A DNA stretch of 64,000 nucleotides, from NCBI GenBank assembly GCA_028866435.1, contig JAGWIC010000003.1, positions 1 through 64,000 of the forward strand, written 5' to 3'. This stretch comes from Lysobacteraceae bacterium. Lineage in GTDB: Bacteria; Pseudomonadota; Gammaproteobacteria; Xanthomonadales; Rhodanobacteraceae. The notes beneath the pieces are model-generated. The model searched no databases. It was given only the letters and a program-made list of their open reading frames with translations, and was not told where the DNA came from. Made by a program: the position numbers and the translations under genes. How positions within the stretch are numbered: the stretch's first letter is position 1; each line of letters starts with the position of its first letter. Shown here one piece after another: positions 1 to 64,000 of this stretch.

Positions 1-192
1 AACGAGCTGCTGTGGGATATCGAGGACCGCATCCGGTTGAAGGAGCGTGCGCAGGAGTTCGACCAGGAATTCATCGAGCTGGCCCGCGCCGTGTATTTCC
101 GCAACGACGAACGCGCGGCGTTCAAGCGCAGCATCAACCTCAAGCTCGGCTCGCAACTGGTCGAGGAAAAGTCGTACCAGAATTACCGCTGA
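1..192 (+). CDS. C-terminal end of a DUF6165-like conserved protein (truncated by window start)
   Basis: Frame 1 open from base 1 to TGA at 190-192: NELLWDIEDRIRLKERAQEFDQEFIELARAVYFRNDERAAFKRSINLKLGSQLVEEKSYQNYR; resembles the DUF6165 C-terminus from memory. Confidence 0.7.
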   Translation, partial: NELLWDIEDRIRLKERAQEFDQEFIELARAVYFRNDERAAFKRSINLKLGSQLVEEKSYQNYR

Positions 193-2261
193 GCGCCGGG
201 CGGCGCCTGCGCGACTTCGCCGTTGCCGGCCGCGTCTAGGGCACTCCCTGGCGTGCGCTCCCGCTGCCGATCGAGCCAGCGGTGGAATTCGGCGACGGGC
301 AGCGGGCGACTGATCCAGTAGCCCTGGATGGCGTCGCAGCGGAGCTTGGCCAACGCATCCCATTGCCGTGGGGTCTCGACCCCCTCGGCGACGACGTACA
401 GCGCCAGGTGGCCGGCGATGGTGGTGATGGCCTCGACGAAGGGATCGTGGCGGTCGGCCTGCAGGTCCTGGATGAACACGCGGTCGATCTTGACCTCCTG
501 CAGCGGCAGGTGCTTGAGGTTGGCCAGCGAGGCATAGCCCGAGCCGAAGTCGTCGAGCGAGAGGCGGAACCCCTGCAGGCGCAGTTCCTTCATCTTGCGC
601 ACGACGTCCTCGGGATCCCGCAGGAACGCGCTTTCGGTAAGCTCCAGCGTGATCCGCCGCGGGTCGGCGCCGGTGCCATCCACGGTCTCCCTGAGCGAGC
701 GCACGAAATCCTTGGCGAACAGTTGCCAAGGACTGATGTTGATCGATATCCGCGCCTGGGACGTGCCCGCCGGCCAGCTGGCGAGTTCGAGGCAGGCCAG
801 CCGGGCGACCTTCAGGCCGATGGCATGGATCAGGCCGGTTTCCTCGGCGATGGGGATGAACTCGCCCGGCATGATCAGCCCGTGCTCGGGGTGGCGCCAG
901 CGCAGCAGGGCCTCCGCGCCGATGAAGTCGCCGCGCAGGTCGACCTGCGGCTGGCAGTACAGCTCGAATTCGTCGCCGTCCAGCGCGCGGATCAGGCCCC
1001 GCTCCAGCATCAGGTTGCGGCTGGCCTGGGCCTGCATGGTGCCTTCGAATACCAGGGCATGGTTGCCGCCCAGGCCCTTGGCGCGATGCAGCGCCACGGC
1101 GACCTGCTGCAGCGCGCTCTCGGCATCGCGCGCCATTTCAGGCAGCAGGGCGATGCCGGCGCTGATCCGGATGGTCAGGTCGTGGGCGCCGATGAGGAAG
1201 GGATTGGCAAGCCCCGCGATCATCTCGTCCACGATCCGCCGCGCCATGCTCTCGGCATCGCCGGCGGGAAGGTCGGCCAGCAGGAGGAAATCGTCGCTGC
1301 CGTCGCGGGCCAGCAGGCTGCCGGGCGGGGCCGCCGCGGCGAGGCGCGTGGCGATGGCCCGCAGCAGCAGGTCGCCGACGGCACGGCCCAGCGACTCGTT
1401 GATGGTACGGAAGTGGTCGATGTTGAACAGCACCAGGGTGCTGGCCGGCTTTGCACCGGCGTCGAGCTTGTCCTGGAGGCATTCGAACATCCGCAGCCGG
1501 TTCGGCAGGCCGGTCGTGCGGTCGTGGTAGGCGAGATGGCGCAGTTCCGCCTCGACTTCCAGGCGGCGCTCCGTTTCCTCGCGCAGTTCGCGGCCGAGCT
1601 GATGTCCCATCAGCACCACCAGCGCGACGAAGGCCAGCGCCCTCAGGGGAAAGTCCTGGTTGAAGTGCTGGTAGTACACCTCCAGGCCGGCCTGGAGCAC
1701 CAGGTAGACGGTCAGCGGCAGCGCGCGGGAGCTGCTGCTGTTGTGCCACAGGACGATGCAGCAACCGATCCACCACAGGTACACCGCGTCCCTGGCGACG
1801 GCGTAGGCCTTGAACAGTGGCCCGGGCTGCAGGACATAGTGCTGGACATGCTCCCCCCACGGCAGGGTCAGCGGCGCACTGCGGAGGATGGTGCCATAGA
1901 TGAGGCTGTGGCCCGGGCCGAGGTCGAGCAGCAGCAGGGAACCGAATACGACGCAGGCCGCCGCCAGCCAGCGGCGCCAGTGGCGCAGCTCGCAGTACAG
2001 GCCGATGAACCAGACTCCAGCCGGATAGACAAGTATGGAGACAAGGCTGTGCCAGGCGATCACCTGGCGCGCCGTGGCGAGCGAATCGGTCTCGATCCGC
2101 ATCGCCGCCAGCAGCAGGATGCCGGCCAGCAGCAGGCTCAAGCAGCCAAACGCCCGGTTCAGGCGCCGTCGACTGCCGATCGAGCCCGACAGCAGGGCGT
2201 AGACGCCTGCCATCAGGGAGATGCCGCAGGCAATCAGCAGGCTGGCCAGGTAGATCGTCAT
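183..2261 (-). CDS. Membrane-anchored GGDEF/EAL protein; GGDEF degenerate (GSDDF), EAL motifs intact; probable c-di-GMP phosphodiesterase
   Basis: N-terminal multi-TM region; RDGSDDF in place of GGDEF; EALLRWRHP, SINIS, ELTES, LDDFGSGYASL, VKIDRVFI, AEGVET. Start chosen at MTIYLASLL rather than the upstream ATG. Confidence 0.88.
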   Translation of the reverse strand: MTIYLASLLIACGISLMAGVYALLSGSIGSRRRLNRAFGCLSLLLAGILLLAAMRIETDSLATARQVIAWHSLVSILVYPAGVWFIGLYCELRHWRRWLAAACVVFGSLLLLDLGPGHSLIYGTILRSAPLTLPWGEHVQHYVLQPGPLFKAYAVARDAVYLWWIGCCIVLWHNSSSSRALPLTVYLVLQAGLEVYYQHFNQDFPLRALAFVALVVLMGHQLGRELREETERRLEVEAELRHLAYHDRTTGLPNRLRMFECLQDKLDAGAKPASTLVLFNIDHFRTINESLGRAVGDLLLRAIATRLAAAAPPGSLLARDGSDDFLLLADLPAGDAESMARRIVDEMIAGLANPFLIGAHDLTIRISAGIALLPEMARDAESALQQVAVALHRAKGLGGNHALVFEGTMQAQASRNLMLERGLIRALDGDEFELYCQPQVDLRGDFIGAEALLRWRHPEHGLIMPGEFIPIAEETGLIHAIGLKVARLACLELASWPAGTSQARISINISPWQLFAKDFVRSLRETVDGTGADPRRITLELTESAFLRDPEDVVRKMKELRLQGFRLSLDDFGSGYASLANLKHLPLQEVKIDRVFIQDLQADRHDPFVEAITTIAGHLALYVVAEGVETPRQWDALAKLRCDAIQGYWISRPLPVAEFHRWLDRQRERTPGSALDAAGNGEVAQAPPGAQR

Positions 2262-2679
2262 GCGTGTTTCCCATCCCGGCAGCAGAACGAGTTGCATGCC
2301 GTCGACCGGCGGCGCGGTACCCCTCGGGCCGCGGTGGGGTTGCCCTTACGCTCGACGGGCGATCCAGCCCAACGACTTGCGGACCTTCACCAGTTGTCGG
2401 CTGCGATGGCCCGCAGTTGAGGGCAAGCATGCCGCGTCACGGGAGAAGCAGGAGTGAAAACCGGTGGAAACGGTGGCGAGCCCAGGCCATCGGCGGGGCG
2501 GTCGTTCGGCACGGCGGCCGTCCCGGGCGATACGGCTGCCCCATCATCGGCTGGCAGCGAGTCCGGCATCGGGCGCCGCCACCGTGCCGGTATCGCCCGG
2601 GCCGTACCTGCCCGAGGGACGGCCATGTTGCCGTGCAGCTCGATGGATGGAGTGTCCTGGGCTATCTTTCGCCCCGGGA

Positions 2680-2693
2680 TTGGATCGATCCAA
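2680..2693. promoter_or_regulatory. Perfect 14-bp palindrome TTGGATCGATCCAA, candidate LacI-family-type operator
   Basis: Exact palindrome centred on CG, 30 nt upstream of the GH92 ATG. Confidence 0.5.
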
Positions 2694-2723
2694 ACTTCTG
2701 ATTGCCCCAAGGGATATCTCGCC

Positions 2724-5162
2724 ATGCGCAAATGGAAACGGAGCCGGCATGCCACCGGCTCGAAGGGCTTTTTACTCGCCGGCCTGATCCTTTCGGGCAG
2801 CCTGTTTTCGCTGGCCGCGGCATGTGCGGCGGCGACGGGTACGCAGCCGGCCGAGGCGGTCAATCCGCTGATCGGCAGCAGCAACGGCGGCAACACCTAC
2901 CCTGGCGCCGTCATGCCGTTCGGCATGCTGCAGTGGAGTCCGGAGAACACGCGCGGGCAGCACACGCGCACGGCCTCGCCCAGCGGCTACCGGTTCGATG
3001 CCCGGCGCATCCGCGGCTTCAGCCTCACCCATCTGTCGGGCGCGGGCTGTGCGGGAGCCAGCGGCGACATTCCCGTCATGCCGGTCACCCGGCCGGTCAC
3101 CACCTCGCCCGCGACGGATACCGGCGACACGCGCTACGCCGCCGAGTTCCGCCACGCCGACGAGCGGGCGACGCCGGGCGACTACCGGCTGGCGCTGGCC
3201 AATGGCGTACGGCTGGAGCTGGCGGCGGCGATGCGCAGCGGCATCGCGAGCTTCGCCTTTCCCGCCGGCAAGCCGGCGAACCTGCTGGTCCGCACCGCGG
3301 ATTCGGAAGTGGGCAGCAGCGCGGCCGAGGCGCGGATCGATCCGGCGCAGCGGACGATCAGCGGCGCGGTCACCAGCGGCAACTTCTGCGGCTACCTGGC
3401 CAAGGCGGACCAGCGCAGCTACTACACGCTCTACTTCGTGGCCCGCTTCGACCAGCCGTTCACCGCCACCGGCGCCTGGCAGAATGCGGCGGTGCACGGC
3501 GGCGCGACTGCCGCGCAGGGCGGCACCGGCTACGACGCCAAGGGCTTCCCGGTGGCGGGCAAGGGTTCGGGCGTGTGGGTGTCGTTCGATCCGGGCAAGG
3601 GGCCGGTGGCGATGCGCGTGGGCATCTCCTACGTGAGCCTGGCGAACGCGCGCGCCAACCTCGATGCCGAGATTCCGCCCGGGACCACGCTGGCGCAGGT
3701 GCGCGAGCGTGCGCGCGATGCCTGGAACCGGGCGCTGGGCCGCATCCGCATCCAGGGTGGCACGGCCGACCAGCGCACGGTGTTCTACACCGCGCTGTAC
3801 CACAGCCTGCTGCACCCGAACGTGTTCAGCGACGTCGACGGCGAATACCGCGGCTTCGACCGGAAGATCCACCGCGTGCAGGGTGACCAGCACGCGCAGT
3901 ACGCCAATTTCTCCGGCTGGGACGTGTACCGCTCGCAACTGCAGCTGGTGACCTGGCTGATGCCGAAAGTGGGCAGCGACATCGCGCAGTCGCTCTACAA
4001 CCAGGCGCGGCAGAACCGGGGCGAGTGGGACCGCTGGACACACGACAGCGGCGGTACCCACGTGATGAGCGGGGATCCCGCGGTGCCCGCACTGGCGGAC
4101 ATCTACGCCTTCGGCGGACGCGGCTTCGACCTGCGCGGCGCCTACGCCTCGCTGGTCCGCGCCGCCACCGTGCCCACCGCCAACGACGCATCGGACGCCG
4201 GCTGCAACGTGGAATGCGTGGGCCAGCGGCCGTCGCTCGACCAGTGGCTGAAGCTGCACTACATCGCCACCCAATCGCACGCCTGGGGCGGCGCCGCCGA
4301 GACGCTGGAGGATGCGACGGCGGACTTCGCGCTGTCCGAACTCGCCGCCGACGTGGGCGACCGGGCAGGGCAGCGGCGCTTCCGCGCGCGCGCCGGCTAC
4401 TGGCGCAATCTGTTCAACCCGAAGGCCGCGCCCGACGGCGGCTACATCCAGAACCGCAATGCCGACGGCAGCTGGCCGGCCTTCACGCCGTCCACCGACG
4501 ACGGCTTCGTCGAGGCCAGCGCGGCGGTCTATGTGTGGATGGTACCGTTCGACCTGCACGGCCTGTTCGATGCGATGGGCGGCTACGGCAAGGCGACGGC
4601 GCGGCTGGACCGCTTCTTCCATCACGCCGACGGCCGCTGGGCCTTCACCGATGCCGGGCCATTGCACGCGGAACTGAACAACGAGCCGTCGGTGGAGACG
4701 CCCTGGCTCTACGATTTCGCCGGCCAGCCGTACCAGACCCAGGCGACCGTGCGCGCGGTGGTGAATGCGCTGTGGAAGAACGCGCCCGACGGCATCCCGG
4801 GCAACGACGATCTGGGCGAGATGTCGTCCTGGTACGTGTGGTCGGCGCTGGGGCTGTACCCCGAGATTCCCGGCCGCGCGGACCTGGTGGTGGGCAGCCC
4901 GCTGTTCGAGCGTGCCGTCGTCCACCGCCGCGATGGCGACGTGGTGATCGATGCGCCGGGCGCCTCGGCCGCCACGCCCTATGTGCATGCCCTGCAGATC
5001 GACGGCAAGCCGTACACGAGCCCGTGGCTGCCGGCGGCTTTCGCGACGCACGGTGGCCGGCTGCGCTTCTCGCTGCAGGCGGTGCCAGACAAGGCCTGGG
5101 GCAGCGACCTGCGCACCGCCCCGCCTTCGTTCCCGCCCGCTGCCGGGCACGCCGGTTCCTGA
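2724..5162 (+). CDS. GH92 family glycosyl hydrolase (alpha-1,2-mannosidase-like), exported
   Basis: Signal-peptide-like N-terminus; VNPLIGSSNGGNTYPGAVMPFGMLQWSPEN, SLLHPNVFSDVDGEYRGFD, NFSGWDVYRSQ, GNDDLGEMSSWYVWSALGLYPEIPG are typical of GH92. Confidence 0.93.
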   Translation: MRKWKRSRHATGSKGFLLAGLILSGSLFSLAAACAAATGTQPAEAVNPLIGSSNGGNTYPGAVMPFGMLQWSPENTRGQHTRTASPSGYRFDARRIRGFSLTHLSGAGCAGASGDIPVMPVTRPVTTSPATDTGDTRYAAEFRHADERATPGDYRLALANGVRLELAAAMRSGIASFAFPAGKPANLLVRTADSEVGSSAAEARIDPAQRTISGAVTSGNFCGYLAKADQRSYYTLYFVARFDQPFTATGAWQNAAVHGGATAAQGGTGYDAKGFPVAGKGSGVWVSFDPGKGPVAMRVGISYVSLANARANLDAEIPPGTTLAQVRERARDAWNRALGRIRIQGGTADQRTVFYTALYHSLLHPNVFSDVDGEYRGFDRKIHRVQGDQHAQYANFSGWDVYRSQLQLVTWLMPKVGSDIAQSLYNQARQNRGEWDRWTHDSGGTHVMSGDPAVPALADIYAFGGRGFDLRGAYASLVRAATVPTANDASDAGCNVECVGQRPSLDQWLKLHYIATQSHAWGGAAETLEDATADFALSELAADVGDRAGQRRFRARAGYWRNLFNPKAAPDGGYIQNRNADGSWPAFTPSTDDGFVEASAAVYVWMVPFDLHGLFDAMGGYGKATARLDRFFHHADGRWAFTDAGPLHAELNNEPSVETPWLYDFAGQPYQTQATVRAVVNALWKNAPDGIPGNDDLGEMSSWYVWSALGLYPEIPGRADLVVGSPLFERAVVHRRDGDVVIDAPGASAATPYVHALQIDGKPYTSPWLPAAFATHGGRLRFSLQAVPDKAWGSDLRTAPPSFPPAAGHAGS

Positions 5163-5185
5163 CCGGCGCCGCCGTGCCGGCGGCC

Positions 5186-6244
5186 TCAGCCGATCCCGAG
5201 GTGCGCGCTGGCGGCGTCGAAGCGCTCGATCGCGTCGCCGGCCTCGATCAGGTCCATCACGCCGGGATACTCGATCTTGCTGCCCCAGGCGATCGCGCTG
5301 GCCGGCTTGCCGAGATACTTGCGCGCGGCCGCGTCGTACTTGTCCACGCACCAGCGGCGGTCGGAATAGGGGCCGGAGCGGTGCGGGTTGCTCGCCGCGT
5401 GCAGGCCCAGCACCTTGGTGCCGACCGCGTTGGCCATGTGCATCGGACCGGAATCCGGCGTCAGCAGCAGTTGCGCGCGCGACAGCAGGGCCAGCAGTCT
5501 TTTCAGCGTGTCCCTGCCGGTAAGGTCGAGCGGCGCCGATGCGCAGGCCGTCCGCACCGCGTCGGCCATCGTGCGCTCGGCGGGCGAGGGGCCGCCCACC
5601 AGGGCCACCCGCCAGCCGCGTGCCACGGCGTGGTCGATCACCGCCGCGTAGCGCTCCGGCCGCCAGTTGCGCAGCGCGTGGCTGGAGGTCGGGCTGACCA
5701 GCAGGGTGGGCGCATCGCCCGGCAGCTGTTCCGCGGCCCAGGCATGCGCCTCGTCGGGTATCGGGATGTCCCAGCGCACCTCGACCTGCCTGAGCCCCAG
5801 CGGCTCGCAGAAGCTGCCGATGGCGTCGAGCACGTGCTCGCCGGTGCGCGCCGGGATGCGTTCGTTGACGACCAGGCCATGCAGATCCTTCGCCCGCGCC
5901 GCGTCGTAGCCGATGCGGCGGTCCGCCCTGATGCCCAGGCTCAGCAGGTTGGAGCGCAGCGCCACCTGCATCTGCAGCAGCGCATCGAAGCGGCGGCCGC
6001 GCAGCGCGCTCCATACCGCGCGCATGCCGTTCCAGCCGGCCGCCTTGTCGAAGGTGACAAAGTCCACGCCGGGCAGGTCGCCCACCAGCTTGCGCTCCAG
6101 CTTGCCCACGATCCAGGTCAGCGGCGTCTGTGGCCACGCCGCCTGCAGCGTGCGTACCAGCGGCACCACGTGGGTGACGTCGCCGATGGCCGAGCTGCGC
6201 AGCAGGCAGAGCGAGGAGGGAGCATGCATCGGGTTTGGGGTCAT
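5186..6244 (-). CDS. Glycosyltransferase family 9 (lipopolysaccharide heptosyltransferase I-like)
   Basis: SSAIGDVTHVVPLVRTLQ, WIVGKLERKLVGDLPGVDFV, LLVSPTSSHALRNWRPERYAAVIDHA, LLTPDSGPMHMANAVGTKVLGLHAASNPHRSGPY. Confidence 0.9.
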   Translation of the reverse strand: MTPNPMHAPSSLCLLRSSAIGDVTHVVPLVRTLQAAWPQTPLTWIVGKLERKLVGDLPGVDFVTFDKAAGWNGMRAVWSALRGRRFDALLQMQVALRSNLLSLGIRADRRIGYDAARAKDLHGLVVNERIPARTGEHVLDAIGSFCEPLGLRQVEVRWDIPIPDEAHAWAAEQLPGDAPTLLVSPTSSHALRNWRPERYAAVIDHAVARGWRVALVGGPSPAERTMADAVRTACASAPLDLTGRDTLKRLLALLSRAQLLLTPDSGPMHMANAVGTKVLGLHAASNPHRSGPYSDRRWCVDKYDAAARKYLGKPASAIAWGSKIEYPGVMDLIEAGDAIERFDAASAHLGIG

Positions 6245-6278
6245 GGGCCTGGGTTAGAATCGCCGGGGATCACAAGGC

Positions 6279-7010
6279 ATGATGATGCAGGAACGCAGGC
6301 ACGAAGACGCCCGAGGCGAGATTCTGTTCGACGCCGAGGTGTCGCCACAAGTCGGGCATGACTGGTTTGTGCCGGATTACTGGCGCGAACGCGGGGCCTT
6401 GCGCGTGCAGGCCGGTGGTCGCGGTGGCGTGGCCGTGATCGAGACCCCGGCAGGTGAATGCGTCCTGCGGCATTATCGCCGCGGCGGCCTGGTCGCCGCC
6501 TTGCTCGGGGATCGCTATCTGTGGCACGGCGCGGCGCGCACGCGGCCGTTCAGGGAATTTCGCCTGCTCGCGCAGATCGCCCGGCTGGCCTTGCCCGGGC
6601 CGGGCGTGGTGGCGGCGCGTTATGTCCGCCGCGGCATGTTCTATCGCGCCGACCTGATCACCCGCCGCATTGCCGCCGCGCAGACCCTGGCCGAGTGCCT
6701 GGCCGCGGGCCGGCTGGATGCGGGGCTGGCGGCGGCGGTCGGCGAGCTGATCGCCAGGTTTCATCGCGCCGGCGTCTGCCATGCGGATCTCAACGCGCAC
6801 AATGTGCTGGTGACGGCCCACGGCCTGTACCTGATCGATCTCGATCGTGGCCGGTTCCGCACGCCGGCGCGGCGCTGGCAGCAGGCCAACCTGCGGCGCC
6901 TGCGCCGTTCGCTGCTCAAGCTCGGCGCGGCACCGGCCGGCGCGGCGGCCTTCGAGGCGCAGGTCTGGCAACCGCTGCTGACCGGCTACGGACGTACCCC
7001 GAATCCATGA
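6279..7010 (+). CDS. kdkA: 3-deoxy-D-manno-octulosonic acid kinase
   Basis: GGRGGVAVIETPAGECVLRHYRRGGLVAALLGDRYLW and HRAGVCHADLNAHNVLVTAHGLYLIDLDRGR are KdkA-type kinase motifs; divergent from the GT9 gene. Confidence 0.9.
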   Translation: MMMQERRHEDARGEILFDAEVSPQVGHDWFVPDYWRERGALRVQAGGRGGVAVIETPAGECVLRHYRRGGLVAALLGDRYLWHGAARTRPFREFRLLAQIARLALPGPGVVAARYVRRGMFYRADLITRRIAAAQTLAECLAAGRLDAGLAAAVGELIARFHRAGVCHADLNAHNVLVTAHGLYLIDLDRGRFRTPARRWQQANLRRLRRSLLKLGAAPAGAAAFEAQVWQPLLTGYGRTPNP

Positions 7011-7765
7011 ACTGGCACCTGCATTTTCTCGGCGTCGGCGCGGCACATGCCGCGGCCCTGGGCTCGTCGGCGGTGGTGCTCGAACGCGATGGCGAGCCGC
7101 GGTTGCTGGTCGATTGCGGGCCGGACACGCTCGACCGCTATCGCGCGGCCTATGACGGCCTGCCGCAGGCCGTATACATCACCCACACCCACATGGACCA
7201 TGTGGCCGGCCTGGAGCAGTTGTTCTTCAAGCTGTGGTTCGACCCGGCGCGGCGCGGCCGCACGCGCCTGTTCCTCCATGCGGCGCTGGTGCCGTGGCTG
7301 CAGGCGCGGGTGGCCGACTACCCGGGCGCGCTGGCCGAGGGCGGCGTCAACTTCTGGGAGGCGTTCCGGCTGGTGCCGTGCACGCGCGGCTTCTGGCTCG
7401 ACGGCCTGTGGCTCGACGTATTCGCCACGCGCCATCACGTTCCGGGCACATCCTACGGGTTGGCGCTGGACGGCAGTTTCGTCTACACCGGCGATACCCG
7501 TCCGATCCCCGAGCTGCTGGCCCGTTACGCCGCGGGCCACGAGCTGATCGCACATGACTGCAGCCTGGTCGGCAATCCCTCGCACAGCGGCATCGACGAC
7601 ATCGAGCGGGAATACGATGCCGTCCTGCGCCAGCGGATGCTGCTGTACCACTACGGCAGCGCCGCCGACGGTGCGGCGCTGCTGGCACGTGGTTGCCGCA
7701 TCGCGGTTGCCGGCGAGCGGGTGGCGCTGCCCACGCCCTCCCCGCCGCGGCCCGGCGCCGGCTGA
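7007..7765 (+). CDS. MBL-fold metallohydrolase
   Basis: THTHMDHVAGLEQLFFKLWF (HxHxDH); ATGA overlap with kdkA stop. Confidence 0.85.
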   Translation: MNWHLHFLGVGAAHAAALGSSAVVLERDGEPRLLVDCGPDTLDRYRAAYDGLPQAVYITHTHMDHVAGLEQLFFKLWFDPARRGRTRLFLHAALVPWLQARVADYPGALAEGGVNFWEAFRLVPCTRGFWLDGLWLDVFATRHHVPGTSYGLALDGSFVYTGDTRPIPELLARYAAGHELIAHDCSLVGNPSHSGIDDIEREYDAVLRQRMLLYHYGSAADGAALLARGCRIAVAGERVALPTPSPPRPGAG

Positions 7766-7780
7766 GTCGGCGTGCCGTAC

Positions 7781-7809
7781 TTGCCTGCATGGGTGCGGTC
7801 GCTTATGAT
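7781..7809 (+). promoter_or_regulatory. Predicted sigma70 promoter for the tRNA-Ser locus
   Basis: TTGCCT, 17 bp, TATGAT; about 93 bp upstream of the first tRNA-Ser-like sequence. Confidence 0.55.
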
Positions 7810-7901
7810 TCCGCTTCTTTGCCGGGCCTGGCTGCCCTGCAGGGAAAGGCTGCAGAACAATCCTGTTTCTTCAGGTTGTTCGCGTGGTTGCAAGTGCAAG
7901 T

Positions 7902-8060
7902 GGAGAGGTGTCCGAGTGGTTGAAGGAGCACGCCTGGAAAGCGTGGGGTAAAACCTGTCGCGGGTTCGACAAATTCGTCTGGAACGAATTTGGACAGCCG
8001 CAGGCTGGCCCCGAACGCCAGTGAGGGGTGAGACTCAGGATGAGTCGAACAATCCCGCTC
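7902..8060 (+). pseudogene. Degenerate tRNA-Ser(GGA) copy with its T-loop interrupted by an ~80-nt insert; acceptor 3' strand lost
   Basis: GGAGAGGTGTCCGAGTGGTTGAAGGAGCACGCCTGGAAAGCGTG...GCGGGTTCGA, then an insert, then (C)AATCCCGCTC. Compare the intact copy at 8088-8177. Confidence 0.75.
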
Positions 8061-8087
8061 GGTGGTCAGTGGTGCGAAAAGTTATGC

Positions 8088-8177
8088 GGAGAGGTGTCCG
8101 AGTGGTTGAAGGAGCACGCCTGGAAAGTGTGTATAGGGTAAAACCTATCGCGGGTTCGAATCCCGCTCTCTCCGCCA
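8088..8177 (+). tRNA. tRNA-Ser (anticodon GGA), CCA encoded
   Basis: GGAGAGG acceptor, CACGC-CTGGAAA-GTGTG anticodon arm, long variable arm, GCGGGTTCGAATCCCGC T-arm, TCTCTCCGCCA. Confidence 0.95.
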
Positions 8178-8250
8178 GTTTCTGAACAAGGTGCGACAGC
8201 GTGAGGCTGGCGCAATAGCAAAACCAGCAAGCATTATCGCTTGACGTCCA

Positions 8251-8364
8251 TGGTGGCCCCGTCGGTCCCCCCGCGACGATAGTTCGCAAACTCCGCCAGG
8301 TCCGGAAGGAAGCAACGGTAGCGAATGATTCGGGTGCCGGGGTGTGGCTGGCGGGGCCGCCGCC
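8251..8364 (+). ncRNA. ffs: 4.5S / bacterial small SRP RNA (ends approximate)
   Basis: Diagnostic domain IV CCAGGTCCGGAAGGAAGCAACGGTAGC; terminal pairing GGTGGCCCCG/CGGGGCCGCC; directly upstream of dnaX, a common location. Confidence 0.92.
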
Positions 8365-8437
8365 ATTTCGGGGCGCGCTTTACTGACTTGTCTTCGCCGA
8401 CTTGGCACAATCGGCCTTTGCCCCCACGTTGGTAGCC

Positions 8438-10093
8438 ATGTCCTATCAGGTACTCGCCCGCAAGTGGCGCCCGCGCAAGTTCGCCGAACTGGTGGGCCAG
8501 GAGCACGTGGTGCGCGCGCTCACCAATGCGCTCGATAGCGGGCGCATGCACCACGCCTACCTGTTCACCGGCACCCGCGGCGTGGGCAAGACCACGATCG
8601 CGCGCATCTTCGCCAAGTCGCTCAATTGCGAACGCGGCCAGTCGGCCGATCCCTGCGGCGAGTGCTCGGTATGCACGGCGGTGGACGACGGTCGCTTCGT
8701 CGACCTGCTGGAGATCGACGCGGCCAGCAACACCGGCGTGGACGACGTCCGCGAGGTGATCGAGAACGCGCAGTACGCGCCCTCGCGTGGCCGCTTCAAG
8801 GTGTACCTGGTCGACGAGGTGCACATGCTGTCGAAGAACGCGTTCAACGCGTTGCTGAAGACGCTGGAGGAGCCGCCGCCGCACGTGAAGTTCCTGCTCG
8901 CCACCACCGACCCGCAGAAACTGCCGGTGACGGTGCTGTCGCGCTGCCTCAAGTTCAACCTGAAGCGGCTGCTGCCGGAGCAGATCTCCGGCCAGATGCG
9001 GCACATCCTGGGCGCGGAGAACATCGCCTACGAGGACGGCGCGATCGACGAGTTGGCCCGCGCGGCGGACGGCTCGCTGCGCGACGGCCTGTCCCTGCTC
9101 GACCAGGCGATCGCCTACGGCGGCGGTGCGCTGTACGCCGACGACGTGCGCACCATGCTGGGCAGCGTGGCGCGCGGCCAGGTGCTGGGCGTGCTCGACG
9201 CGCTGGCGGCGGGCGACGGCGCGCGTTTGCTGGCCGAGTGCACGCAGATCGCCTCGTACTCGCCGGATTTCGGCGGCGTGCTGGACGACCTGGCCGGCGT
9301 GCTGCACCGCTTGCAGCTGGTGCAGTTGATTCCGGGCTATCGGCCCGAGCAGGACGCGGACGAGGATCACGCGCTCGCCGCGCTGGCCGAACGGATCGCG
9401 CCCGAAGACGTGCAGCTGTATTACCAGATCGCCACCGCGGGGCGGCGCGACATGGCGCTCGCGCCGGACGCGCGCACGGGGTTCGAGATGGCCTTGCTGC
9501 GCATGCTGGCGTTTCGGCCGGGCGACGCCGCGGCGGCCGTGGCGACGGAGCGGCCCGCCGCGGCGAGCCTGCCCGCGCGGGTAGCGGCGGCGGTACCCGC
9601 CATGCCTGCCGCGACCGTGCCGGAGCGGCTGGCCGCCAGACCGCCGGTGGCGGCAGCGCCTGCCGCCGCCATCGCACGGGATGCCCGCGGCCTGCCGGAC
9701 TGGGAGGCGTTGATCGAGCGTGCCGGTCTGCGTGGCCCGTTCGGCCTGCTGGCGCAAAATGCGGTCCTGCGCGAACGCGATGGCCAGACGCTGGTGCTGG
9801 CGTTGCCGCCGGCGCACATGAGCCTGGCGGTGGAGCCGATGGTCAGCCAGATGGAGGAGCGCATCAGCCAGGCGCTGGGCGAGCGCATCCGGCTGCGGTT
9901 TGCCGTGCACAGCCAGGGCGCCGCCGCGGAAACGCCGGCCGCGCGCGCCGCACAGGCGCGCGACCATGCGCAGGCCAGCGCCGAGCAGGCGATCGAGGAC
10001 GATCCCCTGGTGCAGTCGATGAAGCGCGACTTTGGCGCGCGCGTCGTGCCGCAGTCGATCAAACCCTTTGACAGTGAATCCGGAGCCGTGTGA
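8438..10093 (+). CDS. dnaX: DNA polymerase III subunit gamma/tau
   Basis: MSYQVLARKWRPRKFAELVGQEHVVRALTNAL...LFTGTRGVGKTTIARIFAKSLNCE. Confidence 0.98.
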   Translation: MSYQVLARKWRPRKFAELVGQEHVVRALTNALDSGRMHHAYLFTGTRGVGKTTIARIFAKSLNCERGQSADPCGECSVCTAVDDGRFVDLLEIDAASNTGVDDVREVIENAQYAPSRGRFKVYLVDEVHMLSKNAFNALLKTLEEPPPHVKFLLATTDPQKLPVTVLSRCLKFNLKRLLPEQISGQMRHILGAENIAYEDGAIDELARAADGSLRDGLSLLDQAIAYGGGALYADDVRTMLGSVARGQVLGVLDALAAGDGARLLAECTQIASYSPDFGGVLDDLAGVLHRLQLVQLIPGYRPEQDADEDHALAALAERIAPEDVQLYYQIATAGRRDMALAPDARTGFEMALLRMLAFRPGDAAAAVATERPAAASLPARVAAAVPAMPAATVPERLAARPPVAAAPAAAIARDARGLPDWEALIERAGLRGPFGLLAQNAVLRERDGQTLVLALPPAHMSLAVEPMVSQMEERISQALGERIRLRFAVHSQGAAAETPAARAAQARDHAQASAEQAIEDDPLVQSMKRDFGARVVPQSIKPFDSESGAV

Positions 10094-10416
10094 TGAGAGG
10101 ACAGATTGGTCAACTGATGCAGCAAGCCCAGCGCATGCAGGAAGACATGAAGCGGGCGCAGGAGGAGATCGCCCGGCAGGAAGTCACCGGCAGCGCCGGT
10201 GGCGGCCTGGTCAGCGTGGTGATGACCGGCGCGCACGAGGTGCGGCGGGTGCAGATCGACCGGCAGACGTTCGCCGACGATCCCGAGATGGCCGAGGACC
10301 TGGTGGCTGCGGCGATCAACGATGCCGTCAACAAGGTGGCCGAACTCAGCAAGGACAAGCTCGGCGGCGTCACCGCCGGGATGAACCTGCCGGCCGGCTT
10401 CAAGATGCCGTTTTGA
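10093..10416 (+). CDS. YbaB/EbfC family nucleoid-associated protein
   Basis: MRGQIGQLMQQAQRMQEDMKRAQEEIARQEVTGSAGGGLVSVVMTGAHEVRRVQID; between dnaX and recR. Confidence 0.97.
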   Translation: MRGQIGQLMQQAQRMQEDMKRAQEEIARQEVTGSAGGGLVSVVMTGAHEVRRVQIDRQTFADDPEMAEDLVAAAINDAVNKVAELSKDKLGGVTAGMNLPAGFKMPF

Positions 10417-10419
10417 AGA

Positions 10420-10516
10420 CAGGAGTGAGTGGAGAGGAGTGAGAAGAGAGAGAAGGCATCAATCTGCCGCTCTTTGCTTTTCTCTCACTCCTCACTCCTC
10501 TTCACTCATTTCTCGA
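10420..10516. repeat. Intergenic inverted repeat with ~7-bp tandem arms (GGAGTGA-type), ybaB-recR
   Basis: Left arm AGGAGTGAGTGGAGAGGAGTGAGAAGAGAGAGAAGG; right arm CTTTTCTCTCACTCCTCACTCCTCTTCACTCATTTCTCG is its imperfect reverse complement; ~20-nt spacer. Confidence 0.8.
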
Positions 10517-10523
10517 ATCGTCC

Positions 10524-11126
10524 ATGACCTCAGGCTCTTCCCTCCTCGCCGACCTGATCGAAGCGCTGCGCTGCCTGCCCGGCGTGGGCGGCAAGAGCGC
10601 ACAGCGGATGGCCTTCCATCTGCTGGAGCGCGAGCGCGAGCGGGGGTTGAGGCTGGCCGGCGTGCTGGAGCAGGCGATGCAGCGCATCGGCCATTGCGGG
10701 CAGTGCCGCAATTTCAGCGAGCAGCCGCTGTGCACGCTGTGCGCCAACGGCAGTCGCGACCGGCACACCCTATGCGTGGTCGAGACGCCCAGCGATCTGG
10801 CGGCGATCGAACAGGCCACCGGTTTTCGCGGCCAGTATTTCGTGCTGATGGGGCGACTGTCTCCACTCGACGGCATGGGGCCGGAGGAGCTGGGGCTGGC
10901 GCAGCTGGCCCAGCGTCTGGCCGAGGGTGAGGTCGAGGAAATGATCATCGCCACCAACCCCACCGTGGAAGGCGAGGCCACCGCGCATTACCTGGCCCAG
11001 CTGGCACGTGCCGGCGGCGTGCGGCCGACCCGCCTGGCGCATGGCGTGCCGCTCGGTGGCGAACTGGAGTATGTCGACCGCAGCACGCTGGCGCATGCGT
11101 TCGGCGGTCGCCAATTGCTGGATTGA
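10524..11126 (+). CDS. recR: Recombination mediator protein RecR
   Basis: [25 protein letters not shown]4 zinc motif [22 protein letters not shown] region. Confidence 0.98.
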
Positions 11127-11146
11127 AACCCCCAACGGAGTCCGTC

Positions 11147-11491
11147 ATGAGCGACACCATCTTCAGCAAGATCATCCGCCGCGAGATTCCTGCCGACATC
11201 GTCTACGAGAACGACGACGTGCTGGCCTTTCGCGACCTGAATCCGCAGGCGCCGGTGCACGTGCTGTTCATCCCGAAGCCGCCGCTGGCCACGCTCAACG
11301 ATGCGGTGGCGGGCGACGCCGGGCTGCTCGGCAAGTTGCTGCTGGCCGCGGCGGCATATGCGAGGCAGGAAGGCTTTGCCGAGCAGGGCTACCGCACGGT
11401 GATCAACACCAACGAGGATGGCGGTCAGACCGTGTACCACCTGCACCTGCACCTGCTGGCGGGGCGCCGCATGCACTGGCCGCCGGGCTGA
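11147..11491 (+). CDS. HIT-family (histidine triad) protein
   Basis: MSDTIFSKIIRREIPADIVYENDDVLAFRDLNPQAPVHVLFIPK ... VYHLHLHLLAGR. Confidence 0.95.
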   Translation: MSDTIFSKIIRREIPADIVYENDDVLAFRDLNPQAPVHVLFIPKPPLATLNDAVAGDAGLLGKLLLAAAAYARQEGFAEQGYRTVINTNEDGGQTVYHLHLHLLAGRRMHWPPG

Positions 11492-11505
11492 GCGAGCCGG
11501 CCCGG

Positions 11506-11542
11506 ATGCAGGAACGCCGGCGTGGAGCCGGCGTTCCTGCAT
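11506..11542. terminator. Perfect 16-bp-stem hairpin between convergent HIT and slp genes; candidate bidirectional terminator
   Basis: ATGCAGGAACGCCGGC-GTGGA-GCCGGCGTTCCTGCAT. Confidence 0.7.
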
Positions 11543-11546
11543 GCGC

Positions 11547-12137
11547 TTATTTCGGCGGTGGTGGCGGTGGTGGCTGACGCACCACGATCACCCGCGGCGC
11601 GGCCCAGTACGGGTAGCCCCATGGGCCGTAGAAGCCCGGTCCGAAGCCGGGGCCCCAGAACGGGTCGTAGTAGGCCGCCGGATAGGCCACATAACGCGGG
11701 CGCTTCGGCCACAGGTAGACGACATTGGCCTCGACGCGCGGGTAGGCGTAGTCGTAGTCGCCCACTTTCTTCGTCACCGTGCCATGCAAGGTGCCGGTAA
11801 CCGTCAACTCGCGTCCGCGAACGAAGACCTCGGGGTCGTAGAAGCCGGCACGGCAGGCGACGAAGCGGCCCATGTTCTCACCGGCGCTGCCGCCTTCCGG
11901 GCGGGCCTGGCTGTCCAGCGGCCGCGCCAGCAGGTAAAAGCAGGTCTGCTGCTGGCCGGGCTCGGTCTTGATGATCTCACCACCCCAGCGGACCTGGGTG
12001 CCGCCCGCGCCGCCTTGCTGCGCGGCGGCGGTGGAGAGGTTGGCGTAGTTGCCTTGCAGCGGCTGCGGAATGGTCGCGCACCCGCCCAACAGGGCGAGGG
12101 CAGCAGCCAGGGTGAGTGGGCGGTACAGGGAGTACAT
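11547..12137 (-). CDS. Slp-family outer-membrane lipoprotein
   Basis: Lipobox ALLGGCATIPQPLQGNYANLS; Slp-like VRWGGEIIKTEP and GRFVACRAGFYDPEVFVRGRELTVTGTL; Pro/Tyr/Gly-rich C-terminus ending PPPPPPPK. Confidence 0.85.
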   Translation of the reverse strand: MYSLYRPLTLAAALALLGGCATIPQPLQGNYANLSTAAAQQGGAGGTQVRWGGEIIKTEPGQQQTCFYLLARPLDSQARPEGGSAGENMGRFVACRAGFYDPEVFVRGRELTVTGTLHGTVTKKVGDYDYAYPRVEANVVYLWPKRPRYVAYPAAYYDPFWGPGFGPGFYGPWGYPYWAAPRVIVVRQPPPPPPPK

Positions 12138-12184
12138 GGGGTATCTCTCCTTCAAGGGCGATGGCGCGAGCCATCGTGTCGGTG

Positions 12185-14158
12185 CTATTTGACCACGTTG
12201 CGCACCCGAAAATTCCGCACGGCACGCTGAAAGTCCCGCAGGGGTTCAGGCGGTGGTTCGTGATGGGCATAGCGCAGTTGCAGGTAGCTCCTCATCAATA
12301 GCGAAATTTGCTCGCGCTGGGCCGGCAACGCGCGCGCGGCGCGACTCAGGTAGTGCCGCGGACCCTCGCCGGTCCGACGAACGATGCCCTGGCGCGCCAG
12401 TTTTCCTTCCAGCCGGTGCAGCGACGCCCGCAACGGATCGCGCGGCCGGCGCTGCCACAAGGCCCAGGCGAGCCCGATGGCAATGAACAGCAGGCTGCCC
12501 AGCGCCAGCAGCACCGCCAGCGTCTGCGTATCGGCATCGGCAATGCCGAACGGGGTCAGCAGGCCATGCTGGCGCAAGGCGTCGAAGCCGATAACGCCCT
12601 GATCCCACCATCGGTTGACAATGTCCCAGGGGTTGCGGACCACCTGCAGCCAGTCGCGGCGATACCAGCCCAACTGGTCGCCCGCCGCGGCGGCGGCCCC
12701 GAGGGTGACGCGCTGGGGGCGCACGGCGCCGGTGGGGTCGACCCGCACCCAGCCGCGGCCGTCGAGCCAGACCTCGCTCCACGCGTGCGCGTCGGAATTG
12801 CGCACCAGCAGGTAGTTGCCGAGCGTGTTCCAGTAGCCGCCCTGGTAGCCGGTCACCACGCGGGCGGGGACGCCGGCGGCGCGCATCAGCACGGTGAAGG
12901 CGGAGGCGTAGTGTTCGCAGAAGCCCGCGCGGGTATCGAACAGGAAGTCGTCGACGGCATCGCGGCCCAGCGGTGGCGGCGCCAGGGTGTAGCTGAAGCC
13001 GCCGTCGTGGAACAGGTTCAATGCGGCCTGCACGATGGCGGCGTCGTCCTTGCCGTAGTGCCGGCGCCACTGCGCGGCCAGCGCCAGCGTGCGCGGGTTG
13101 AAGTTCGCCGGCAGGCGCAGGCCGAGGCGTTGCGTGCGCGCGTCCAGCGCCGGTTGCAGGCGGTAACGCAGCGCCGATGTCAGGTGATAGGTCAGCGGGT
13201 CGTTGACCGGCTTGTCGGCCAGCACTTCGCGGTCGCGCAGCAGCACGGCCCCGGGCGGGGCGGTCAGCGGTACGTCGAGGGTGGGCAGGATGCGCTGGTG
13301 GCCGGGTTGCAGGCTAATCCGGTAGCCGACCGAGCCGGCGACCTCGACCGGCGCCGGCTGGCCGGCGGCCTGATGCTTGTCGTATCGCCAGCTGCGGCCG
13401 TCGTAGTCCCACATCACATAGGCGCGGAAATAGCGCTGGTCCGGCGGTGGCGGTGCCGCGTCGAAACTCACCCGCATGGCCGGCCGATCGTCGGTGAGCA
13501 GTTCGGTGAATTCGCCCGGACTCATGCTGTCGCTGAGTCCGCTGCGCGCCTGGTCGGCGGCGGGCGCGCCCCACAGCGGCGAACTCAACCGTGGCACCAG
13601 CAGGAAGCCGAGCAGTGCCAACGGCAGTGCGGCCGCGGAAAGCGCCACCGCGGGCAGCAGCGTTCGCGCCAGGCTGGTGCTCAGCTGCGCCGGCTGCATC
13701 GCGCGCAGCGTGGCCAGCGCGGGCAACAGGCCGAGTACGACGACGATGGTGGATACCAGGCCCTGGTCGAACAGCAGCGCGTCCATCAAGGTGAAGCAGG
13801 CAAAGCCGACCCCGACCCGCACGTCGCGCTCGGTTTCCGTTTCCAGCAGCTTGAGGATCAACAGCCCCACGGCAAGCGCCGTGCCGGGCGCGCGGCCGAA
13901 AACACTGCCGTACTGGGCGATCACCGCAAGGGTCAGCAGCAACAGCAGCGGGATTTTCAGCCAGCCCGGGGCCCGGGCGGAGCGCTGGCGCCGTTGCCAC
14001 CAGCGCCAGCCCAGGATCAGCGCGAGTGCGCCGCTGAGCGGAACCGGCAGATGCGGCGTGTGCAACGCCAGCACCAGCGCGCAGGTGAGGCTCAGCAGAT
14101 CGAAGCTGCGGGTGCCGATCGCCGGCTTGAGGGCGGTCTTGCCGGGCGCCGCGCTCAT
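12185..14158 (-). CDS. TgpA-type DUF3488/transglutaminase-like membrane protein
   Basis: N-terminal TM region; YTLAPPPLGRDAVDDFLFDTRAGFCEHYASAFTVLMRAAGVPARVVTGYQGG ... DAHAWSEVWLDGRGWVRVDPT. Confidence 0.93.
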   Translation of the reverse strand: MSAAPGKTALKPAIGTRSFDLLSLTCALVLALHTPHLPVPLSGALALILGWRWWQRRQRSARAPGWLKIPLLLLLTLAVIAQYGSVFGRAPGTALAVGLLILKLLETETERDVRVGVGFACFTLMDALLFDQGLVSTIVVVLGLLPALATLRAMQPAQLSTSLARTLLPAVALSAAALPLALLGFLLVPRLSSPLWGAPAADQARSGLSDSMSPGEFTELLTDDRPAMRVSFDAAPPPPDQRYFRAYVMWDYDGRSWRYDKHQAAGQPAPVEVAGSVGYRISLQPGHQRILPTLDVPLTAPPGAVLLRDREVLADKPVNDPLTYHLTSALRYRLQPALDARTQRLGLRLPANFNPRTLALAAQWRRHYGKDDAAIVQAALNLFHDGGFSYTLAPPPLGRDAVDDFLFDTRAGFCEHYASAFTVLMRAAGVPARVVTGYQGGYWNTLGNYLLVRNSDAHAWSEVWLDGRGWVRVDPTGAVRPQRVTLGAAAAAGDQLGWYRRDWLQVVRNPWDIVNRWWDQGVIGFDALRQHGLLTPFGIADADTQTLAVLLALGSLLFIAIGLAWALWQRRPRDPLRASLHRLEGKLARQGIVRRTGEGPRHYLSRAARALPAQREQISLLMRSYLQLRYAHHEPPPEPLRDFQRAVRNFRVRNVVK

Positions 14159-15111
14159 GGCAGCCGCGCCAGCGCGTTCATGCAGCGCACGTGGTGGACC
14201 GGGCCACTGCCGCTGCCGATTTCCTCGGTGGGCAGCCACAGGCCGACCTGGCGCTGCTGCGAGTTCGCTTCGTTCAGCCAGCGGGCGAGCCGGGAGATCC
14301 GCGATTCGTCATCCATGCCACGCAGCTGGCGCCAGTCCAGTTGCCATTGCGGGCGCGACTGCGGTTGCTCGAAGTCCTTCACCATCAGGTGGTCATGGCG
14401 GGCGCTGGCTTTCCACGCGACATGCCGCTGCGGATCGCCGGCGCGGTAGTCGCGCAGCGCGGCCAGTTCGTCGCCGCGGTGCAGGCGCATGTGTTGCGCG
14501 TCTTCGGCCGGCGCCTGCGGCGGCGGGCCGGCGGCCTCGGGCCGCGGCCAGACCAGCACCGATTGCTCGGGATGCAGCCAGCTCCACGCACGGAACAGGC
14601 CCAGCGGCCAGGTGCTCCACAACCGCAGCCGCGGCAGCGCCTGCCAGCCGCGGATGTCGGTGTTCAGCATCAGCCTGACGGCGGTGGGCTGGTCGCCATC
14701 GAGCATGAAGGCGACTTCATTGTCTTCCAGGTCGATGCGAACGGCCTGCCGCAGCCGATCGGAGTGGAAGGTCAGGGTCAGCGCCAGCGGTTCGCCGGCG
14801 ACGGCATGGCCGGCGTCGATCTGCGCCAGTCGCAAGCCGTCGAGATCGCGGAAGGCCACCAGCATGCTGGCGGCCGCCGCCGCACCGAGCAGGCAGGTAA
14901 GCAGCAGGGCGGCGTTGTTGGAGTAATTCAGCGCGCCGACCAGCATCACCAGCAGCAAGGCGGAGAAGCCCAGGCCGAAGGCTGTCGGCACGATGTAGAT
15001 GCGGTGCCGGTGCAATGTGATGGGCAGCGGTTCGGGACGACGGTAGCGGGTGAGCGCGGGCAGCCGGCGCTCGGCCCATTGTTGCAGGCGCTGCAGCGTA
15101 CGGCGCATCAA
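14155..15111 (-). CDS. DUF58 domain-containing protein
   Basis: EDAQHMRLHRGDELAALRDYRAGDPQRHVAWKASARHDHLMVKDFEQP; between MoxR and TgpA genes. Confidence 0.9.
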   Translation of the reverse strand: MMRRTLQRLQQWAERRLPALTRYRRPEPLPITLHRHRIYIVPTAFGLGFSALLLVMLVGALNYSNNAALLLTCLLGAAAAASMLVAFRDLDGLRLAQIDAGHAVAGEPLALTLTFHSDRLRQAVRIDLEDNEVAFMLDGDQPTAVRLMLNTDIRGWQALPRLRLWSTWPLGLFRAWSWLHPEQSVLVWPRPEAAGPPPQAPAEDAQHMRLHRGDELAALRDYRAGDPQRHVAWKASARHDHLMVKDFEQPQSRPQWQLDWRQLRGMDDESRISRLARWLNEANSQQRQVGLWLPTEEIGSGSGPVHHVRCMNALARLP

Positions 15112-16049
15112 TCCACCGCCACCTCGGTCAGCAATTGGCGCGCCAGGGTGTCGCCGTTCGCTCCCCGCGCCGGCAGCAGCCGGTGCGCGGCCAGCGGCAC
15201 GAACAATGCCTGGATGTCTTCCGGCAGCACGTGGCCGCGGCCGCTGATCAGCGCCCAGCTGCGCGCTGCCGCGAGCAGGGCCAGGCCGGCGCGCGGCGAC
15301 AGGCCGGCGCGGATGTCGGGGTGTCGACGGCTTGCGGCCAGCAGGGCCTGCAGGTAGTCGAGCAGGGCGCTACTGGCGGTGATGGCCTGGGCCTGGCGGT
15401 TGAGGGCAGTCAACGCGGCGCCGTCGAGTTGCGGGGCAAGCTCGGCCAGCATGTCGCGGCGATCGACGCCGCTGAGCAGGGCGCGTTCCGCGCTGGCGTC
15501 GGGATAGTCCAGCGACAGCCGCAGCATGAAACGGTCCAGTTGCGAATCGGGCAGCGGGAAGGTGCCGTTGAGGTCGAGCGGGTTCTGCGTGGCGACGACA
15601 AAGAAGGGCAGCGGCAGCGCATGGGTCTGGCCGTCCACGGTGACCTGGTTTTCGGCCATGGCCTCGAGCAGGGCGCTCTGGGTCTTGGGGCTGGCGCGGT
15701 TGATCTCGTCGGCCAGCAGCAGGCCGGTGAAAATCGGGCCTGGATGAAAGCGGAACTGCCCGGTTTCGCGCTCGTACACGCTGACGCCGATGATGTCCGA
15801 CGGCAGCAGGTCGCTGGTGAACTGCACGCGCTGGAAATCCAGCGAGAACGTGGCCGCCAGCGCGTGTGCCAGGGTGGTCTTGCCGACCCCGGGCACGTCC
15901 TCGAGCAGCAGGTGGCCGCCGGCGACCAGGCAGGTGAAGGCCAGCTTGACCTGGCGAGGCTTGCCCAGCAGCACGCGGTTGACCTGGGCGATGGCGGCAT
16001 CCAGCCGCTGGCGCAGCGGCGCGTCGTGTGGCTGGGTCATGGCGGACAT
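15108..16049 (-). CDS. MoxR-family AAA+ ATPase
   Basis: GGHLLLEDVPGVGKTTLAHALA, RVQFTSDLLPSDIIGVSVYE, LLADEINRASPKTQSALLEAMAENQVTVDG. Confidence 0.97.
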   Translation of the reverse strand: MSAMTQPHDAPLRQRLDAAIAQVNRVLLGKPRQVKLAFTCLVAGGHLLLEDVPGVGKTTLAHALAATFSLDFQRVQFTSDLLPSDIIGVSVYERETGQFRFHPGPIFTGLLLADEINRASPKTQSALLEAMAENQVTVDGQTHALPLPFFVVATQNPLDLNGTFPLPDSQLDRFMLRLSLDYPDASAERALLSGVDRRDMLAELAPQLDGAALTALNRQAQAITASSALLDYLQALLAASRRHPDIRAGLSPRAGLALLAAARSWALISGRGHVLPEDIQALFVPLAAHRLLPARGANGDTLARQLLTEVAVD

Positions 16050-16133
16050 CGCTGCTCCGGGAAACGGGTAGGGTCGTGGCGTGACGGCGGTTGACGGGCG
16101 GTCAGTGTAACGGCCGCCGACGGCGGGTTCTGC

Positions 16134-16733
16134 TCAGGGCAATTCGATACCTGTCTCGCGCAACAGCCGCGCCAGCGCGATCAGCGGCAAGCCGATCAGC
16201 GCGGTGGGGTCGTGGCTGTCGATCGACTCGAACAGGCTGATGCCGAGGCCTTCGCATTTGAAGCTGCCGGCACAGTCGAGTGGTTGCTCGCGTTCGACAT
16301 AGCGTTCGATTTCCCCGGCGGCCAGGGACCTGAAGCGTACGCAGGTGTGGTCCACATGGGTCCATTGCCGGTGCTGGCGGGTATCGAGCAGGCACACCGC
16401 CGTATGGAAATGCACCTCGCGCCCCGAGCAGGCGGCCAGTTGTGCCCGCGCGCGGGCGGCGCTGCCGGGCTTGTCCAGCATCCGGCCGGCCAGCTCCGCC
16501 ACCTGGTCCGAGCCGATCACCAGGGCGTCGGGCCAGTCGCGGGCCACCGCCGCAGCCTTGGCGATGGCCAGGCGCAAGGCCCGGTCCGCCGGCGACTCAT
16601 GCGGAAGCGGCGCTTCATCGGTACCCGGCGCCGACTGTTCGAAACCGGCAAGCAGTCGCCGCAGCAACTCGGCGCGATAGCGGGAGGTCGAGCCCAGCAC
16701 GATCCGGGGCAACGGCATGGAAAGGCGGCTCAT
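16134..16733 (-). CDS. Maf-family nucleotide pyrophosphatase
   Basis: RIVLGSTSRYRAELLRRLL, VIGSDQVAELAGRMLDKPG, GSFKCEGLGISLFESIDSHDPTALIGLPLIAL. Confidence 0.95.
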   Translation of the reverse strand: MSRLSMPLPRIVLGSTSRYRAELLRRLLAGFEQSAPGTDEAPLPHESPADRALRLAIAKAAAVARDWPDALVIGSDQVAELAGRMLDKPGSAARARAQLAACSGREVHFHTAVCLLDTRQHRQWTHVDHTCVRFRSLAAGEIERYVEREQPLDCAGSFKCEGLGISLFESIDSHDPTALIGLPLIALARLLRETGIELP

Positions 16734-17185
16734 TGGTCAGCGTCGCGGCGGATCTGTTCGCGCATGGCGCTGTTCAGGTCGCTGTGGGCCTGGGTCAGGG
16801 CCTGCAGCAGGGGCTGCAGGCGGTCCCGCGCGTCATGCATGGCCGTCGCCGTTTGATCCAGCTCGCCCTGGCTCGCGTGGGGCGCACGGTCGCGGATCCA
16901 CAGCCGTTGCGCCAGCAAGGCGCGCAGGCCGGCATCGATCGCGTGGCGTGCCTCCTGTTCGCTGGCGGCCGGCAGGTCGGGGTTGAGCGACATCACGGCA
17001 TGCGCTTGCTGCAGGCCGGAGCGGCAGGTCTTGAGGTCGGCCTCCAGGCGGTCGGCCAGATCCAGCATGTTTTTCAAGCTGTTGCCGCGTTGGGCCAGCC
17101 GCCGGCGTTGCAGCAACGCGACGCCGACCACGACGACCATCAGGCAAAAAAACAGTGCGGCGCCGAGGGACAGGGTCGAATTCAA
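16730..17185 (-). CDS. Hypothetical single-TM protein with coiled-coil-like C-terminus
   Basis: N-terminal TM LGAALFFCLMVVVVGVALL; short overlap with maf. Confidence 0.7.
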   Translation of the reverse strand: MNSTLSLGAALFFCLMVVVVGVALLQRRRLAQRGNSLKNMLDLADRLEADLKTCRSGLQQAHAVMSLNPDLPAASEQEARHAIDAGLRALLAQRLWIRDRAPHASQGELDQTATAMHDARDRLQPLLQALTQAHSDLNSAMREQIRRDADQ

Positions 17186-17330
17186 GGGCGATGGATTCAG
17201 GCAGGCGGGCGGTCAGTCTGCCGCATCGGGGCCGGATCAGGCAAAATGGCCGGCCCGGCGGGTCCGGATCGGCGTTGTTGGCGCCGAACGGGTTGACTTC
17301 GGGTCTCTTCAAACCTACTATTTCGCGATT

Positions 17331-17849
17331 ATGTCCGTGACACTGCCAGAGTCCGTGGACGCTTGGCGCATGGTGTCCGCGCGGCGTTCGTTCGTGGGAA
17401 CGCTGCCCATCGCGACCATGCGGCGCCTGTGCGAGGCGTTGGCTGGCACGGATGGCGAGGTGGGCTACGAGCTGGATTTCGGTCGGGACGGCCTCGGCAC
17501 CAGTTATGTCGACGTGCGCGCCCAGGCTTCGCTGACCCTGTTGTGCCAGCGGACGCTGGAGCCGTTCGTGATGCCGATCACGCTGGATACGCGGCTCGGC
17601 CTGATCCGGCAGGAGTCCGACGAGGCCGGCTTGCCGCCTGATTGTGAACCGCTGCTGGTGGCCGAGAATGGACGCCTGAATCCGGCGGATGTGATTGAAG
17701 ACGAATTGTTGTTGGCCCTGCCGCTGGTTCCGGTCGACCCGGACAGCAGTTTGCCAGATGAAGTGACAGGCCATGAGCCGGAGGAGGATTCCGCCGGTGA
17801 GGGGCGCTCCGAGAATCCGTTTGCGGTGTTGCGCGAACTGAAGAAGTAA
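17331..17849 (+). CDS. yceD: YceD/DUF177 family protein
   Basis: [12 protein letters not shown]-like core, [27 protein letters not shown]-terminus; directly upstream of rpmF. Confidence 0.92.
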
Positions 17850-17916
17850 CCATCGACCCGGACCCGGTCCTGGTCATCCCGATTTCAGATCATTCCGTTT
17901 CAGCTGGAGAAATACC

Positions 17917-18111
17917 ATGGCAGTTGCCAAGAGCCGCCGTACCCCGTCCACCCGCGGCATGCGTCGTTCGCACGACGCCCTGAAGACCGTGCAGCTGTCC
18001 ACCGACCCGACCAGCGGCGAGGTGCATCTGCGGCATCATGTCACCAAGGATGGCTTCTATCGCGGCAAGAAGGTGATCGAGACCAAGGGTGCGGTGTCGG
18101 TCGAGGATTGA
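17917..18111 (+). CDS. rpmF: 50S ribosomal protein L32
   Basis: [53 protein letters not shown]. Confidence 0.98.
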
Positions 18112-18152
18112 CTGTTGCGGCCGGCTCCTCGCGGGCTCCGCCAGGCGATCTT

Positions 18153-18182
18153 GCAAAACGGCGCGGCGACGCGCCGTTTTGC
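18153..18182 (+). terminator. Hairpin terminator downstream of rpmF
   Basis: GCAAAACGGCGCG-GCGA-CGCGCCGTTTTGC. Confidence 0.8.
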
Positions 18183-18270
18183 GTTAAGCGATGCATAGGC
18201 TTAACGTGGCGCTTCCCGTTGACGCCCCGGTGGTGTTCCGATGTTCCTGCTTTCGTTGATGGATAGTTGA

Positions 18271-19245
18271 ATGGCCCAGATCTACTCGCGCATCATCGCC
18301 ACCGGCAGCGCCTTGCCTGAACGCGTCGTCACCAATGCCGATCTCGAAAAGATCGTCGAAACCAGCGACGAATGGATTCGCACCCGCACCGGTATTTGCC
18401 AGCGCCATATCGCGGCGGACGGCGAGACGACGGGGGACCTGGCATTCAAGGCGGCGCAGAATGCGCTCGAGGCAGCCGGCGTCAAGGCATCGGAACTCGA
18501 CCTGATCATCCTGGGCACGACCACGCCGGACATCATTTTCCCGTCCACCGCGTGCCTGGTGCAGCATCGCCTGGGTGCCAACGGCTGCGCCGCGTTCGAC
18601 GTCAATGCGGCCTGCTCCGGGTTTGTCTACGCGCTTGGCATCGCGGACAAGTTCATTCGCAGCGGACAGTCGAAGAAGGTGCTGGTGATCGGCGCCGAGA
18701 CCCTGACCCGCATGGTCGACTGGACGGAGCGGGAGACCTGCGTGCTGTTTGGCGATGGTGCCGGCGCGGTGGTGCTGGAGCCTTCCAGCGAGCCGGGCAT
18801 CTACTCCACCTGCCTGCATGCCGATGGCGGGCACAAGGACCTGCTGTACAACCCGGTGGGCGTTTCGGTCGGTTTCCGGGACGAACCCAACCACGGCGTG
18901 CGCATCAAGATGTCGGGCCGGGAGGTTTTCAAGGTTGCCGTGAAGACGCTCGACTCCCTCGTCGGCGAGACCCTGCTGAACGCCGGCATGCAGGAGTCGG
19001 ACATCGACTGGCTGATTCCGCACCAGGCCAACCTGCGCATCATCGATGCCACGGCGAAGCGGCTGAAGATGTCGATGGATCGCGTCATCGTGACCGTCGA
19101 CAAGCATGCCAATACGTCGTCCGGCTCGGTACCCCTGGCGCTCGACTACGCCGTGCGCTCGGGCAAGGTGCAGCGCGGGCAGAATCTGTTGCTGGAGGCC
19201 TTTGGCGGCGGCTTCACCTGGGCTTCGGCACTGCTGCGCTATTGA
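18271..19245 (+). CDS. fabH: 3-oxoacyl-ACP synthase III
   Basis: YSRIIATGSALPERVVTNADLEKIVETSDEWIRTRTGI; FDVNAACSGFVYAL; PHQANLRIIDATAKRL. Confidence 0.98.
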   Translation: MAQIYSRIIATGSALPERVVTNADLEKIVETSDEWIRTRTGICQRHIAADGETTGDLAFKAAQNALEAAGVKASELDLIILGTTTPDIIFPSTACLVQHRLGANGCAAFDVNAACSGFVYALGIADKFIRSGQSKKVLVIGAETLTRMVDWTERETCVLFGDGAGAVVLEPSSEPGIYSTCLHADGGHKDLLYNPVGVSVGFRDEPNHGVRIKMSGREVFKVAVKTLDSLVGETLLNAGMQESDIDWLIPHQANLRIIDATAKRLKMSMDRVIVTVDKHANTSSGSVPLALDYAVRSGKVQRGQNLLLEAFGGGFTWASALLRY

Positions 19246-19383
19246 TTTCGCCCATCCTGCATGCCTTGATGCCGCCGTTGGGCGGCATCATGCTTTCCGG
19301 CCTGCGCGAAGGGCCAATACCGCTGCGTATTGGGGGCGATGCATGGCACCATGCTGGTTTGATTCGACGGGATCCGTGTCTCC

Positions 19384-20331
19384 ATGAGTTCAAATGACGC
19401 CTCGCTGGCATTCGTGTTCCCCGGTCAGGGCTCGCAGGCGGTGGGCATGCTCGCCGAACTCGCCGCGGCGCATGCCGAGGTGTATTCGACCTTCGAGGAG
19501 GCTTCGCAAGGCGCCGGCTTCGATCTCTGGGCGTTGAGCTCGCAGGGGCCGGAGGAACAGCTCAACCGCACCGAAAACACCCAGCCGGCGCTGCTCGCGG
19601 CGAGCGTCGCGGTATGGCGGGTCTGGTGCAAGCTGGGGGGCGCCCGGCCGGCCCGGCTCGCCGGCCACAGCCTCGGTGAATACAGTGCCCTGGTGTGCGC
19701 GGGCGCATTGTCGCTGCATGACGCGGCGGCGCTGGTGGCCGAGCGCGGCCGCCTGATGCAGGCCGCGGTACCCGCCGGGGTGGGGGCGATGGCGGCGATC
19801 CTCGGCGGCGACGATGCCCAGATCGCGGCGGTCTGCGAGGAAGTGGCGCAAGGCCAGGTGGTTGCGCCGGCCAACTTCAATTCGCCCGGTCAGCTGGTGA
19901 TCGCGGGCCATGCCGAGGCGGTTGATCGTGCGCTGGCACGGCTTGCCGAACTGGGCGTAAAGAAGGCCATCCGGCTGGCGGTGTCGGCCCCGTCGCATTG
20001 CGCCTTGATGCGTGACGCCGCCGATCGGCTGGGCGAGCGGATGGCCGGGATCGGCTGGCAGCAACCGGCGATCCCGGTGATTCAAAACGCCGAAGCGCGC
20101 AGCCATGACAGCATCGGGGAGATTCGTGCGGCGCTGCAGCGCCAGTTGTATCTGCCGGTACGCTGGGTCGAGTGCGTGCAGGCGCTTGCCGCCGGTGGTG
20201 CCACCCGCATGGCCGAGTGTGGCCCGGGCAAGGTCCTCACCGGCCTGGTCAAGCGGATCGACAAGGGCGTCGAGGCCCGCCCGCTCGGCTGGCCTGCGGA
20301 CATGGATGCGGCGCGCGCCGAGTGGGCGTGA
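19384..20331 (+). CDS. fabD: Malonyl-CoA:ACP transacylase
   Basis: LAFVFPGQGSQAVGML; LAGHSLGEYSALVCAG. Confidence 0.98.
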   Translation: MSSNDASLAFVFPGQGSQAVGMLAELAAAHAEVYSTFEEASQGAGFDLWALSSQGPEEQLNRTENTQPALLAASVAVWRVWCKLGGARPARLAGHSLGEYSALVCAGALSLHDAAALVAERGRLMQAAVPAGVGAMAAILGGDDAQIAAVCEEVAQGQVVAPANFNSPGQLVIAGHAEAVDRALARLAELGVKKAIRLAVSAPSHCALMRDAADRLGERMAGIGWQQPAIPVIQNAEARSHDSIGEIRAALQRQLYLPVRWVECVQALAAGGATRMAECGPGKVLTGLVKRIDKGVEARPLGWPADMDAARAEWA

Positions 20332-20383
20332 CCGGCTGCTTGCGGCAAGAACCTTCAATCTCGAATGGCAGGAATCTTTAAAG

Positions 20384-21127
20384 ATGAGCAAACCACTGAG
20401 CGGAGAAATAGCCCTGGTCACCGGCGCCAGCCGCGGCATCGGTGCCGCGATTGCCGACGAGCTGGCGGCGATGGGCGCCACCGTGATCGGTACCGCCACC
20501 AGTGAGGCCGGCGCGCGCTCGATCGGCGAACGCCTGTCCGTCCAGGGTGGCCATGGCCGCCTGCTGGACGTGACCGACAGCGGCGCTGTCGATGCCCTGA
20601 TCGACGGCATCGCCAAGGAGTTCGGCGCCGTCTCGATCCTGGTCAACAATGCGGGGATCACCCGGGACCAGTTGCTGCTGCGCATGCGCGAGGAGGACTG
20701 GAGCATCATCCTGGATACCAACCTGAGCTCGGTCTACCGCACCTCCAAGGCGGTCATGCGCGGCATGATGAAGGCGCGCAAGGGGCGCATCATCTCGATC
20801 GCCTCGGTGATCGGCCTGACCGGCAACCCGGGACAGGCGAACTATGCGGCCGCCAAGGCCGGCGTCATCGCGTTCTCGAAGTCGCTCGCCCGCGAGATCG
20901 GTACCCGTGGCATCACCGTCAACGTCGTCGCGCCGGGCTTCATCGACACCGACATGACCCGGGCGCTGCCCGAGGACACCAAGCAGGCGCTGCTGGGGCA
21001 GATCGCCCTGGGGCGGCTGGGGGAAGTCGGGGACATCGCCAAGGCGGTCGGCTTTCTGGCTTCGCCGGCGGCGGCCTACATCACCGGCGAGACCCTGCAT
21101 GTCAACGGTGGCATGTACATGCCGTGA
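20384..21127 (+). CDS. fabG: 3-oxoacyl-ACP reductase
   Basis: IALVTGASRGIGAAIADELA; NNAGITRDQLLLRM; YAAAKAGVIAFSKSLAREIG. Confidence 0.98.
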   Translation: MSKPLSGEIALVTGASRGIGAAIADELAAMGATVIGTATSEAGARSIGERLSVQGGHGRLLDVTDSGAVDALIDGIAKEFGAVSILVNNAGITRDQLLLRMREEDWSIILDTNLSSVYRTSKAVMRGMMKARKGRIISIASVIGLTGNPGQANYAAAKAGVIAFSKSLAREIGTRGITVNVVAPGFIDTDMTRALPEDTKQALLGQIALGRLGEVGDIAKAVGFLASPAAAYITGETLHVNGGMYMP

Positions 21128-21323
21128 GACTTGTGCAGTTAGTTGTCGCCAGCGGCCTCGTTTTAGGCGACAATCGCACTTTCGCGCCGGTTGGTCGGAC
21201 AGGTCCCGGCCGTACCGGCGAATCGTGGCGGACTTGCGGTTTAGCCACTACAATGCCGCCGGCCTTTTGCAGGCATCCCGCCGGCACTGAATGAACATTT
21301 ACTCCTTGAGAGGTATGGGCAAC

Positions 21324-21563
21324 ATGAGCACCATCGAAGAGCGCGTCAAGAAAATCGTCATCGAACAGCTGGGCGTGAAAGAAGATGAAGTCACGGCGAA
21401 CGCGTCGTTCGTGGACGATCTGGGCGCAGATTCGCTGGATACGGTGGAGCTGGTGATGGCTCTCGAGGAAGAGTTCGAGACCGAGATTCCCGACGAGGAC
21501 GCCGAGAAGATCACGACCGTGCAGCAGGCGGTCGACTACATCAAGGCCCATTCCAAGGACTGA
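21324..21563 (+). CDS. acpP: Acyl carrier protein
   Basis: [63 protein letters not shown]. Confidence 0.99.
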
Positions 21564-21643
21564 TCGATCCGGGAATTCTTGCCCTGAATCGAACGGCCAG
21601 GCTCAGGCGCTGGCTGGTTTGACCAGCGTGGCAACAGCGAACG

Positions 21644-21670
21644 CTGCGCCTGATTGGCGCAGTTTTCGTT
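21644..21670 (+). terminator. Intrinsic terminator between acpP and fabF
   Basis: CTGCGCC-TGATT-GGCGCAG followed by TTTTCGTT. Confidence 0.7.
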
Positions 21671-21801
21671 TCTGCATTTTGTAACGTCCCAGGCCGTATG
21701 GTGCGCGGGATGGGTCCCGGTTCCAGGGGACGGCGCACGTGCCATCCGTCGTGCGGCGCCTTCGCCGTGGCGGGCTTACGGAACCACCTAAGGAATACAG
21801 C

Positions 21802-23040
21802 ATGAGCAAGCGTCGAGTAGTAGTGACTGGCATGGGCATCATCTCGCCGGTCGGCAACGACATCGCCACCGCCTGGGAACGCGTCCTCAAGGGCGTCAGC
21901 GGTATCGGTCCGGTTACCCATTTCGATGCCTCCGCCTATTCCACGCGCATTGCGGGCCAGGTCAGCGACTTCGACCCGGCGCAATGGATGGCCGCCAAAG
22001 ACGTCAAGAAGATGGATCCGTTCATCCATTACGGCGTCGCCGCCGGCACCCAGGCGTTGCGCGACTCCGGGCTGGAAATCACCGAGGCGAACGCACCACG
22101 CATCGGCGTGGCGGTGGGCGCCGGCATCGGCGGCCTGTACACCATCGAGTCCACCGCGCTGGAACTGGCCGCGAAAGGGCCGCGGCGGGTGTCGCCGTTC
22201 TACGTGCCGAGCTCGATCATCAACATGGTCTCGGGCCAGTTGTCGATCATGTTCGGCCTGAAGGGGCCGAACATCGCCTGCGTCACGGCGTGCGCCACGG
22301 CGACCCACAACATCGGTCTCGCCGCGCGAATGATCCAGTACGGCGATGCCGACGCGATGATCGCCGGCGGCACCGAATTCGCGACCACCGGCACGGCCAT
22401 GGCCGGCTTCTGCTCGGCCAAGGCGATGTCCACGCGCAACGACGAACCGACCCGGGCCAGCCGGCCCTGGGACAAGGACCGCGATGGCTTCGTGCTGTCC
22501 GATGGCGCCGGCGTGCTGATGCTGGAGGAGTACGAGCATGCCAAGGCACGCGGCGCACGCATCTACGCCGAGCTGGCCGGTTTCGGCATGAGCGGTGACG
22601 CGTTCCACATGACGGCGCCGAGCGAAGGCGGCGAAGGTGCGGCGCGCTGCATGCAAAGCACCCTCAACGATGCTGGTATCAATCCTTCCGACGTGGCGTA
22701 CGTCAACGCCCACGGCACCTCCACGCCGCTGGGCGACCTGGGCGAGGTCATGGCGGCCAAGAAGGTCTTCGGCGACCATGCCTACAAGCTGGCCATGAGC
22801 TCGACCAAGTCGACCACCGGGCACCTGCTTGGTGCCGCCGGTGGCGTCGAGGCGATCTTCACGATCCTTGCCCTGCGCGACCAGGCGCTGCCGCCGACGA
22901 TCAACCTCGACCAGGTCAGCGAAGATTGCGATCTGGATTTCGTGCCGCACACCGCACGCGACGCCAGGTTCGACGTGGCGATCTCCAACTCGTTCGGCTT
23001 CGGCGGCACCAACGGCACGCTGGCATTCCGCCGCGTCTGA
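21802..23040 (+). CDS. fabF: 3-oxoacyl-ACP synthase II
   Basis: [61 protein letters not shown]. Confidence 0.98.
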
Positions 23041-23042
23041 GC

Positions 23043-24389
23043 GTGACCTGCCATACCCGCGTGCTGGCCGGCCGGCGCGATCTGCTCGCGCCGGCCGCGG
23101 CATTTCCTGAGCGCTATCCGTGCCTGCTCGAGAGTGTGGTGCGCGGCACGGCGCAGTCGCGCTACGACATCCTGTTTGCGTTTCCGCGTCGTCGCCTCAC
23201 GCTGCAGGCCGACGGCCGCTTGAGTGACGACGCGGGCAGGCTGGTCGGCGGGCGCTTCCTGGATGCGCTCGATGCCGCCTGGCGTGAGGAGCGACTGCCA
23301 CCTGGCGACGATCGCCTGCCGTTCCATGGTGGCTGGGTGCTGATGCTGGCCTATGAACTGGCCGGCGAAATCGAACCGAGCCTGCGGCTGCAGGCGCCAC
23401 CCGCGCTGCCGCTGGCATTGGCGCTGCGTTGTCCCGCGGCGATCGTCGTCGACCATGCCCGCGACTGCACCATCCTGGTCGCCGAGCGCGGCGAGGAGAA
23501 CTTGCTCGATACGCTGGAGGAGAACCTCGCCGTCGTGCCGCGGCCGCTGCCATTGGCCGACCCGCTGAGCTGGGACGAGGATGCGCCGGAGGCATTTCTT
23601 GGCGGTGTGGAGCGGATCGGCGAGCATCTCCACGACGGCGACATTTTCCAGGTCAACCTGTCCCGCGCCTGGCGCGCGCGCTATGCGCAGTCGCCCCCGC
23701 CGGCCTCGCTGTACGCGGTGTTGCGCAAGGCCAACCCGGCGCCTTTCGCCGGCCTGCTGCAGCAGGCCGGCTGGTCGGTGGTCAGTTCCTCGCCGGAGCG
23801 GCTGGTGAGCGTGCGCCAGGGCGTGGCGCAGACCCGGCCGATCGCCGGCACCCGGCCGCGCCTGGCCGGCGACGACGAGTCGGCGCGCATCCGCGAGCTG
23901 AGTGCGCACCCCAAGGAGCGCGCCGAGCACGTGATGCTGATCGACCTCGAGCGCAATGATCTGGGGCGGGTCTGCGTGCCGGGGACGGTCGAGGTGGACG
24001 AGTTGATGGTGGTGGAGAGTTATGCCCATGTGCATCACATCGTCTCCAACGTCAGCGGGCGCCTGCGGGAGGATGTCACGCCGGGTCAGGTGATCGCCGC
24101 GACGTTTCCGGGCGGCACGATCACCGGTTGCCCGAAGGTGCGTTGCATGGAGATCATCGCTGCGCTGGAACAGGCGCCGCGAGGGGCCTACACCGGCGCG
24201 TTGGGCTACCTGGATCGCAACGGCGACCTCGATCTGAACATCCTGATCCGCACCCTGACCCAGGTCGGCACGGAAGTCAGCCTGCGCGCTGGCGCCGGCA
24301 TCGTCGCCGACTCGCTGGCCGCCGCCGAGCTGGACGAGACCCGCGCCAAGGCACGTGGCCTGCTGCGCGCGCTGGGAGTGCCGGGTTGA
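23043..24389 (+). CDS. pabB: Aminodeoxychorismate synthase component I (GTG start)
   Basis: HDGDIFQVNLSRAWRARY, VSSSPERLVSVRQGVAQTRPIAGTRPR, GTITGCPKVRCMEIIAALE, RGAYTGALGYLDRNGDLDLNILIRT. Confidence 0.93.
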   Translation: MTCHTRVLAGRRDLLAPAAAFPERYPCLLESVVRGTAQSRYDILFAFPRRRLTLQADGRLSDDAGRLVGGRFLDALDAAWREERLPPGDDRLPFHGGWVLMLAYELAGEIEPSLRLQAPPALPLALALRCPAAIVVDHARDCTILVAERGEENLLDTLEENLAVVPRPLPLADPLSWDEDAPEAFLGGVERIGEHLHDGDIFQVNLSRAWRARYAQSPPPASLYAVLRKANPAPFAGLLQQAGWSVVSSSPERLVSVRQGVAQTRPIAGTRPRLAGDDESARIRELSAHPKERAEHVMLIDLERNDLGRVCVPGTVEVDELMVVESYAHVHHIVSNVSGRLREDVTPGQVIAATFPGGTITGCPKVRCMEIIAALEQAPRGAYTGALGYLDRNGDLDLNILIRTLTQVGTEVSLRAGAGIVADSLAAAELDETRAKARGLLRALGVPG

Positions 24390-25216
24390 TGGGCGCCCGG
24401 GTGTTGGTGGACGGTGCCGCGGTCGAGCAGGTTTCCGCGCTGGATCGAGGGCTGGCGTACGGCGACGGGCTGTTCGAAAGCATCCGCCTGGTGGGTGCGG
24501 TGGCGCCGTTGTGGTCCCGCCACATGCGGCGGCTCGACGAAGGTTGCCGCCGCCTGCGGATGCCGGCACCGGATGCCGGACGGTTATGGCACGAGGCGCT
24601 TCAGGTCAGCCATGACATGGCGCAGTCGGTGGTGCGCATCACCGTGACCCGGGGACTGGGCCAGCGCGGGTATGCGCCACCGGCCGTGACTGAGCCCACG
24701 CGTATCGTGGCCGCGTTTGCACCGCCGCCGGCGAGCGCTGATGTCTATTTACACGGCGTGCGCATGCGGCTGTGCAGCCTGCGTCTGGCCGAGCAGCCGC
24801 TGCTGGCCGGGATGAAGCACCTCAACCGGCTGGAACAGGTGCTGGCGCGGGCCGAGTGGGACGATCCGGCGATCGCCGAGGGGGTGTTGTGCGATGGCCG
24901 CGGTCGGGTGATTTCGGCGACCATGGCCAACCTGTTCGCGGTGGTCGATGGACAACTGCTGACGCCGGCGCTGGATCGCTGCGGTGTGGCCGGGGTGGCT
25001 CGCGCCGAGGTACTTTCCGTCTTGCCGCAGGCGCGGGTGGGCGAGTTGATGCTGGATGCCCTGCTGCGCGCCACCGAGGTATTTCTCAGCTCGAGCGTAC
25101 GCGGCATCTTGCCGGTACAGTCACTGGCTGAACGGGTTTACGAGCCGGGCGCGCTGAGCCGCCAGTTGCAGCAACATTGGCGCAAGCTGGGATTTTCGAT
25201 GGAGCATGGCGGATGA
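24389..25216 (+). CDS. pabC: Aminodeoxychorismate lyase (class IV PLP)
   Basis: SALDRGLAYGDGLFESIRLV; GMKHLNRLEQVLARAEWDDPAIAEGVLCD. Confidence 0.93.
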   Translation: MGARVLVDGAAVEQVSALDRGLAYGDGLFESIRLVGAVAPLWSRHMRRLDEGCRRLRMPAPDAGRLWHEALQVSHDMAQSVVRITVTRGLGQRGYAPPAVTEPTRIVAAFAPPPASADVYLHGVRMRLCSLRLAEQPLLAGMKHLNRLEQVLARAEWDDPAIAEGVLCDGRGRVISATMANLFAVVDGQLLTPALDRCGVAGVARAEVLSVLPQARVGELMLDALLRATEVFLSSSVRGILPVQSLAERVYEPGALSRQLQQHWRKLGFSMEHGG

Positions 25217-26256
25217 TCGACGAGCGGATGCGTGGGCGCGCCCTGCCACGCGTGTGGTTGCTGCTGGTGGTGTTGGCGATGGCGCTGGCGGCGGCGCTTC
25301 TGCACGGCTGGCTGGACTTCAGCCGCTTCAGCCGGACGCCGTTGAGCGTCCATGCCCAGGGCGACAGCATCGACATCGGTCGCGGCAGCAGCTTCAGGAA
25401 CATCGTCGGCGAGTTGCGGCAGCGCCGGTTGACCGATGCGAACCCACTCTACTGGCGGCTGCTGGCCGAGCAGATGGGCGTGGTCAACCGCCTGCATGCC
25501 GGCGAATATGCGCTCGAGCGTGGCATCACCCCGCGCCAGTTGCTGGCCAACATGGCCGCCGGCAAGGTGCTGCAGCGCGATTTCACCATCGTCGATGGCT
25601 GGACCTTCGAGGAGCTGCGCCAGGCGCTGGCCCGCGCGGAGAAGTTGAAGCACGATTCGGCGGGGCTCGATGATGCCGCGATCATGCAGAAAATCGGTGC
25701 GGCCGGCGTGTCGCCGGAAGGGCAATTCCTGCCCGAGACCTACGCCTATGTGAAGGGTGACAGCGACCTGGACATCCTTCGCCGCGCACACGAAGCCATG
25801 GCCAGGACGCTGGCCGCGCTGTGGCCCGGGCGCGACAAGGGCCTGCCGCTGGCGACGCCCTACGACGCACTGATCCTGGCCTCGATCGTGGAAAAGGAGA
25901 CCGCCCGTGCGGACGAACGGGCGCGGATTGCCGGCGTTTTCGTGCGCCGGTTGCAGGACCACATGCTGCTGCAGACCGATCCCAGCGTGATCTACGGCAT
26001 GGGCGCGCGCTATACCGGCACGATCCACAAGAGCGACCTGACCACCGATACGCCTTACAACACGTATACGCGGGCGGGTTTGCCGCCCACCCCCATCGCG
26101 CTGCCGGGCAAGCCGGCGCTGGAGGCTGCCCTGCATCCGGCGGCGGGCGATGCCCTCTATTTCGTGGCCCGTGGCGATGGACACCACGTGTTTGCCAGCA
26201 CCCTGGAAGAGCACAATCGCAACGTCGACTGCTACCAGCGGAAGCATTGCCGATGA
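25213..26256 (+). CDS. mltG: Endolytic murein transglycosylase
   Basis: LILASIVEKETARADERARIAGVFVRRLQDHMLLQTDPSVIYGMG; YNTYTRAGLPPTPIALPGKPALEAALHP. Confidence 0.97.
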   Translation: MIDERMRGRALPRVWLLLVVLAMALAAALLHGWLDFSRFSRTPLSVHAQGDSIDIGRGSSFRNIVGELRQRRLTDANPLYWRLLAEQMGVVNRLHAGEYALERGITPRQLLANMAAGKVLQRDFTIVDGWTFEELRQALARAEKLKHDSAGLDDAAIMQKIGAAGVSPEGQFLPETYAYVKGDSDLDILRRAHEAMARTLAALWPGRDKGLPLATPYDALILASIVEKETARADERARIAGVFVRRLQDHMLLQTDPSVIYGMGARYTGTIHKSDLTTDTPYNTYTRAGLPPTPIALPGKPALEAALHPAAGDALYFVARGDGHHVFASTLEEHNRNVDCYQRKHCR

Positions 26257-26894
26257 TCGTCCAGCGCGGCAGGTTCATCAGTCTCGAAGGTGGCGAAGGC
26301 GCCGGCAAGAGCACCTTGCTGGCAGGCCTGCGCGATTACCTGGAGGGCAGCGGCATCGTGCTGACCCAGGCGCGTGAACCCGGTGGGACCCGGGTCGGAG
26401 AGGCGGTGCGCGCGATCGTGCTGGACCCGCAGCAGCAGGAACTGGCCGCGGAGACCGAACTGTTGCTGATGTTCGCGTCGCGCGCGCAACTGGTGCGCGA
26501 AGTCGTCGAGCCGGCGCTGAGCGCGGGCCGCTGGGTGCTGTGCGACCGCTACGCGGATGCCAGTTACGCCTACCAGGGCGGCGGCCGTGGCCAGCCGTGG
26601 CAGCGCATTGCCGAGTTGGAGCGTTGGGCTTGCGCCGGGATCAAGCCGGACATGACCCTGTTGCTCGACCTGCCGGTCGCCACCGGCCGAGCGCGCGCCG
26701 CCGGTCGCGGTGACGCCGATCGGATCGAGGTCGAGGCGGATGCGTTTTTCGAACGGGTTCGTGCCAGCTATCGGCAACGTGCGGCCGCCGAACCGGAGCG
26801 CTTCCGGGTGATCGATGCCAGCCAGCCGGTCGCGGCGGTGCTGCACGCGGCCACGGCGGCACTGTCCAGGCTGGTGGCGGAGCCGCGCCGATGA
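26253..26894 (+). CDS. tmk: dTMP kinase
   Basis: RGRFISLEGGEGAGKSTLLAGLRDYL; REPGGTRVGEAVRAIVL; CDRYADASYAYQGGGRG. Confidence 0.98.
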   Translation: MIVQRGRFISLEGGEGAGKSTLLAGLRDYLEGSGIVLTQAREPGGTRVGEAVRAIVLDPQQQELAAETELLLMFASRAQLVREVVEPALSAGRWVLCDRYADASYAYQGGGRGQPWQRIAELERWACAGIKPDMTLLLDLPVATGRARAAGRGDADRIEVEADAFFERVRASYRQRAAAEPERFRVIDASQPVAAVLHAATAALSRLVAEPRR

Positions 26895-27826
26895 ACCGGC
26901 CTCCCTGGCACTCCGGGCATTGGGCGCGCCTGCAGGCGCGCCGGCAACGTGATGCGCTGCCCCATGCGCTGTTGCTGGTCGGGCCGGCTGGGCTGGGCAA
27001 GCGCGCCTTCGCCCGACGGTTCGTGCAGAGCCTGCTGTGCAACGAGCCGGCCGCGGGCGAGGGCTGCGGCCACTGCCGCAGCTGCCTGCTGATGGCGGCG
27101 GGCACGCATCCCGACCTGATCAGCCTCGGCTACGGCTTGCGCAAGGATGGCGTGCAGCGCAGCGAGATCGTGGTCGAGCAGATCCGCGACTTGTCGTCGC
27201 GGCTGGCCATGAGCAGCCAGTTCGGCGGCTGGCAGGTGGTCACGATCGACCCGGCCGATGCGATGAACACGGCCGCGGCCAACGCCCTGCTGAAGACGCT
27301 GGAAGAACCCTCGGCGCAGACCATGCTGATCCTGCTCGCCGATGCGCCCGGGCGCTTGCCGCAAACGATCCGCAGCCGTTGCCAGCGCATCGAGTTTCAC
27401 CTGCCGCCGGCAGAGCAGGCACTGGCTTGGCTGCGGGGCGAAGCGGTCGACGATGCCGAGGCGGCGCTGGCCGCGGCGGGCGGCAATCCGGGCCTGGCAA
27501 AGCAGTGGGCGGAGCAGGGCGCGCTGGCGCAGCGACAGGAGGTGCGCAAGGACCTGGCGGCGCTGGCGGCCGGTCGCGGACAAGCCACCGACGTGGTCAA
27601 GCGCTGGCTGGACGACGAACCGGCACGGCGGCTCTGGTTTGCCGCCCAGGCGACGGCCGACGAGGTCCGCGCGCGCACCGTCGGCCATGCCGGGCCGCTG
27701 GCGAGTGCGATGGATGTCGAGGCGCTGGGGCAGTGGTTCGCTGCGGTCAATCGCACGCGCGAAAGCCTGCGCGGTCCCTTGCGCGGCGACCTGCTGCTGC
27801 TGGAGCTGCTGGCGAGCTGGCGTTGA
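26891..27826 (+). CDS. holB: DNA polymerase III subunit delta'
   Basis: PHALLLVGPAGLGKRAFARRFVQSLLC; NTAAANALLKTLEEPSAQTMLILLAD. Confidence 0.96.
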   Translation: MNRPPWHSGHWARLQARRQRDALPHALLLVGPAGLGKRAFARRFVQSLLCNEPAAGEGCGHCRSCLLMAAGTHPDLISLGYGLRKDGVQRSEIVVEQIRDLSSRLAMSSQFGGWQVVTIDPADAMNTAAANALLKTLEEPSAQTMLILLADAPGRLPQTIRSRCQRIEFHLPPAEQALAWLRGEAVDDAEAALAAAGGNPGLAKQWAEQGALAQRQEVRKDLAALAAGRGQATDVVKRWLDDEPARRLWFAAQATADEVRARTVGHAGPLASAMDVEALGQWFAAVNRTRESLRGPLRGDLLLLELLASWR

Positions 27827-28788
27827 AGGCGGGCGTGCCCGAGCCGGGCTTCCCCGCCTTCTCCGCGCAGACCCGGTTGCTGGTCGTGGCGCCCCATCCG
27901 GACGATGAGACCATCGCGACCGGCTTGCTGGTTCAGCGCGTGCGGGCCTGCGGCGGCGCGGTGCGGATACTGCTGCTCACCGACGGCGACAACAACCCCT
28001 GGCCGCAACGCTGGCTGGAGCGGCGCCTGTGGATCGGCCCCGCGGCGCGCCGGCGCTGGGGCGAGCGACGCCATGCCGAGATACTGCGGGCGCTGGCCTG
28101 TCTCGGCCTGCCGCCGCAGGCGCTGCATGCCCTGGGGTGGCCGGATCTGGGGGTGACCGAGGCGCTGCTGTACCGTACCGCGGATGCGGTGGCCTGCGTG
28201 GCTGACGTGGTCGCGGCGTTTCGGCCCGACCTGGTCGCCATGCCGTCGCTCGACGACCGGCACCCCGACCACGGCTCGGCCCATGTGCTGCTGCGGCTGT
28301 CGCTCGCCGGCCACGCGATGCCGCCGCCCCGATGCCTGGTTTACCAGGTGCACGGAAAATCGCCGTGCGACGCCATGCCGGCGCTGTCCGGCAGCGTCGG
28401 CGAGGTGGCGAAAAAACGCGAGGCGCTGGAGGCTCACCGCAGCCAGATGGTGCTCAGCGGCAGGCGCATGCGCCGGTTGGCGGCAAGGCCGGAGCGCCTC
28501 GGTTGGCCGGCGACCGCGCCGTGGCCGGCGGCGGCATTGCCCTGGCGGCCGCCGGCATGGCTGCGGCCGTGGCTGCGGCTGAGCGTGGTGGGTGCGCAGG
28601 GGGCGCAGACCTGGGCATGGCGCGATGCGCCGCTGAGGCGCGATCAGGCCGGCAGGTTTCAGCTTTGTTGTGCGCCGGGGTCCGCGGCCGCCCCCCGTTT
28701 CGCGCGGCTGGCCCTGGGCTTCTCCACCTTCTGGATTTTCGACCGCTGGGGCTGGTGCGAACTCTCCCCGCCATCCGCCGGCCGTTGA
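27823..28788 (+). CDS. PIG-L family deacetylase (probable TTG start overlapping holB stop)
   Basis: RLLVVAPHPDDETIATGLLVQRV; PSLDDRHPDHGSAHVLLRLSL. Confidence 0.88.
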   Translation: MKAGVPEPGFPAFSAQTRLLVVAPHPDDETIATGLLVQRVRACGGAVRILLLTDGDNNPWPQRWLERRLWIGPAARRRWGERRHAEILRALACLGLPPQALHALGWPDLGVTEALLYRTADAVACVADVVAAFRPDLVAMPSLDDRHPDHGSAHVLLRLSLAGHAMPPPRCLVYQVHGKSPCDAMPALSGSVGEVAKKREALEAHRSQMVLSGRRMRRLAARPERLGWPATAPWPAAALPWRPPAWLRPWLRLSVVGAQGAQTWAWRDAPLRRDQAGRFQLCCAPGSAAAPRFARLALGFSTFWIFDRWGWCELSPPSAGR

Positions 28789-28970
28789 CGCCATCGCTTG
28801 CGCCGGCCGGTTGACCGGGCTAGCGTGAGCCGGGGGCAAGACGATTCGGGTGGTACGCTGCACCGATCGATGATGCATGTACCTGCATCGGACTGGTTGG
28901 GGTGCCGGTTGATTCCGCATGCCTCGGATTGTGAGTCGCCGCTGGTTTCATCCATCTGATTGGTAAGTGA

Positions 28971-31850
28971 ATGCATAGCCCGGATCAGAATTCGACTGAT
29001 GGCACCGCTGATCACGTGGCCCATTCAAGCGAGAACTTCTATGCGGCGCTGTCCGAAATAGGCCAACTGCTGGTTCGCTCGCTGGACCCTCAGGTGCTTT
29101 ACGAGGCGGTGATCGAAGTGCTCGAGCGCAGGCTCGGCGCCATGCTGGTGATGCTCGGCGAGGTCGATCACGCCAGCGGCATGTTTTGCCGGACCGCTCC
29201 GGCGACCGTACCGGCCGGCAAGCAGGACATCTACCCGGACCGGCTGCCGCTGTCGGTCGCGCAGTTGCCGTTCTGGCAGGGGACGCCGCAGCTGGAGGCG
29301 GATATCCGTCAATTGCCGGGCTCGGATGCCGCTCGACAGGCTTACCTCCGGCACGGCGTCGTCGCGGTGGTCGCGGTGCCGGTGATGAAGTTCGGGGAAG
29401 TGTGCGCGGGCCTGCTGATCCGGGCCGGCCATGCGGGGTTTTTCTCGCCGCGGATGATCGAGTTGCTGCAGCAGGCCGCCGCGAGTATCGGCCTGGACAT
29501 GGAGGCGCGCGAACAACGCCTGCTGCTGTTGCGCGCGGCCCGCAAGGAGGCCCGCCAGCGGCGCGTCCTGCGCCTGCTCAGCGAGATGATCAAGGTGGTC
29601 ACGCACAGCGACAGCGAGCCGGCGCTGCTGGCCGATACCTGCGACGTGGCCCATCGGGTGGGCGGTTACCGGTTCGCCTGGATCGGCATGCTGGACCGCG
29701 ATGCGCCGGGCATCCTGCGGCTGTGCGCGAGTGCCGGCATGGCGGCGACGGCGCAACTGGATGAACGCTTCAGCCTGTCCGACCCGGCGCGCGCCGGCGA
29801 TGCGGTGGTGAACGCACTGGCGACCGGGCAACCCAGCATTTGCCACTTGCGGCCGGGAGCGCCCAGGGACTGGCCGCTGGAGGACACCGAACTCGATCTG
29901 GACGCCGTTCTCGCGCTGCCGCTGCGGGTGGAGGGGGTGATCGTGGGCGCCTTGGTGGTTGGCGCGACCCAGCCGGAGGCGTTTACCTCCGTCGAGACCC
30001 AGGTGTTCCAGGAGATCGGGGTCGAGCTCGGGCTGGGCATGCAGGTCCAGCGGGCCCAGGCGGCCAGGTTGGTGGCCGAACACGAGCTGCGCTTCAACCT
30101 GGAGCATTTCCACACCATCCTCTCCAACCAGTACTCCGGTTTGCTGGTGGTCTCCGAGCACGACACCGTGCGCTTCGCCAACGACGCCTTCTGCAAGCTC
30201 TATGGTTTCAGCGAGGCGCCTGCCGAGCTGGAAGGGCGGTCGTCGCAAGTGATCTACGCGCGGATCGCGCAGGTGTACCGCGACCCGCAGAAAGAACGGG
30301 CCAGGCTGAAGGAGATCATCGGCCTCAACGTGCCGGTCCGCGGCGACGAAGTGGCGATGGCCGACGGGCGGATCTTCCTGCGGGATTTCACCCCGATCCG
30401 GATCGACGGCATCCTGCGCGGCAGGATCTGGCAGCAGCGGGACATCACCGAACAGAAGGCGCACGAGGCCCGGGTCGAGCATCTGGCCTTCTACGATGTC
30501 GTTACCGGCCTGCCCAATCGACGCCTGCTGTTCAATCTGCTGGAGCAGGCGCGCGCCGACGCGGGGGAACGCGGCGCGCTGCTGGCCGTGGGCATACTCG
30601 ACCTGGACCGCTTCAAGAGCGTCAACGACACCATCGGCCACGAAGGCGGCGACCAGGTGCTGGTCGAGGCCTCCTCGCGGATACTGGGCATGTTGCGCGA
30701 AGCCGACGTGCTGGCCCGTTTCGGCGGCGACGAATTTGCCCTGCTCATTCCCGGGCTGGACGGCCCCGAGCAACTCGACGTCATCGGCCGCTGCATACTG
30801 CAGGCCCTGCGCGCGCCGTTCAGCCTGATGAGCGAGCAACTCTACCTGTCGGCCAGTATCGGCTGGACCCTGTACCCGCTGGACAATGCCGATGCCGAGG
30901 GCCTGGTCCGGCACGCCGACATGGCGATGTACGCGGCCAAGGAGGAGGGAAAGGACCGTGGCCTGCTGTACGAGCCGGCGATGGAGGCCGAGTCGCAGCG
31001 GCTGCAGGCGATGCGGGAACGAATGGCCCAGGCCCTGCTGCATGACCACCTGAAACTGGCGTTCCAGCCCATTGTCTACATCGACGGCCTGCCCGGCGTG
31101 CAGGGCGTTGCCGGCATGGAGGCGCTGCTGCGGCTGAACGACAGCGGCCAGGAGCTGGTTGCGCCGGGCAGCTTCATGCATGTGCTGGACGATCCGCAGC
31201 TGGCCCGCCCGATCGGCCGGTTCGTGCTCGGCGAGGCGCTGCGCCAGTGCCAGGAGTGGTTGCGGGTCGGCATTTCCATTCCGGTTTCCGTCAACATCAG
31301 CACGCGCCACCTCCTGCACCCGGCTTTTTTCAGCGATATCGACGCCGCGCTGGAGAATTACCCCGACGTGATGGACGTGGGCTTCGGCATCGAGGTCACC
31401 GAGACCGGGCCGAGCATGGATCATGCGCGCGCCAAGATCGTGATCGAGGAATGCCGTCACCGCGGCATCCGGGTGGGGCTGGACGATTTCGGCACCGGAT
31501 CGGCGTCGTTGAGCCATATCCAGCAGCTGGACATCGAGCATATCAAGCTCGACCAGAGCTTTGTGCGCGACATTCTCGGCGACGAGCGCAACATGGCGAT
31601 CGCGGCGGGGGTGATCACCACGGCCCGCATGCTGGCCAAGATCGTGATCGCCGAAGGCGTCGAGACGGCGGAGCAGGGGGACCTGCTCGCCTCGCTGGGA
31701 TGCCACCAGTTGCAGGGGTTTTCGATTTCGCGGCCCATGCCCGGCGAACTGGTGCCGGCGTGGGTCGCGCGCTGGGCGCCGCCGAGTTCATGGACCAGCC
31801 TGGCCAACGAACGTCAGTCGTTGCTGGTCAGGCACGCCGATGGCGCATGA
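28971..31850 (+). CDS. GAF-PAS-GGDEF-EAL c-di-GMP turnover protein (both catalytic motifs canonical; RxxD I-site)
   Basis: LREADVLARFGGDEFALLIPG (RxxD five residues before GGDEF); EALLRL, SVNIS, EVTET, LDDFGTGSASL, IKLDQSFV, AEGVET, QGFSISRPMP. Confidence 0.93.
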   Translation: MHSPDQNSTDGTADHVAHSSENFYAALSEIGQLLVRSLDPQVLYEAVIEVLERRLGAMLVMLGEVDHASGMFCRTAPATVPAGKQDIYPDRLPLSVAQLPFWQGTPQLEADIRQLPGSDAARQAYLRHGVVAVVAVPVMKFGEVCAGLLIRAGHAGFFSPRMIELLQQAAASIGLDMEAREQRLLLLRAARKEARQRRVLRLLSEMIKVVTHSDSEPALLADTCDVAHRVGGYRFAWIGMLDRDAPGILRLCASAGMAATAQLDERFSLSDPARAGDAVVNALATGQPSICHLRPGAPRDWPLEDTELDLDAVLALPLRVEGVIVGALVVGATQPEAFTSVETQVFQEIGVELGLGMQVQRAQAARLVAEHELRFNLEHFHTILSNQYSGLLVVSEHDTVRFANDAFCKLYGFSEAPAELEGRSSQVIYARIAQVYRDPQKERARLKEIIGLNVPVRGDEVAMADGRIFLRDFTPIRIDGILRGRIWQQRDITEQKAHEARVEHLAFYDVVTGLPNRRLLFNLLEQARADAGERGALLAVGILDLDRFKSVNDTIGHEGGDQVLVEASSRILGMLREADVLARFGGDEFALLIPGLDGPEQLDVIGRCILQALRAPFSLMSEQLYLSASIGWTLYPLDNADAEGLVRHADMAMYAAKEEGKDRGLLYEPAMEAESQRLQAMRERMAQALLHDHLKLAFQPIVYIDGLPGVQGVAGMEALLRLNDSGQELVAPGSFMHVLDDPQLARPIGRFVLGEALRQCQEWLRVGISIPVSVNISTRHLLHPAFFSDIDAALENYPDVMDVGFGIEVTETGPSMDHARAKIVIEECRHRGIRVGLDDFGTGSASLSHIQQLDIEHIKLDQSFVRDILGDERNMAIAAGVITTARMLAKIVIAEGVETAEQGDLLASLGCHQLQGFSISRPMPGELVPAWVARWAPPSSWTSLANERQSLLVRHADGA

Positions 31851-31956
31851 GCCCGCGCGCGGACGCCGGCAGGCGCGGCAGTGGTACGGATCAGGCGCAA
31901 CCTCTAAGATCGGCGCCATGAATCGGCGGTTTTGAACCCCCCGGCAGGAGCTCAGC

Positions 31957-32310
31957 ATGAAACCGATGGCTGCCCGTCAGGGCATCATTTCCCTGAAAAT
32001 CAAGGACGCCGCTTCGCTGTTCAACGCGTACATGCCGTTCCTCAAGCATGGCGGGCTCTTCGCGGCGACGTCCCAGACCTATGCGCTCGGTGACGAGGTG
32101 GTCCTGCTGGTGAGCCTGGCGGAGGAAACCGAGCGCCTGTCGGTCGTCGGCAAGGTGGTCTGGATCAGCCCGGTGGGCGCCCAGGGCAACCGCGTCGCCG
32201 GCATAGGCGTCCATTTCAACGAGTCGGGCGATGCCGAGGCGGCCCGCAGCCGCATCGAGAACATCCTCGCCGGCACGCTGGGTTCGGATCGCCCCACGCA
32301 TACGATGTGA
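31957..32310 (+). CDS. pilZ: PilZ-domain type IV pilus assembly protein
   Basis: [81 protein letters not shown]. Confidence 0.95.
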
Positions 32311-32369
32311 CGGCACGCCGTCGGTCGAGGGCACCGGCAAAAAAACCGCATCCAATCGACCGGCAAGGC

Positions 32370-32397
32370 TTGTTGTACCCCTGCGCACTGATACAAT
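32370..32397 (+). promoter_or_regulatory. Predicted sigma70 promoter of the nuo operon
   Basis: TTGTTG, 16 bp, TACAAT with extended -10 (TGATACAAT). Confidence 0.6.
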
Positions 32398-32578
32398 GGC
32401 GAGATTCGCGAATCCATCTCGCGGAACGTCGGACGCTTGCGGACGAAATTCTGCAAGCGTGCCGCGCAGTCTGTTGCCGCGTCGGCCTGCCGAATCGAAA
32501 TCGCCAGATCGTGAATTACCGGGACCCCCCATCCCCACGATCACTGATGCGCCTGTTGGTGCGGAGGTAAGTTGCATC

Positions 32579-32925
32579 GTGCTTGCCGAATATTGGCCTG
32601 TCCTGTTGTTCATCGGCGTTGCCACCGGTCTCGGCCTGGTACTGCTCGCGCTCGGCCTGCTGGCCGGCCCACGTCGCCCCGGTGCGGAAAAGCTTTCGCC
32701 CTACGAGTGCGGTTTCGAAGCCTTCGAGGACGCACGCATGCGCTTCGACGTGCGCTATTACCTGCTCGCCATCCTGTTCATCATCTTCGACCTGGAAATC
32801 GCCTTCCTGTTTCCGTGGGCGGTGGTGTTCCGGCAGATCGGCCTGGTTGCCTTGATCGAGATGGGCCTGTTCCTGCTGTTGCTGGTGGTCGGCTTTGCCT
32901 ACGTGTGGAAGAAGGGAGCGCTGGA

Positions 32926-32935
<10 letters not shown>
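32579..32935 (+). CDS. nuoA: NADH-quinone oxidoreductase subunit A (GTG start)
   Basis: [49 protein letters not shown]. Confidence 0.97.
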
Positions 32936-33483
<548 letters not shown>

Positions 33484-33492
33484 GGCCCTGAT

Positions 33493-34221
33493 ATGTCAGC
33501 TACATCCACGACCTCGCTGGCGGAACAACTCGTTGCGCGATTCGGCGACACGCTCAAGGTCAGTTCGGCCCGGCAGGAGGTCACCGCCGAGGTGGCCGCC
33601 GGCGACCTGGTCGCGGTGGCCACCGCCCTGCGCGACGAGGCGGCCTTCCGCTTCTGCGAACTGATCGATCTGTGCGGCATCGACTACCTCGGTTACGGCC
33701 AGGTCGAGTGGGATACCGAAACCATCTCCGGCACCGGCTTCTCGCGCGGTGTCGAGGGCCAGGCGCAGGGGCGTTTCAACTGGGCCGGCCGGCCGCGTGA
33801 CGTCGCCGCGCCGCGCCGCTTCGCCGCGGTGGTCCAGTTGCTGTCGATCGAACACAACCGTCGCCTGCGCTTGCGCGTGTTCTGCGCAGACGACGGCTTG
33901 CCGCTGCTGCCATCGCTGACCGCGGTGTGGCCGGGCGTGAACTGGTTCGAGCGCGAGGCGTTCGACCTGTACGGGATCATCTTCGATGGCCACCCCGACC
34001 TGCGCCGCATCCTTACCGACTACGGCTTCGTCGGGCATCCGTTCCGCAAGGATTTTCCGCTGGTCGGCAACGTCGAGGTCCGCTACGACGCCGAGCAGAA
34101 GCGCGTGGTCTACGAGCCGGTGTCGATCGAGCCGCGCGTGCTGGTGCCGCGAACCATCCGCAACGACGCCGACCTGATGCAGGCCAAGGCCGAAGCCGCT
34201 GACCACTGGCGGGAGAATTGA
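33493..34221 (+). CDS. nuoC: NADH-quinone oxidoreductase subunit C
   Basis: [47 protein letters not shown]. Confidence 0.98.
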
Positions 34222-34223
34222 GC

Positions 34224-35477
34224 ATGCAGGAAATCCGCAACTACACGATGAACTTCGGCCCGCAGCATCCGGCCGCGCATGGCGTGCTGCGCCTGTTGCT
34301 GGAGATGGATGGCGAAACCGTCGTACGCACCGATCCGCATGTGGGCCTGCTGCATCGTGGCACCGAGAAGCTGTGCGAATCCAAGCCGTTCAACCAGTCC
34401 ATCGGCTACATGGATCGCCTCGACTACGTCTCGATGATGTGCAACGAGCATGCCTACGTGAAGGCGATCGAGAACCTGCTGGGGATCGAGGCACCGGAAC
34501 GCGCACAGTACATCCGCACCATGTTCGACGAGATCACGCGGATCCTGAACCACCTGATGTGGATCGGTTCGAGCGCGCTCGACCTCGGCGCCATGGCGGT
34601 TTTCCTCTACGCGTTCCGCGAGCGCGAAGAGTTGATGGATCTGTACGAGGCGGTCTCGGGCGCGCGCATGCACGCCACCTATTACCGCCCCGGTGGCGTC
34701 TACCGCGACCTGCCGGCGCAGATGCCGCAGTACCGCCAGTCGCCCTGGCACAAGGGCAAGGACCTGCAGCGCCTGAACAGCTGGCGCGAAGGCTCGATGC
34801 TGGACTTCATCGATGCGTTCACCGCCGACTTCCCCTCGAAAGTGGATGAATACGAGACGCTGCTGACCAACAACCGGATATGGAAGCAGCGCACCGTCGG
34901 CATCGGCGTGGTTTCGCCGGAACTGGCCAAGGCCTGGGGCATGACCGGGCCGATGCTGCGCGGTTCGGGCGTCGAGTGGGACCTGCGCAAGAAGCAGCCC
35001 TATGCGAAGTACGCCGACGTCGATTTCGACATCCCGGTCGGGGTCAACGGCGACTGCTACGACCGCTATCTGGTTCGGGTCGAGGAGATGCGCCAGTCGA
35101 ACCGGATCATCAGCCAGTGCGCGCGGTGGCTGCGGGCGAATCCCGGTCCGGTGATGGTGCGCAACTTCAAGGTGGCGCCACCGTCGCGGGTCGAGATGAA
35201 GGAGGACATGGAAGCGATGATCCATCACTTCAAGTTGTTCACCGAAGGTTATTGCGTGCCGGCCGGCGAAACCTATGCCGCGGTCGAGGCGCCGAAGGGC
35301 GAGTTCGGCTGCTACCTGGTTTCCGACGGCGCCAACAAGCCGTTCCGCGTGCATCTGCGTGCGCCGGGCTTTGCCCACCTGTCATCCATGGACTCCATCG
35401 TGCGCGGCCACATGCTCGCCGACGTGGTGGCCATGATCGGTTCCTATGACCTCGTGTTCGGCGAAGTGGACCGATGA
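34224..35477 (+). CDS. nuoD: NADH-quinone oxidoreductase subunit D
   Basis: [42 protein letters not shown]. Confidence 0.99.
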
Positions 35478-35654
35478 ATACGGGATACGGGACACGGGAC
35501 ACGGGATTCGGTCGAGGGGGCTGCATCGACCGATGGCCGTCCGCTTCGATTGCCGCCATTCAGATCAGTTGCAACTTTCACGTTGGGTCTCGGTTTGCCG
35601 GGAAGCGGGTTGGCTCGTGCCGAACCCCGAATCCCGAATCCCGGATCCCGGAGT
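35478..35654. repeat. Intergenic inverted repeat with exact 7-bp tandem arms (ATACGGG/ACACGGG and CCGAATC/CCGGATC), nuoD-nuoE
   Basis: ATACGGG ATACGGG ACACGGG ACACGGG ATTCGGT (35478-35512) and CCGAACC CCGAATC CCGAATC CCGGATC CCGGAGT (35620-35654); arms are imperfect reverse complements. Confidence 0.88.
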
Positions 35655-35661
35655 TCAAGGC

Positions 35662-36189
35662 ATGAAAGCCACCGGACATTTCGAGCAGGTCAGGCACGTC
35701 GATCCGCTCGTCGTACTCACCGAGCACACCCGCCATCACGTTGACGAATGGGTGGCCAAGTTTCCGCCGGACCGCAAGCGCTCGGCGTTGATCCAGGGCC
35801 TGTTTGCCGCGCAGGAGCAGAACCGGGGCTTCCTCACCGACGACCTCATCGTCGCCGTGGCGAAGTACCTGGAGCTGCCTCCGGTCTGGGCCTACGAGGT
35901 GGCCAGCTTCTACTCGATGCTGGAGACGAAGCCGGTGGGCCGCAACAACGTGGCGATCTGCACCAACATCTCGTGCTGGCTCAACGGCGCCGAGGATCTG
36001 GTGAGGCATTGCGAGGAGAAACTTGGCATCAAGCTTGGCGAGAGCACGGCGGACGGCCGCGTGTACCTCAAGCGGGAAGAGGAGTGCATCGCCGCCTGCG
36101 TCTATGCGCCGGCGATGACGGTCAACGGGCATTACCACGAGCGTCTCACTGCCGAGAAGCTCGACGCCATTCTGGACGGGTTGGAGTAA
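35662..36189 (+). CDS. nuoE: NADH-quinone oxidoreductase subunit E
   Basis: SALIQGLFAAQEQNRGFLTDDLI; VGRNNVAICTNISCWLNGAEDL; EECIAACVYAPAMTVNGHYHE. Confidence 0.97.
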   Translation: MKATGHFEQVRHVDPLVVLTEHTRHHVDEWVAKFPPDRKRSALIQGLFAAQEQNRGFLTDDLIVAVAKYLELPPVWAYEVASFYSMLETKPVGRNNVAICTNISCWLNGAEDLVRHCEEKLGIKLGESTADGRVYLKREEECIAACVYAPAMTVNGHYHERLTAEKLDAILDGLE

Positions 36190-36192
36190 GTC

Positions 36193-37517
<1,325 letters not shown>

Positions 37518-37521
<4 letters not shown>

Positions 37522-39842
37522 GCGCGCAACCGACCTCCACTGCACCCGAGCTGCTCAATATCGAGGTCGACGGCAAGCCGACCCAGATCCGCAAGGGCGC
37601 CATGATCATCGAGGCCGCCGACGCGATCGGCGTGGCGATTCCGCGCTTCTGCTACCACCGCAAGCTGCCGATCGCGGCCAACTGCCGCATGTGCCTGGTG
37701 GACGTGGAACTGGGCGGCAGGATGATGCCCAAGCCGCAGCCGGCCTGTGCCACGCCGGTGGCCGAGGGCATGAAGGTGACGACGCGCTCGGAAAAGGCGC
37801 TGAAGTTCCAGAAAGACGTGATGGAATTCCTGCTGATCAACCACCCGCTGGATTGCCCGATCTGCGACCAGGGTGGCGAGTGCGAGCTGCAGGACGTGGC
37901 CCTGGGCTACGGCCGCAGCGTGTCGCGCTACACCGAGCGCAAGCGCACCGTGGCCGACGAAAACCTCGGGCCGCTGGTGGCCACCGAGATGACCCGCTGC
38001 ATCCAGTGCACGCGCTGCGTGCGCTTCACCAGCGAGATCGCCGGCAGCTACGAGCTCGGTGGCATGAACCGCGGCGAGAACCTGCAGATCGGGACCTATA
38101 TCGGCAAGACGATCGTGACCGAGCTGTCGGGCAACATCATCGACGTCTGCCCGGTGGGGGCGTTGACCAACAAGCCGTTCCAGTTCAAGGCCCGCGCCTG
38201 GGAGCTGATCGCCAAGCCGTCGATCGGTTACCACGACGCCCTCGGCTCCAACCTGTGGCTGCATACGCGCCGCGGCGAAGTGCTGCGCACGGTGCCGCGT
38301 GACAACGAAGCGGTCAACGAGTGCTGGTTGTCCGATCGCGACCGCTACAGCCACCAGGGCCTGTACGCCGACGATCGCATCAGCGCGCCGGAGGTCAAGC
38401 GCAACGGCCAGTGGCACGCCACCACCTGGGACGATGCGCTGCAGGTCGCCGCCGAGACGCTGAAGAAGGCGCCGGGCAGCGAGCTCGGCGTGCTGGTGCA
38501 TCCGGCCGCCTCGAACGAGGAGGGCGACCTGCTGGTGCGGCTGGCGCGCGGCCTCGGCAGCGCGCACGTCGACCATCGGCTGCGCCAGCTCGATTTTGCG
38601 GACAACGCGGCGGCGCGACCGTTCGCATTGCCGGTGGCGGAGATCGACCAGGCCAGGGCCGTCCTGCTGGTCGGCTCGGACCTGCGCCACGAGATGCCGC
38701 TGCTCAACCATCGCGTGCACCAGGCGAGCAAGCGTGGCGCCAGGGTGTACGCGGTCAACCCCGCACGCTTCGATTTCAACTACCCGTTGGCCGCCGAGTC
38801 GGTCGTCGCGCCGCCGGCCATGGTCGATGCCTTGCTGGCGCTGGCCGCGGCGGCCGTCCGCGCCGGTGCGACGGCGCCAGCCGGGCTGGCCGAGGCGATC
38901 GCGGCGGCGCCGGTCGCTCAGGCCGACATCGAGGCGATTGCCGCGCTGAAGTCGGGCCGTTCGGTGGTGATCCTGGGCGAGGCGGCGGTCACCCATCCGC
39001 AGGCGTCATGGTTGCGCGCGGTCGCCCGCTTCATTGCCGACGCCACCGGCGCGGCCTGCAACGAACTGCCGGTCGGCGCCAACGCGGTCGGCCTGAGCCG
39101 GCTGGGCGTCCTGCCGGGGAACGGCGGGCTCGATGCGCACGCGATGCTGGCGCAACCGCGCAAGAGCTACCTGCTCTACGGAGTCGAGCCGCCGCTGGAT
39201 TTCGCCGACGGCGACACCACGCTCAAGGCGCTGCATACGGCGGAACAGGTCGTGGCCTTCACCTCCTACGCCAGCGCGGCCTTGCGCGATGTGGCCGACG
39301 TGATCCTGCCGATCGCCCTGCTGCCGGAGATGGATGCCACGCTGGTGAACGTCGATGGTCTGGCCCAGGCCGTGCCGGCCGGCGGCAAGGCACCCGGCCA
39401 GACCCGGCCGGGCTGGAAGGTCCTGCGCGCGCTGGGTGGCCTGCTGCAGCTGGCCGGCTTCGAGTTTGACGATATCGACGGCCTGCGCCAGGGCATCGCC
39501 GAGCGCGCCGTGGCGCCACGCGATGGCCTTTCGGCGCGCGCTGCCGCCGCTGGCCTGACCCGGCTGGCCAACTGGCCGATCTATCGCACGGATGCCGTGC
39601 TGCGCCGCGCCACCGCGCTCAATGCGCATCCACTCAATCGCGCCGCCGCCGCGCGACTGAATCCACGCGATGCCGAGCGTCTGGGCCTGGCCGACGGTGT
39701 GACGGTGGGGGTCGAGCATTCGCGGCTTCCGCTGCTGGTCGACGATGCCGTGCCCGAGGGCGCGGTGTGGATCGAAGCCGGTCACGAACTCACCGCGACG
39801 CTGCCGCCTTATGGCGCGTCCATCACCTTGACCAAGGCCTGA
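37518..39842 (+). CDS. nuoG: NADH-quinone oxidoreductase subunit G
   Basis: [50 protein letters not shown]. Confidence 0.98.
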
Positions 39843-39845
39843 CAG

Positions 39846-40898
39846 ATGCTTGATCAACTCGTCCACCAGCTCGGTCTGCCGCTGCTCTACATCCTGGCGA
39901 TCGTGCTTCCGCTGGTCATCGCGGTGGCCATGTTCGTCTACTGGGAGCGCAAGGTCATCGGCTGGATGCACGTGCGCATGGGGCCGAACAAGATCGGCCC
40001 GTTCGGCGTGCTGCAGGCCTTTGCCGACGTGGTGAAGCTGCTCGTGAAGGAAGTGATCCTGCCGACCAAGGCCAATCGTTTCCTGTACTACATGGCGCCG
40101 ATGATCGCGCTGGTTCCGGCGCTGGCGGCGTGGGCGGTGGTGCCGTTCAGCAGCAGGATGGTGCTGTCCAACGCGAATGCGGGCGTGCTGTACCTGCTGG
40201 CGATGACCTCGATGGGGGTCTACGGCATCATCATCGCCGGCTGGGCCTCGAATTCGCGTTATGCCATGTTGGGTGCCATGCGCTCGGCGGCCCAGGTGAT
40301 CTCCTACGAGCTGGCGATGGGCCTGTGCCTGGTCTGCGTGCTGGTACTGGCCGGCAGCCTCAACCTCAGCGACATCGTCAACGCGCAGGCGGGCACCAAG
40401 GGCTTCTTCAGCTGGTACTGGTTGCCGTTGCTGCCGGTGTTCGTGATCTATTTCATCTCCGGCGTGGCCGAGACCAATCGCGCCCCCTTCGACGTGGCCG
40501 AGGGCGAGTCGGAGATCGTCGCCGGCTTCCATGTGGAGTATTCCGGTTCGGCGTTCGCGCTGTTCTTCCTGGCCGAATACGCCAACATGATCCTGGTCAG
40601 CTTCCTGGCCTCGGTCCTGTTCCTGGGCGGCTGGCTCAGCCCGCTGCAGGGTTGGGTGCACGCCGATGCGCCGGGCTGGATCAACTGGATCTGGACCGGT
40701 GGTTTCATCTGGCTGTTCATCAAGGCGTTCCTGATGAGCTTCCTGTTCCTGTGGTTCCGCGCCGCGTTCCCCCGCTACCGCTATGACCAGATCATGCGGC
40801 TGGGCTGGAAGGTGTTCATCCCGATCGCCATCGCCTGGGTGATGGTCGCCGGCTGCATGAAGTATTTCGGCGTGGTCGGCCACGGCCTGGGGTCTTAA
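39846..40898 (+). CDS. nuoH: NADH-quinone oxidoreductase subunit H
   Basis: [59 protein letters not shown]. Confidence 0.99.
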
Positions 40899-40901
40899 GC
40901 A

Positions 40902-41393
40902 ATGAACTCGATTACCCGCTACCTGAAGAGCCTGCTGCTGCTGGAGCTGTTCCGCGGCATGGCGCTGACCATGGGCTACATGTTCAAGCCCAAGTACACC
41001 GTGCGCTACCCGATGGAGCACATTCCCAAGTCGAACCGGTTCCGTGGCCTGCATGCGCTTCGCCGTTACGCCAACGGCGAGGAACGCTGCATCGCCTGCA
41101 AGCTGTGCGAGGCGGTGTGCCCCGCGCTGGCGATCACCATCGATTCCGCCCCGCGCGAATCCGATGGGCAGCGCCGCACCACGCGCTACGACATCGACTT
41201 GTTCAAATGCATTTTTTGCGGTTTCTGCGAAGAGAGCTGCCCGGTCGACTCGATCGTCGAAACCTCGATTCATGAATACCACTTCGAGCATCGTGGCGAG
41301 AACGTGGTGACCAAGCAGCAGCTGCTGGCCATCGGTGATCGATTCGAGCGGCAGATCGCCGCCGACCGCGCACAAGATGCAGCATACCGCTGA
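40902..41393 (+). CDS. nuoI: NADH-quinone oxidoreductase subunit I
   Basis: Two 4Fe-4S motifs: [13 protein letters not shown] and [16 protein letters not shown]. Confidence 0.99.
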
Positions 41394-41401
41394 GGCCAAC
41401 G

Positions 41402-42061
41402 ATGACTTCCGAACTGCTACAACTCATCTGTTTCTACGCTTTCAGCTTCGTCACCGTGGCGGCGGCGCTGTCGGTGATCACGTTGAAGAACACCGTGCAC
41501 GCGGTGCTGGCCCTGGTGCTGACCTTCTTCAGCTCGGCCTGCCTGTGGATGCTGCTGGATGCGGAGTTCCTCGCGCTGGCGCTGATCGTGGTCTACGTCG
41601 GCGCGGTGATGGTGCTGTTCCTTTTCGTGGTGATGATGCTGGACATCGACCAGGAAAGGATGCGCGAGGGGTTCGTCAAGTTTCTTCCGGTCGGCCTCGT
41701 CGTGGCCATGGTGATGCTGGCCGAAATGCTGGGCCTGATCGGCGTGCGGGCGATGCACGCGCAGGTGCTCGGTGCCGATCCCGCGGCGCTCGCGGGGGTT
41801 TCCAACACGGCGTGGCTGGGGCTGGCGCTGTACACGAAATTCCTGCTGCCGTTCGAGATCGCCGCGCTGATCCTGACCGTGGGCGTGGTGGCGGCGGTTG
41901 CGCTGACGCTGCGCCAGCGCGGCGACGCGCGCTACGAGTCGGCCAGCCAGCAGGTCAAGATCGATCCGCGCGATCGCATCCGTGTCGTGAAGATGGCGGC
42001 CGTGCGCAACGACGAGTCGAATGCCGTCGACGACAACGCATCACAGGAGCCGCGCCCATGA
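41402..42061 (+). CDS. nuoJ: NADH-quinone oxidoreductase subunit J
   Basis: [52 protein letters not shown]. Confidence 0.98.
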
Positions 42062-42363
42062 TTTCCCTCGCGCATTACATCGTGCTTGGCGCGGTGCTGT
42101 TCTGCATCGCCGTCGCCGGCCTGTTCATCAATCGCAAGAACGTGATCGTGCTGCTGATGTCGATCGAGCTGATGCTGCTCGCCGTGAACATGAATTTCGT
42201 CGCGTTCTCGCGCTTCCTCGGCGACGTGTCGGGGCAGGTATTCGTGTTCTTCATCCTTACCGTGGCTGCGGCGGAAGCCGCCATTGGCCTGGCGATCCTG
42301 GTGCTGCTGTTCCGCAATCGCAGCACCATCAACATCGCCGACATCGACAGCATGAAGGGCTGA
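42058..42363 (+). CDS. nuoK: NADH-quinone oxidoreductase subunit K
   Basis: [46 protein letters not shown]. Confidence 0.98.
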
Positions 42364-42367
42364 CCGC

Positions 42368-44437
42368 ATGAGTCTCTCCACTTCCATCCTGCTGACGATC
42401 GCGCTGGCACCCCTGGCGGGCTGCCTGCTGGCCGGTTTCCTCGGCAAGTTCATCGGCCGCGCTGGCGCGCACGGCGCCACCATCCTCGGGGTCGGCATCT
42501 CCTGCGCGTTGTCCTTCTACGTGCTCTACCAGCTCACGCTGGGCGGTGCCGAGGCCTACAACCAGAACATCTACACCTGGTTCCAGATCGGCAACCTCAA
42601 CGCCAGCGTGGGTTTCCTGGTCGACCGTCTGACCGCGATGATGCTGGTGGTGGTGAGCTTCGTGTCGCTGCTGGTGCATCTGTACACCATCGGTTACATG
42701 GCCGACGACGACGGCTATACGCGCTTCTTCAGCTACATCTCGCTGTTCACCTTCTCGATGTTCATGCTGGTGATGAGCAACAACTTCGTGCAGCTGTTCT
42801 TCGGCTGGGAAGCGGTGGGCCTGGTGTCGTACCTGCTGATCGGCTTCTGGTACAAGCGGCCGACGGCGATCTTCGCGAACCTGAAGGCGTTCCTGGTCAA
42901 TCGGGTGGGCGATTTCGGCTTCCTGCTCGGCATCGCGGCGGTGCTGTACTTCCTGCACACGCTGGATTACGCCACCGCCTTCGGTGCCGCGCCGGGCCTG
43001 CTCGGACGGACCCTGCAGATCACGGCCGGCACGCAGTGGGACGCCGCCACGGTGATTTGCATCTGCCTGTTCGTCGGCGCCATGGGCAAGTCGGCACAGG
43101 TGCCGCTGCACGTGTGGCTGCCCGACTCGATGGAGGGCCCGACCCCGATCTCGGCGCTGATCCACGCGGCGACCATGGTCACCGCCGGCATCTTCATGGT
43201 GGCGCGCATGTCGCCGCTGTTCGAGATGTCGTCGACCGCGTTGAGCTTCGTGCTGGTGATCGGTGCCACCACGGCGCTGTTCACCGGCCTGATCGGCATC
43301 GTGCAGAACGACATCAAGCGGGTGATCGCGTATTCGACGCTGTCGCAGCTGGGCTACATGACGGTGGCGCTGGGCGTGTCGATGTACGCCGGCGCGGTGT
43401 TCCACCTGATGACCCATGCTTTCTTCAAGGCGCTGCTGTTCCTCGGCGCCGGCTCGGTGATCATCGCCATGCACCACGAGCAGGACATGCGCTACATGGG
43501 CGGCCTGCGCAAGTACATGCCGATCACCTGGATCACCATGTGGATCGGCTCGCTGGCGCTGGTGGCGGTGCCGTTCACCTCGGGCTTCTATTCCAAGGAT
43601 GCGATCATCGAGGCGGTCGGCCTGTCGCATCGGTGGGGCGCGCATTACGCCTACTTCTGCGTGATGGCGGGTGCCCTGGTGACCGGGCTGTACACGTTCC
43701 GCCAGATGTACCTGACCTTCCACGGCGAGGAGCGCTTCACCGTGCTGGCGCAGCACGGCCATGGCGGCCACGGTCATGACGACGCTCACGCAGACCACGG
43801 TCACCATGAACCGGGCGTGCTGGCGCACGCGCCGAAGGAGTCGCCGTGGGTGGTGACCGTGCCGCTGGTGCTGCTGGCGATCCCCTCGCTGCTGGTCGGC
43901 TTCTTCAGCGCCGGGCCGGTGCTGTTCGGCAACTGGTTCGGCAGCGCCATCCATGTCGACCCGGCCGACAACGTGCTGGGCGAGTTGGGTCAGGATTTCC
44001 ACGGATCGTTGGCGATGGCGCTGCACGGCTTCACCCAGTTGCCGTTCCTGCTGGTCTTGGTCGCCTTCGTCAGCTGCACCTACATCTACGTGTTCAATCC
44101 GGCCATGGCCGGCAAGATCAAGCGCGCGCTGAATCCGCTGTGGGTCGTGCTCGATCGCAAGTACTGGTTCGACACGGTCTATTTCGCGGTGTTCGCCCAG
44201 GGCAGTGTCAAGCTCGGCCGGCTGCTGTGGCAGGCGGGCGACAAGGCGGCAATCGATGACGTGATGGTCAATGGCTCGGTCAAGCTGGTGCACCGCATCG
44301 CCACCTCGGTCCGTCGACTGCAGTCGGGCTACCTCTATCACTATGCCTTCGCCATGATTCTCGGCCTGATCCTGCTGCTCGGCGGCTACTGGCTCATGGG
44401 TTCCGGGCACATGGGTTCCGTGCTGGCCGGGCAATAA
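42368..44437 (+). CDS. nuoL: NADH-quinone oxidoreductase subunit L
   Basis: FFGWEAVGLVSYLLIGFWY; VPLHVWLPDSMEGPTPISALIHAATMVTAGIFMVAR. Confidence 0.99.
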   Translation: MSLSTSILLTIALAPLAGCLLAGFLGKFIGRAGAHGATILGVGISCALSFYVLYQLTLGGAEAYNQNIYTWFQIGNLNASVGFLVDRLTAMMLVVVSFVSLLVHLYTIGYMADDDGYTRFFSYISLFTFSMFMLVMSNNFVQLFFGWEAVGLVSYLLIGFWYKRPTAIFANLKAFLVNRVGDFGFLLGIAAVLYFLHTLDYATAFGAAPGLLGRTLQITAGTQWDAATVICICLFVGAMGKSAQVPLHVWLPDSMEGPTPISALIHAATMVTAGIFMVARMSPLFEMSSTALSFVLVIGATTALFTGLIGIVQNDIKRVIAYSTLSQLGYMTVALGVSMYAGAVFHLMTHAFFKALLFLGAGSVIIAMHHEQDMRYMGGLRKYMPITWITMWIGSLALVAVPFTSGFYSKDAIIEAVGLSHRWGAHYAYFCVMAGALVTGLYTFRQMYLTFHGEERFTVLAQHGHGGHGHDDAHADHGHHEPGVLAHAPKESPWVVTVPLVLLAIPSLLVGFFSAGPVLFGNWFGSAIHVDPADNVLGELGQDFHGSLAMALHGFTQLPFLLVLVAFVSCTYIYVFNPAMAGKIKRALNPLWVVLDRKYWFDTVYFAVFAQGSVKLGRLLWQAGDKAAIDDVMVNGSVKLVHRIATSVRRLQSGYLYHYAFAMILGLILLLGGYWLMGSGHMGSVLAGQ

Positions 44438-44451
44438 GGGAAACACGATCG

Positions 44452-45960
44452 ATGTTCAATCATTTGCTCAGCCTGCTGATCTGGCTCCCCGTCGTCGGTG
44501 CGATCCCGGTGTTGCTTGCCGGCGCCGCCCGTCCCCATCTCGCCCGCTGGCTGTCCATGCTGGTGGCGGTGCTGACCTTCGTCGCCAGCCTGTTCCTGCT
44601 GCAGCAGTACAACGCCGCAGCCGGCGGCATGCAGCTGACCGAGAGCTACCTGTGGATCGCCTCGTGGGGCGTCCACTACGGGCTTGCGGTCGACGGCATA
44701 TCGGTGGCGCTGATCGTGATGACCACCTTCGTCGGCATCCTGGTGATCGCCGGCGCCTGGGAGGTCATCCAGAACAGGCCGCACCAGTACATGGCCGCGA
44801 TGCTGATGCTGGAGGGCCTGCTGATCGGCGTGTTCTGCGCGACCGACGCGCTGCTGTTCTACGCGCTGTTCGAGGCGATCCTGATCCCGATGTTCATCCT
44901 GATCGGCATCTGGGGCGGGCCGCGCCGCGTCTACGCCACGCTGAAGTTCTTCATCTACACGTTCTTCGGCTCGGTGTTCATGCTGATCGCGTTGCTGTAC
45001 CTGTACCAGAAGGCCGGCACGTTCGACATGGCGACGCTGGCGGCGCTGCCGCTGACGATGAAGGAGCAGACCTGGATCTTCTTCGCCTTCCTGATCGCAT
45101 TCGCGATCAAGGTGCCGATGGTGCCGGTGCACACCTGGCTGCCGGACGCCCACGTGGAGGCGCCGACCGGCGGCTCGGTGGTGCTGGCGGCGGTGATGCT
45201 GAAGGTCGGCACCTACGGAATGCTGCGCTTCATCCTGCCGATCGTGCCCGATGCCGGCGCCCACTACGCCTGGCTGGTCATCGTGCTGAGCCTGGTCGCG
45301 ATCGTCTACATCGGCTACGTCGCGCTGGTGCAGGAGGACATGAAGAAGCTGGTGGCCTATTCGTCGGTCGCCCACATGGGTTTTGTCACACTGGGCATCT
45401 TCGTCGCCTTCCTGCTGGTGCGCGAGAGCGGCGACGTCGGCATGGCCCAGCTGGCGATGCAGGGCGCGATGGTGCAGATGATCTCCCACGGTTTCGTATC
45501 CGGCGCGATGTTCACCTGCATCGGCGTGCTGTACGACCGCATGCATACGCGCTCGATCAAGGACTACGGCGGCGTGATCAACGTGATGCCCTGGTTCGGC
45601 TTCTTCTATGTCCTGTTCGCCATGGCCAACTGCGGCCTGCCGGGCACCAGCGGTTTCGTCGGCGAATTCATGGTGATCCTGGCCAGCTTCAGCGCCAACC
45701 CGTGGATCGCGCTGTTTGCCGCCTTTACCCTCATCATCGGCGCCGCCTACACCTTGTGGCTGGTCAAGCGGGTGATGTGGGGCGATATCACCAATTCGCA
45801 CGTGGCCGAGATGAAGGAGATCAACGGCCGCGAGACCTTCGTATTGGCATTCTTCGCCATCGCCGTGCTGGCGCTGGGCATCTGGCCGCAGCCGCTGGTC
45901 CACCTGATGAACAGTTCGGTGTCGCAGCTGGTGCAGCAGCTCGCCATTCACAAGATTTGA
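44452..45960 (+). CDS. nuoM: NADH-quinone oxidoreductase subunit M
   Basis: FYALFEAILIPMFILIGIWGG; VPVHTWLPDAHVEAPTGGSVVLAAVMLKVGTYG. Confidence 0.99.
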   Translation: MFNHLLSLLIWLPVVGAIPVLLAGAARPHLARWLSMLVAVLTFVASLFLLQQYNAAAGGMQLTESYLWIASWGVHYGLAVDGISVALIVMTTFVGILVIAGAWEVIQNRPHQYMAAMLMLEGLLIGVFCATDALLFYALFEAILIPMFILIGIWGGPRRVYATLKFFIYTFFGSVFMLIALLYLYQKAGTFDMATLAALPLTMKEQTWIFFAFLIAFAIKVPMVPVHTWLPDAHVEAPTGGSVVLAAVMLKVGTYGMLRFILPIVPDAGAHYAWLVIVLSLVAIVYIGYVALVQEDMKKLVAYSSVAHMGFVTLGIFVAFLLVRESGDVGMAQLAMQGAMVQMISHGFVSGAMFTCIGVLYDRMHTRSIKDYGGVINVMPWFGFFYVLFAMANCGLPGTSGFVGEFMVILASFSANPWIALFAAFTLIIGAAYTLWLVKRVMWGDITNSHVAEMKEINGRETFVLAFFAIAVLALGIWPQPLVHLMNSSVSQLVQQLAIHKI

Positions 45961-45971
45961 TCGGATCGAAC

Positions 45972-47426
45972 ATGCCCAATATCAATGACATCCTGATCAT
46001 GTTGCCGGAGTTCTATCTGGTGGCGGCGGCCTGCCTGCTGTTGCTGATGGACGCCTTCATGAAGCCGGCGCAGCGCCCGCTGCTGCACTGGGTTTCGATC
46101 ATCGTGCTGCTGGTGGCGATGTACCTGGTGATCGTCGGACAGCCGCCGCAGACGGTGACCGCATTCGCCGGCATGTTCGTGCGCGACGGCGTGTCGGAAG
46201 TCCTCAAGGTTTTCACGCTCGGCGTCACCGCCATGCTGATGGTCTATTCGCGGCCGTACCTGATCGACCGCAAGCTGCCCATCGGCGAGTTCTACGCACT
46301 GCTGCTGTTCGCCGTGATCGGCATCATGCTGCTGGTGTCGGCCGGCAACCTGATAACGATCTACCTGGGGCTGGAACTGCTGTCGTTGTCGTCCTATGCG
46401 CTGGTGGCGCTGAGCCGCGATGCCAGGCTGACGTCCGAGGCGGCGATCAAGTATTTCGTGCTGGGTGCGCTGGCCTCGGGCATGCTGCTTTACGGCATGT
46501 CGATGGTCTACGGCGCTTCCGGCATGGGTGGCACGCCCAGCCTGGACCTGGCGCAGCTGCATCAGGTGATGGCCTACACCACGGCGCCGACCCTGCTGGT
46601 CTTCGGCATGATCTTCATGCTGGTCGGCATCGGCTTCAAGCTCGGTGCGGCGCCGTTCCACATGTGGATTCCGGACGTCTACCAGGGCGCGCCCACGCCG
46701 ATCACGGCGTTCATCGCATCGGCCTCCAAGCTGGCCGCTTTCGGCATGGCCTGGCGGCTGCTCGATGGCGGCATGGGGGACCTGTCGCAGCACTGGCAGT
46801 TGATGCTGGCGGTATTGGCGGTCGTCTCGCTGGCGATAGGCAACCTGGTCGCCATCGTGCAGACCAACCTCAAGCGCATGCTGGCCTACTCGACCATCTC
46901 GCACATGGGCTACCTGCTGCTGGGCCTGTCTGCGGCCGGCCCGGAAGGTTATGCCGCGTCGATGTTCTACGCGATCTGCTATGCGCTGATGGGCCTGGCC
47001 GCGTTCGGCGTCATGCTGGCGCTGTCGCGCGCGGGTTTTGAATGCGAGGAAATCGCCGACCTGAAGGGGCTCAACCAGAAAGCGCCGTGGTTCGCCTTCC
47101 TGATGCTGCTGGCGATGTTCTCGCTCGCCGGCGTGCCGCCGCTGGTGGGGTTCTGGGCGAAGGCGCTGGTGCTCGAGGCGGCGATCCACGCCAACATGCT
47201 GTGGTTGGCCCTGGTCGGCGTGGTCTTCGCCATTATCGGCCTGTACTACTACCTGCACGTGATCAAGGTGATGTACTTCGACAAGGCGGAAGAGGGCGGC
47301 ACGCTGGTGGTGCAGCAGGACAAGTCCTTGCGCGTGGTGCTCTCCCTCAACGCGCTGTTGCTGCTGGCGCTTGGCATGTATTGGGGCCCGTTGCTCGACT
47401 GGTGCCGCCACGCTTTCGGCCTCTGA
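45972..47426 (+). CDS. nuoN: NADH-quinone oxidoreductase subunit N
   Basis: AAPFHMWIPDVYQGAPTPITAFIASASKLAAF; LAYSTISHMGYLLLGL. Confidence 0.98.
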   Translation: MPNINDILIMLPEFYLVAAACLLLLMDAFMKPAQRPLLHWVSIIVLLVAMYLVIVGQPPQTVTAFAGMFVRDGVSEVLKVFTLGVTAMLMVYSRPYLIDRKLPIGEFYALLLFAVIGIMLLVSAGNLITIYLGLELLSLSSYALVALSRDARLTSEAAIKYFVLGALASGMLLYGMSMVYGASGMGGTPSLDLAQLHQVMAYTTAPTLLVFGMIFMLVGIGFKLGAAPFHMWIPDVYQGAPTPITAFIASASKLAAFGMAWRLLDGGMGDLSQHWQLMLAVLAVVSLAIGNLVAIVQTNLKRMLAYSTISHMGYLLLGLSAAGPEGYAASMFYAICYALMGLAAFGVMLALSRAGFECEEIADLKGLNQKAPWFAFLMLLAMFSLAGVPPLVGFWAKALVLEAAIHANMLWLALVGVVFAIIGLYYYLHVIKVMYFDKAEEGGTLVVQQDKSLRVVLSLNALLLLALGMYWGPLLDWCRHAFGL

Positions 47427-47545
47427 GCGGGCGGTCATGCGCCGGTGCCGGGGCGGTGGACGGCACTTTGGCGGCATCCGCCTGCAAAGCTTCACGTTCG
47501 GGCTTGCAAGAATCCGGCCACCCCGGTAAACTCTCCGGACTCTGA

Positions 47546-47622
47546 TGCGGGGTGGAGCAGTCTGGCAGCTCGTCGGGCTCATAACCCGAAGGTCGCAGGT
47601 TCGAATCCTGCCCCCGCTACCA
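47546..47622 (+). tRNA. Initiator tRNA-fMet (anticodon CAT), CCA encoded
   Basis: GTCGGGCTCATAACCCGAAG anticodon arm with three G:C pairs; unpaired 1-72 (T.T); upstream of rimP-nusA-infB, matching E. coli metY context. Confidence 0.95.
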
Positions 47623-47641
47623 GATCTTTCTTGGTGCAAGA

Positions 47642-47664
47642 AAGCCTCCTCGTGAGGCTTTTTT
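47642..47664 (+). terminator. Rho-independent terminator after tRNA-fMet
   Basis: AAGCCTC-CTCGT-GAGGCTT then TTTT; overlaps a second stem CTTTCTTG-GTG-CAAGAAAG. Confidence 0.85.
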
Positions 47665-47754
47665 GTTGGGCGCGAGGATAGGCGCTGCCGGGCGGGTAAA
47701 CTACCGCCTGTGCTAAGGAAGGGCGGCAGCAGGAGAAACATCGGCGTGATGAGG

Positions 47755-47780
47755 AAATGGGCCGTTGGAGCCCATTTTTT
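47755..47780 (+). terminator. Terminator-like hairpin in the rimP leader (candidate attenuator)
   Basis: AAATGGGC-CGTTGGA-GCCCATTT plus TTT, ending 28 nt before the rimP ATG. Confidence 0.75.
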
Positions 47781-47808
47781 GTTTCCGCGACCCGGATCAG
47801 GTGAATTC

Positions 47809-48363
47809 ATGGATACGCAGGCACTGTCACAGCGATTTTCCGAGGTACTGGCCGACCTGGGCCTGGAGTGCCTGGGCGTGGAGTTCACCCCGTCGCACGG
47901 GCAGAGTACCCTGCGTGTCTACCTCGATTTGCTCGACAGGGACGGTGCCGGCGGGCAGGAGGACGGCTCGCGCCGGGAAGTGGGCATCGAGGATTGCGAG
48001 ACGGCCAGCCGCGAGCTGTCGGCCCTGCTGGACGTGGAGGACCCGATTCCCGGCCACTACGTACTCGAGGTTTCCTCGCCGGGCATCGATCGCCCCCTGT
48101 TCACCGCGGCGCAGTTTGCCAAGGTGCTGGGGCAGGAAGTGAAACTGCTGCTGAAGGCGCCGCTCGAAGGGCGTCGTCGCCTGCGCGGCAAGCTGGTTTC
48201 GGTGCAGGGAGATCGGATCGCGCTGGATGCCGAAAACAAGACGTTCGAATTTGAACATGCGCTGGTGGAAAGTGCACGGGTGGTGCCGGACTGGGTGGCG
48301 CTCGGTTATGCGCCGCAGCCCAAGCGCGGTGGCAAGCCGGCGGCCCCCAGGGCCGCGAAATAA
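47809..48363 (+). CDS. rimP: Ribosome maturation factor RimP
   Basis: [66 protein letters not shown]. Confidence 0.97.
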
Positions 48364-48411
48364 TTCATCAAGATCGATTGGTCGCCGTCGGGCGCCTATG
48401 GAGTTGCTGCA

Positions 48412-49917
48412 ATGAGCAAAGAACTTTTGCTGGTCGTCGAGGCGGTTGCCAATGAGAAGGGTGTCCCGCTGGGAGTGATCTTCGAGGCGATGGAGGCTGC
48501 GCTGGCCTCCGCCGCGAAGAAGCGCTATCCGGAAGAGGAACCCGATATTCGCGTGACCATCGATCAGGGCACCGGCGAGTACCAGACGTTTCGTCGCTGG
48601 GAAGTGATCGCCGACGATGGCGAGATGGAGTCGCCGTCCTACCAGCTGCGCCTGATGGATGCGCTGGACGAGCGGGCCGACGCGGCCGTGGGCGAATACA
48701 TCGAGCAGCAGATCGAGAACGCCGAATTCGGCCGCATCGCGGCGCAGGCCGCCAAGCAGGTCATCGTGCAGCGCGTGCGCGAGGCCGAGCGGCAGCAGGT
48801 GGTCGACGCGTTCGTCGATCGCGTGGGCGAGCTGGTGACCGGCATCGTCAAGCGCGTCGAGCGCGGCAACATCTACCTGGACCTGGGCAGCAACGCCGAG
48901 GCCTTCATTCCGCGCGACAAGACGATTCCGCGCGAATCGGCCCGCGTCGGCGACCGCGTGCGCGGCTACCTGTACGAAGTGAAGTCGGAAGCCCGCGGCC
49001 CGCAGCTGTTCGTGTCGCGCGCGGCGCCGGAATTCATGATCGAACTGTTCAAGCTCGAAGTGCCCGAAGTCGGCCAGGGCCTGGTCGAGATCAAGGGCTG
49101 CGCCCGCGACCCAGGCGACCGGGCGAAGATCGCCGTGCTGGCGCATGACAGCCGCACCGATCCGATCGGCGCGTGCATCGGCATGCGCGGCTCGCGGGTG
49201 CAGGCGGTATCCAACGACCTCAACGGCGAGCGCGTCGACATCATCCTGTGGCACGAGAACCAGGCCCAGTTCGTGATCAACGCGATGGCGCCAGCCGAGG
49301 TGCAGTCCATCATCATGGACGAAGAGAAGCACTCGATGGATATCGCGGTGGCCGAGGACAAGCTGTCCCAGGCGATCGGCCGCGGTGGCCAGAACGTGCG
49401 CCTGGCCAGCAAGCTGACCGGCTGGCAGCTCAATGTGATGACCCAGGACCAGGTGACCGCCAAGAGCGAGTCCGAGCAGGAGGCCGCGCGCCAGCTGTTC
49501 ATGGAAAAACTCGAAGTGGATCAGGAAATTGCCGTTATCCTTGTGCAGGAGGGCTTCTCCAGCGTCGAGGAAATCGCCTACGTGCCCAGTGCCGAGCTGC
49601 TGGCGGTGGAGGGCTTCGACGAGGACATCGTCGAGGAATTGCGCGCCCGCGCCCGCGATGCGCTGCTGACCGAGGCACTGGCGGTGGAGGAAGGTGTCGA
49701 CGAGCATCAGCCATCCGCCGACCTGCTCGCGCTGGAAGGCATGGACGACGCGACGGCCTATGCACTGGCCGCCCGCGAGGTGATCACGGTGGACGACCTG
49801 GCCGACCTGGCCGTGGATGACCTGATCGACATTGATGGCATGGACGAGGAACGGGCATCGGTACTCATCATGGCCGCACGTGCGCCGATGATCGCCAGGC
49901 TGGAGAAAGGCGGCTAA
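48412..49917 (+). CDS. nusA: Transcription termination/antitermination factor NusA
   Basis: [68 protein letters not shown]. Confidence 0.99.
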
Positions 49918-50048
49918 CCGCGGACGGCGGCACCCTGGAAGGGTGCGCCGAGAAGGGCTTTGACCAGCCCTTCACCATGGACGGAGGCGGCGGCGCAGAC
50001 AATGCCGCACAGAATGACAAGCGCGGGAACGGCGGAGCAAAGAACACG

Positions 50049-52892
50049 ATGTCGGACGTCACCATCAAACAACTCGCCCAGGTGCTGGGCATGCCGGTCG
50101 ACAAGCTGCTTGGGCAGCTTGGCGAGGCGGGCATGAAATTCTCCGACCAGGAGCAAGTCATCAGCAGCACCGAGAAGGTGAAGCTGCTGGGCTTCCTGCG
50201 TCGCACGCACGGCAAGAGCGAAGCGTCCGCGGAGGTCGATGACAGCGCGCCGCGCCAGATCACGCTCAAGCGACGGACCGTCGGTGAACTCAAGGTCGCC
50301 ACGCCTGGCGGGCGGGGTGCGCTAGGGTCGGCCAAGACGGTCAACGTGGAAGTCCGCGCCAAGCGGACCTACGTCAAGCGCAGCGTGATTGCCGAGGAGG
50401 CCAGTGCCGAGCCCGAGCGCGAGGATGCCGTGCGCAAGCTGCAGGAGTCGCAGCAGCAGCGCGAGCAGGAAGATCGCGAGCGCCTGGAACTGGAGCGGCG
50501 CCGCGAGCTGGAAGCGCAGCAGCGCGCCCTCGACGAGAAGCGCCAGCAGGAGGAAAAGGCCCTCCATGAGGCCCGTTCCGCGGCGGCCAGGACGGTGGAG
50601 CCGGAAGCGGCCGCGTCGGCACGCGCCGAACCGGTATCCGGGCCGACGGCCGAGGCCGCCTCGGACGAGTCGGCGGAGGACGCCGCCGGCGCCGTGCAGC
50701 GCATGGACCAGCGCGATCTGGGCATGATCCTTCCGCGCATCCACGAACCGCGCAAGCGCGAAAAGCTGGTCAAGCCGGCCCCGGCCCCTGCGCCGGCCCC
50801 GGCGGCACCCGCTGCCGTTTCCGTGCAGTCGCCGCGTGCCGCGGCGGGTGCCGCAGCGGCTCCGGCCGGCGACGGCAGCCGCAACAAGCCCAAGCATGGG
50901 CGTGAACGCAATGAGGCATCGCCGGGCAAGGAAGGCAACGGTCGCGAGGGTGCCGGCAAGCGTTTCGTCGGCGGCCAGATGCATTTGAGCGAGGCCGATC
51001 GTGCGCGGCGCTCGTCCTCCAGCAACAAGCGAGGCAAGGGCGGCCGCAGCGGCGGGCGTGAAATGCTCTCCCGCGGCAACCCGATCGCGCCCAGCACCCC
51101 GCATGGCTTCTCCCGTCCGACCGCCCCGGTGGTGCGCGAAGTGGTGGTGGCCGAGACCAACATCGTCGCCGAGCTGGCGCAGAAGATGGCGGTCAAGGGT
51201 TCCGAAGTGGTGAAGGCGCTGTTCAAGATGGGCGTGATGGCGACCATCAACCAGGCCATCGATCACGACACGGCGATCCTGGTGGTGGAGGAGCTCGGCC
51301 ATACGCCGGTGGCCGACAGCCAGAACAACGCCGAGGAAACCCTGGCGGCCCACACCCAGAACGTGGAGCTGGAGGGGGAGAAGACCACGCGCCCGCCGGT
51401 GGTCACGATCATGGGCCATGTCGACCACGGCAAGACGTCGTTGCTCGATTTCATCCGCCGCACCAAGGTCGCCTCGGGCGAGGCCGGCGGCATCACCCAG
51501 CATATCGGCGCGTACCACGTGGAAACGTCCAAGGGCGTGATCACGTTCCTGGATACCCCCGGCCATGCCGCGTTCACCTCGATGCGCGCCCGCGGCGCGC
51601 AATCGACCGACATCGTGATCCTGGTGGTGGCCGCCGATGACGGCGTGAAGCCGCAGACGATCGAGGCGGTCAAGCATGCTCGCGCGGCCAAGGTGCCGAT
51701 GATCGTGGCGGTCAACAAGATGGACAAGGACGGCGCCAACGCGGACAACGTCAAGCAGGGCCTGGTGGCTTACGAGGTCGTTCCGGAGGACTGGGGCGGC
51801 GACGTGCAATTCGTGCCGGTATCGGCCAAGACCGGCGAGGGCGTGGAAGCCCTGCTGGACGCGATTTCGGTCCAGGCCGAGGTGATGGAACTCAAGGCCG
51901 TGGCCGATGGCCGCGCCTCCGGCGTGGTGATCGAATCCAGCCTCGACCGCGGTCGCGGTCCGGTGGCGACCGTGCTGGTCCAGCAGGGCACGCTGAAGAA
52001 GGGCGACTTCATCGTCTGCGGCGTCGAATATGGCCGCATGCGCGCACTGATCGATGAAACCGGCAAGCAGGTGCAGGAGGCCGGTCCGTCCATCCCGGTG
52101 CAGGTGCTGGGCTTGTCCGGTGTGCCGGAGACCGGCGACGACTTTGTCTGCGTCGAGGACGAGCGCCTTGCGCGCGAAGTGGCGCAGGAGCGCGAGCTCA
52201 AGCGCCGTGAGACGAGGATGGTCAGCAAGAGCAACCGGCTCGAGGACATCATCGCCAAGATGGGCCAGGGCCTGGAACAGCAAACCCTCAACATCCTGGT
52301 CAAGGGCGACGTGCAGGGTTCGGTCGAGGCATTGCGCGAGTCGCTGACCCAGATCGGCAACGAACGGGTCAGGGTCAACGTGGTTTCCTCCGGCGTGGGC
52401 GGCATCAACGAATCCGACGCCACCCTCGCAGCCGCCTCCAAGGCACTGGTGATCGGCTTCAATGTGCGCGCCGATGCCTCGGCACGCAAGGTGATCGAGA
52501 CCGCCGGCCTGGATGTGCGCTACTTCTCGATCATCTACGACGTGATCGACCAGGTGACCCAGGCCGCCACCGGCCTGCTCGGCATGGAAGTGCGCGAGGA
52601 CATCATCGGCCTGGCCGAGGTCCGCGAGGTGTTCCGCAGCTCCAAGTTCGGCGCCGTGGCCGGCTGCATGGTCACCGAGGGCCATGTCAGGCGCAGCAAG
52701 CCGATTCGCGTGCTGCGCGACAACGTGGTGGTGTTCGAGGGCGAGCTGGAGTCGCTGCGTCGCTTCAAGGAGATGGTCGACGACGTGCGCAACGGCATGG
52801 AGTGCGGCATCGCCGTCAAGCAGTACAACGACGTCAAGCCGGGCGACCAGATCGAGTGCTTCGAGCGTACCGAAGTGGCACGCACGCTTTAA
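50049..52892 (+). CDS. infB: Translation initiation factor IF-2
   Basis: [52 protein letters not shown]. Confidence 0.99.
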
Positions 52893-52893
52893 G

Positions 52894-53007
52894 GCCGGGA
52901 TTCGGCATGGCGGGATTCGAGATTCGCAGGAACTCGTCCGCCGTGCCGAACAGCCGCCTGTGTCCTTGACGAACCCCCATCCCGAATTTCGAATCCCAGC
53001 CCATGCC
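52894..53007. repeat. Intergenic inverted repeat (GGGATTCG-type arms) between infB and rbfA; stem includes the rbfA start codon
   Basis: GGCATGG-C-GGGATTCGA-G-ATTCG (52904-52926) pairs with CGAAT-T-TCGAATCCC-AGC-CCATGCC (52983-53007). Confidence 0.85.
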
Positions 53008-53386
53008 TTCGCGCGATTTCAAACGTACTGACCGGATCGGCGCCGAGCTGCGCCGGGAGATTGGCCTGCTGGTGCATGCGGCCGTGCGCGATCACGGGCT
53101 GCCGTCGGTCAGCGTGTCGGATGTCGAGATCACCCGCGATCTCGACTGGGCCACCGTATGGGTGACCGCGCTGATGCCGGACCAGGGGCCGCCGGCGGTG
53201 AAGGCGCTGAACAGGATCGGCCACGAGATCCGCCACTCGCTCGCGCACAGCGGCATGCGCATGCGCCGCGTGCCCGAGCTGAAGTTCAAGTACGACGATT
53301 CGGTGGACAAGGGCGAGCGCATCGACTCGCTGCTGCGCGAACAGGCGCGGGATCTGCTTCCCCGCGACGGCGACAAGCCCGAGTGA
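53003..53386 (+). CDS. rbfA: Ribosome-binding factor A
   Basis: MPSRDFKRTDRIGAELRREIGLLVHAAVRDHGLPSVSVSDVEITRDLDWATVWVT. Confidence 0.97.
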   Translation: MPSRDFKRTDRIGAELRREIGLLVHAAVRDHGLPSVSVSDVEITRDLDWATVWVTALMPDQGPPAVKALNRIGHEIRHSLAHSGMRMRRVPELKFKYDDSVDKGERIDSLLREQARDLLPRDGDKPE

Positions 53387-53413
53387 GTGGCCGCTTTGCT
53401 CCGTGCTGAACCG

Positions 53414-54340
53414 ATGAAACGCGCTGTCCGTGTCCCCAACCGCGCCCTGCACGGCATCCTGCTGCTCGACAAGCCGCTGGGCCTGAGTTCCAACCAGGCC
53501 CTGCAGGCGGTGCGTCGGCTGCTGCGTGCCGCCAAGGGCGGTCATACCGGTGCGCTGGATCCGCTGGCGAGCGGCCTGCTGCCGCTGTGCTTCGGCGAGG
53601 CCACCAAGCTGGCCGGCAACCTGCTCGGCGCGCGCAAGGCGTATCTGGCGGAATGCCGGCTGGGTATCACCACCGACACGGGCGACAGCGAAGGCGACCT
53701 GTTGCAGCGGCGGAGCGTGCCGGCGCTGGACGCGGATGCCATCGAGGCGGCGCTGGCCAAGCTGCGCGGACGCATCGCGCAGGTGCCGCCGATGTACTCG
53801 GCGCTGAAGCGGGACGGCGAACGGCTTTACGTGAAGGCCCGCCGTGGCGAAACCGTCGACATGCCGCCGCGGGAGGTCGATGTCCATCGGCTCGAGCTGC
53901 AGGCGCGCGAGGGCGATACCCTGCGGTTGCTGGTGGAGTGCGGCTCGGGGACCTATGTGCGGTCGCTGGCGGTGGACCTGGGCGAGGATCTGGGCTGCGG
54001 CGCGCACCTCACCGCCCTGCGCCGCCTCTGGGTCGAACCGTTCCGGGAGCCGCGCATGGTGACCATGGCCGAGCTGGAACGGGCGGCGGAGCAGGGCGAC
54101 GAGGCCTTGCTGGCCCATCTGCTGCCCGTCGCGGCAGGGGTGGCCGGCCTGCCCGCGGTGCACCTGGACGAAGCCCAGAGCATGGCCATTTCCCGGGGCC
54201 AGAGAATCCCGCTGCCGGCATCGCTCCCCGTCGGCAGCTGCGTCGCCTACGCCAGCGACGGCGCGCTGCTGGCGCTGCTGCGGCTGGACGACGAGCGGCG
54301 CATGCACATCGTGCGCGGCTTCAACCTGCCGCCAGCGTGA
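53414..54340 (+). CDS. truB: tRNA pseudouridine(55) synthase
   Basis: GILLLDKPLGLSSNQALQAVRRLLRAAKGGHTGALDPLASGLLPLCFGEATK. Confidence 0.98.
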   Translation: MKRAVRVPNRALHGILLLDKPLGLSSNQALQAVRRLLRAAKGGHTGALDPLASGLLPLCFGEATKLAGNLLGARKAYLAECRLGITTDTGDSEGDLLQRRSVPALDADAIEAALAKLRGRIAQVPPMYSALKRDGERLYVKARRGETVDMPPREVDVHRLELQAREGDTLRLLVECGSGTYVRSLAVDLGEDLGCGAHLTALRRLWVEPFREPRMVTMAELERAAEQGDEALLAHLLPVAAGVAGLPAVHLDEAQSMAISRGQRIPLPASLPVGSCVAYASDGALLALLRLDDERRMHIVRGFNLPPA

Positions 54341-54369
54341 TCGAATTGCGCCGATTGTCCGCGGCGCAC

Positions 54370-54399
54370 TTGTTGTAACACCGCTCCGGTCAGTAGAAT
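54370..54399 (+). promoter_or_regulatory. Predicted rpsO promoter
   Basis: TTGTTG, 18 bp, TAGAAT. Confidence 0.5.
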
Positions 54400-54432
54400 A
54401 GACGAGTTATTTCAACGCTTTCATTCATCTAG

Positions 54433-54480
54433 GCGAAGCTTGTGCCTGCGTCATCGCGATGATGCAGGCACAAGCTTCGC
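54433..54480 (+). promoter_or_regulatory. 48-nt near-perfect palindrome in the rpsO leader
   Basis: GCGAAGCTTGTGCCTGC-G-TCATCGCGATGA-T-GCAGGCACAAGCTTCGC: 17-bp arms, one G.T, palindromic core. Confidence 0.85.
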
Positions 54481-54507
54481 ATCGCCTTTCCAAGGAAACG
54501 TATACCC

Positions 54508-54777
54508 ATGTCACTTACTGCAGAACAGACCGGCAAGATCATTGCTGACTTCGGCCGCGTGCCGAACGATTCCGGTTCAACCGAAGTCCAGGTGGCGCTG
54601 CTGTCCGCCCGCATCGACCATCTCACCGGCCACTTCAAGGACCACAAGCAGGATCACCATTCCCGCCGTGGCCTGTTGAAGCTGGTCAACCAGCGCAAGC
54701 GCCTGCTCAGCTACCTGAAGGATCGCGATCTTGCGCGCTATCAGACCCTGATCGAACGCCTTGGCCTGCGGCGGTAA
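54508..54777 (+). CDS. rpsO: 30S ribosomal protein S15
   Basis: [51 protein letters not shown]. Confidence 0.99.
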
Positions 54778-54782
54778 TTGGT

Positions 54783-54801
54783 GCGTTCACGCCGTGAACG
54801 C
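54783..54801 (+). promoter_or_regulatory. rpsO-pnp intergenic stem-loop (candidate terminator/RNase III site)
   Basis: GCGTTCAC-GCC-GTGAACGC; analogous position to the E. coli pnp leader. Confidence 0.55.
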
Positions 54802-54860
54802 CAAGATCAAGAAGCGCTCATCCGTGGGCGCACTTCTCAATCAGAGCAGGAATCAAGCAC

Positions 54861-56975
<2,115 letters not shown>

Positions 56976-56995
56976 TCCGAGGGATGTCCGAAAGC

Positions 56996-57030
56996 CACAA
57001 GGCCCGGCCCATGCCGGGCCTTGTGCGTTT
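56996..57030 (+). terminator. Hairpin terminator downstream of pnp
   Basis: CACAAGGCCCGGC-CCAT-GCCGGGCCTTGTG then CGTTT. Confidence 0.8.
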
Positions 57031-57098
57031 TGGCGCAGGTGATTTTGTGTCACGGCGTTTTGCTACGATGGAAGCGAACCCTCAGCGAGGATGCAGCG

Positions 57099-58238
57099 AT
57101 GGCCGATCCGACAAAAGACTTCATCCGGGACTACCAGGCCCTGGCGCAGCAATCGTGGGACGCCTGGACGCGCCAGCTGCAGCAACAGCCGCCGGTGCCA
57201 CCGCCGATGAACCATGCGTTCTTCACCCCGCCGACGGCGGGCTTCTCCAGCAACGACACGCTGGAGCGCAGCTTGTCCGGGCTGAAGGGTTTCTTTGACT
57301 GGATGCAGGCGGCCGCGGCCAGTGGCCAGGCCGGCACCCAACCGGCGGACTGGCAGCAACAACTGCAGCGGATGTTCGCCGGCTCCAACCCCGCCTTCAC
57401 CCAGGCCTTCGCCGGTATCGACAGCGTCGGTGCGGAGGGCTTCGGCAAGCAGTGGCAGTCGTGGATGCAGGCGCTGCAGAACAGCCCGCTGGGCGAGCTT
57501 CCGGGCGCGCACGGCCCCACCCCGGCGTTCGGCCTGAACCGCGAGCAGCAAATGCAGCAGCAGGCCATGGCGGTGGCGCTGATGGAGTCGCTGCAGGCCT
57601 CGGCGCGCTACCAGGCGCTGGTGCAGCGAGCCAATTCCGAGGGCATGGAGCGCCTGCAGAACAAGCTGGCCGTGCATGCCGAGCCGGGTCGGCAGATCGA
57701 CTCGCTCAAGGGCCTGTATGACCTGTGGGTGGATGCGGCCGAAGAGGCTTACGCGGAAATCGCCTTGTCGGACGAGTTCCGCGACGCGTATGCCGAGATG
57801 ATCAACACCCAGATGCGCGTGCGGCACATGCAGCAACAGCAGACCGAGCAGTTCTGCCAGCAACTGGGCATGCCTACCCGCAGCGACGTGTCGGCGCTGG
57901 GCCAGCGGCTGCAGGCCATGCGTCGCGAACTGGCCGCACTCAAGGCCGGCGTGGCGGACGCCGGGCAAACGGCCGCGAAGCAGGATGGTTCGGCCGTAAA
58001 GACGTCTGTTCAAGAAACGTCACCGGACAGGAAATCGGCTCCCGCCGCGGCTGCTGCCAGGACGCCTGCGGCGAGGAAGCCGGCGCTGAAGAAGGCCCGC
58101 GCCAGCAAGGCCTCGACCCCCAGGGCCCGCCCCCGCAAGGCGGTCGCCAGCAAGGTTCAGGTCAAGGCTTCCCGCAAGACGGCGGGCAAGGCGGGGCCCG
58201 TCGCAGCGTCCCGGTCCAGCTCGCGCAAGCGCACATAA
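57099..58238 (+). CDS. phaE: Class III PHA synthase subunit PhaE with basic Ala/Lys/Arg-rich C-terminal tail
   Basis: MADPTKDFIRDYQALAQQSWDAWTRQLQQQ; LYDLWVDAAEEAYAEIALSDEFRDAYAEMINTQMRVRHM; upstream of class III phaC. Confidence 0.9.
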   Translation: MADPTKDFIRDYQALAQQSWDAWTRQLQQQPPVPPPMNHAFFTPPTAGFSSNDTLERSLSGLKGFFDWMQAAAASGQAGTQPADWQQQLQRMFAGSNPAFTQAFAGIDSVGAEGFGKQWQSWMQALQNSPLGELPGAHGPTPAFGLNREQQMQQQAMAVALMESLQASARYQALVQRANSEGMERLQNKLAVHAEPGRQIDSLKGLYDLWVDAAEEAYAEIALSDEFRDAYAEMINTQMRVRHMQQQQTEQFCQQLGMPTRSDVSALGQRLQAMRRELAALKAGVADAGQTAAKQDGSAVKTSVQETSPDRKSAPAAAAARTPAARKPALKKARASKASTPRARPRKAVASKVQVKASRKTAGKAGPVAASRSSSRKRT

Positions 58239-58250
58239 GGAGATATCGCC

Positions 58251-59318
58251 ATGTACACCCCGTTGAGCATCGACCCGACCAGGGCGCTTGGCGACATCGC
58301 CAGTTTCCAGCGCAAGCTCGCTGCCGGCATGGGGCTGCTGCGCAACATGCGCGAGCCCGAATACGCCAACACGCCACGCGAGCTCGTTTACAGCGAGGAC
58401 AAGCTCAAGGTCTGGCACTTCAGGGGCAACGGCAAGCCGACCTCGAAGACGCCACTGCTGATCGTCTATGCGCTGGTCAACACGGTGTGGATGACCGACC
58501 TGCAGGCCGACCGTTCGATGGTGCGCAACCTGCTCGACCAGGGCGAGGACGTCTACCTGATCGACTGGGGTTATCCGGAGGGCGTCGACCGCTGGCTAAC
58601 CCTCGACGACTACATCAATGGCTACCTCGATCGCTGTGTCGATGCGGTGCGCGGGCGGCATGGGCTGGAAGCGGTCAACATGCTGGGCATCTGTCAGGGC
58701 GGCGCGTTTTCGCTGTGCTACACGGCGCTGCACCCTGAAAAGGTGAAGAACCTGATCACCATGGTCACGCCGGTGGATTTCCACACGCCGGACAACATGC
58801 TGTCGCAATGGTGCCGGAACATGGATGTCGACCTCTTCGTCGACACCATGGGGAACATTCCCGCCGGGCTGATGAACTATGTCTACCTGACGCTCAAGCC
58901 GGTGCGGCTGAACCAGCAGAAGTACATCGGCATGGTCGACATCCTCGACAACCCGGTCGAGCTGGAGAACTTCCTGCGCATGGAGCGCTGGATTTTCGAC
59001 TCGCCCGATCAGGCGGGCGAGGCTTTCCGCCAGTTCATCAAGGATTTCTACCAGGGCAACAAGCTGGTCAAGGGCACCTTGGCCATTGGCGGCCAGACGG
59101 TGGATCTTGGCATGGTGACCCAGCCGGTGCTGAATATCTTCGCCGAGCAGGACCACCTGGTGCCGCCGGATGCCTCGCGTGCGCTGGGCCGGCATGTGGG
59201 TACCACCGACTATACCCAGCTCGCCTTCAAGGGCGGCCATATCGGCATCTACGTTTCGGGTCGGGCGCAGCGCGAGGTGCCACCGGCGATCCACCAGTGG
59301 CTGCGGGCGCGCGATTGA
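58251..59318 (+). CDS. phaC: Class III poly(R)-hydroxyalkanoate synthase subunit PhaC
   Basis: TPLLIVYALVNTVWMTDLQADRSMVRNLLDQGEDVYLIDWGYP; nucleophile motif LGICQGGAFSL. Confidence 0.97.
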   Translation: MYTPLSIDPTRALGDIASFQRKLAAGMGLLRNMREPEYANTPRELVYSEDKLKVWHFRGNGKPTSKTPLLIVYALVNTVWMTDLQADRSMVRNLLDQGEDVYLIDWGYPEGVDRWLTLDDYINGYLDRCVDAVRGRHGLEAVNMLGICQGGAFSLCYTALHPEKVKNLITMVTPVDFHTPDNMLSQWCRNMDVDLFVDTMGNIPAGLMNYVYLTLKPVRLNQQKYIGMVDILDNPVELENFLRMERWIFDSPDQAGEAFRQFIKDFYQGNKLVKGTLAIGGQTVDLGMVTQPVLNIFAEQDHLVPPDASRALGRHVGTTDYTQLAFKGGHIGIYVSGRAQREVPPAIHQWLRARD

Positions 59319-59346
59319 TCCGTCATGACAGGAAGGGGCAGCGCCG

Positions 59347-59538
59347 ATGAATGAACCGAGGCAATTGCGGCGGTCGCGCAGCAACCGGAGCCTGGCGGGT
59401 GTCTGCGCCGGCATCGCGGAATATTTTGGCTGGGATCCGACCCTGGTGCGCGTCGCCTGGGTCGTGCTGACCCTGCTGGGCGGCTCGGGCATCTTGCTGT
59501 ACCTGATTTTCTGGGTGGTCATGCCCGAAGCCGAATGA
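59347..59538 (+). CDS. PspC domain-containing protein
   Basis: [54 protein letters not shown]. Confidence 0.93.
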
Positions 59539-59576
59539 GTTTCGTGGTCGATGCGGACTTCGGCGATAATCGACCG

Positions 59577-60596
59577 ATGACCCAACTTTCCGAAACCCAC
59601 GATTCCATCCGGGCGGTGCAATGGCAGGGCGATCACCTGCGCCTGCTCGACCAGCGCCGCCTGCCGGCGCAGGAGGTGTGGATCGCCTGTCGCGATGCGG
59701 CGCAGGTGACCACGGCCATCCGCGATCTGGCCGTTCGCGGCGCACCGGCCATCGGCATCGCCGCCGCATGGGGCGTGGCGATGGCGTCGCAGCAGCACGC
59801 GTCGCTGCCACCGGTCCTGGACATGCTGCGCGCGGCCCGCCCCACGGCGGTGAACCTGATGTGGGCGCTGGATCGCATGAAGCGACGCATCGCCGCCGGC
59901 GCCGACACCGCCGCCCTGCTGGTCGAGGCGCAAAGGATCCAGGATGAGGACCTCGCCGCCAACCGGCGCATGGGCGAACTCGGCGCCGCGCTGATCGCGC
60001 CGGGCTCGGGGGTGCTGACCCACTGCAATACCGGCTCGCTGGCGACCGCGGGTTTCGGCACCGCGCTGGGGGTCATTCGTGCCGGTGTCGCGGCCGGCCG
60101 GATTGCCAGGGTTTACGCCGGTGAGACCCGGCCCTGGCAGCAGGGGGCGCGACTGACCATGTGGGAGCTGGTGCGCGATGGCATTGCGGCCCAGCTCATC
60201 GCCGATTCGGCGGCGGCCCACCTGATGAAATCCGGTGCGGTGCAATGGGTCATCGTGGGCGCCGACCGGATCGCCGCCAATGGCGATACGGCGAACAAGA
60301 TCGGCACCTACCAGCTGGCGATCGCCGCGAAATACCACGGCGTGAAGTTCATGGTGGTGGCGCCGTCATCGACCGTCGACATGGCCACCGGCGACGGTGA
60401 GCAGATCGAGATCGAGTTGCGCGATCCGGCCGAGTTGCTCGGCTTCGCCGGTTCGCGCACGGTGGTGGAGGGCGCGCAGGCGTGGAACCCGGTGTTCGAC
60501 GTCACGCCGGCGGAACTGATCGACGCCATCGTCACCGAACGCGGCGTGATCGAGCGGCCCGGCCGGCTCGCCATGCAGGCCATGTTCGGTCGCTGA
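59577..60596 (+). CDS. mtnA: S-methyl-5-thioribose-1-phosphate isomerase
   Basis: [63 protein letters not shown]. Confidence 0.97.
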
Positions 60597-60896
60597 GTCG
60601 GCGCCGCGCAGGCCTGGCGCCTGGCCGGCCATCGAGCCCATCGGTCCACACCGACCACCCCCATTCGGGCGCTGAAACGGGTTGTGCCGGCGCGGCCACC
60701 GGGTCATTTCGGCGGTTGCCGGACCGTGCTTCGCGCGCACTCGATGACGCGAGTGCAAAGTATTGATTTGAAAGGATTAAATACTGTCGTTTTGATGCTC
60801 GTCGTGGTACACTTCGCCGGTTGATTTCGGGTCGCTTGCGCATGCGCTTGAGGCGCGTCGCCAGCGTCCTTTTTTCGTCTACAGGGAAGCCGATCA

Positions 60897-63485
60897 ATGG
60901 CAGATCTCGCCAAAGAAATCATTCGCGTCAACATCGAAGATGAGATGCGCCAGAGCTATCTCGATTACGCCATGAGCGTGATCGTGGGCCGCGCCCTGCC
61001 GGATGTCCGCGATGGTCTGAAACCCGTGCATCGCCGCGTGTTGTTCGCGATGAATGAACTGGGCAATGTGTGGAACAAGCCGTACAAGAAGTCGGCCCGC
61101 GTGGTGGGTGACGTGATCGGTAAGTACCATCCGCATGGCGACCAGTCCGTTTACGACGCCATCGTGCGCATGGCGCAGCCGTTCTCGCTGCGCTACCTGC
61201 TGGTCGACGGCCAGGGCAACTTCGGCTCGGTCGATGGCGACAATGCCGCCGCGATGCGTTACACCGAGGTGCGCATGTCGCGGCTCACCCACGAGTTGTT
61301 GGCCGACATCGACAAGGACACCGTCGATTTCGGTTTCAACTACGACGAGAGCGAGCGCGAGCCGCTGGTGCTGCCGTCGCGGGTGCCCAACCTGCTGGTC
61401 AACGGCTCGGCCGGCATCGCGGTGGGCATGGCCACCAATATCCCGCCGCACAACCTCAACGAGGTGGTCGCGGCGACGGTCGCGTTGATCGATGATCCGT
61501 CATTGGGCATCGACGAGCTGATGCAGTACATCCCGGGCCCGGACTTCCCCACCCACGGCATCATCAACGGTTCCTCCGGCATCATCGAGGCCTATCGCAC
61601 GGGACGCGGGCGCATCCTGGTGCGCGCCCGGACCGAGGTGGAAACCGAGGCGAACGGCCGCGAGACGATCATCGTCCACGAGCTGCCGTACCAGGTGAAC
61701 AAGGCGCGGCTGATCGAGAAGATCGCCGAGCTGGTGAAGGAGAAGAAGCTCGAGGGGATCAGCGAGCTGCGCGACGAGTCCGACAAGGACGGCATGCGCA
61801 TCGTGATCGAGATCCGCCGCGATGCCATGGGCGACGTGGTGCTGAACAACCTGTTCCAGCAGACCCAGCTGCAGGTGACCTTCGGCATCAACATGGTGGC
61901 CTTGCTGGATGGCCAGCCGAAGCTGCTCAACCTCAAGGACATCCTCGAAGCGTTCATCCGCCACCGCCGCGAGGTGGTCACCCGGCGCACCATCTTCGAG
62001 TTGCGCAAGGCGCGTGCCCGCGCGCACATCCTCGAAGGCCTCACCGTGGCGCTGGCCAACATCGACGACATGATCGAGCTGATCAAGACGTCGGCCTCGC
62101 CCGCCGAGGCCCGCGAGCGGATGGTGTCGCGGCGCTGGGAGGCCGGCCTGGTGCGCGCCCTGCTGTCGGCCACCGGCGCCGATGCGTCGCGGCCGGAGGA
62201 CATGGATCCGCGCGACGGCCTGAAGGATGACGGTTACCAACTGTCCGAGGCGCAGGCGCTGGAAATCCTCGCGATGCGGCTGCATCGCCTCACCGGCCTG
62301 GAACAGGAAAAGCTCTCCGACGAATACCGACAGATCCTGGACACCATCCGCGGCCTGATCGAGATCCTGGAGAACCCCGGGCGCCTGCTGGAGGTGATCC
62401 GCGGCGAACTGGACGCGGTGAAGGAGGAATTCGGCGATGCCCGCCGCACCGAGATCCAGCATTCGCAGGAAGACCTCGACGTGCTCGACCTGATCGCGCC
62501 GGAAGACATGGTGGTCACCCTCTCGCACACCGGCTACATCAAGCGTCAGTCCGCCAGCATCTACCGTTCGCAGCGCCGCGGCGGCAAGGGGCGTTCGGCC
62601 TCCGCGCTGAAGGACGAGGATGTCGTCGAGCAGCTGTGGGTGGTCAATACCCATGACACCCTGCTCACCTTCACCAGCACCGGCCGTGTCTACTGGCTCA
62701 AGGTCTACCAGATTCCCGAGGCGGGCCCCGGCGCGCGCGGCAAGCCGATCATCAACCTGCTGGCGCTGGGTGAGGGCGAGAAGGTGCAGGCCGTGCTGCC
62801 GATACGCGAGTACAGCGGCGACCGTTTCGTGTTCTTCGCCACCAGGCAGGGTACGGTCAAGAAGACCCCGCTCGATGAATTCGCCTTCCAGCTGCAGAAG
62901 GGCAAGCTCGCGATCAGGCTCAACGACGGTGACGCGCTGGTCGACGTCGAGCTGACCGACGGCAACAGCGACATCCTGATGTTCGCCTCCAACGGCAAGG
63001 TCAATCGTTTCGACGAGAACACCGTGCGCTCGATGGGCCGCACCGCCGCCGGCGTGCGCGGCATGCGGCTGGCCGAAGGCGCCGAAGTGGTGTCGCTGAT
63101 CGTGGCCGCCGAGGGCGACATCCTCACCGCGACCGCCCGCGGCTACGGCAAGCGTACCGCGCTGGTGGAGTTCACCAAGAAGGGCCGCGGCACCCAGGGC
63201 GTGATCGGCATCCAGTGTTCCGAGCGCAATGGCCCGCTGGTCGGCGCGGTGCAGGTCACCGAGGCGCACGAGCTGATGCTGATCTCCGACCAGGGCACGC
63301 TGGTGCGTACCCGGGTGGCGGAAGTCTCGCAGCTCGGCCGCAACACCCAGGGCGTCACCCTGATTCGCCTGCCCGCCGACGAAACGCTGGTCAGCGTGAT
63401 GCGGCTCGATGCCCTGGAGGATGTTGGCGAAGAGCCCACGCCCGACGGCGGCGCGACAGCGGATGGGGGCGCGGACGAAAGCTGA
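60897..63485 (+). CDS. gyrA: DNA gyrase subunit A
   Basis: [63 protein letters not shown]. Confidence 0.99.
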
Positions 63486-63498
63486 CCCGCGCTTCGAA

Positions 63499-63535
63499 AT
63501 GCAAGAAGCCCCGGCACGGCCGGGGCTTCTTGCAT
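63499..63535. terminator. Perfect 17-bp-stem hairpin downstream of gyrA
   Basis: ATGCAAGAAGCCCCGGC-ACG-GCCGGGGCTTCTTGCAT. Confidence 0.75.
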
Positions 63536-63645
63536 GTGGCGGGTGCTGGATTCGGCCACAGCATGTTTGCTGCAGGGCGCGCGCAGCCTGCTCGAGCGTG
63601 CTGCCGGGCGGCGGCCGGGATTTCCGGGCTCGCCGCGGCAAGCGC

Positions 63646-64000
63646 CTACCGTCGGTCGATCGAATACCTGCCCGGACCGGTGAGGCACAGCAGCAACAGG
63701 CCGCCGATGATCGAGAGGTTCTTGTAGAAGTTGATCATGTTGGCCATCTGCTCGGCGCCCGTCATCGTCCAGTAATGGTGGCCGATCAGCGCCGTGCCCA
63801 GCGTATACAGCGCCATCAACAGCGCCAGCGGCCGCGTCCAGTAGCCCAGCACGATCGCCAGGCCGACGAAGAACTCCATCACGATGACCACGACCGCGGT
63901 TAGCGCGGGCAGCGGCAGGCCTTCGGCCGCCATGTAGGCGCTGGTGCCGGCGTAGTCGGTGAGCTTGCTCCAGCCGAACAGCACGAACAGCAGCATCAGC
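63646..64000 (-). CDS. DoxX-family membrane protein (N-terminus beyond window end)
   Basis: LPLPALTAVVVIVMEFFVGLAIVLGYWTRPLALLMALYTLGTALIGHHYW ... MINFYKNLSIIGGLLLLCLTGPGRYSID. Confidence 0.88.
   Translation of the reverse strand, partial: LMLLFVLFGWSKLTDYAGTSAYMAAEGLPLPALTAVVVIVMEFFVGLAIVLGYWTRPLALLMALYTLGTALIGHHYWTMTGAEQMANMINFYKNLSIIGGLLLLCLTGPGRYSIDRR

Follow-up and report, generated by a model that had tools for sequence, protein, structure and literature searches.

What fills the unusually long gap between nuoD and nuoE in this genome, and does the filling serve the nuo operon? In the window, the whole stretch of 64,000 nucleotides analysed here from a Lysobacteraceae bacterium, nuoD (complex I 49-kDa subunit, 34227–35477) and nuoE (2Fe-2S thioredoxin-like subunit, 35662–36189, ATG at 35662) both lie on the plus strand, were both assigned by Pfam and are separated by 184 bp. 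The other nuo junctions in the window measure about −4 to 14 bp, as taken after correction of two mechanical start choices, which bears out the view of an earlier note on this DNA that the gap is exceptional among them.

The gap contains two facing arrays of seven-base units, read here on the plus strand. The last nuoD codon, CGA, and the TGA stop (35472–35477, stop at 35475–35477) are directly followed by five G-rich heptads at 35478–35512 (ATACGGG twice, ACACGGG twice, ATTCGGT). A spacer of 107 nt (35513–35619) separates these from five C-rich heptads at 35620–35654 (CCGAACC, CCGAATC twice, CCGGATC, CCGGAGT), the last of which ends 7 nt before the nuoE ATG. An independent search also recovered the arms, as 24 nt of 83% complementarity. 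A G-quadruplex-type motif of four GGG tracts with 4-nt loops lies on the coding strand at 35482–35505, and another such motif is found on the template strand at 35625–35649. GGAG at 35650–35653 is a plausible, putative nuoE Shine-Dalgarno, and CCCGGAG is common to 8 of the 12 filled nuoD-nuoE loci in the comparison. The heptad arms, spacer, gap length and GGAG near nuoE had all been described in the earlier note and were confirmed on the letters. The nuoE frame is open across the whole gap (35446–36189 in the window), and arrays of GGGATTC or of GGGAATC contain no stop codon in any frame.

An internal promoter and an intrinsic terminator (a stem plus a T run) were looked for in the gap and none was found, so both were rejected as the identity of the element. 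A structured RNA of the Rfam collection was likewise rejected, as no catalogued family matched the gap. The GTAG tetranucleotide and the REP palindrome are absent from the letters of the element, and no target-site duplication lies beside its arms. As RNA, the gap has a predicted folding energy of −84.6 kcal/mol, with z −2.6 against shuffles.

A unique nuo hairpin was rejected, and so was chance: the 3.08-Mb genome has 95 matches to GGGATTCGGGATTCG with one mismatch or none (reversed motif, 0). Within a sample of 0.73 Mb (24% of the genome, window included, genes called by a codon model), period-7 arrays were found in 25 of 454 intergenic gaps and in none of the shuffles; periods 4–6 and 8–12 gave 0–1, 7 being the one short period with enrichment in the sample. 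Array densities are rough because some of the sampled stretches were picked near known repeats, which affects the comparison between periods little. The genome scan proposed in the earlier note thus yielded further period-7 inverted copies, in line with its suggestion of a dispersed family.

The arrays are dispersed, intergenic and absent from divergent (promoter) gaps: 0 of 28 lie in such gaps, against a background of 93 divergent gaps among 454 (p 0.003). Opposite-strand neighbours within 250 bp are convergent in 40 of 40 cases and never divergent (own sample plus two congeners), and most convergent pairs come to about 30 bp or less from the genes on either side. Arrays of four units are the most frequent (21 of 41), and a partly conserved frame surrounds the arrays, with GCC before the heptads and GCAAGAGC after them. 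Another repeat, GTAGGAGCCCGCTCGCGGGCGATG, has 89 copies in the genome at up to two mismatches, many of which are head-to-head GTAG-REP pairs; 14 of the 25 single arrays in the sample sit in the loop of a head-to-head GTAGGAGCCCGCTCGCGGGCGATG pair. Judged by coordinates, heptad arrays form the loop in about 15 of 37 GTAG-REP head-to-head pairs of the genome, as at L217:12061–12160 and L256:13031–13137. One Y1 transposase gene, of the REP-associated type, is present (L216:1153–1866). In G012, a genome of the same family, one strand carries 82 matches and the opposite strand 1, and a run of overlapping matches suggests a very long heptad array.

The earlier note had pointed to GGGATTC-like repeats in xanthomonads. 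GGGAATC/GGGANTN heptads with convergent inverted pairs have indeed been formally described in Xanthomonas, with 70–75 such pairs of GGGAATC heptads per genome (PMC4692102, 2015). In that paper they are read as G-quadruplex elements with a preference for four-unit arrays, and are left without a function or an evolutionary model. Those heptads and the present ones share a period of 7, a GGGA core, arrays of about four units, an intergenic position near the stop on the sense strand and near the next start on the antisense strand, and convergent inverted pairs that avoid divergent gaps. They differ in the unit, which is GGGATTC here, and in the host, which here is Rhodanobacter-like. The GCAAGAGC flank, the nesting in REP pairs and the arm-by-arm matching of units were not met in the parts of the paper considered here. 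The Nostoc GGGGA(C/T)T heptads of which it also tells are G-rich period-7 intergenic arrays too, but with another unit and few inverted pairs. GTAG-tagged REP elements with head-to-head dimers (PMC3733652, 2013) resemble the present family as dispersed intergenic inverted repeats, and GTAGGAGCCCGCTCGCGGGCGATG pairs often enclose a heptad array here; unlike them, the nuoD-nuoE element has neither tag nor palindrome, the tag being present at other heptad loci. Neither Rhodanobacter nor heptamers are mentioned in the text of that paper, and a literature search on the GGGATTC unit or on Rhodanobacter REPs returned nothing relevant. The kind of element is already known from the Xanthomonas work, and the GGGATTC unit in a Rhodanobacter-like genome is a variant of it. 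The earlier note had held that a clear match to a catalogued REP or MITE family would count against its proposal; the likeness comes close to this, though the described family consists of heptad arrays and is neither REP nor MITE. A MITE with a dispersed spacer was rejected, the spacer of the window being confined to nuoD-nuoE and target-site duplications being absent.

The same architecture had also been claimed for two further sites of the window, and a hairpin element is present at both. The infB-rbfA gap (52893–53002, plus strand) holds a degenerate convergent pair of the same GGGATTC type, with a predicted RNA fold of z −3.2. The hairpin in the ybaB-recR gap (10417–10523, plus strand; arms 10421–10454 and 10480–10513) shares the architecture, has a predicted fold of z −6.4 and escaped the period-7 array test. 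It belongs to another purine-rich family, of GGAGTGA type; because of this different unit its membership in the GGGATTC family is not supported, and the three window elements are only partly supported as one family.

The cross-species comparison that the earlier note had suggested shows the element to be optional at nuoD-nuoE. Among named genomes, those of Rhodanobacter, Dyella and Frateuria are the closest. Gap length is bimodal, with 17–23 bp in 68 of 80 loci and 112–184 bp in the other 12 (window included), which carry the element. On a nuoD-nuoE-nuoF tree 8 changes are required to explain the filled state, each imposed by well-supported branches, and sisters can be of opposite state (the window locus and L074; L084 and L061). 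Rhodanobacter sp. B05 (L071) carries the element and Rhodanobacter sp. C01 (L037) lacks it. Many empty sites carry an identical 21-bp sequence; deletion would not restore such a shared sequence, so the alternation probably goes back to gain or to exchange of alleles and not to loss. A common spacer links L046 and L084 (z 13), with empty relatives lying between these two loci on the tree. The window spacer is locus-specific, because across 45 congeneric genomes it was found only at nuoD-nuoE of its own genome and of G062, besides one short marginal match. Likeness between the spacers of the window and L071 and those of the GGGAATC-type nuoD-nuoE alleles seemed good at first and weakened once the arm flank was strictly trimmed, so arm replacement at nuoD-nuoE itself is no more than a possibility.

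Filled and empty sites differ by replaced bases after the stop and not by a clean insertion. The last nuoD codon is CGA or CGG in 12 of 12 filled loci and CGC in 68 of 68 empty ones, a link that is weaker at ybaB. At most it may reflect a replaced boundary that extends into the stop region. Other inserts are seen in the operon in relatives: the nuoE-nuoF gap of L031, a near relative, holds a different element, an insert of 181 bp whose inverted ends match (AGCCTGCCTGTGA...TCACAGGCAGGCT), and a 127-bp heptad element lies at nuoF-nuoG in three congeners (L046, L068 and L070).

The genome under study has 60 GGGATTC doublets and no GGGAATC doublet. Of the pattern that marks the Xanthomonas family, two or more tandem GGGANTN units with GGGAATC at least once among them, GGGATTC arrays fit the GGGANTN part, and the GGGAATC unit occurs in 26 of 44 congeners. 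Among other congeners the ratio of GGGATTC to GGGAATC runs from 278:10 to 1:28 (the latter in G112), and some genomes are mixed. Because arm comparisons across species are confounded by species-wide unit preference, the arms were compared within two mixed genomes, G066 and G060, with 60 array loci retrieved through a seed placed on a single array. With T denoting a GGGATTC-type arm and A a GGGAATC-type arm, the 32 convergent pairs comprise 15 T-T, 15 A-A, one T-A, no A-T and one tied pair. In 30 of the 31 clear elements both arms are of one unit type (Fisher 6e-8), a p value that is optimistic because elements descending from one another are not independent.

This agreement is arm-wide. The match is unaffected when units are reordered inside an arm (0.704 vs 0.709) and position 7 is uncoupled, so the arms share a type without pair-by-pair tuning. 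Selection for compensatory pairs was rejected as the cause of matching arms, no register-specific coupling having been found. At ybaB-recR, loci with homologous spacers carry A-A (L166, L205, L206), T-T (L158), T-A (L153) and A-T (L209) arms, as if single arms had been replaced where they stand. L153 and L166 are 98% identical over the final 300 nt of ybaB and have different left arms, a difference that could alternatively come from two point changes plus the loss of two units. The co-conservation of arms expected in the earlier note therefore holds for unit type across the arm, the two discordant ybaB-recR elements apart, and fails for position-by-position pairing.

The junctions themselves are reused by unrelated repeats. 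Of 44 congeners, 14 have an empty or short ybaB-recR gap; in the rest it holds GGGANTN heptads, GGAGTGA-type pairs, GTAG-REP pairs or sequence of no assigned family. At infB-rbfA the gap spans 84–216 bp in 30 of 30 congeners (L171–L200) and is filled by at least six unrelated sequence families. A stem-loop is predicted there at z < −2 in 28 of the 30 and at z < −3 in 27, compared with 24 of 182 control gaps of the own genome at z < −3. Over the order (L317–L345), 8 of 29 infB-rbfA junctions are short (≤30 bp) and the others hold further families, including a GGGATTC-type pair in L325, from another family of the order, and GTAG-like repeats in L328–L330. It is conceivable, although we would not expect it, that certain operon junctions, infB-rbfA foremost, depend on a stem-loop whatever its sequence, which heptad pairs, GGAGTGA pairs, CCCTCTCC elements and REP dimers would supply interchangeably; slot and structure would then be conserved and the repeat family replaced. 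Slot reuse at infB-rbfA is the part of these observations that could be both new and functional.

Could the element be a selected intra-operon RNA stem-loop that determines mRNA decay or the nuoD/nuoE stoichiometry, a role that has been proposed for REP hairpins? Ten of the 12 filled nuoD-nuoE alleles fold at z < −3, divergent gaps are avoided (0/28 vs 93/454), and the strong infB-rbfA stem persists in 28 of 30 congeners despite the six or more unrelated families that supply it. We nevertheless consider this reading unlikely: the element is missing at 68 of 80 nuoD-nuoE loci and from ybaB-recR in 14 of 44 species, register-specific covariation was looked for and none was found, and in the GGGANTN set at ybaB-recR an element's own arms match no better than swapped arms (1131 of 2000 permutations). 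A nuo-specific role is not supported, because those 68 loci lack the element. As most relatives either lack it there or fill such gaps with unrelated hairpins, it is better regarded as an optional insert than as a special nuo switch.

The reading of the Xanthomonas heptads given in PMC4692102 would make the four GGG tracts of each arm DNA or RNA quadruplexes or i-motifs. The predicted four-tract motif in both nuoD-nuoE arms agrees with this, as does the prevalence of four-unit arrays (21/41), reported there for Xanthomonas too. We find it highly improbable, since the motif is absent on both strands from the other two window elements and from 41 of 58 elements at ybaB-recR and infB-rbfA, and GGAGTGA-type fillers of the same slots have few or no GGG tracts; with the motif missing in so many, a quadruplex was rejected as the common denominator of all slot fillers. 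Equally little credence is given to a transposable element of MITE or REP type that a transposase inserted whole. Alternation of presence and absence between sisters, the conserved module ends (GCC and GCAAGAGC), the nesting of 14 of 25 single arrays in GTAG-REP pairs and the Y1 transposase gene would suit such an element. Against it stand the spacer that is not dispersed, the lack of a visible target-site duplication and of a GTAG tag at nuoD-nuoE, and the replacement, rather than clean insertion, by which filled and empty sites differ.

The element is probably best read as a GGGATTC variant of the xanthomonad GGGANTN heptads, whose paired arrays are homogenised by recombination or slippage together with allele exchange, and not as a dedicated nuo regulator. 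Arrays would lengthen and shorten by slippage and would be overwritten en bloc, facing arm included, through gene conversion or template switching with other arrays. Such overwriting would keep both arms of one type and leave the hairpin as a by-product. Homologous recombination between congeners probably swapped filled and empty alleles. Matching arms would equally be expected if whole elements of two subtypes had dispersed, and conversion itself is proposed from the sequence comparisons. In the nuo mRNA the element should fold into a long imperfect stem-loop, which could mildly alter decay or how nuoE translation is coupled to nuoD, and some junctions may exploit this by-product; at the majority of filled junctions the predicted fold beats shuffles, so that there is scope for selection on the stem.

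New here are the optional element at nuoD-nuoE (12/80), the agreement of arms in unit type without conserved positional pairing, the occupation of the same junctions by unrelated inverted-repeat families, and the frequent placement of single arrays in GTAG-REP loops. Genomes that mix two unit types provide a natural experiment separating selection for pairing from homogenisation of arrays, and the present data lean to homogenisation. The reuse of junctions by unrelated hairpin families makes the role of an intra-operon hairpin directly testable.
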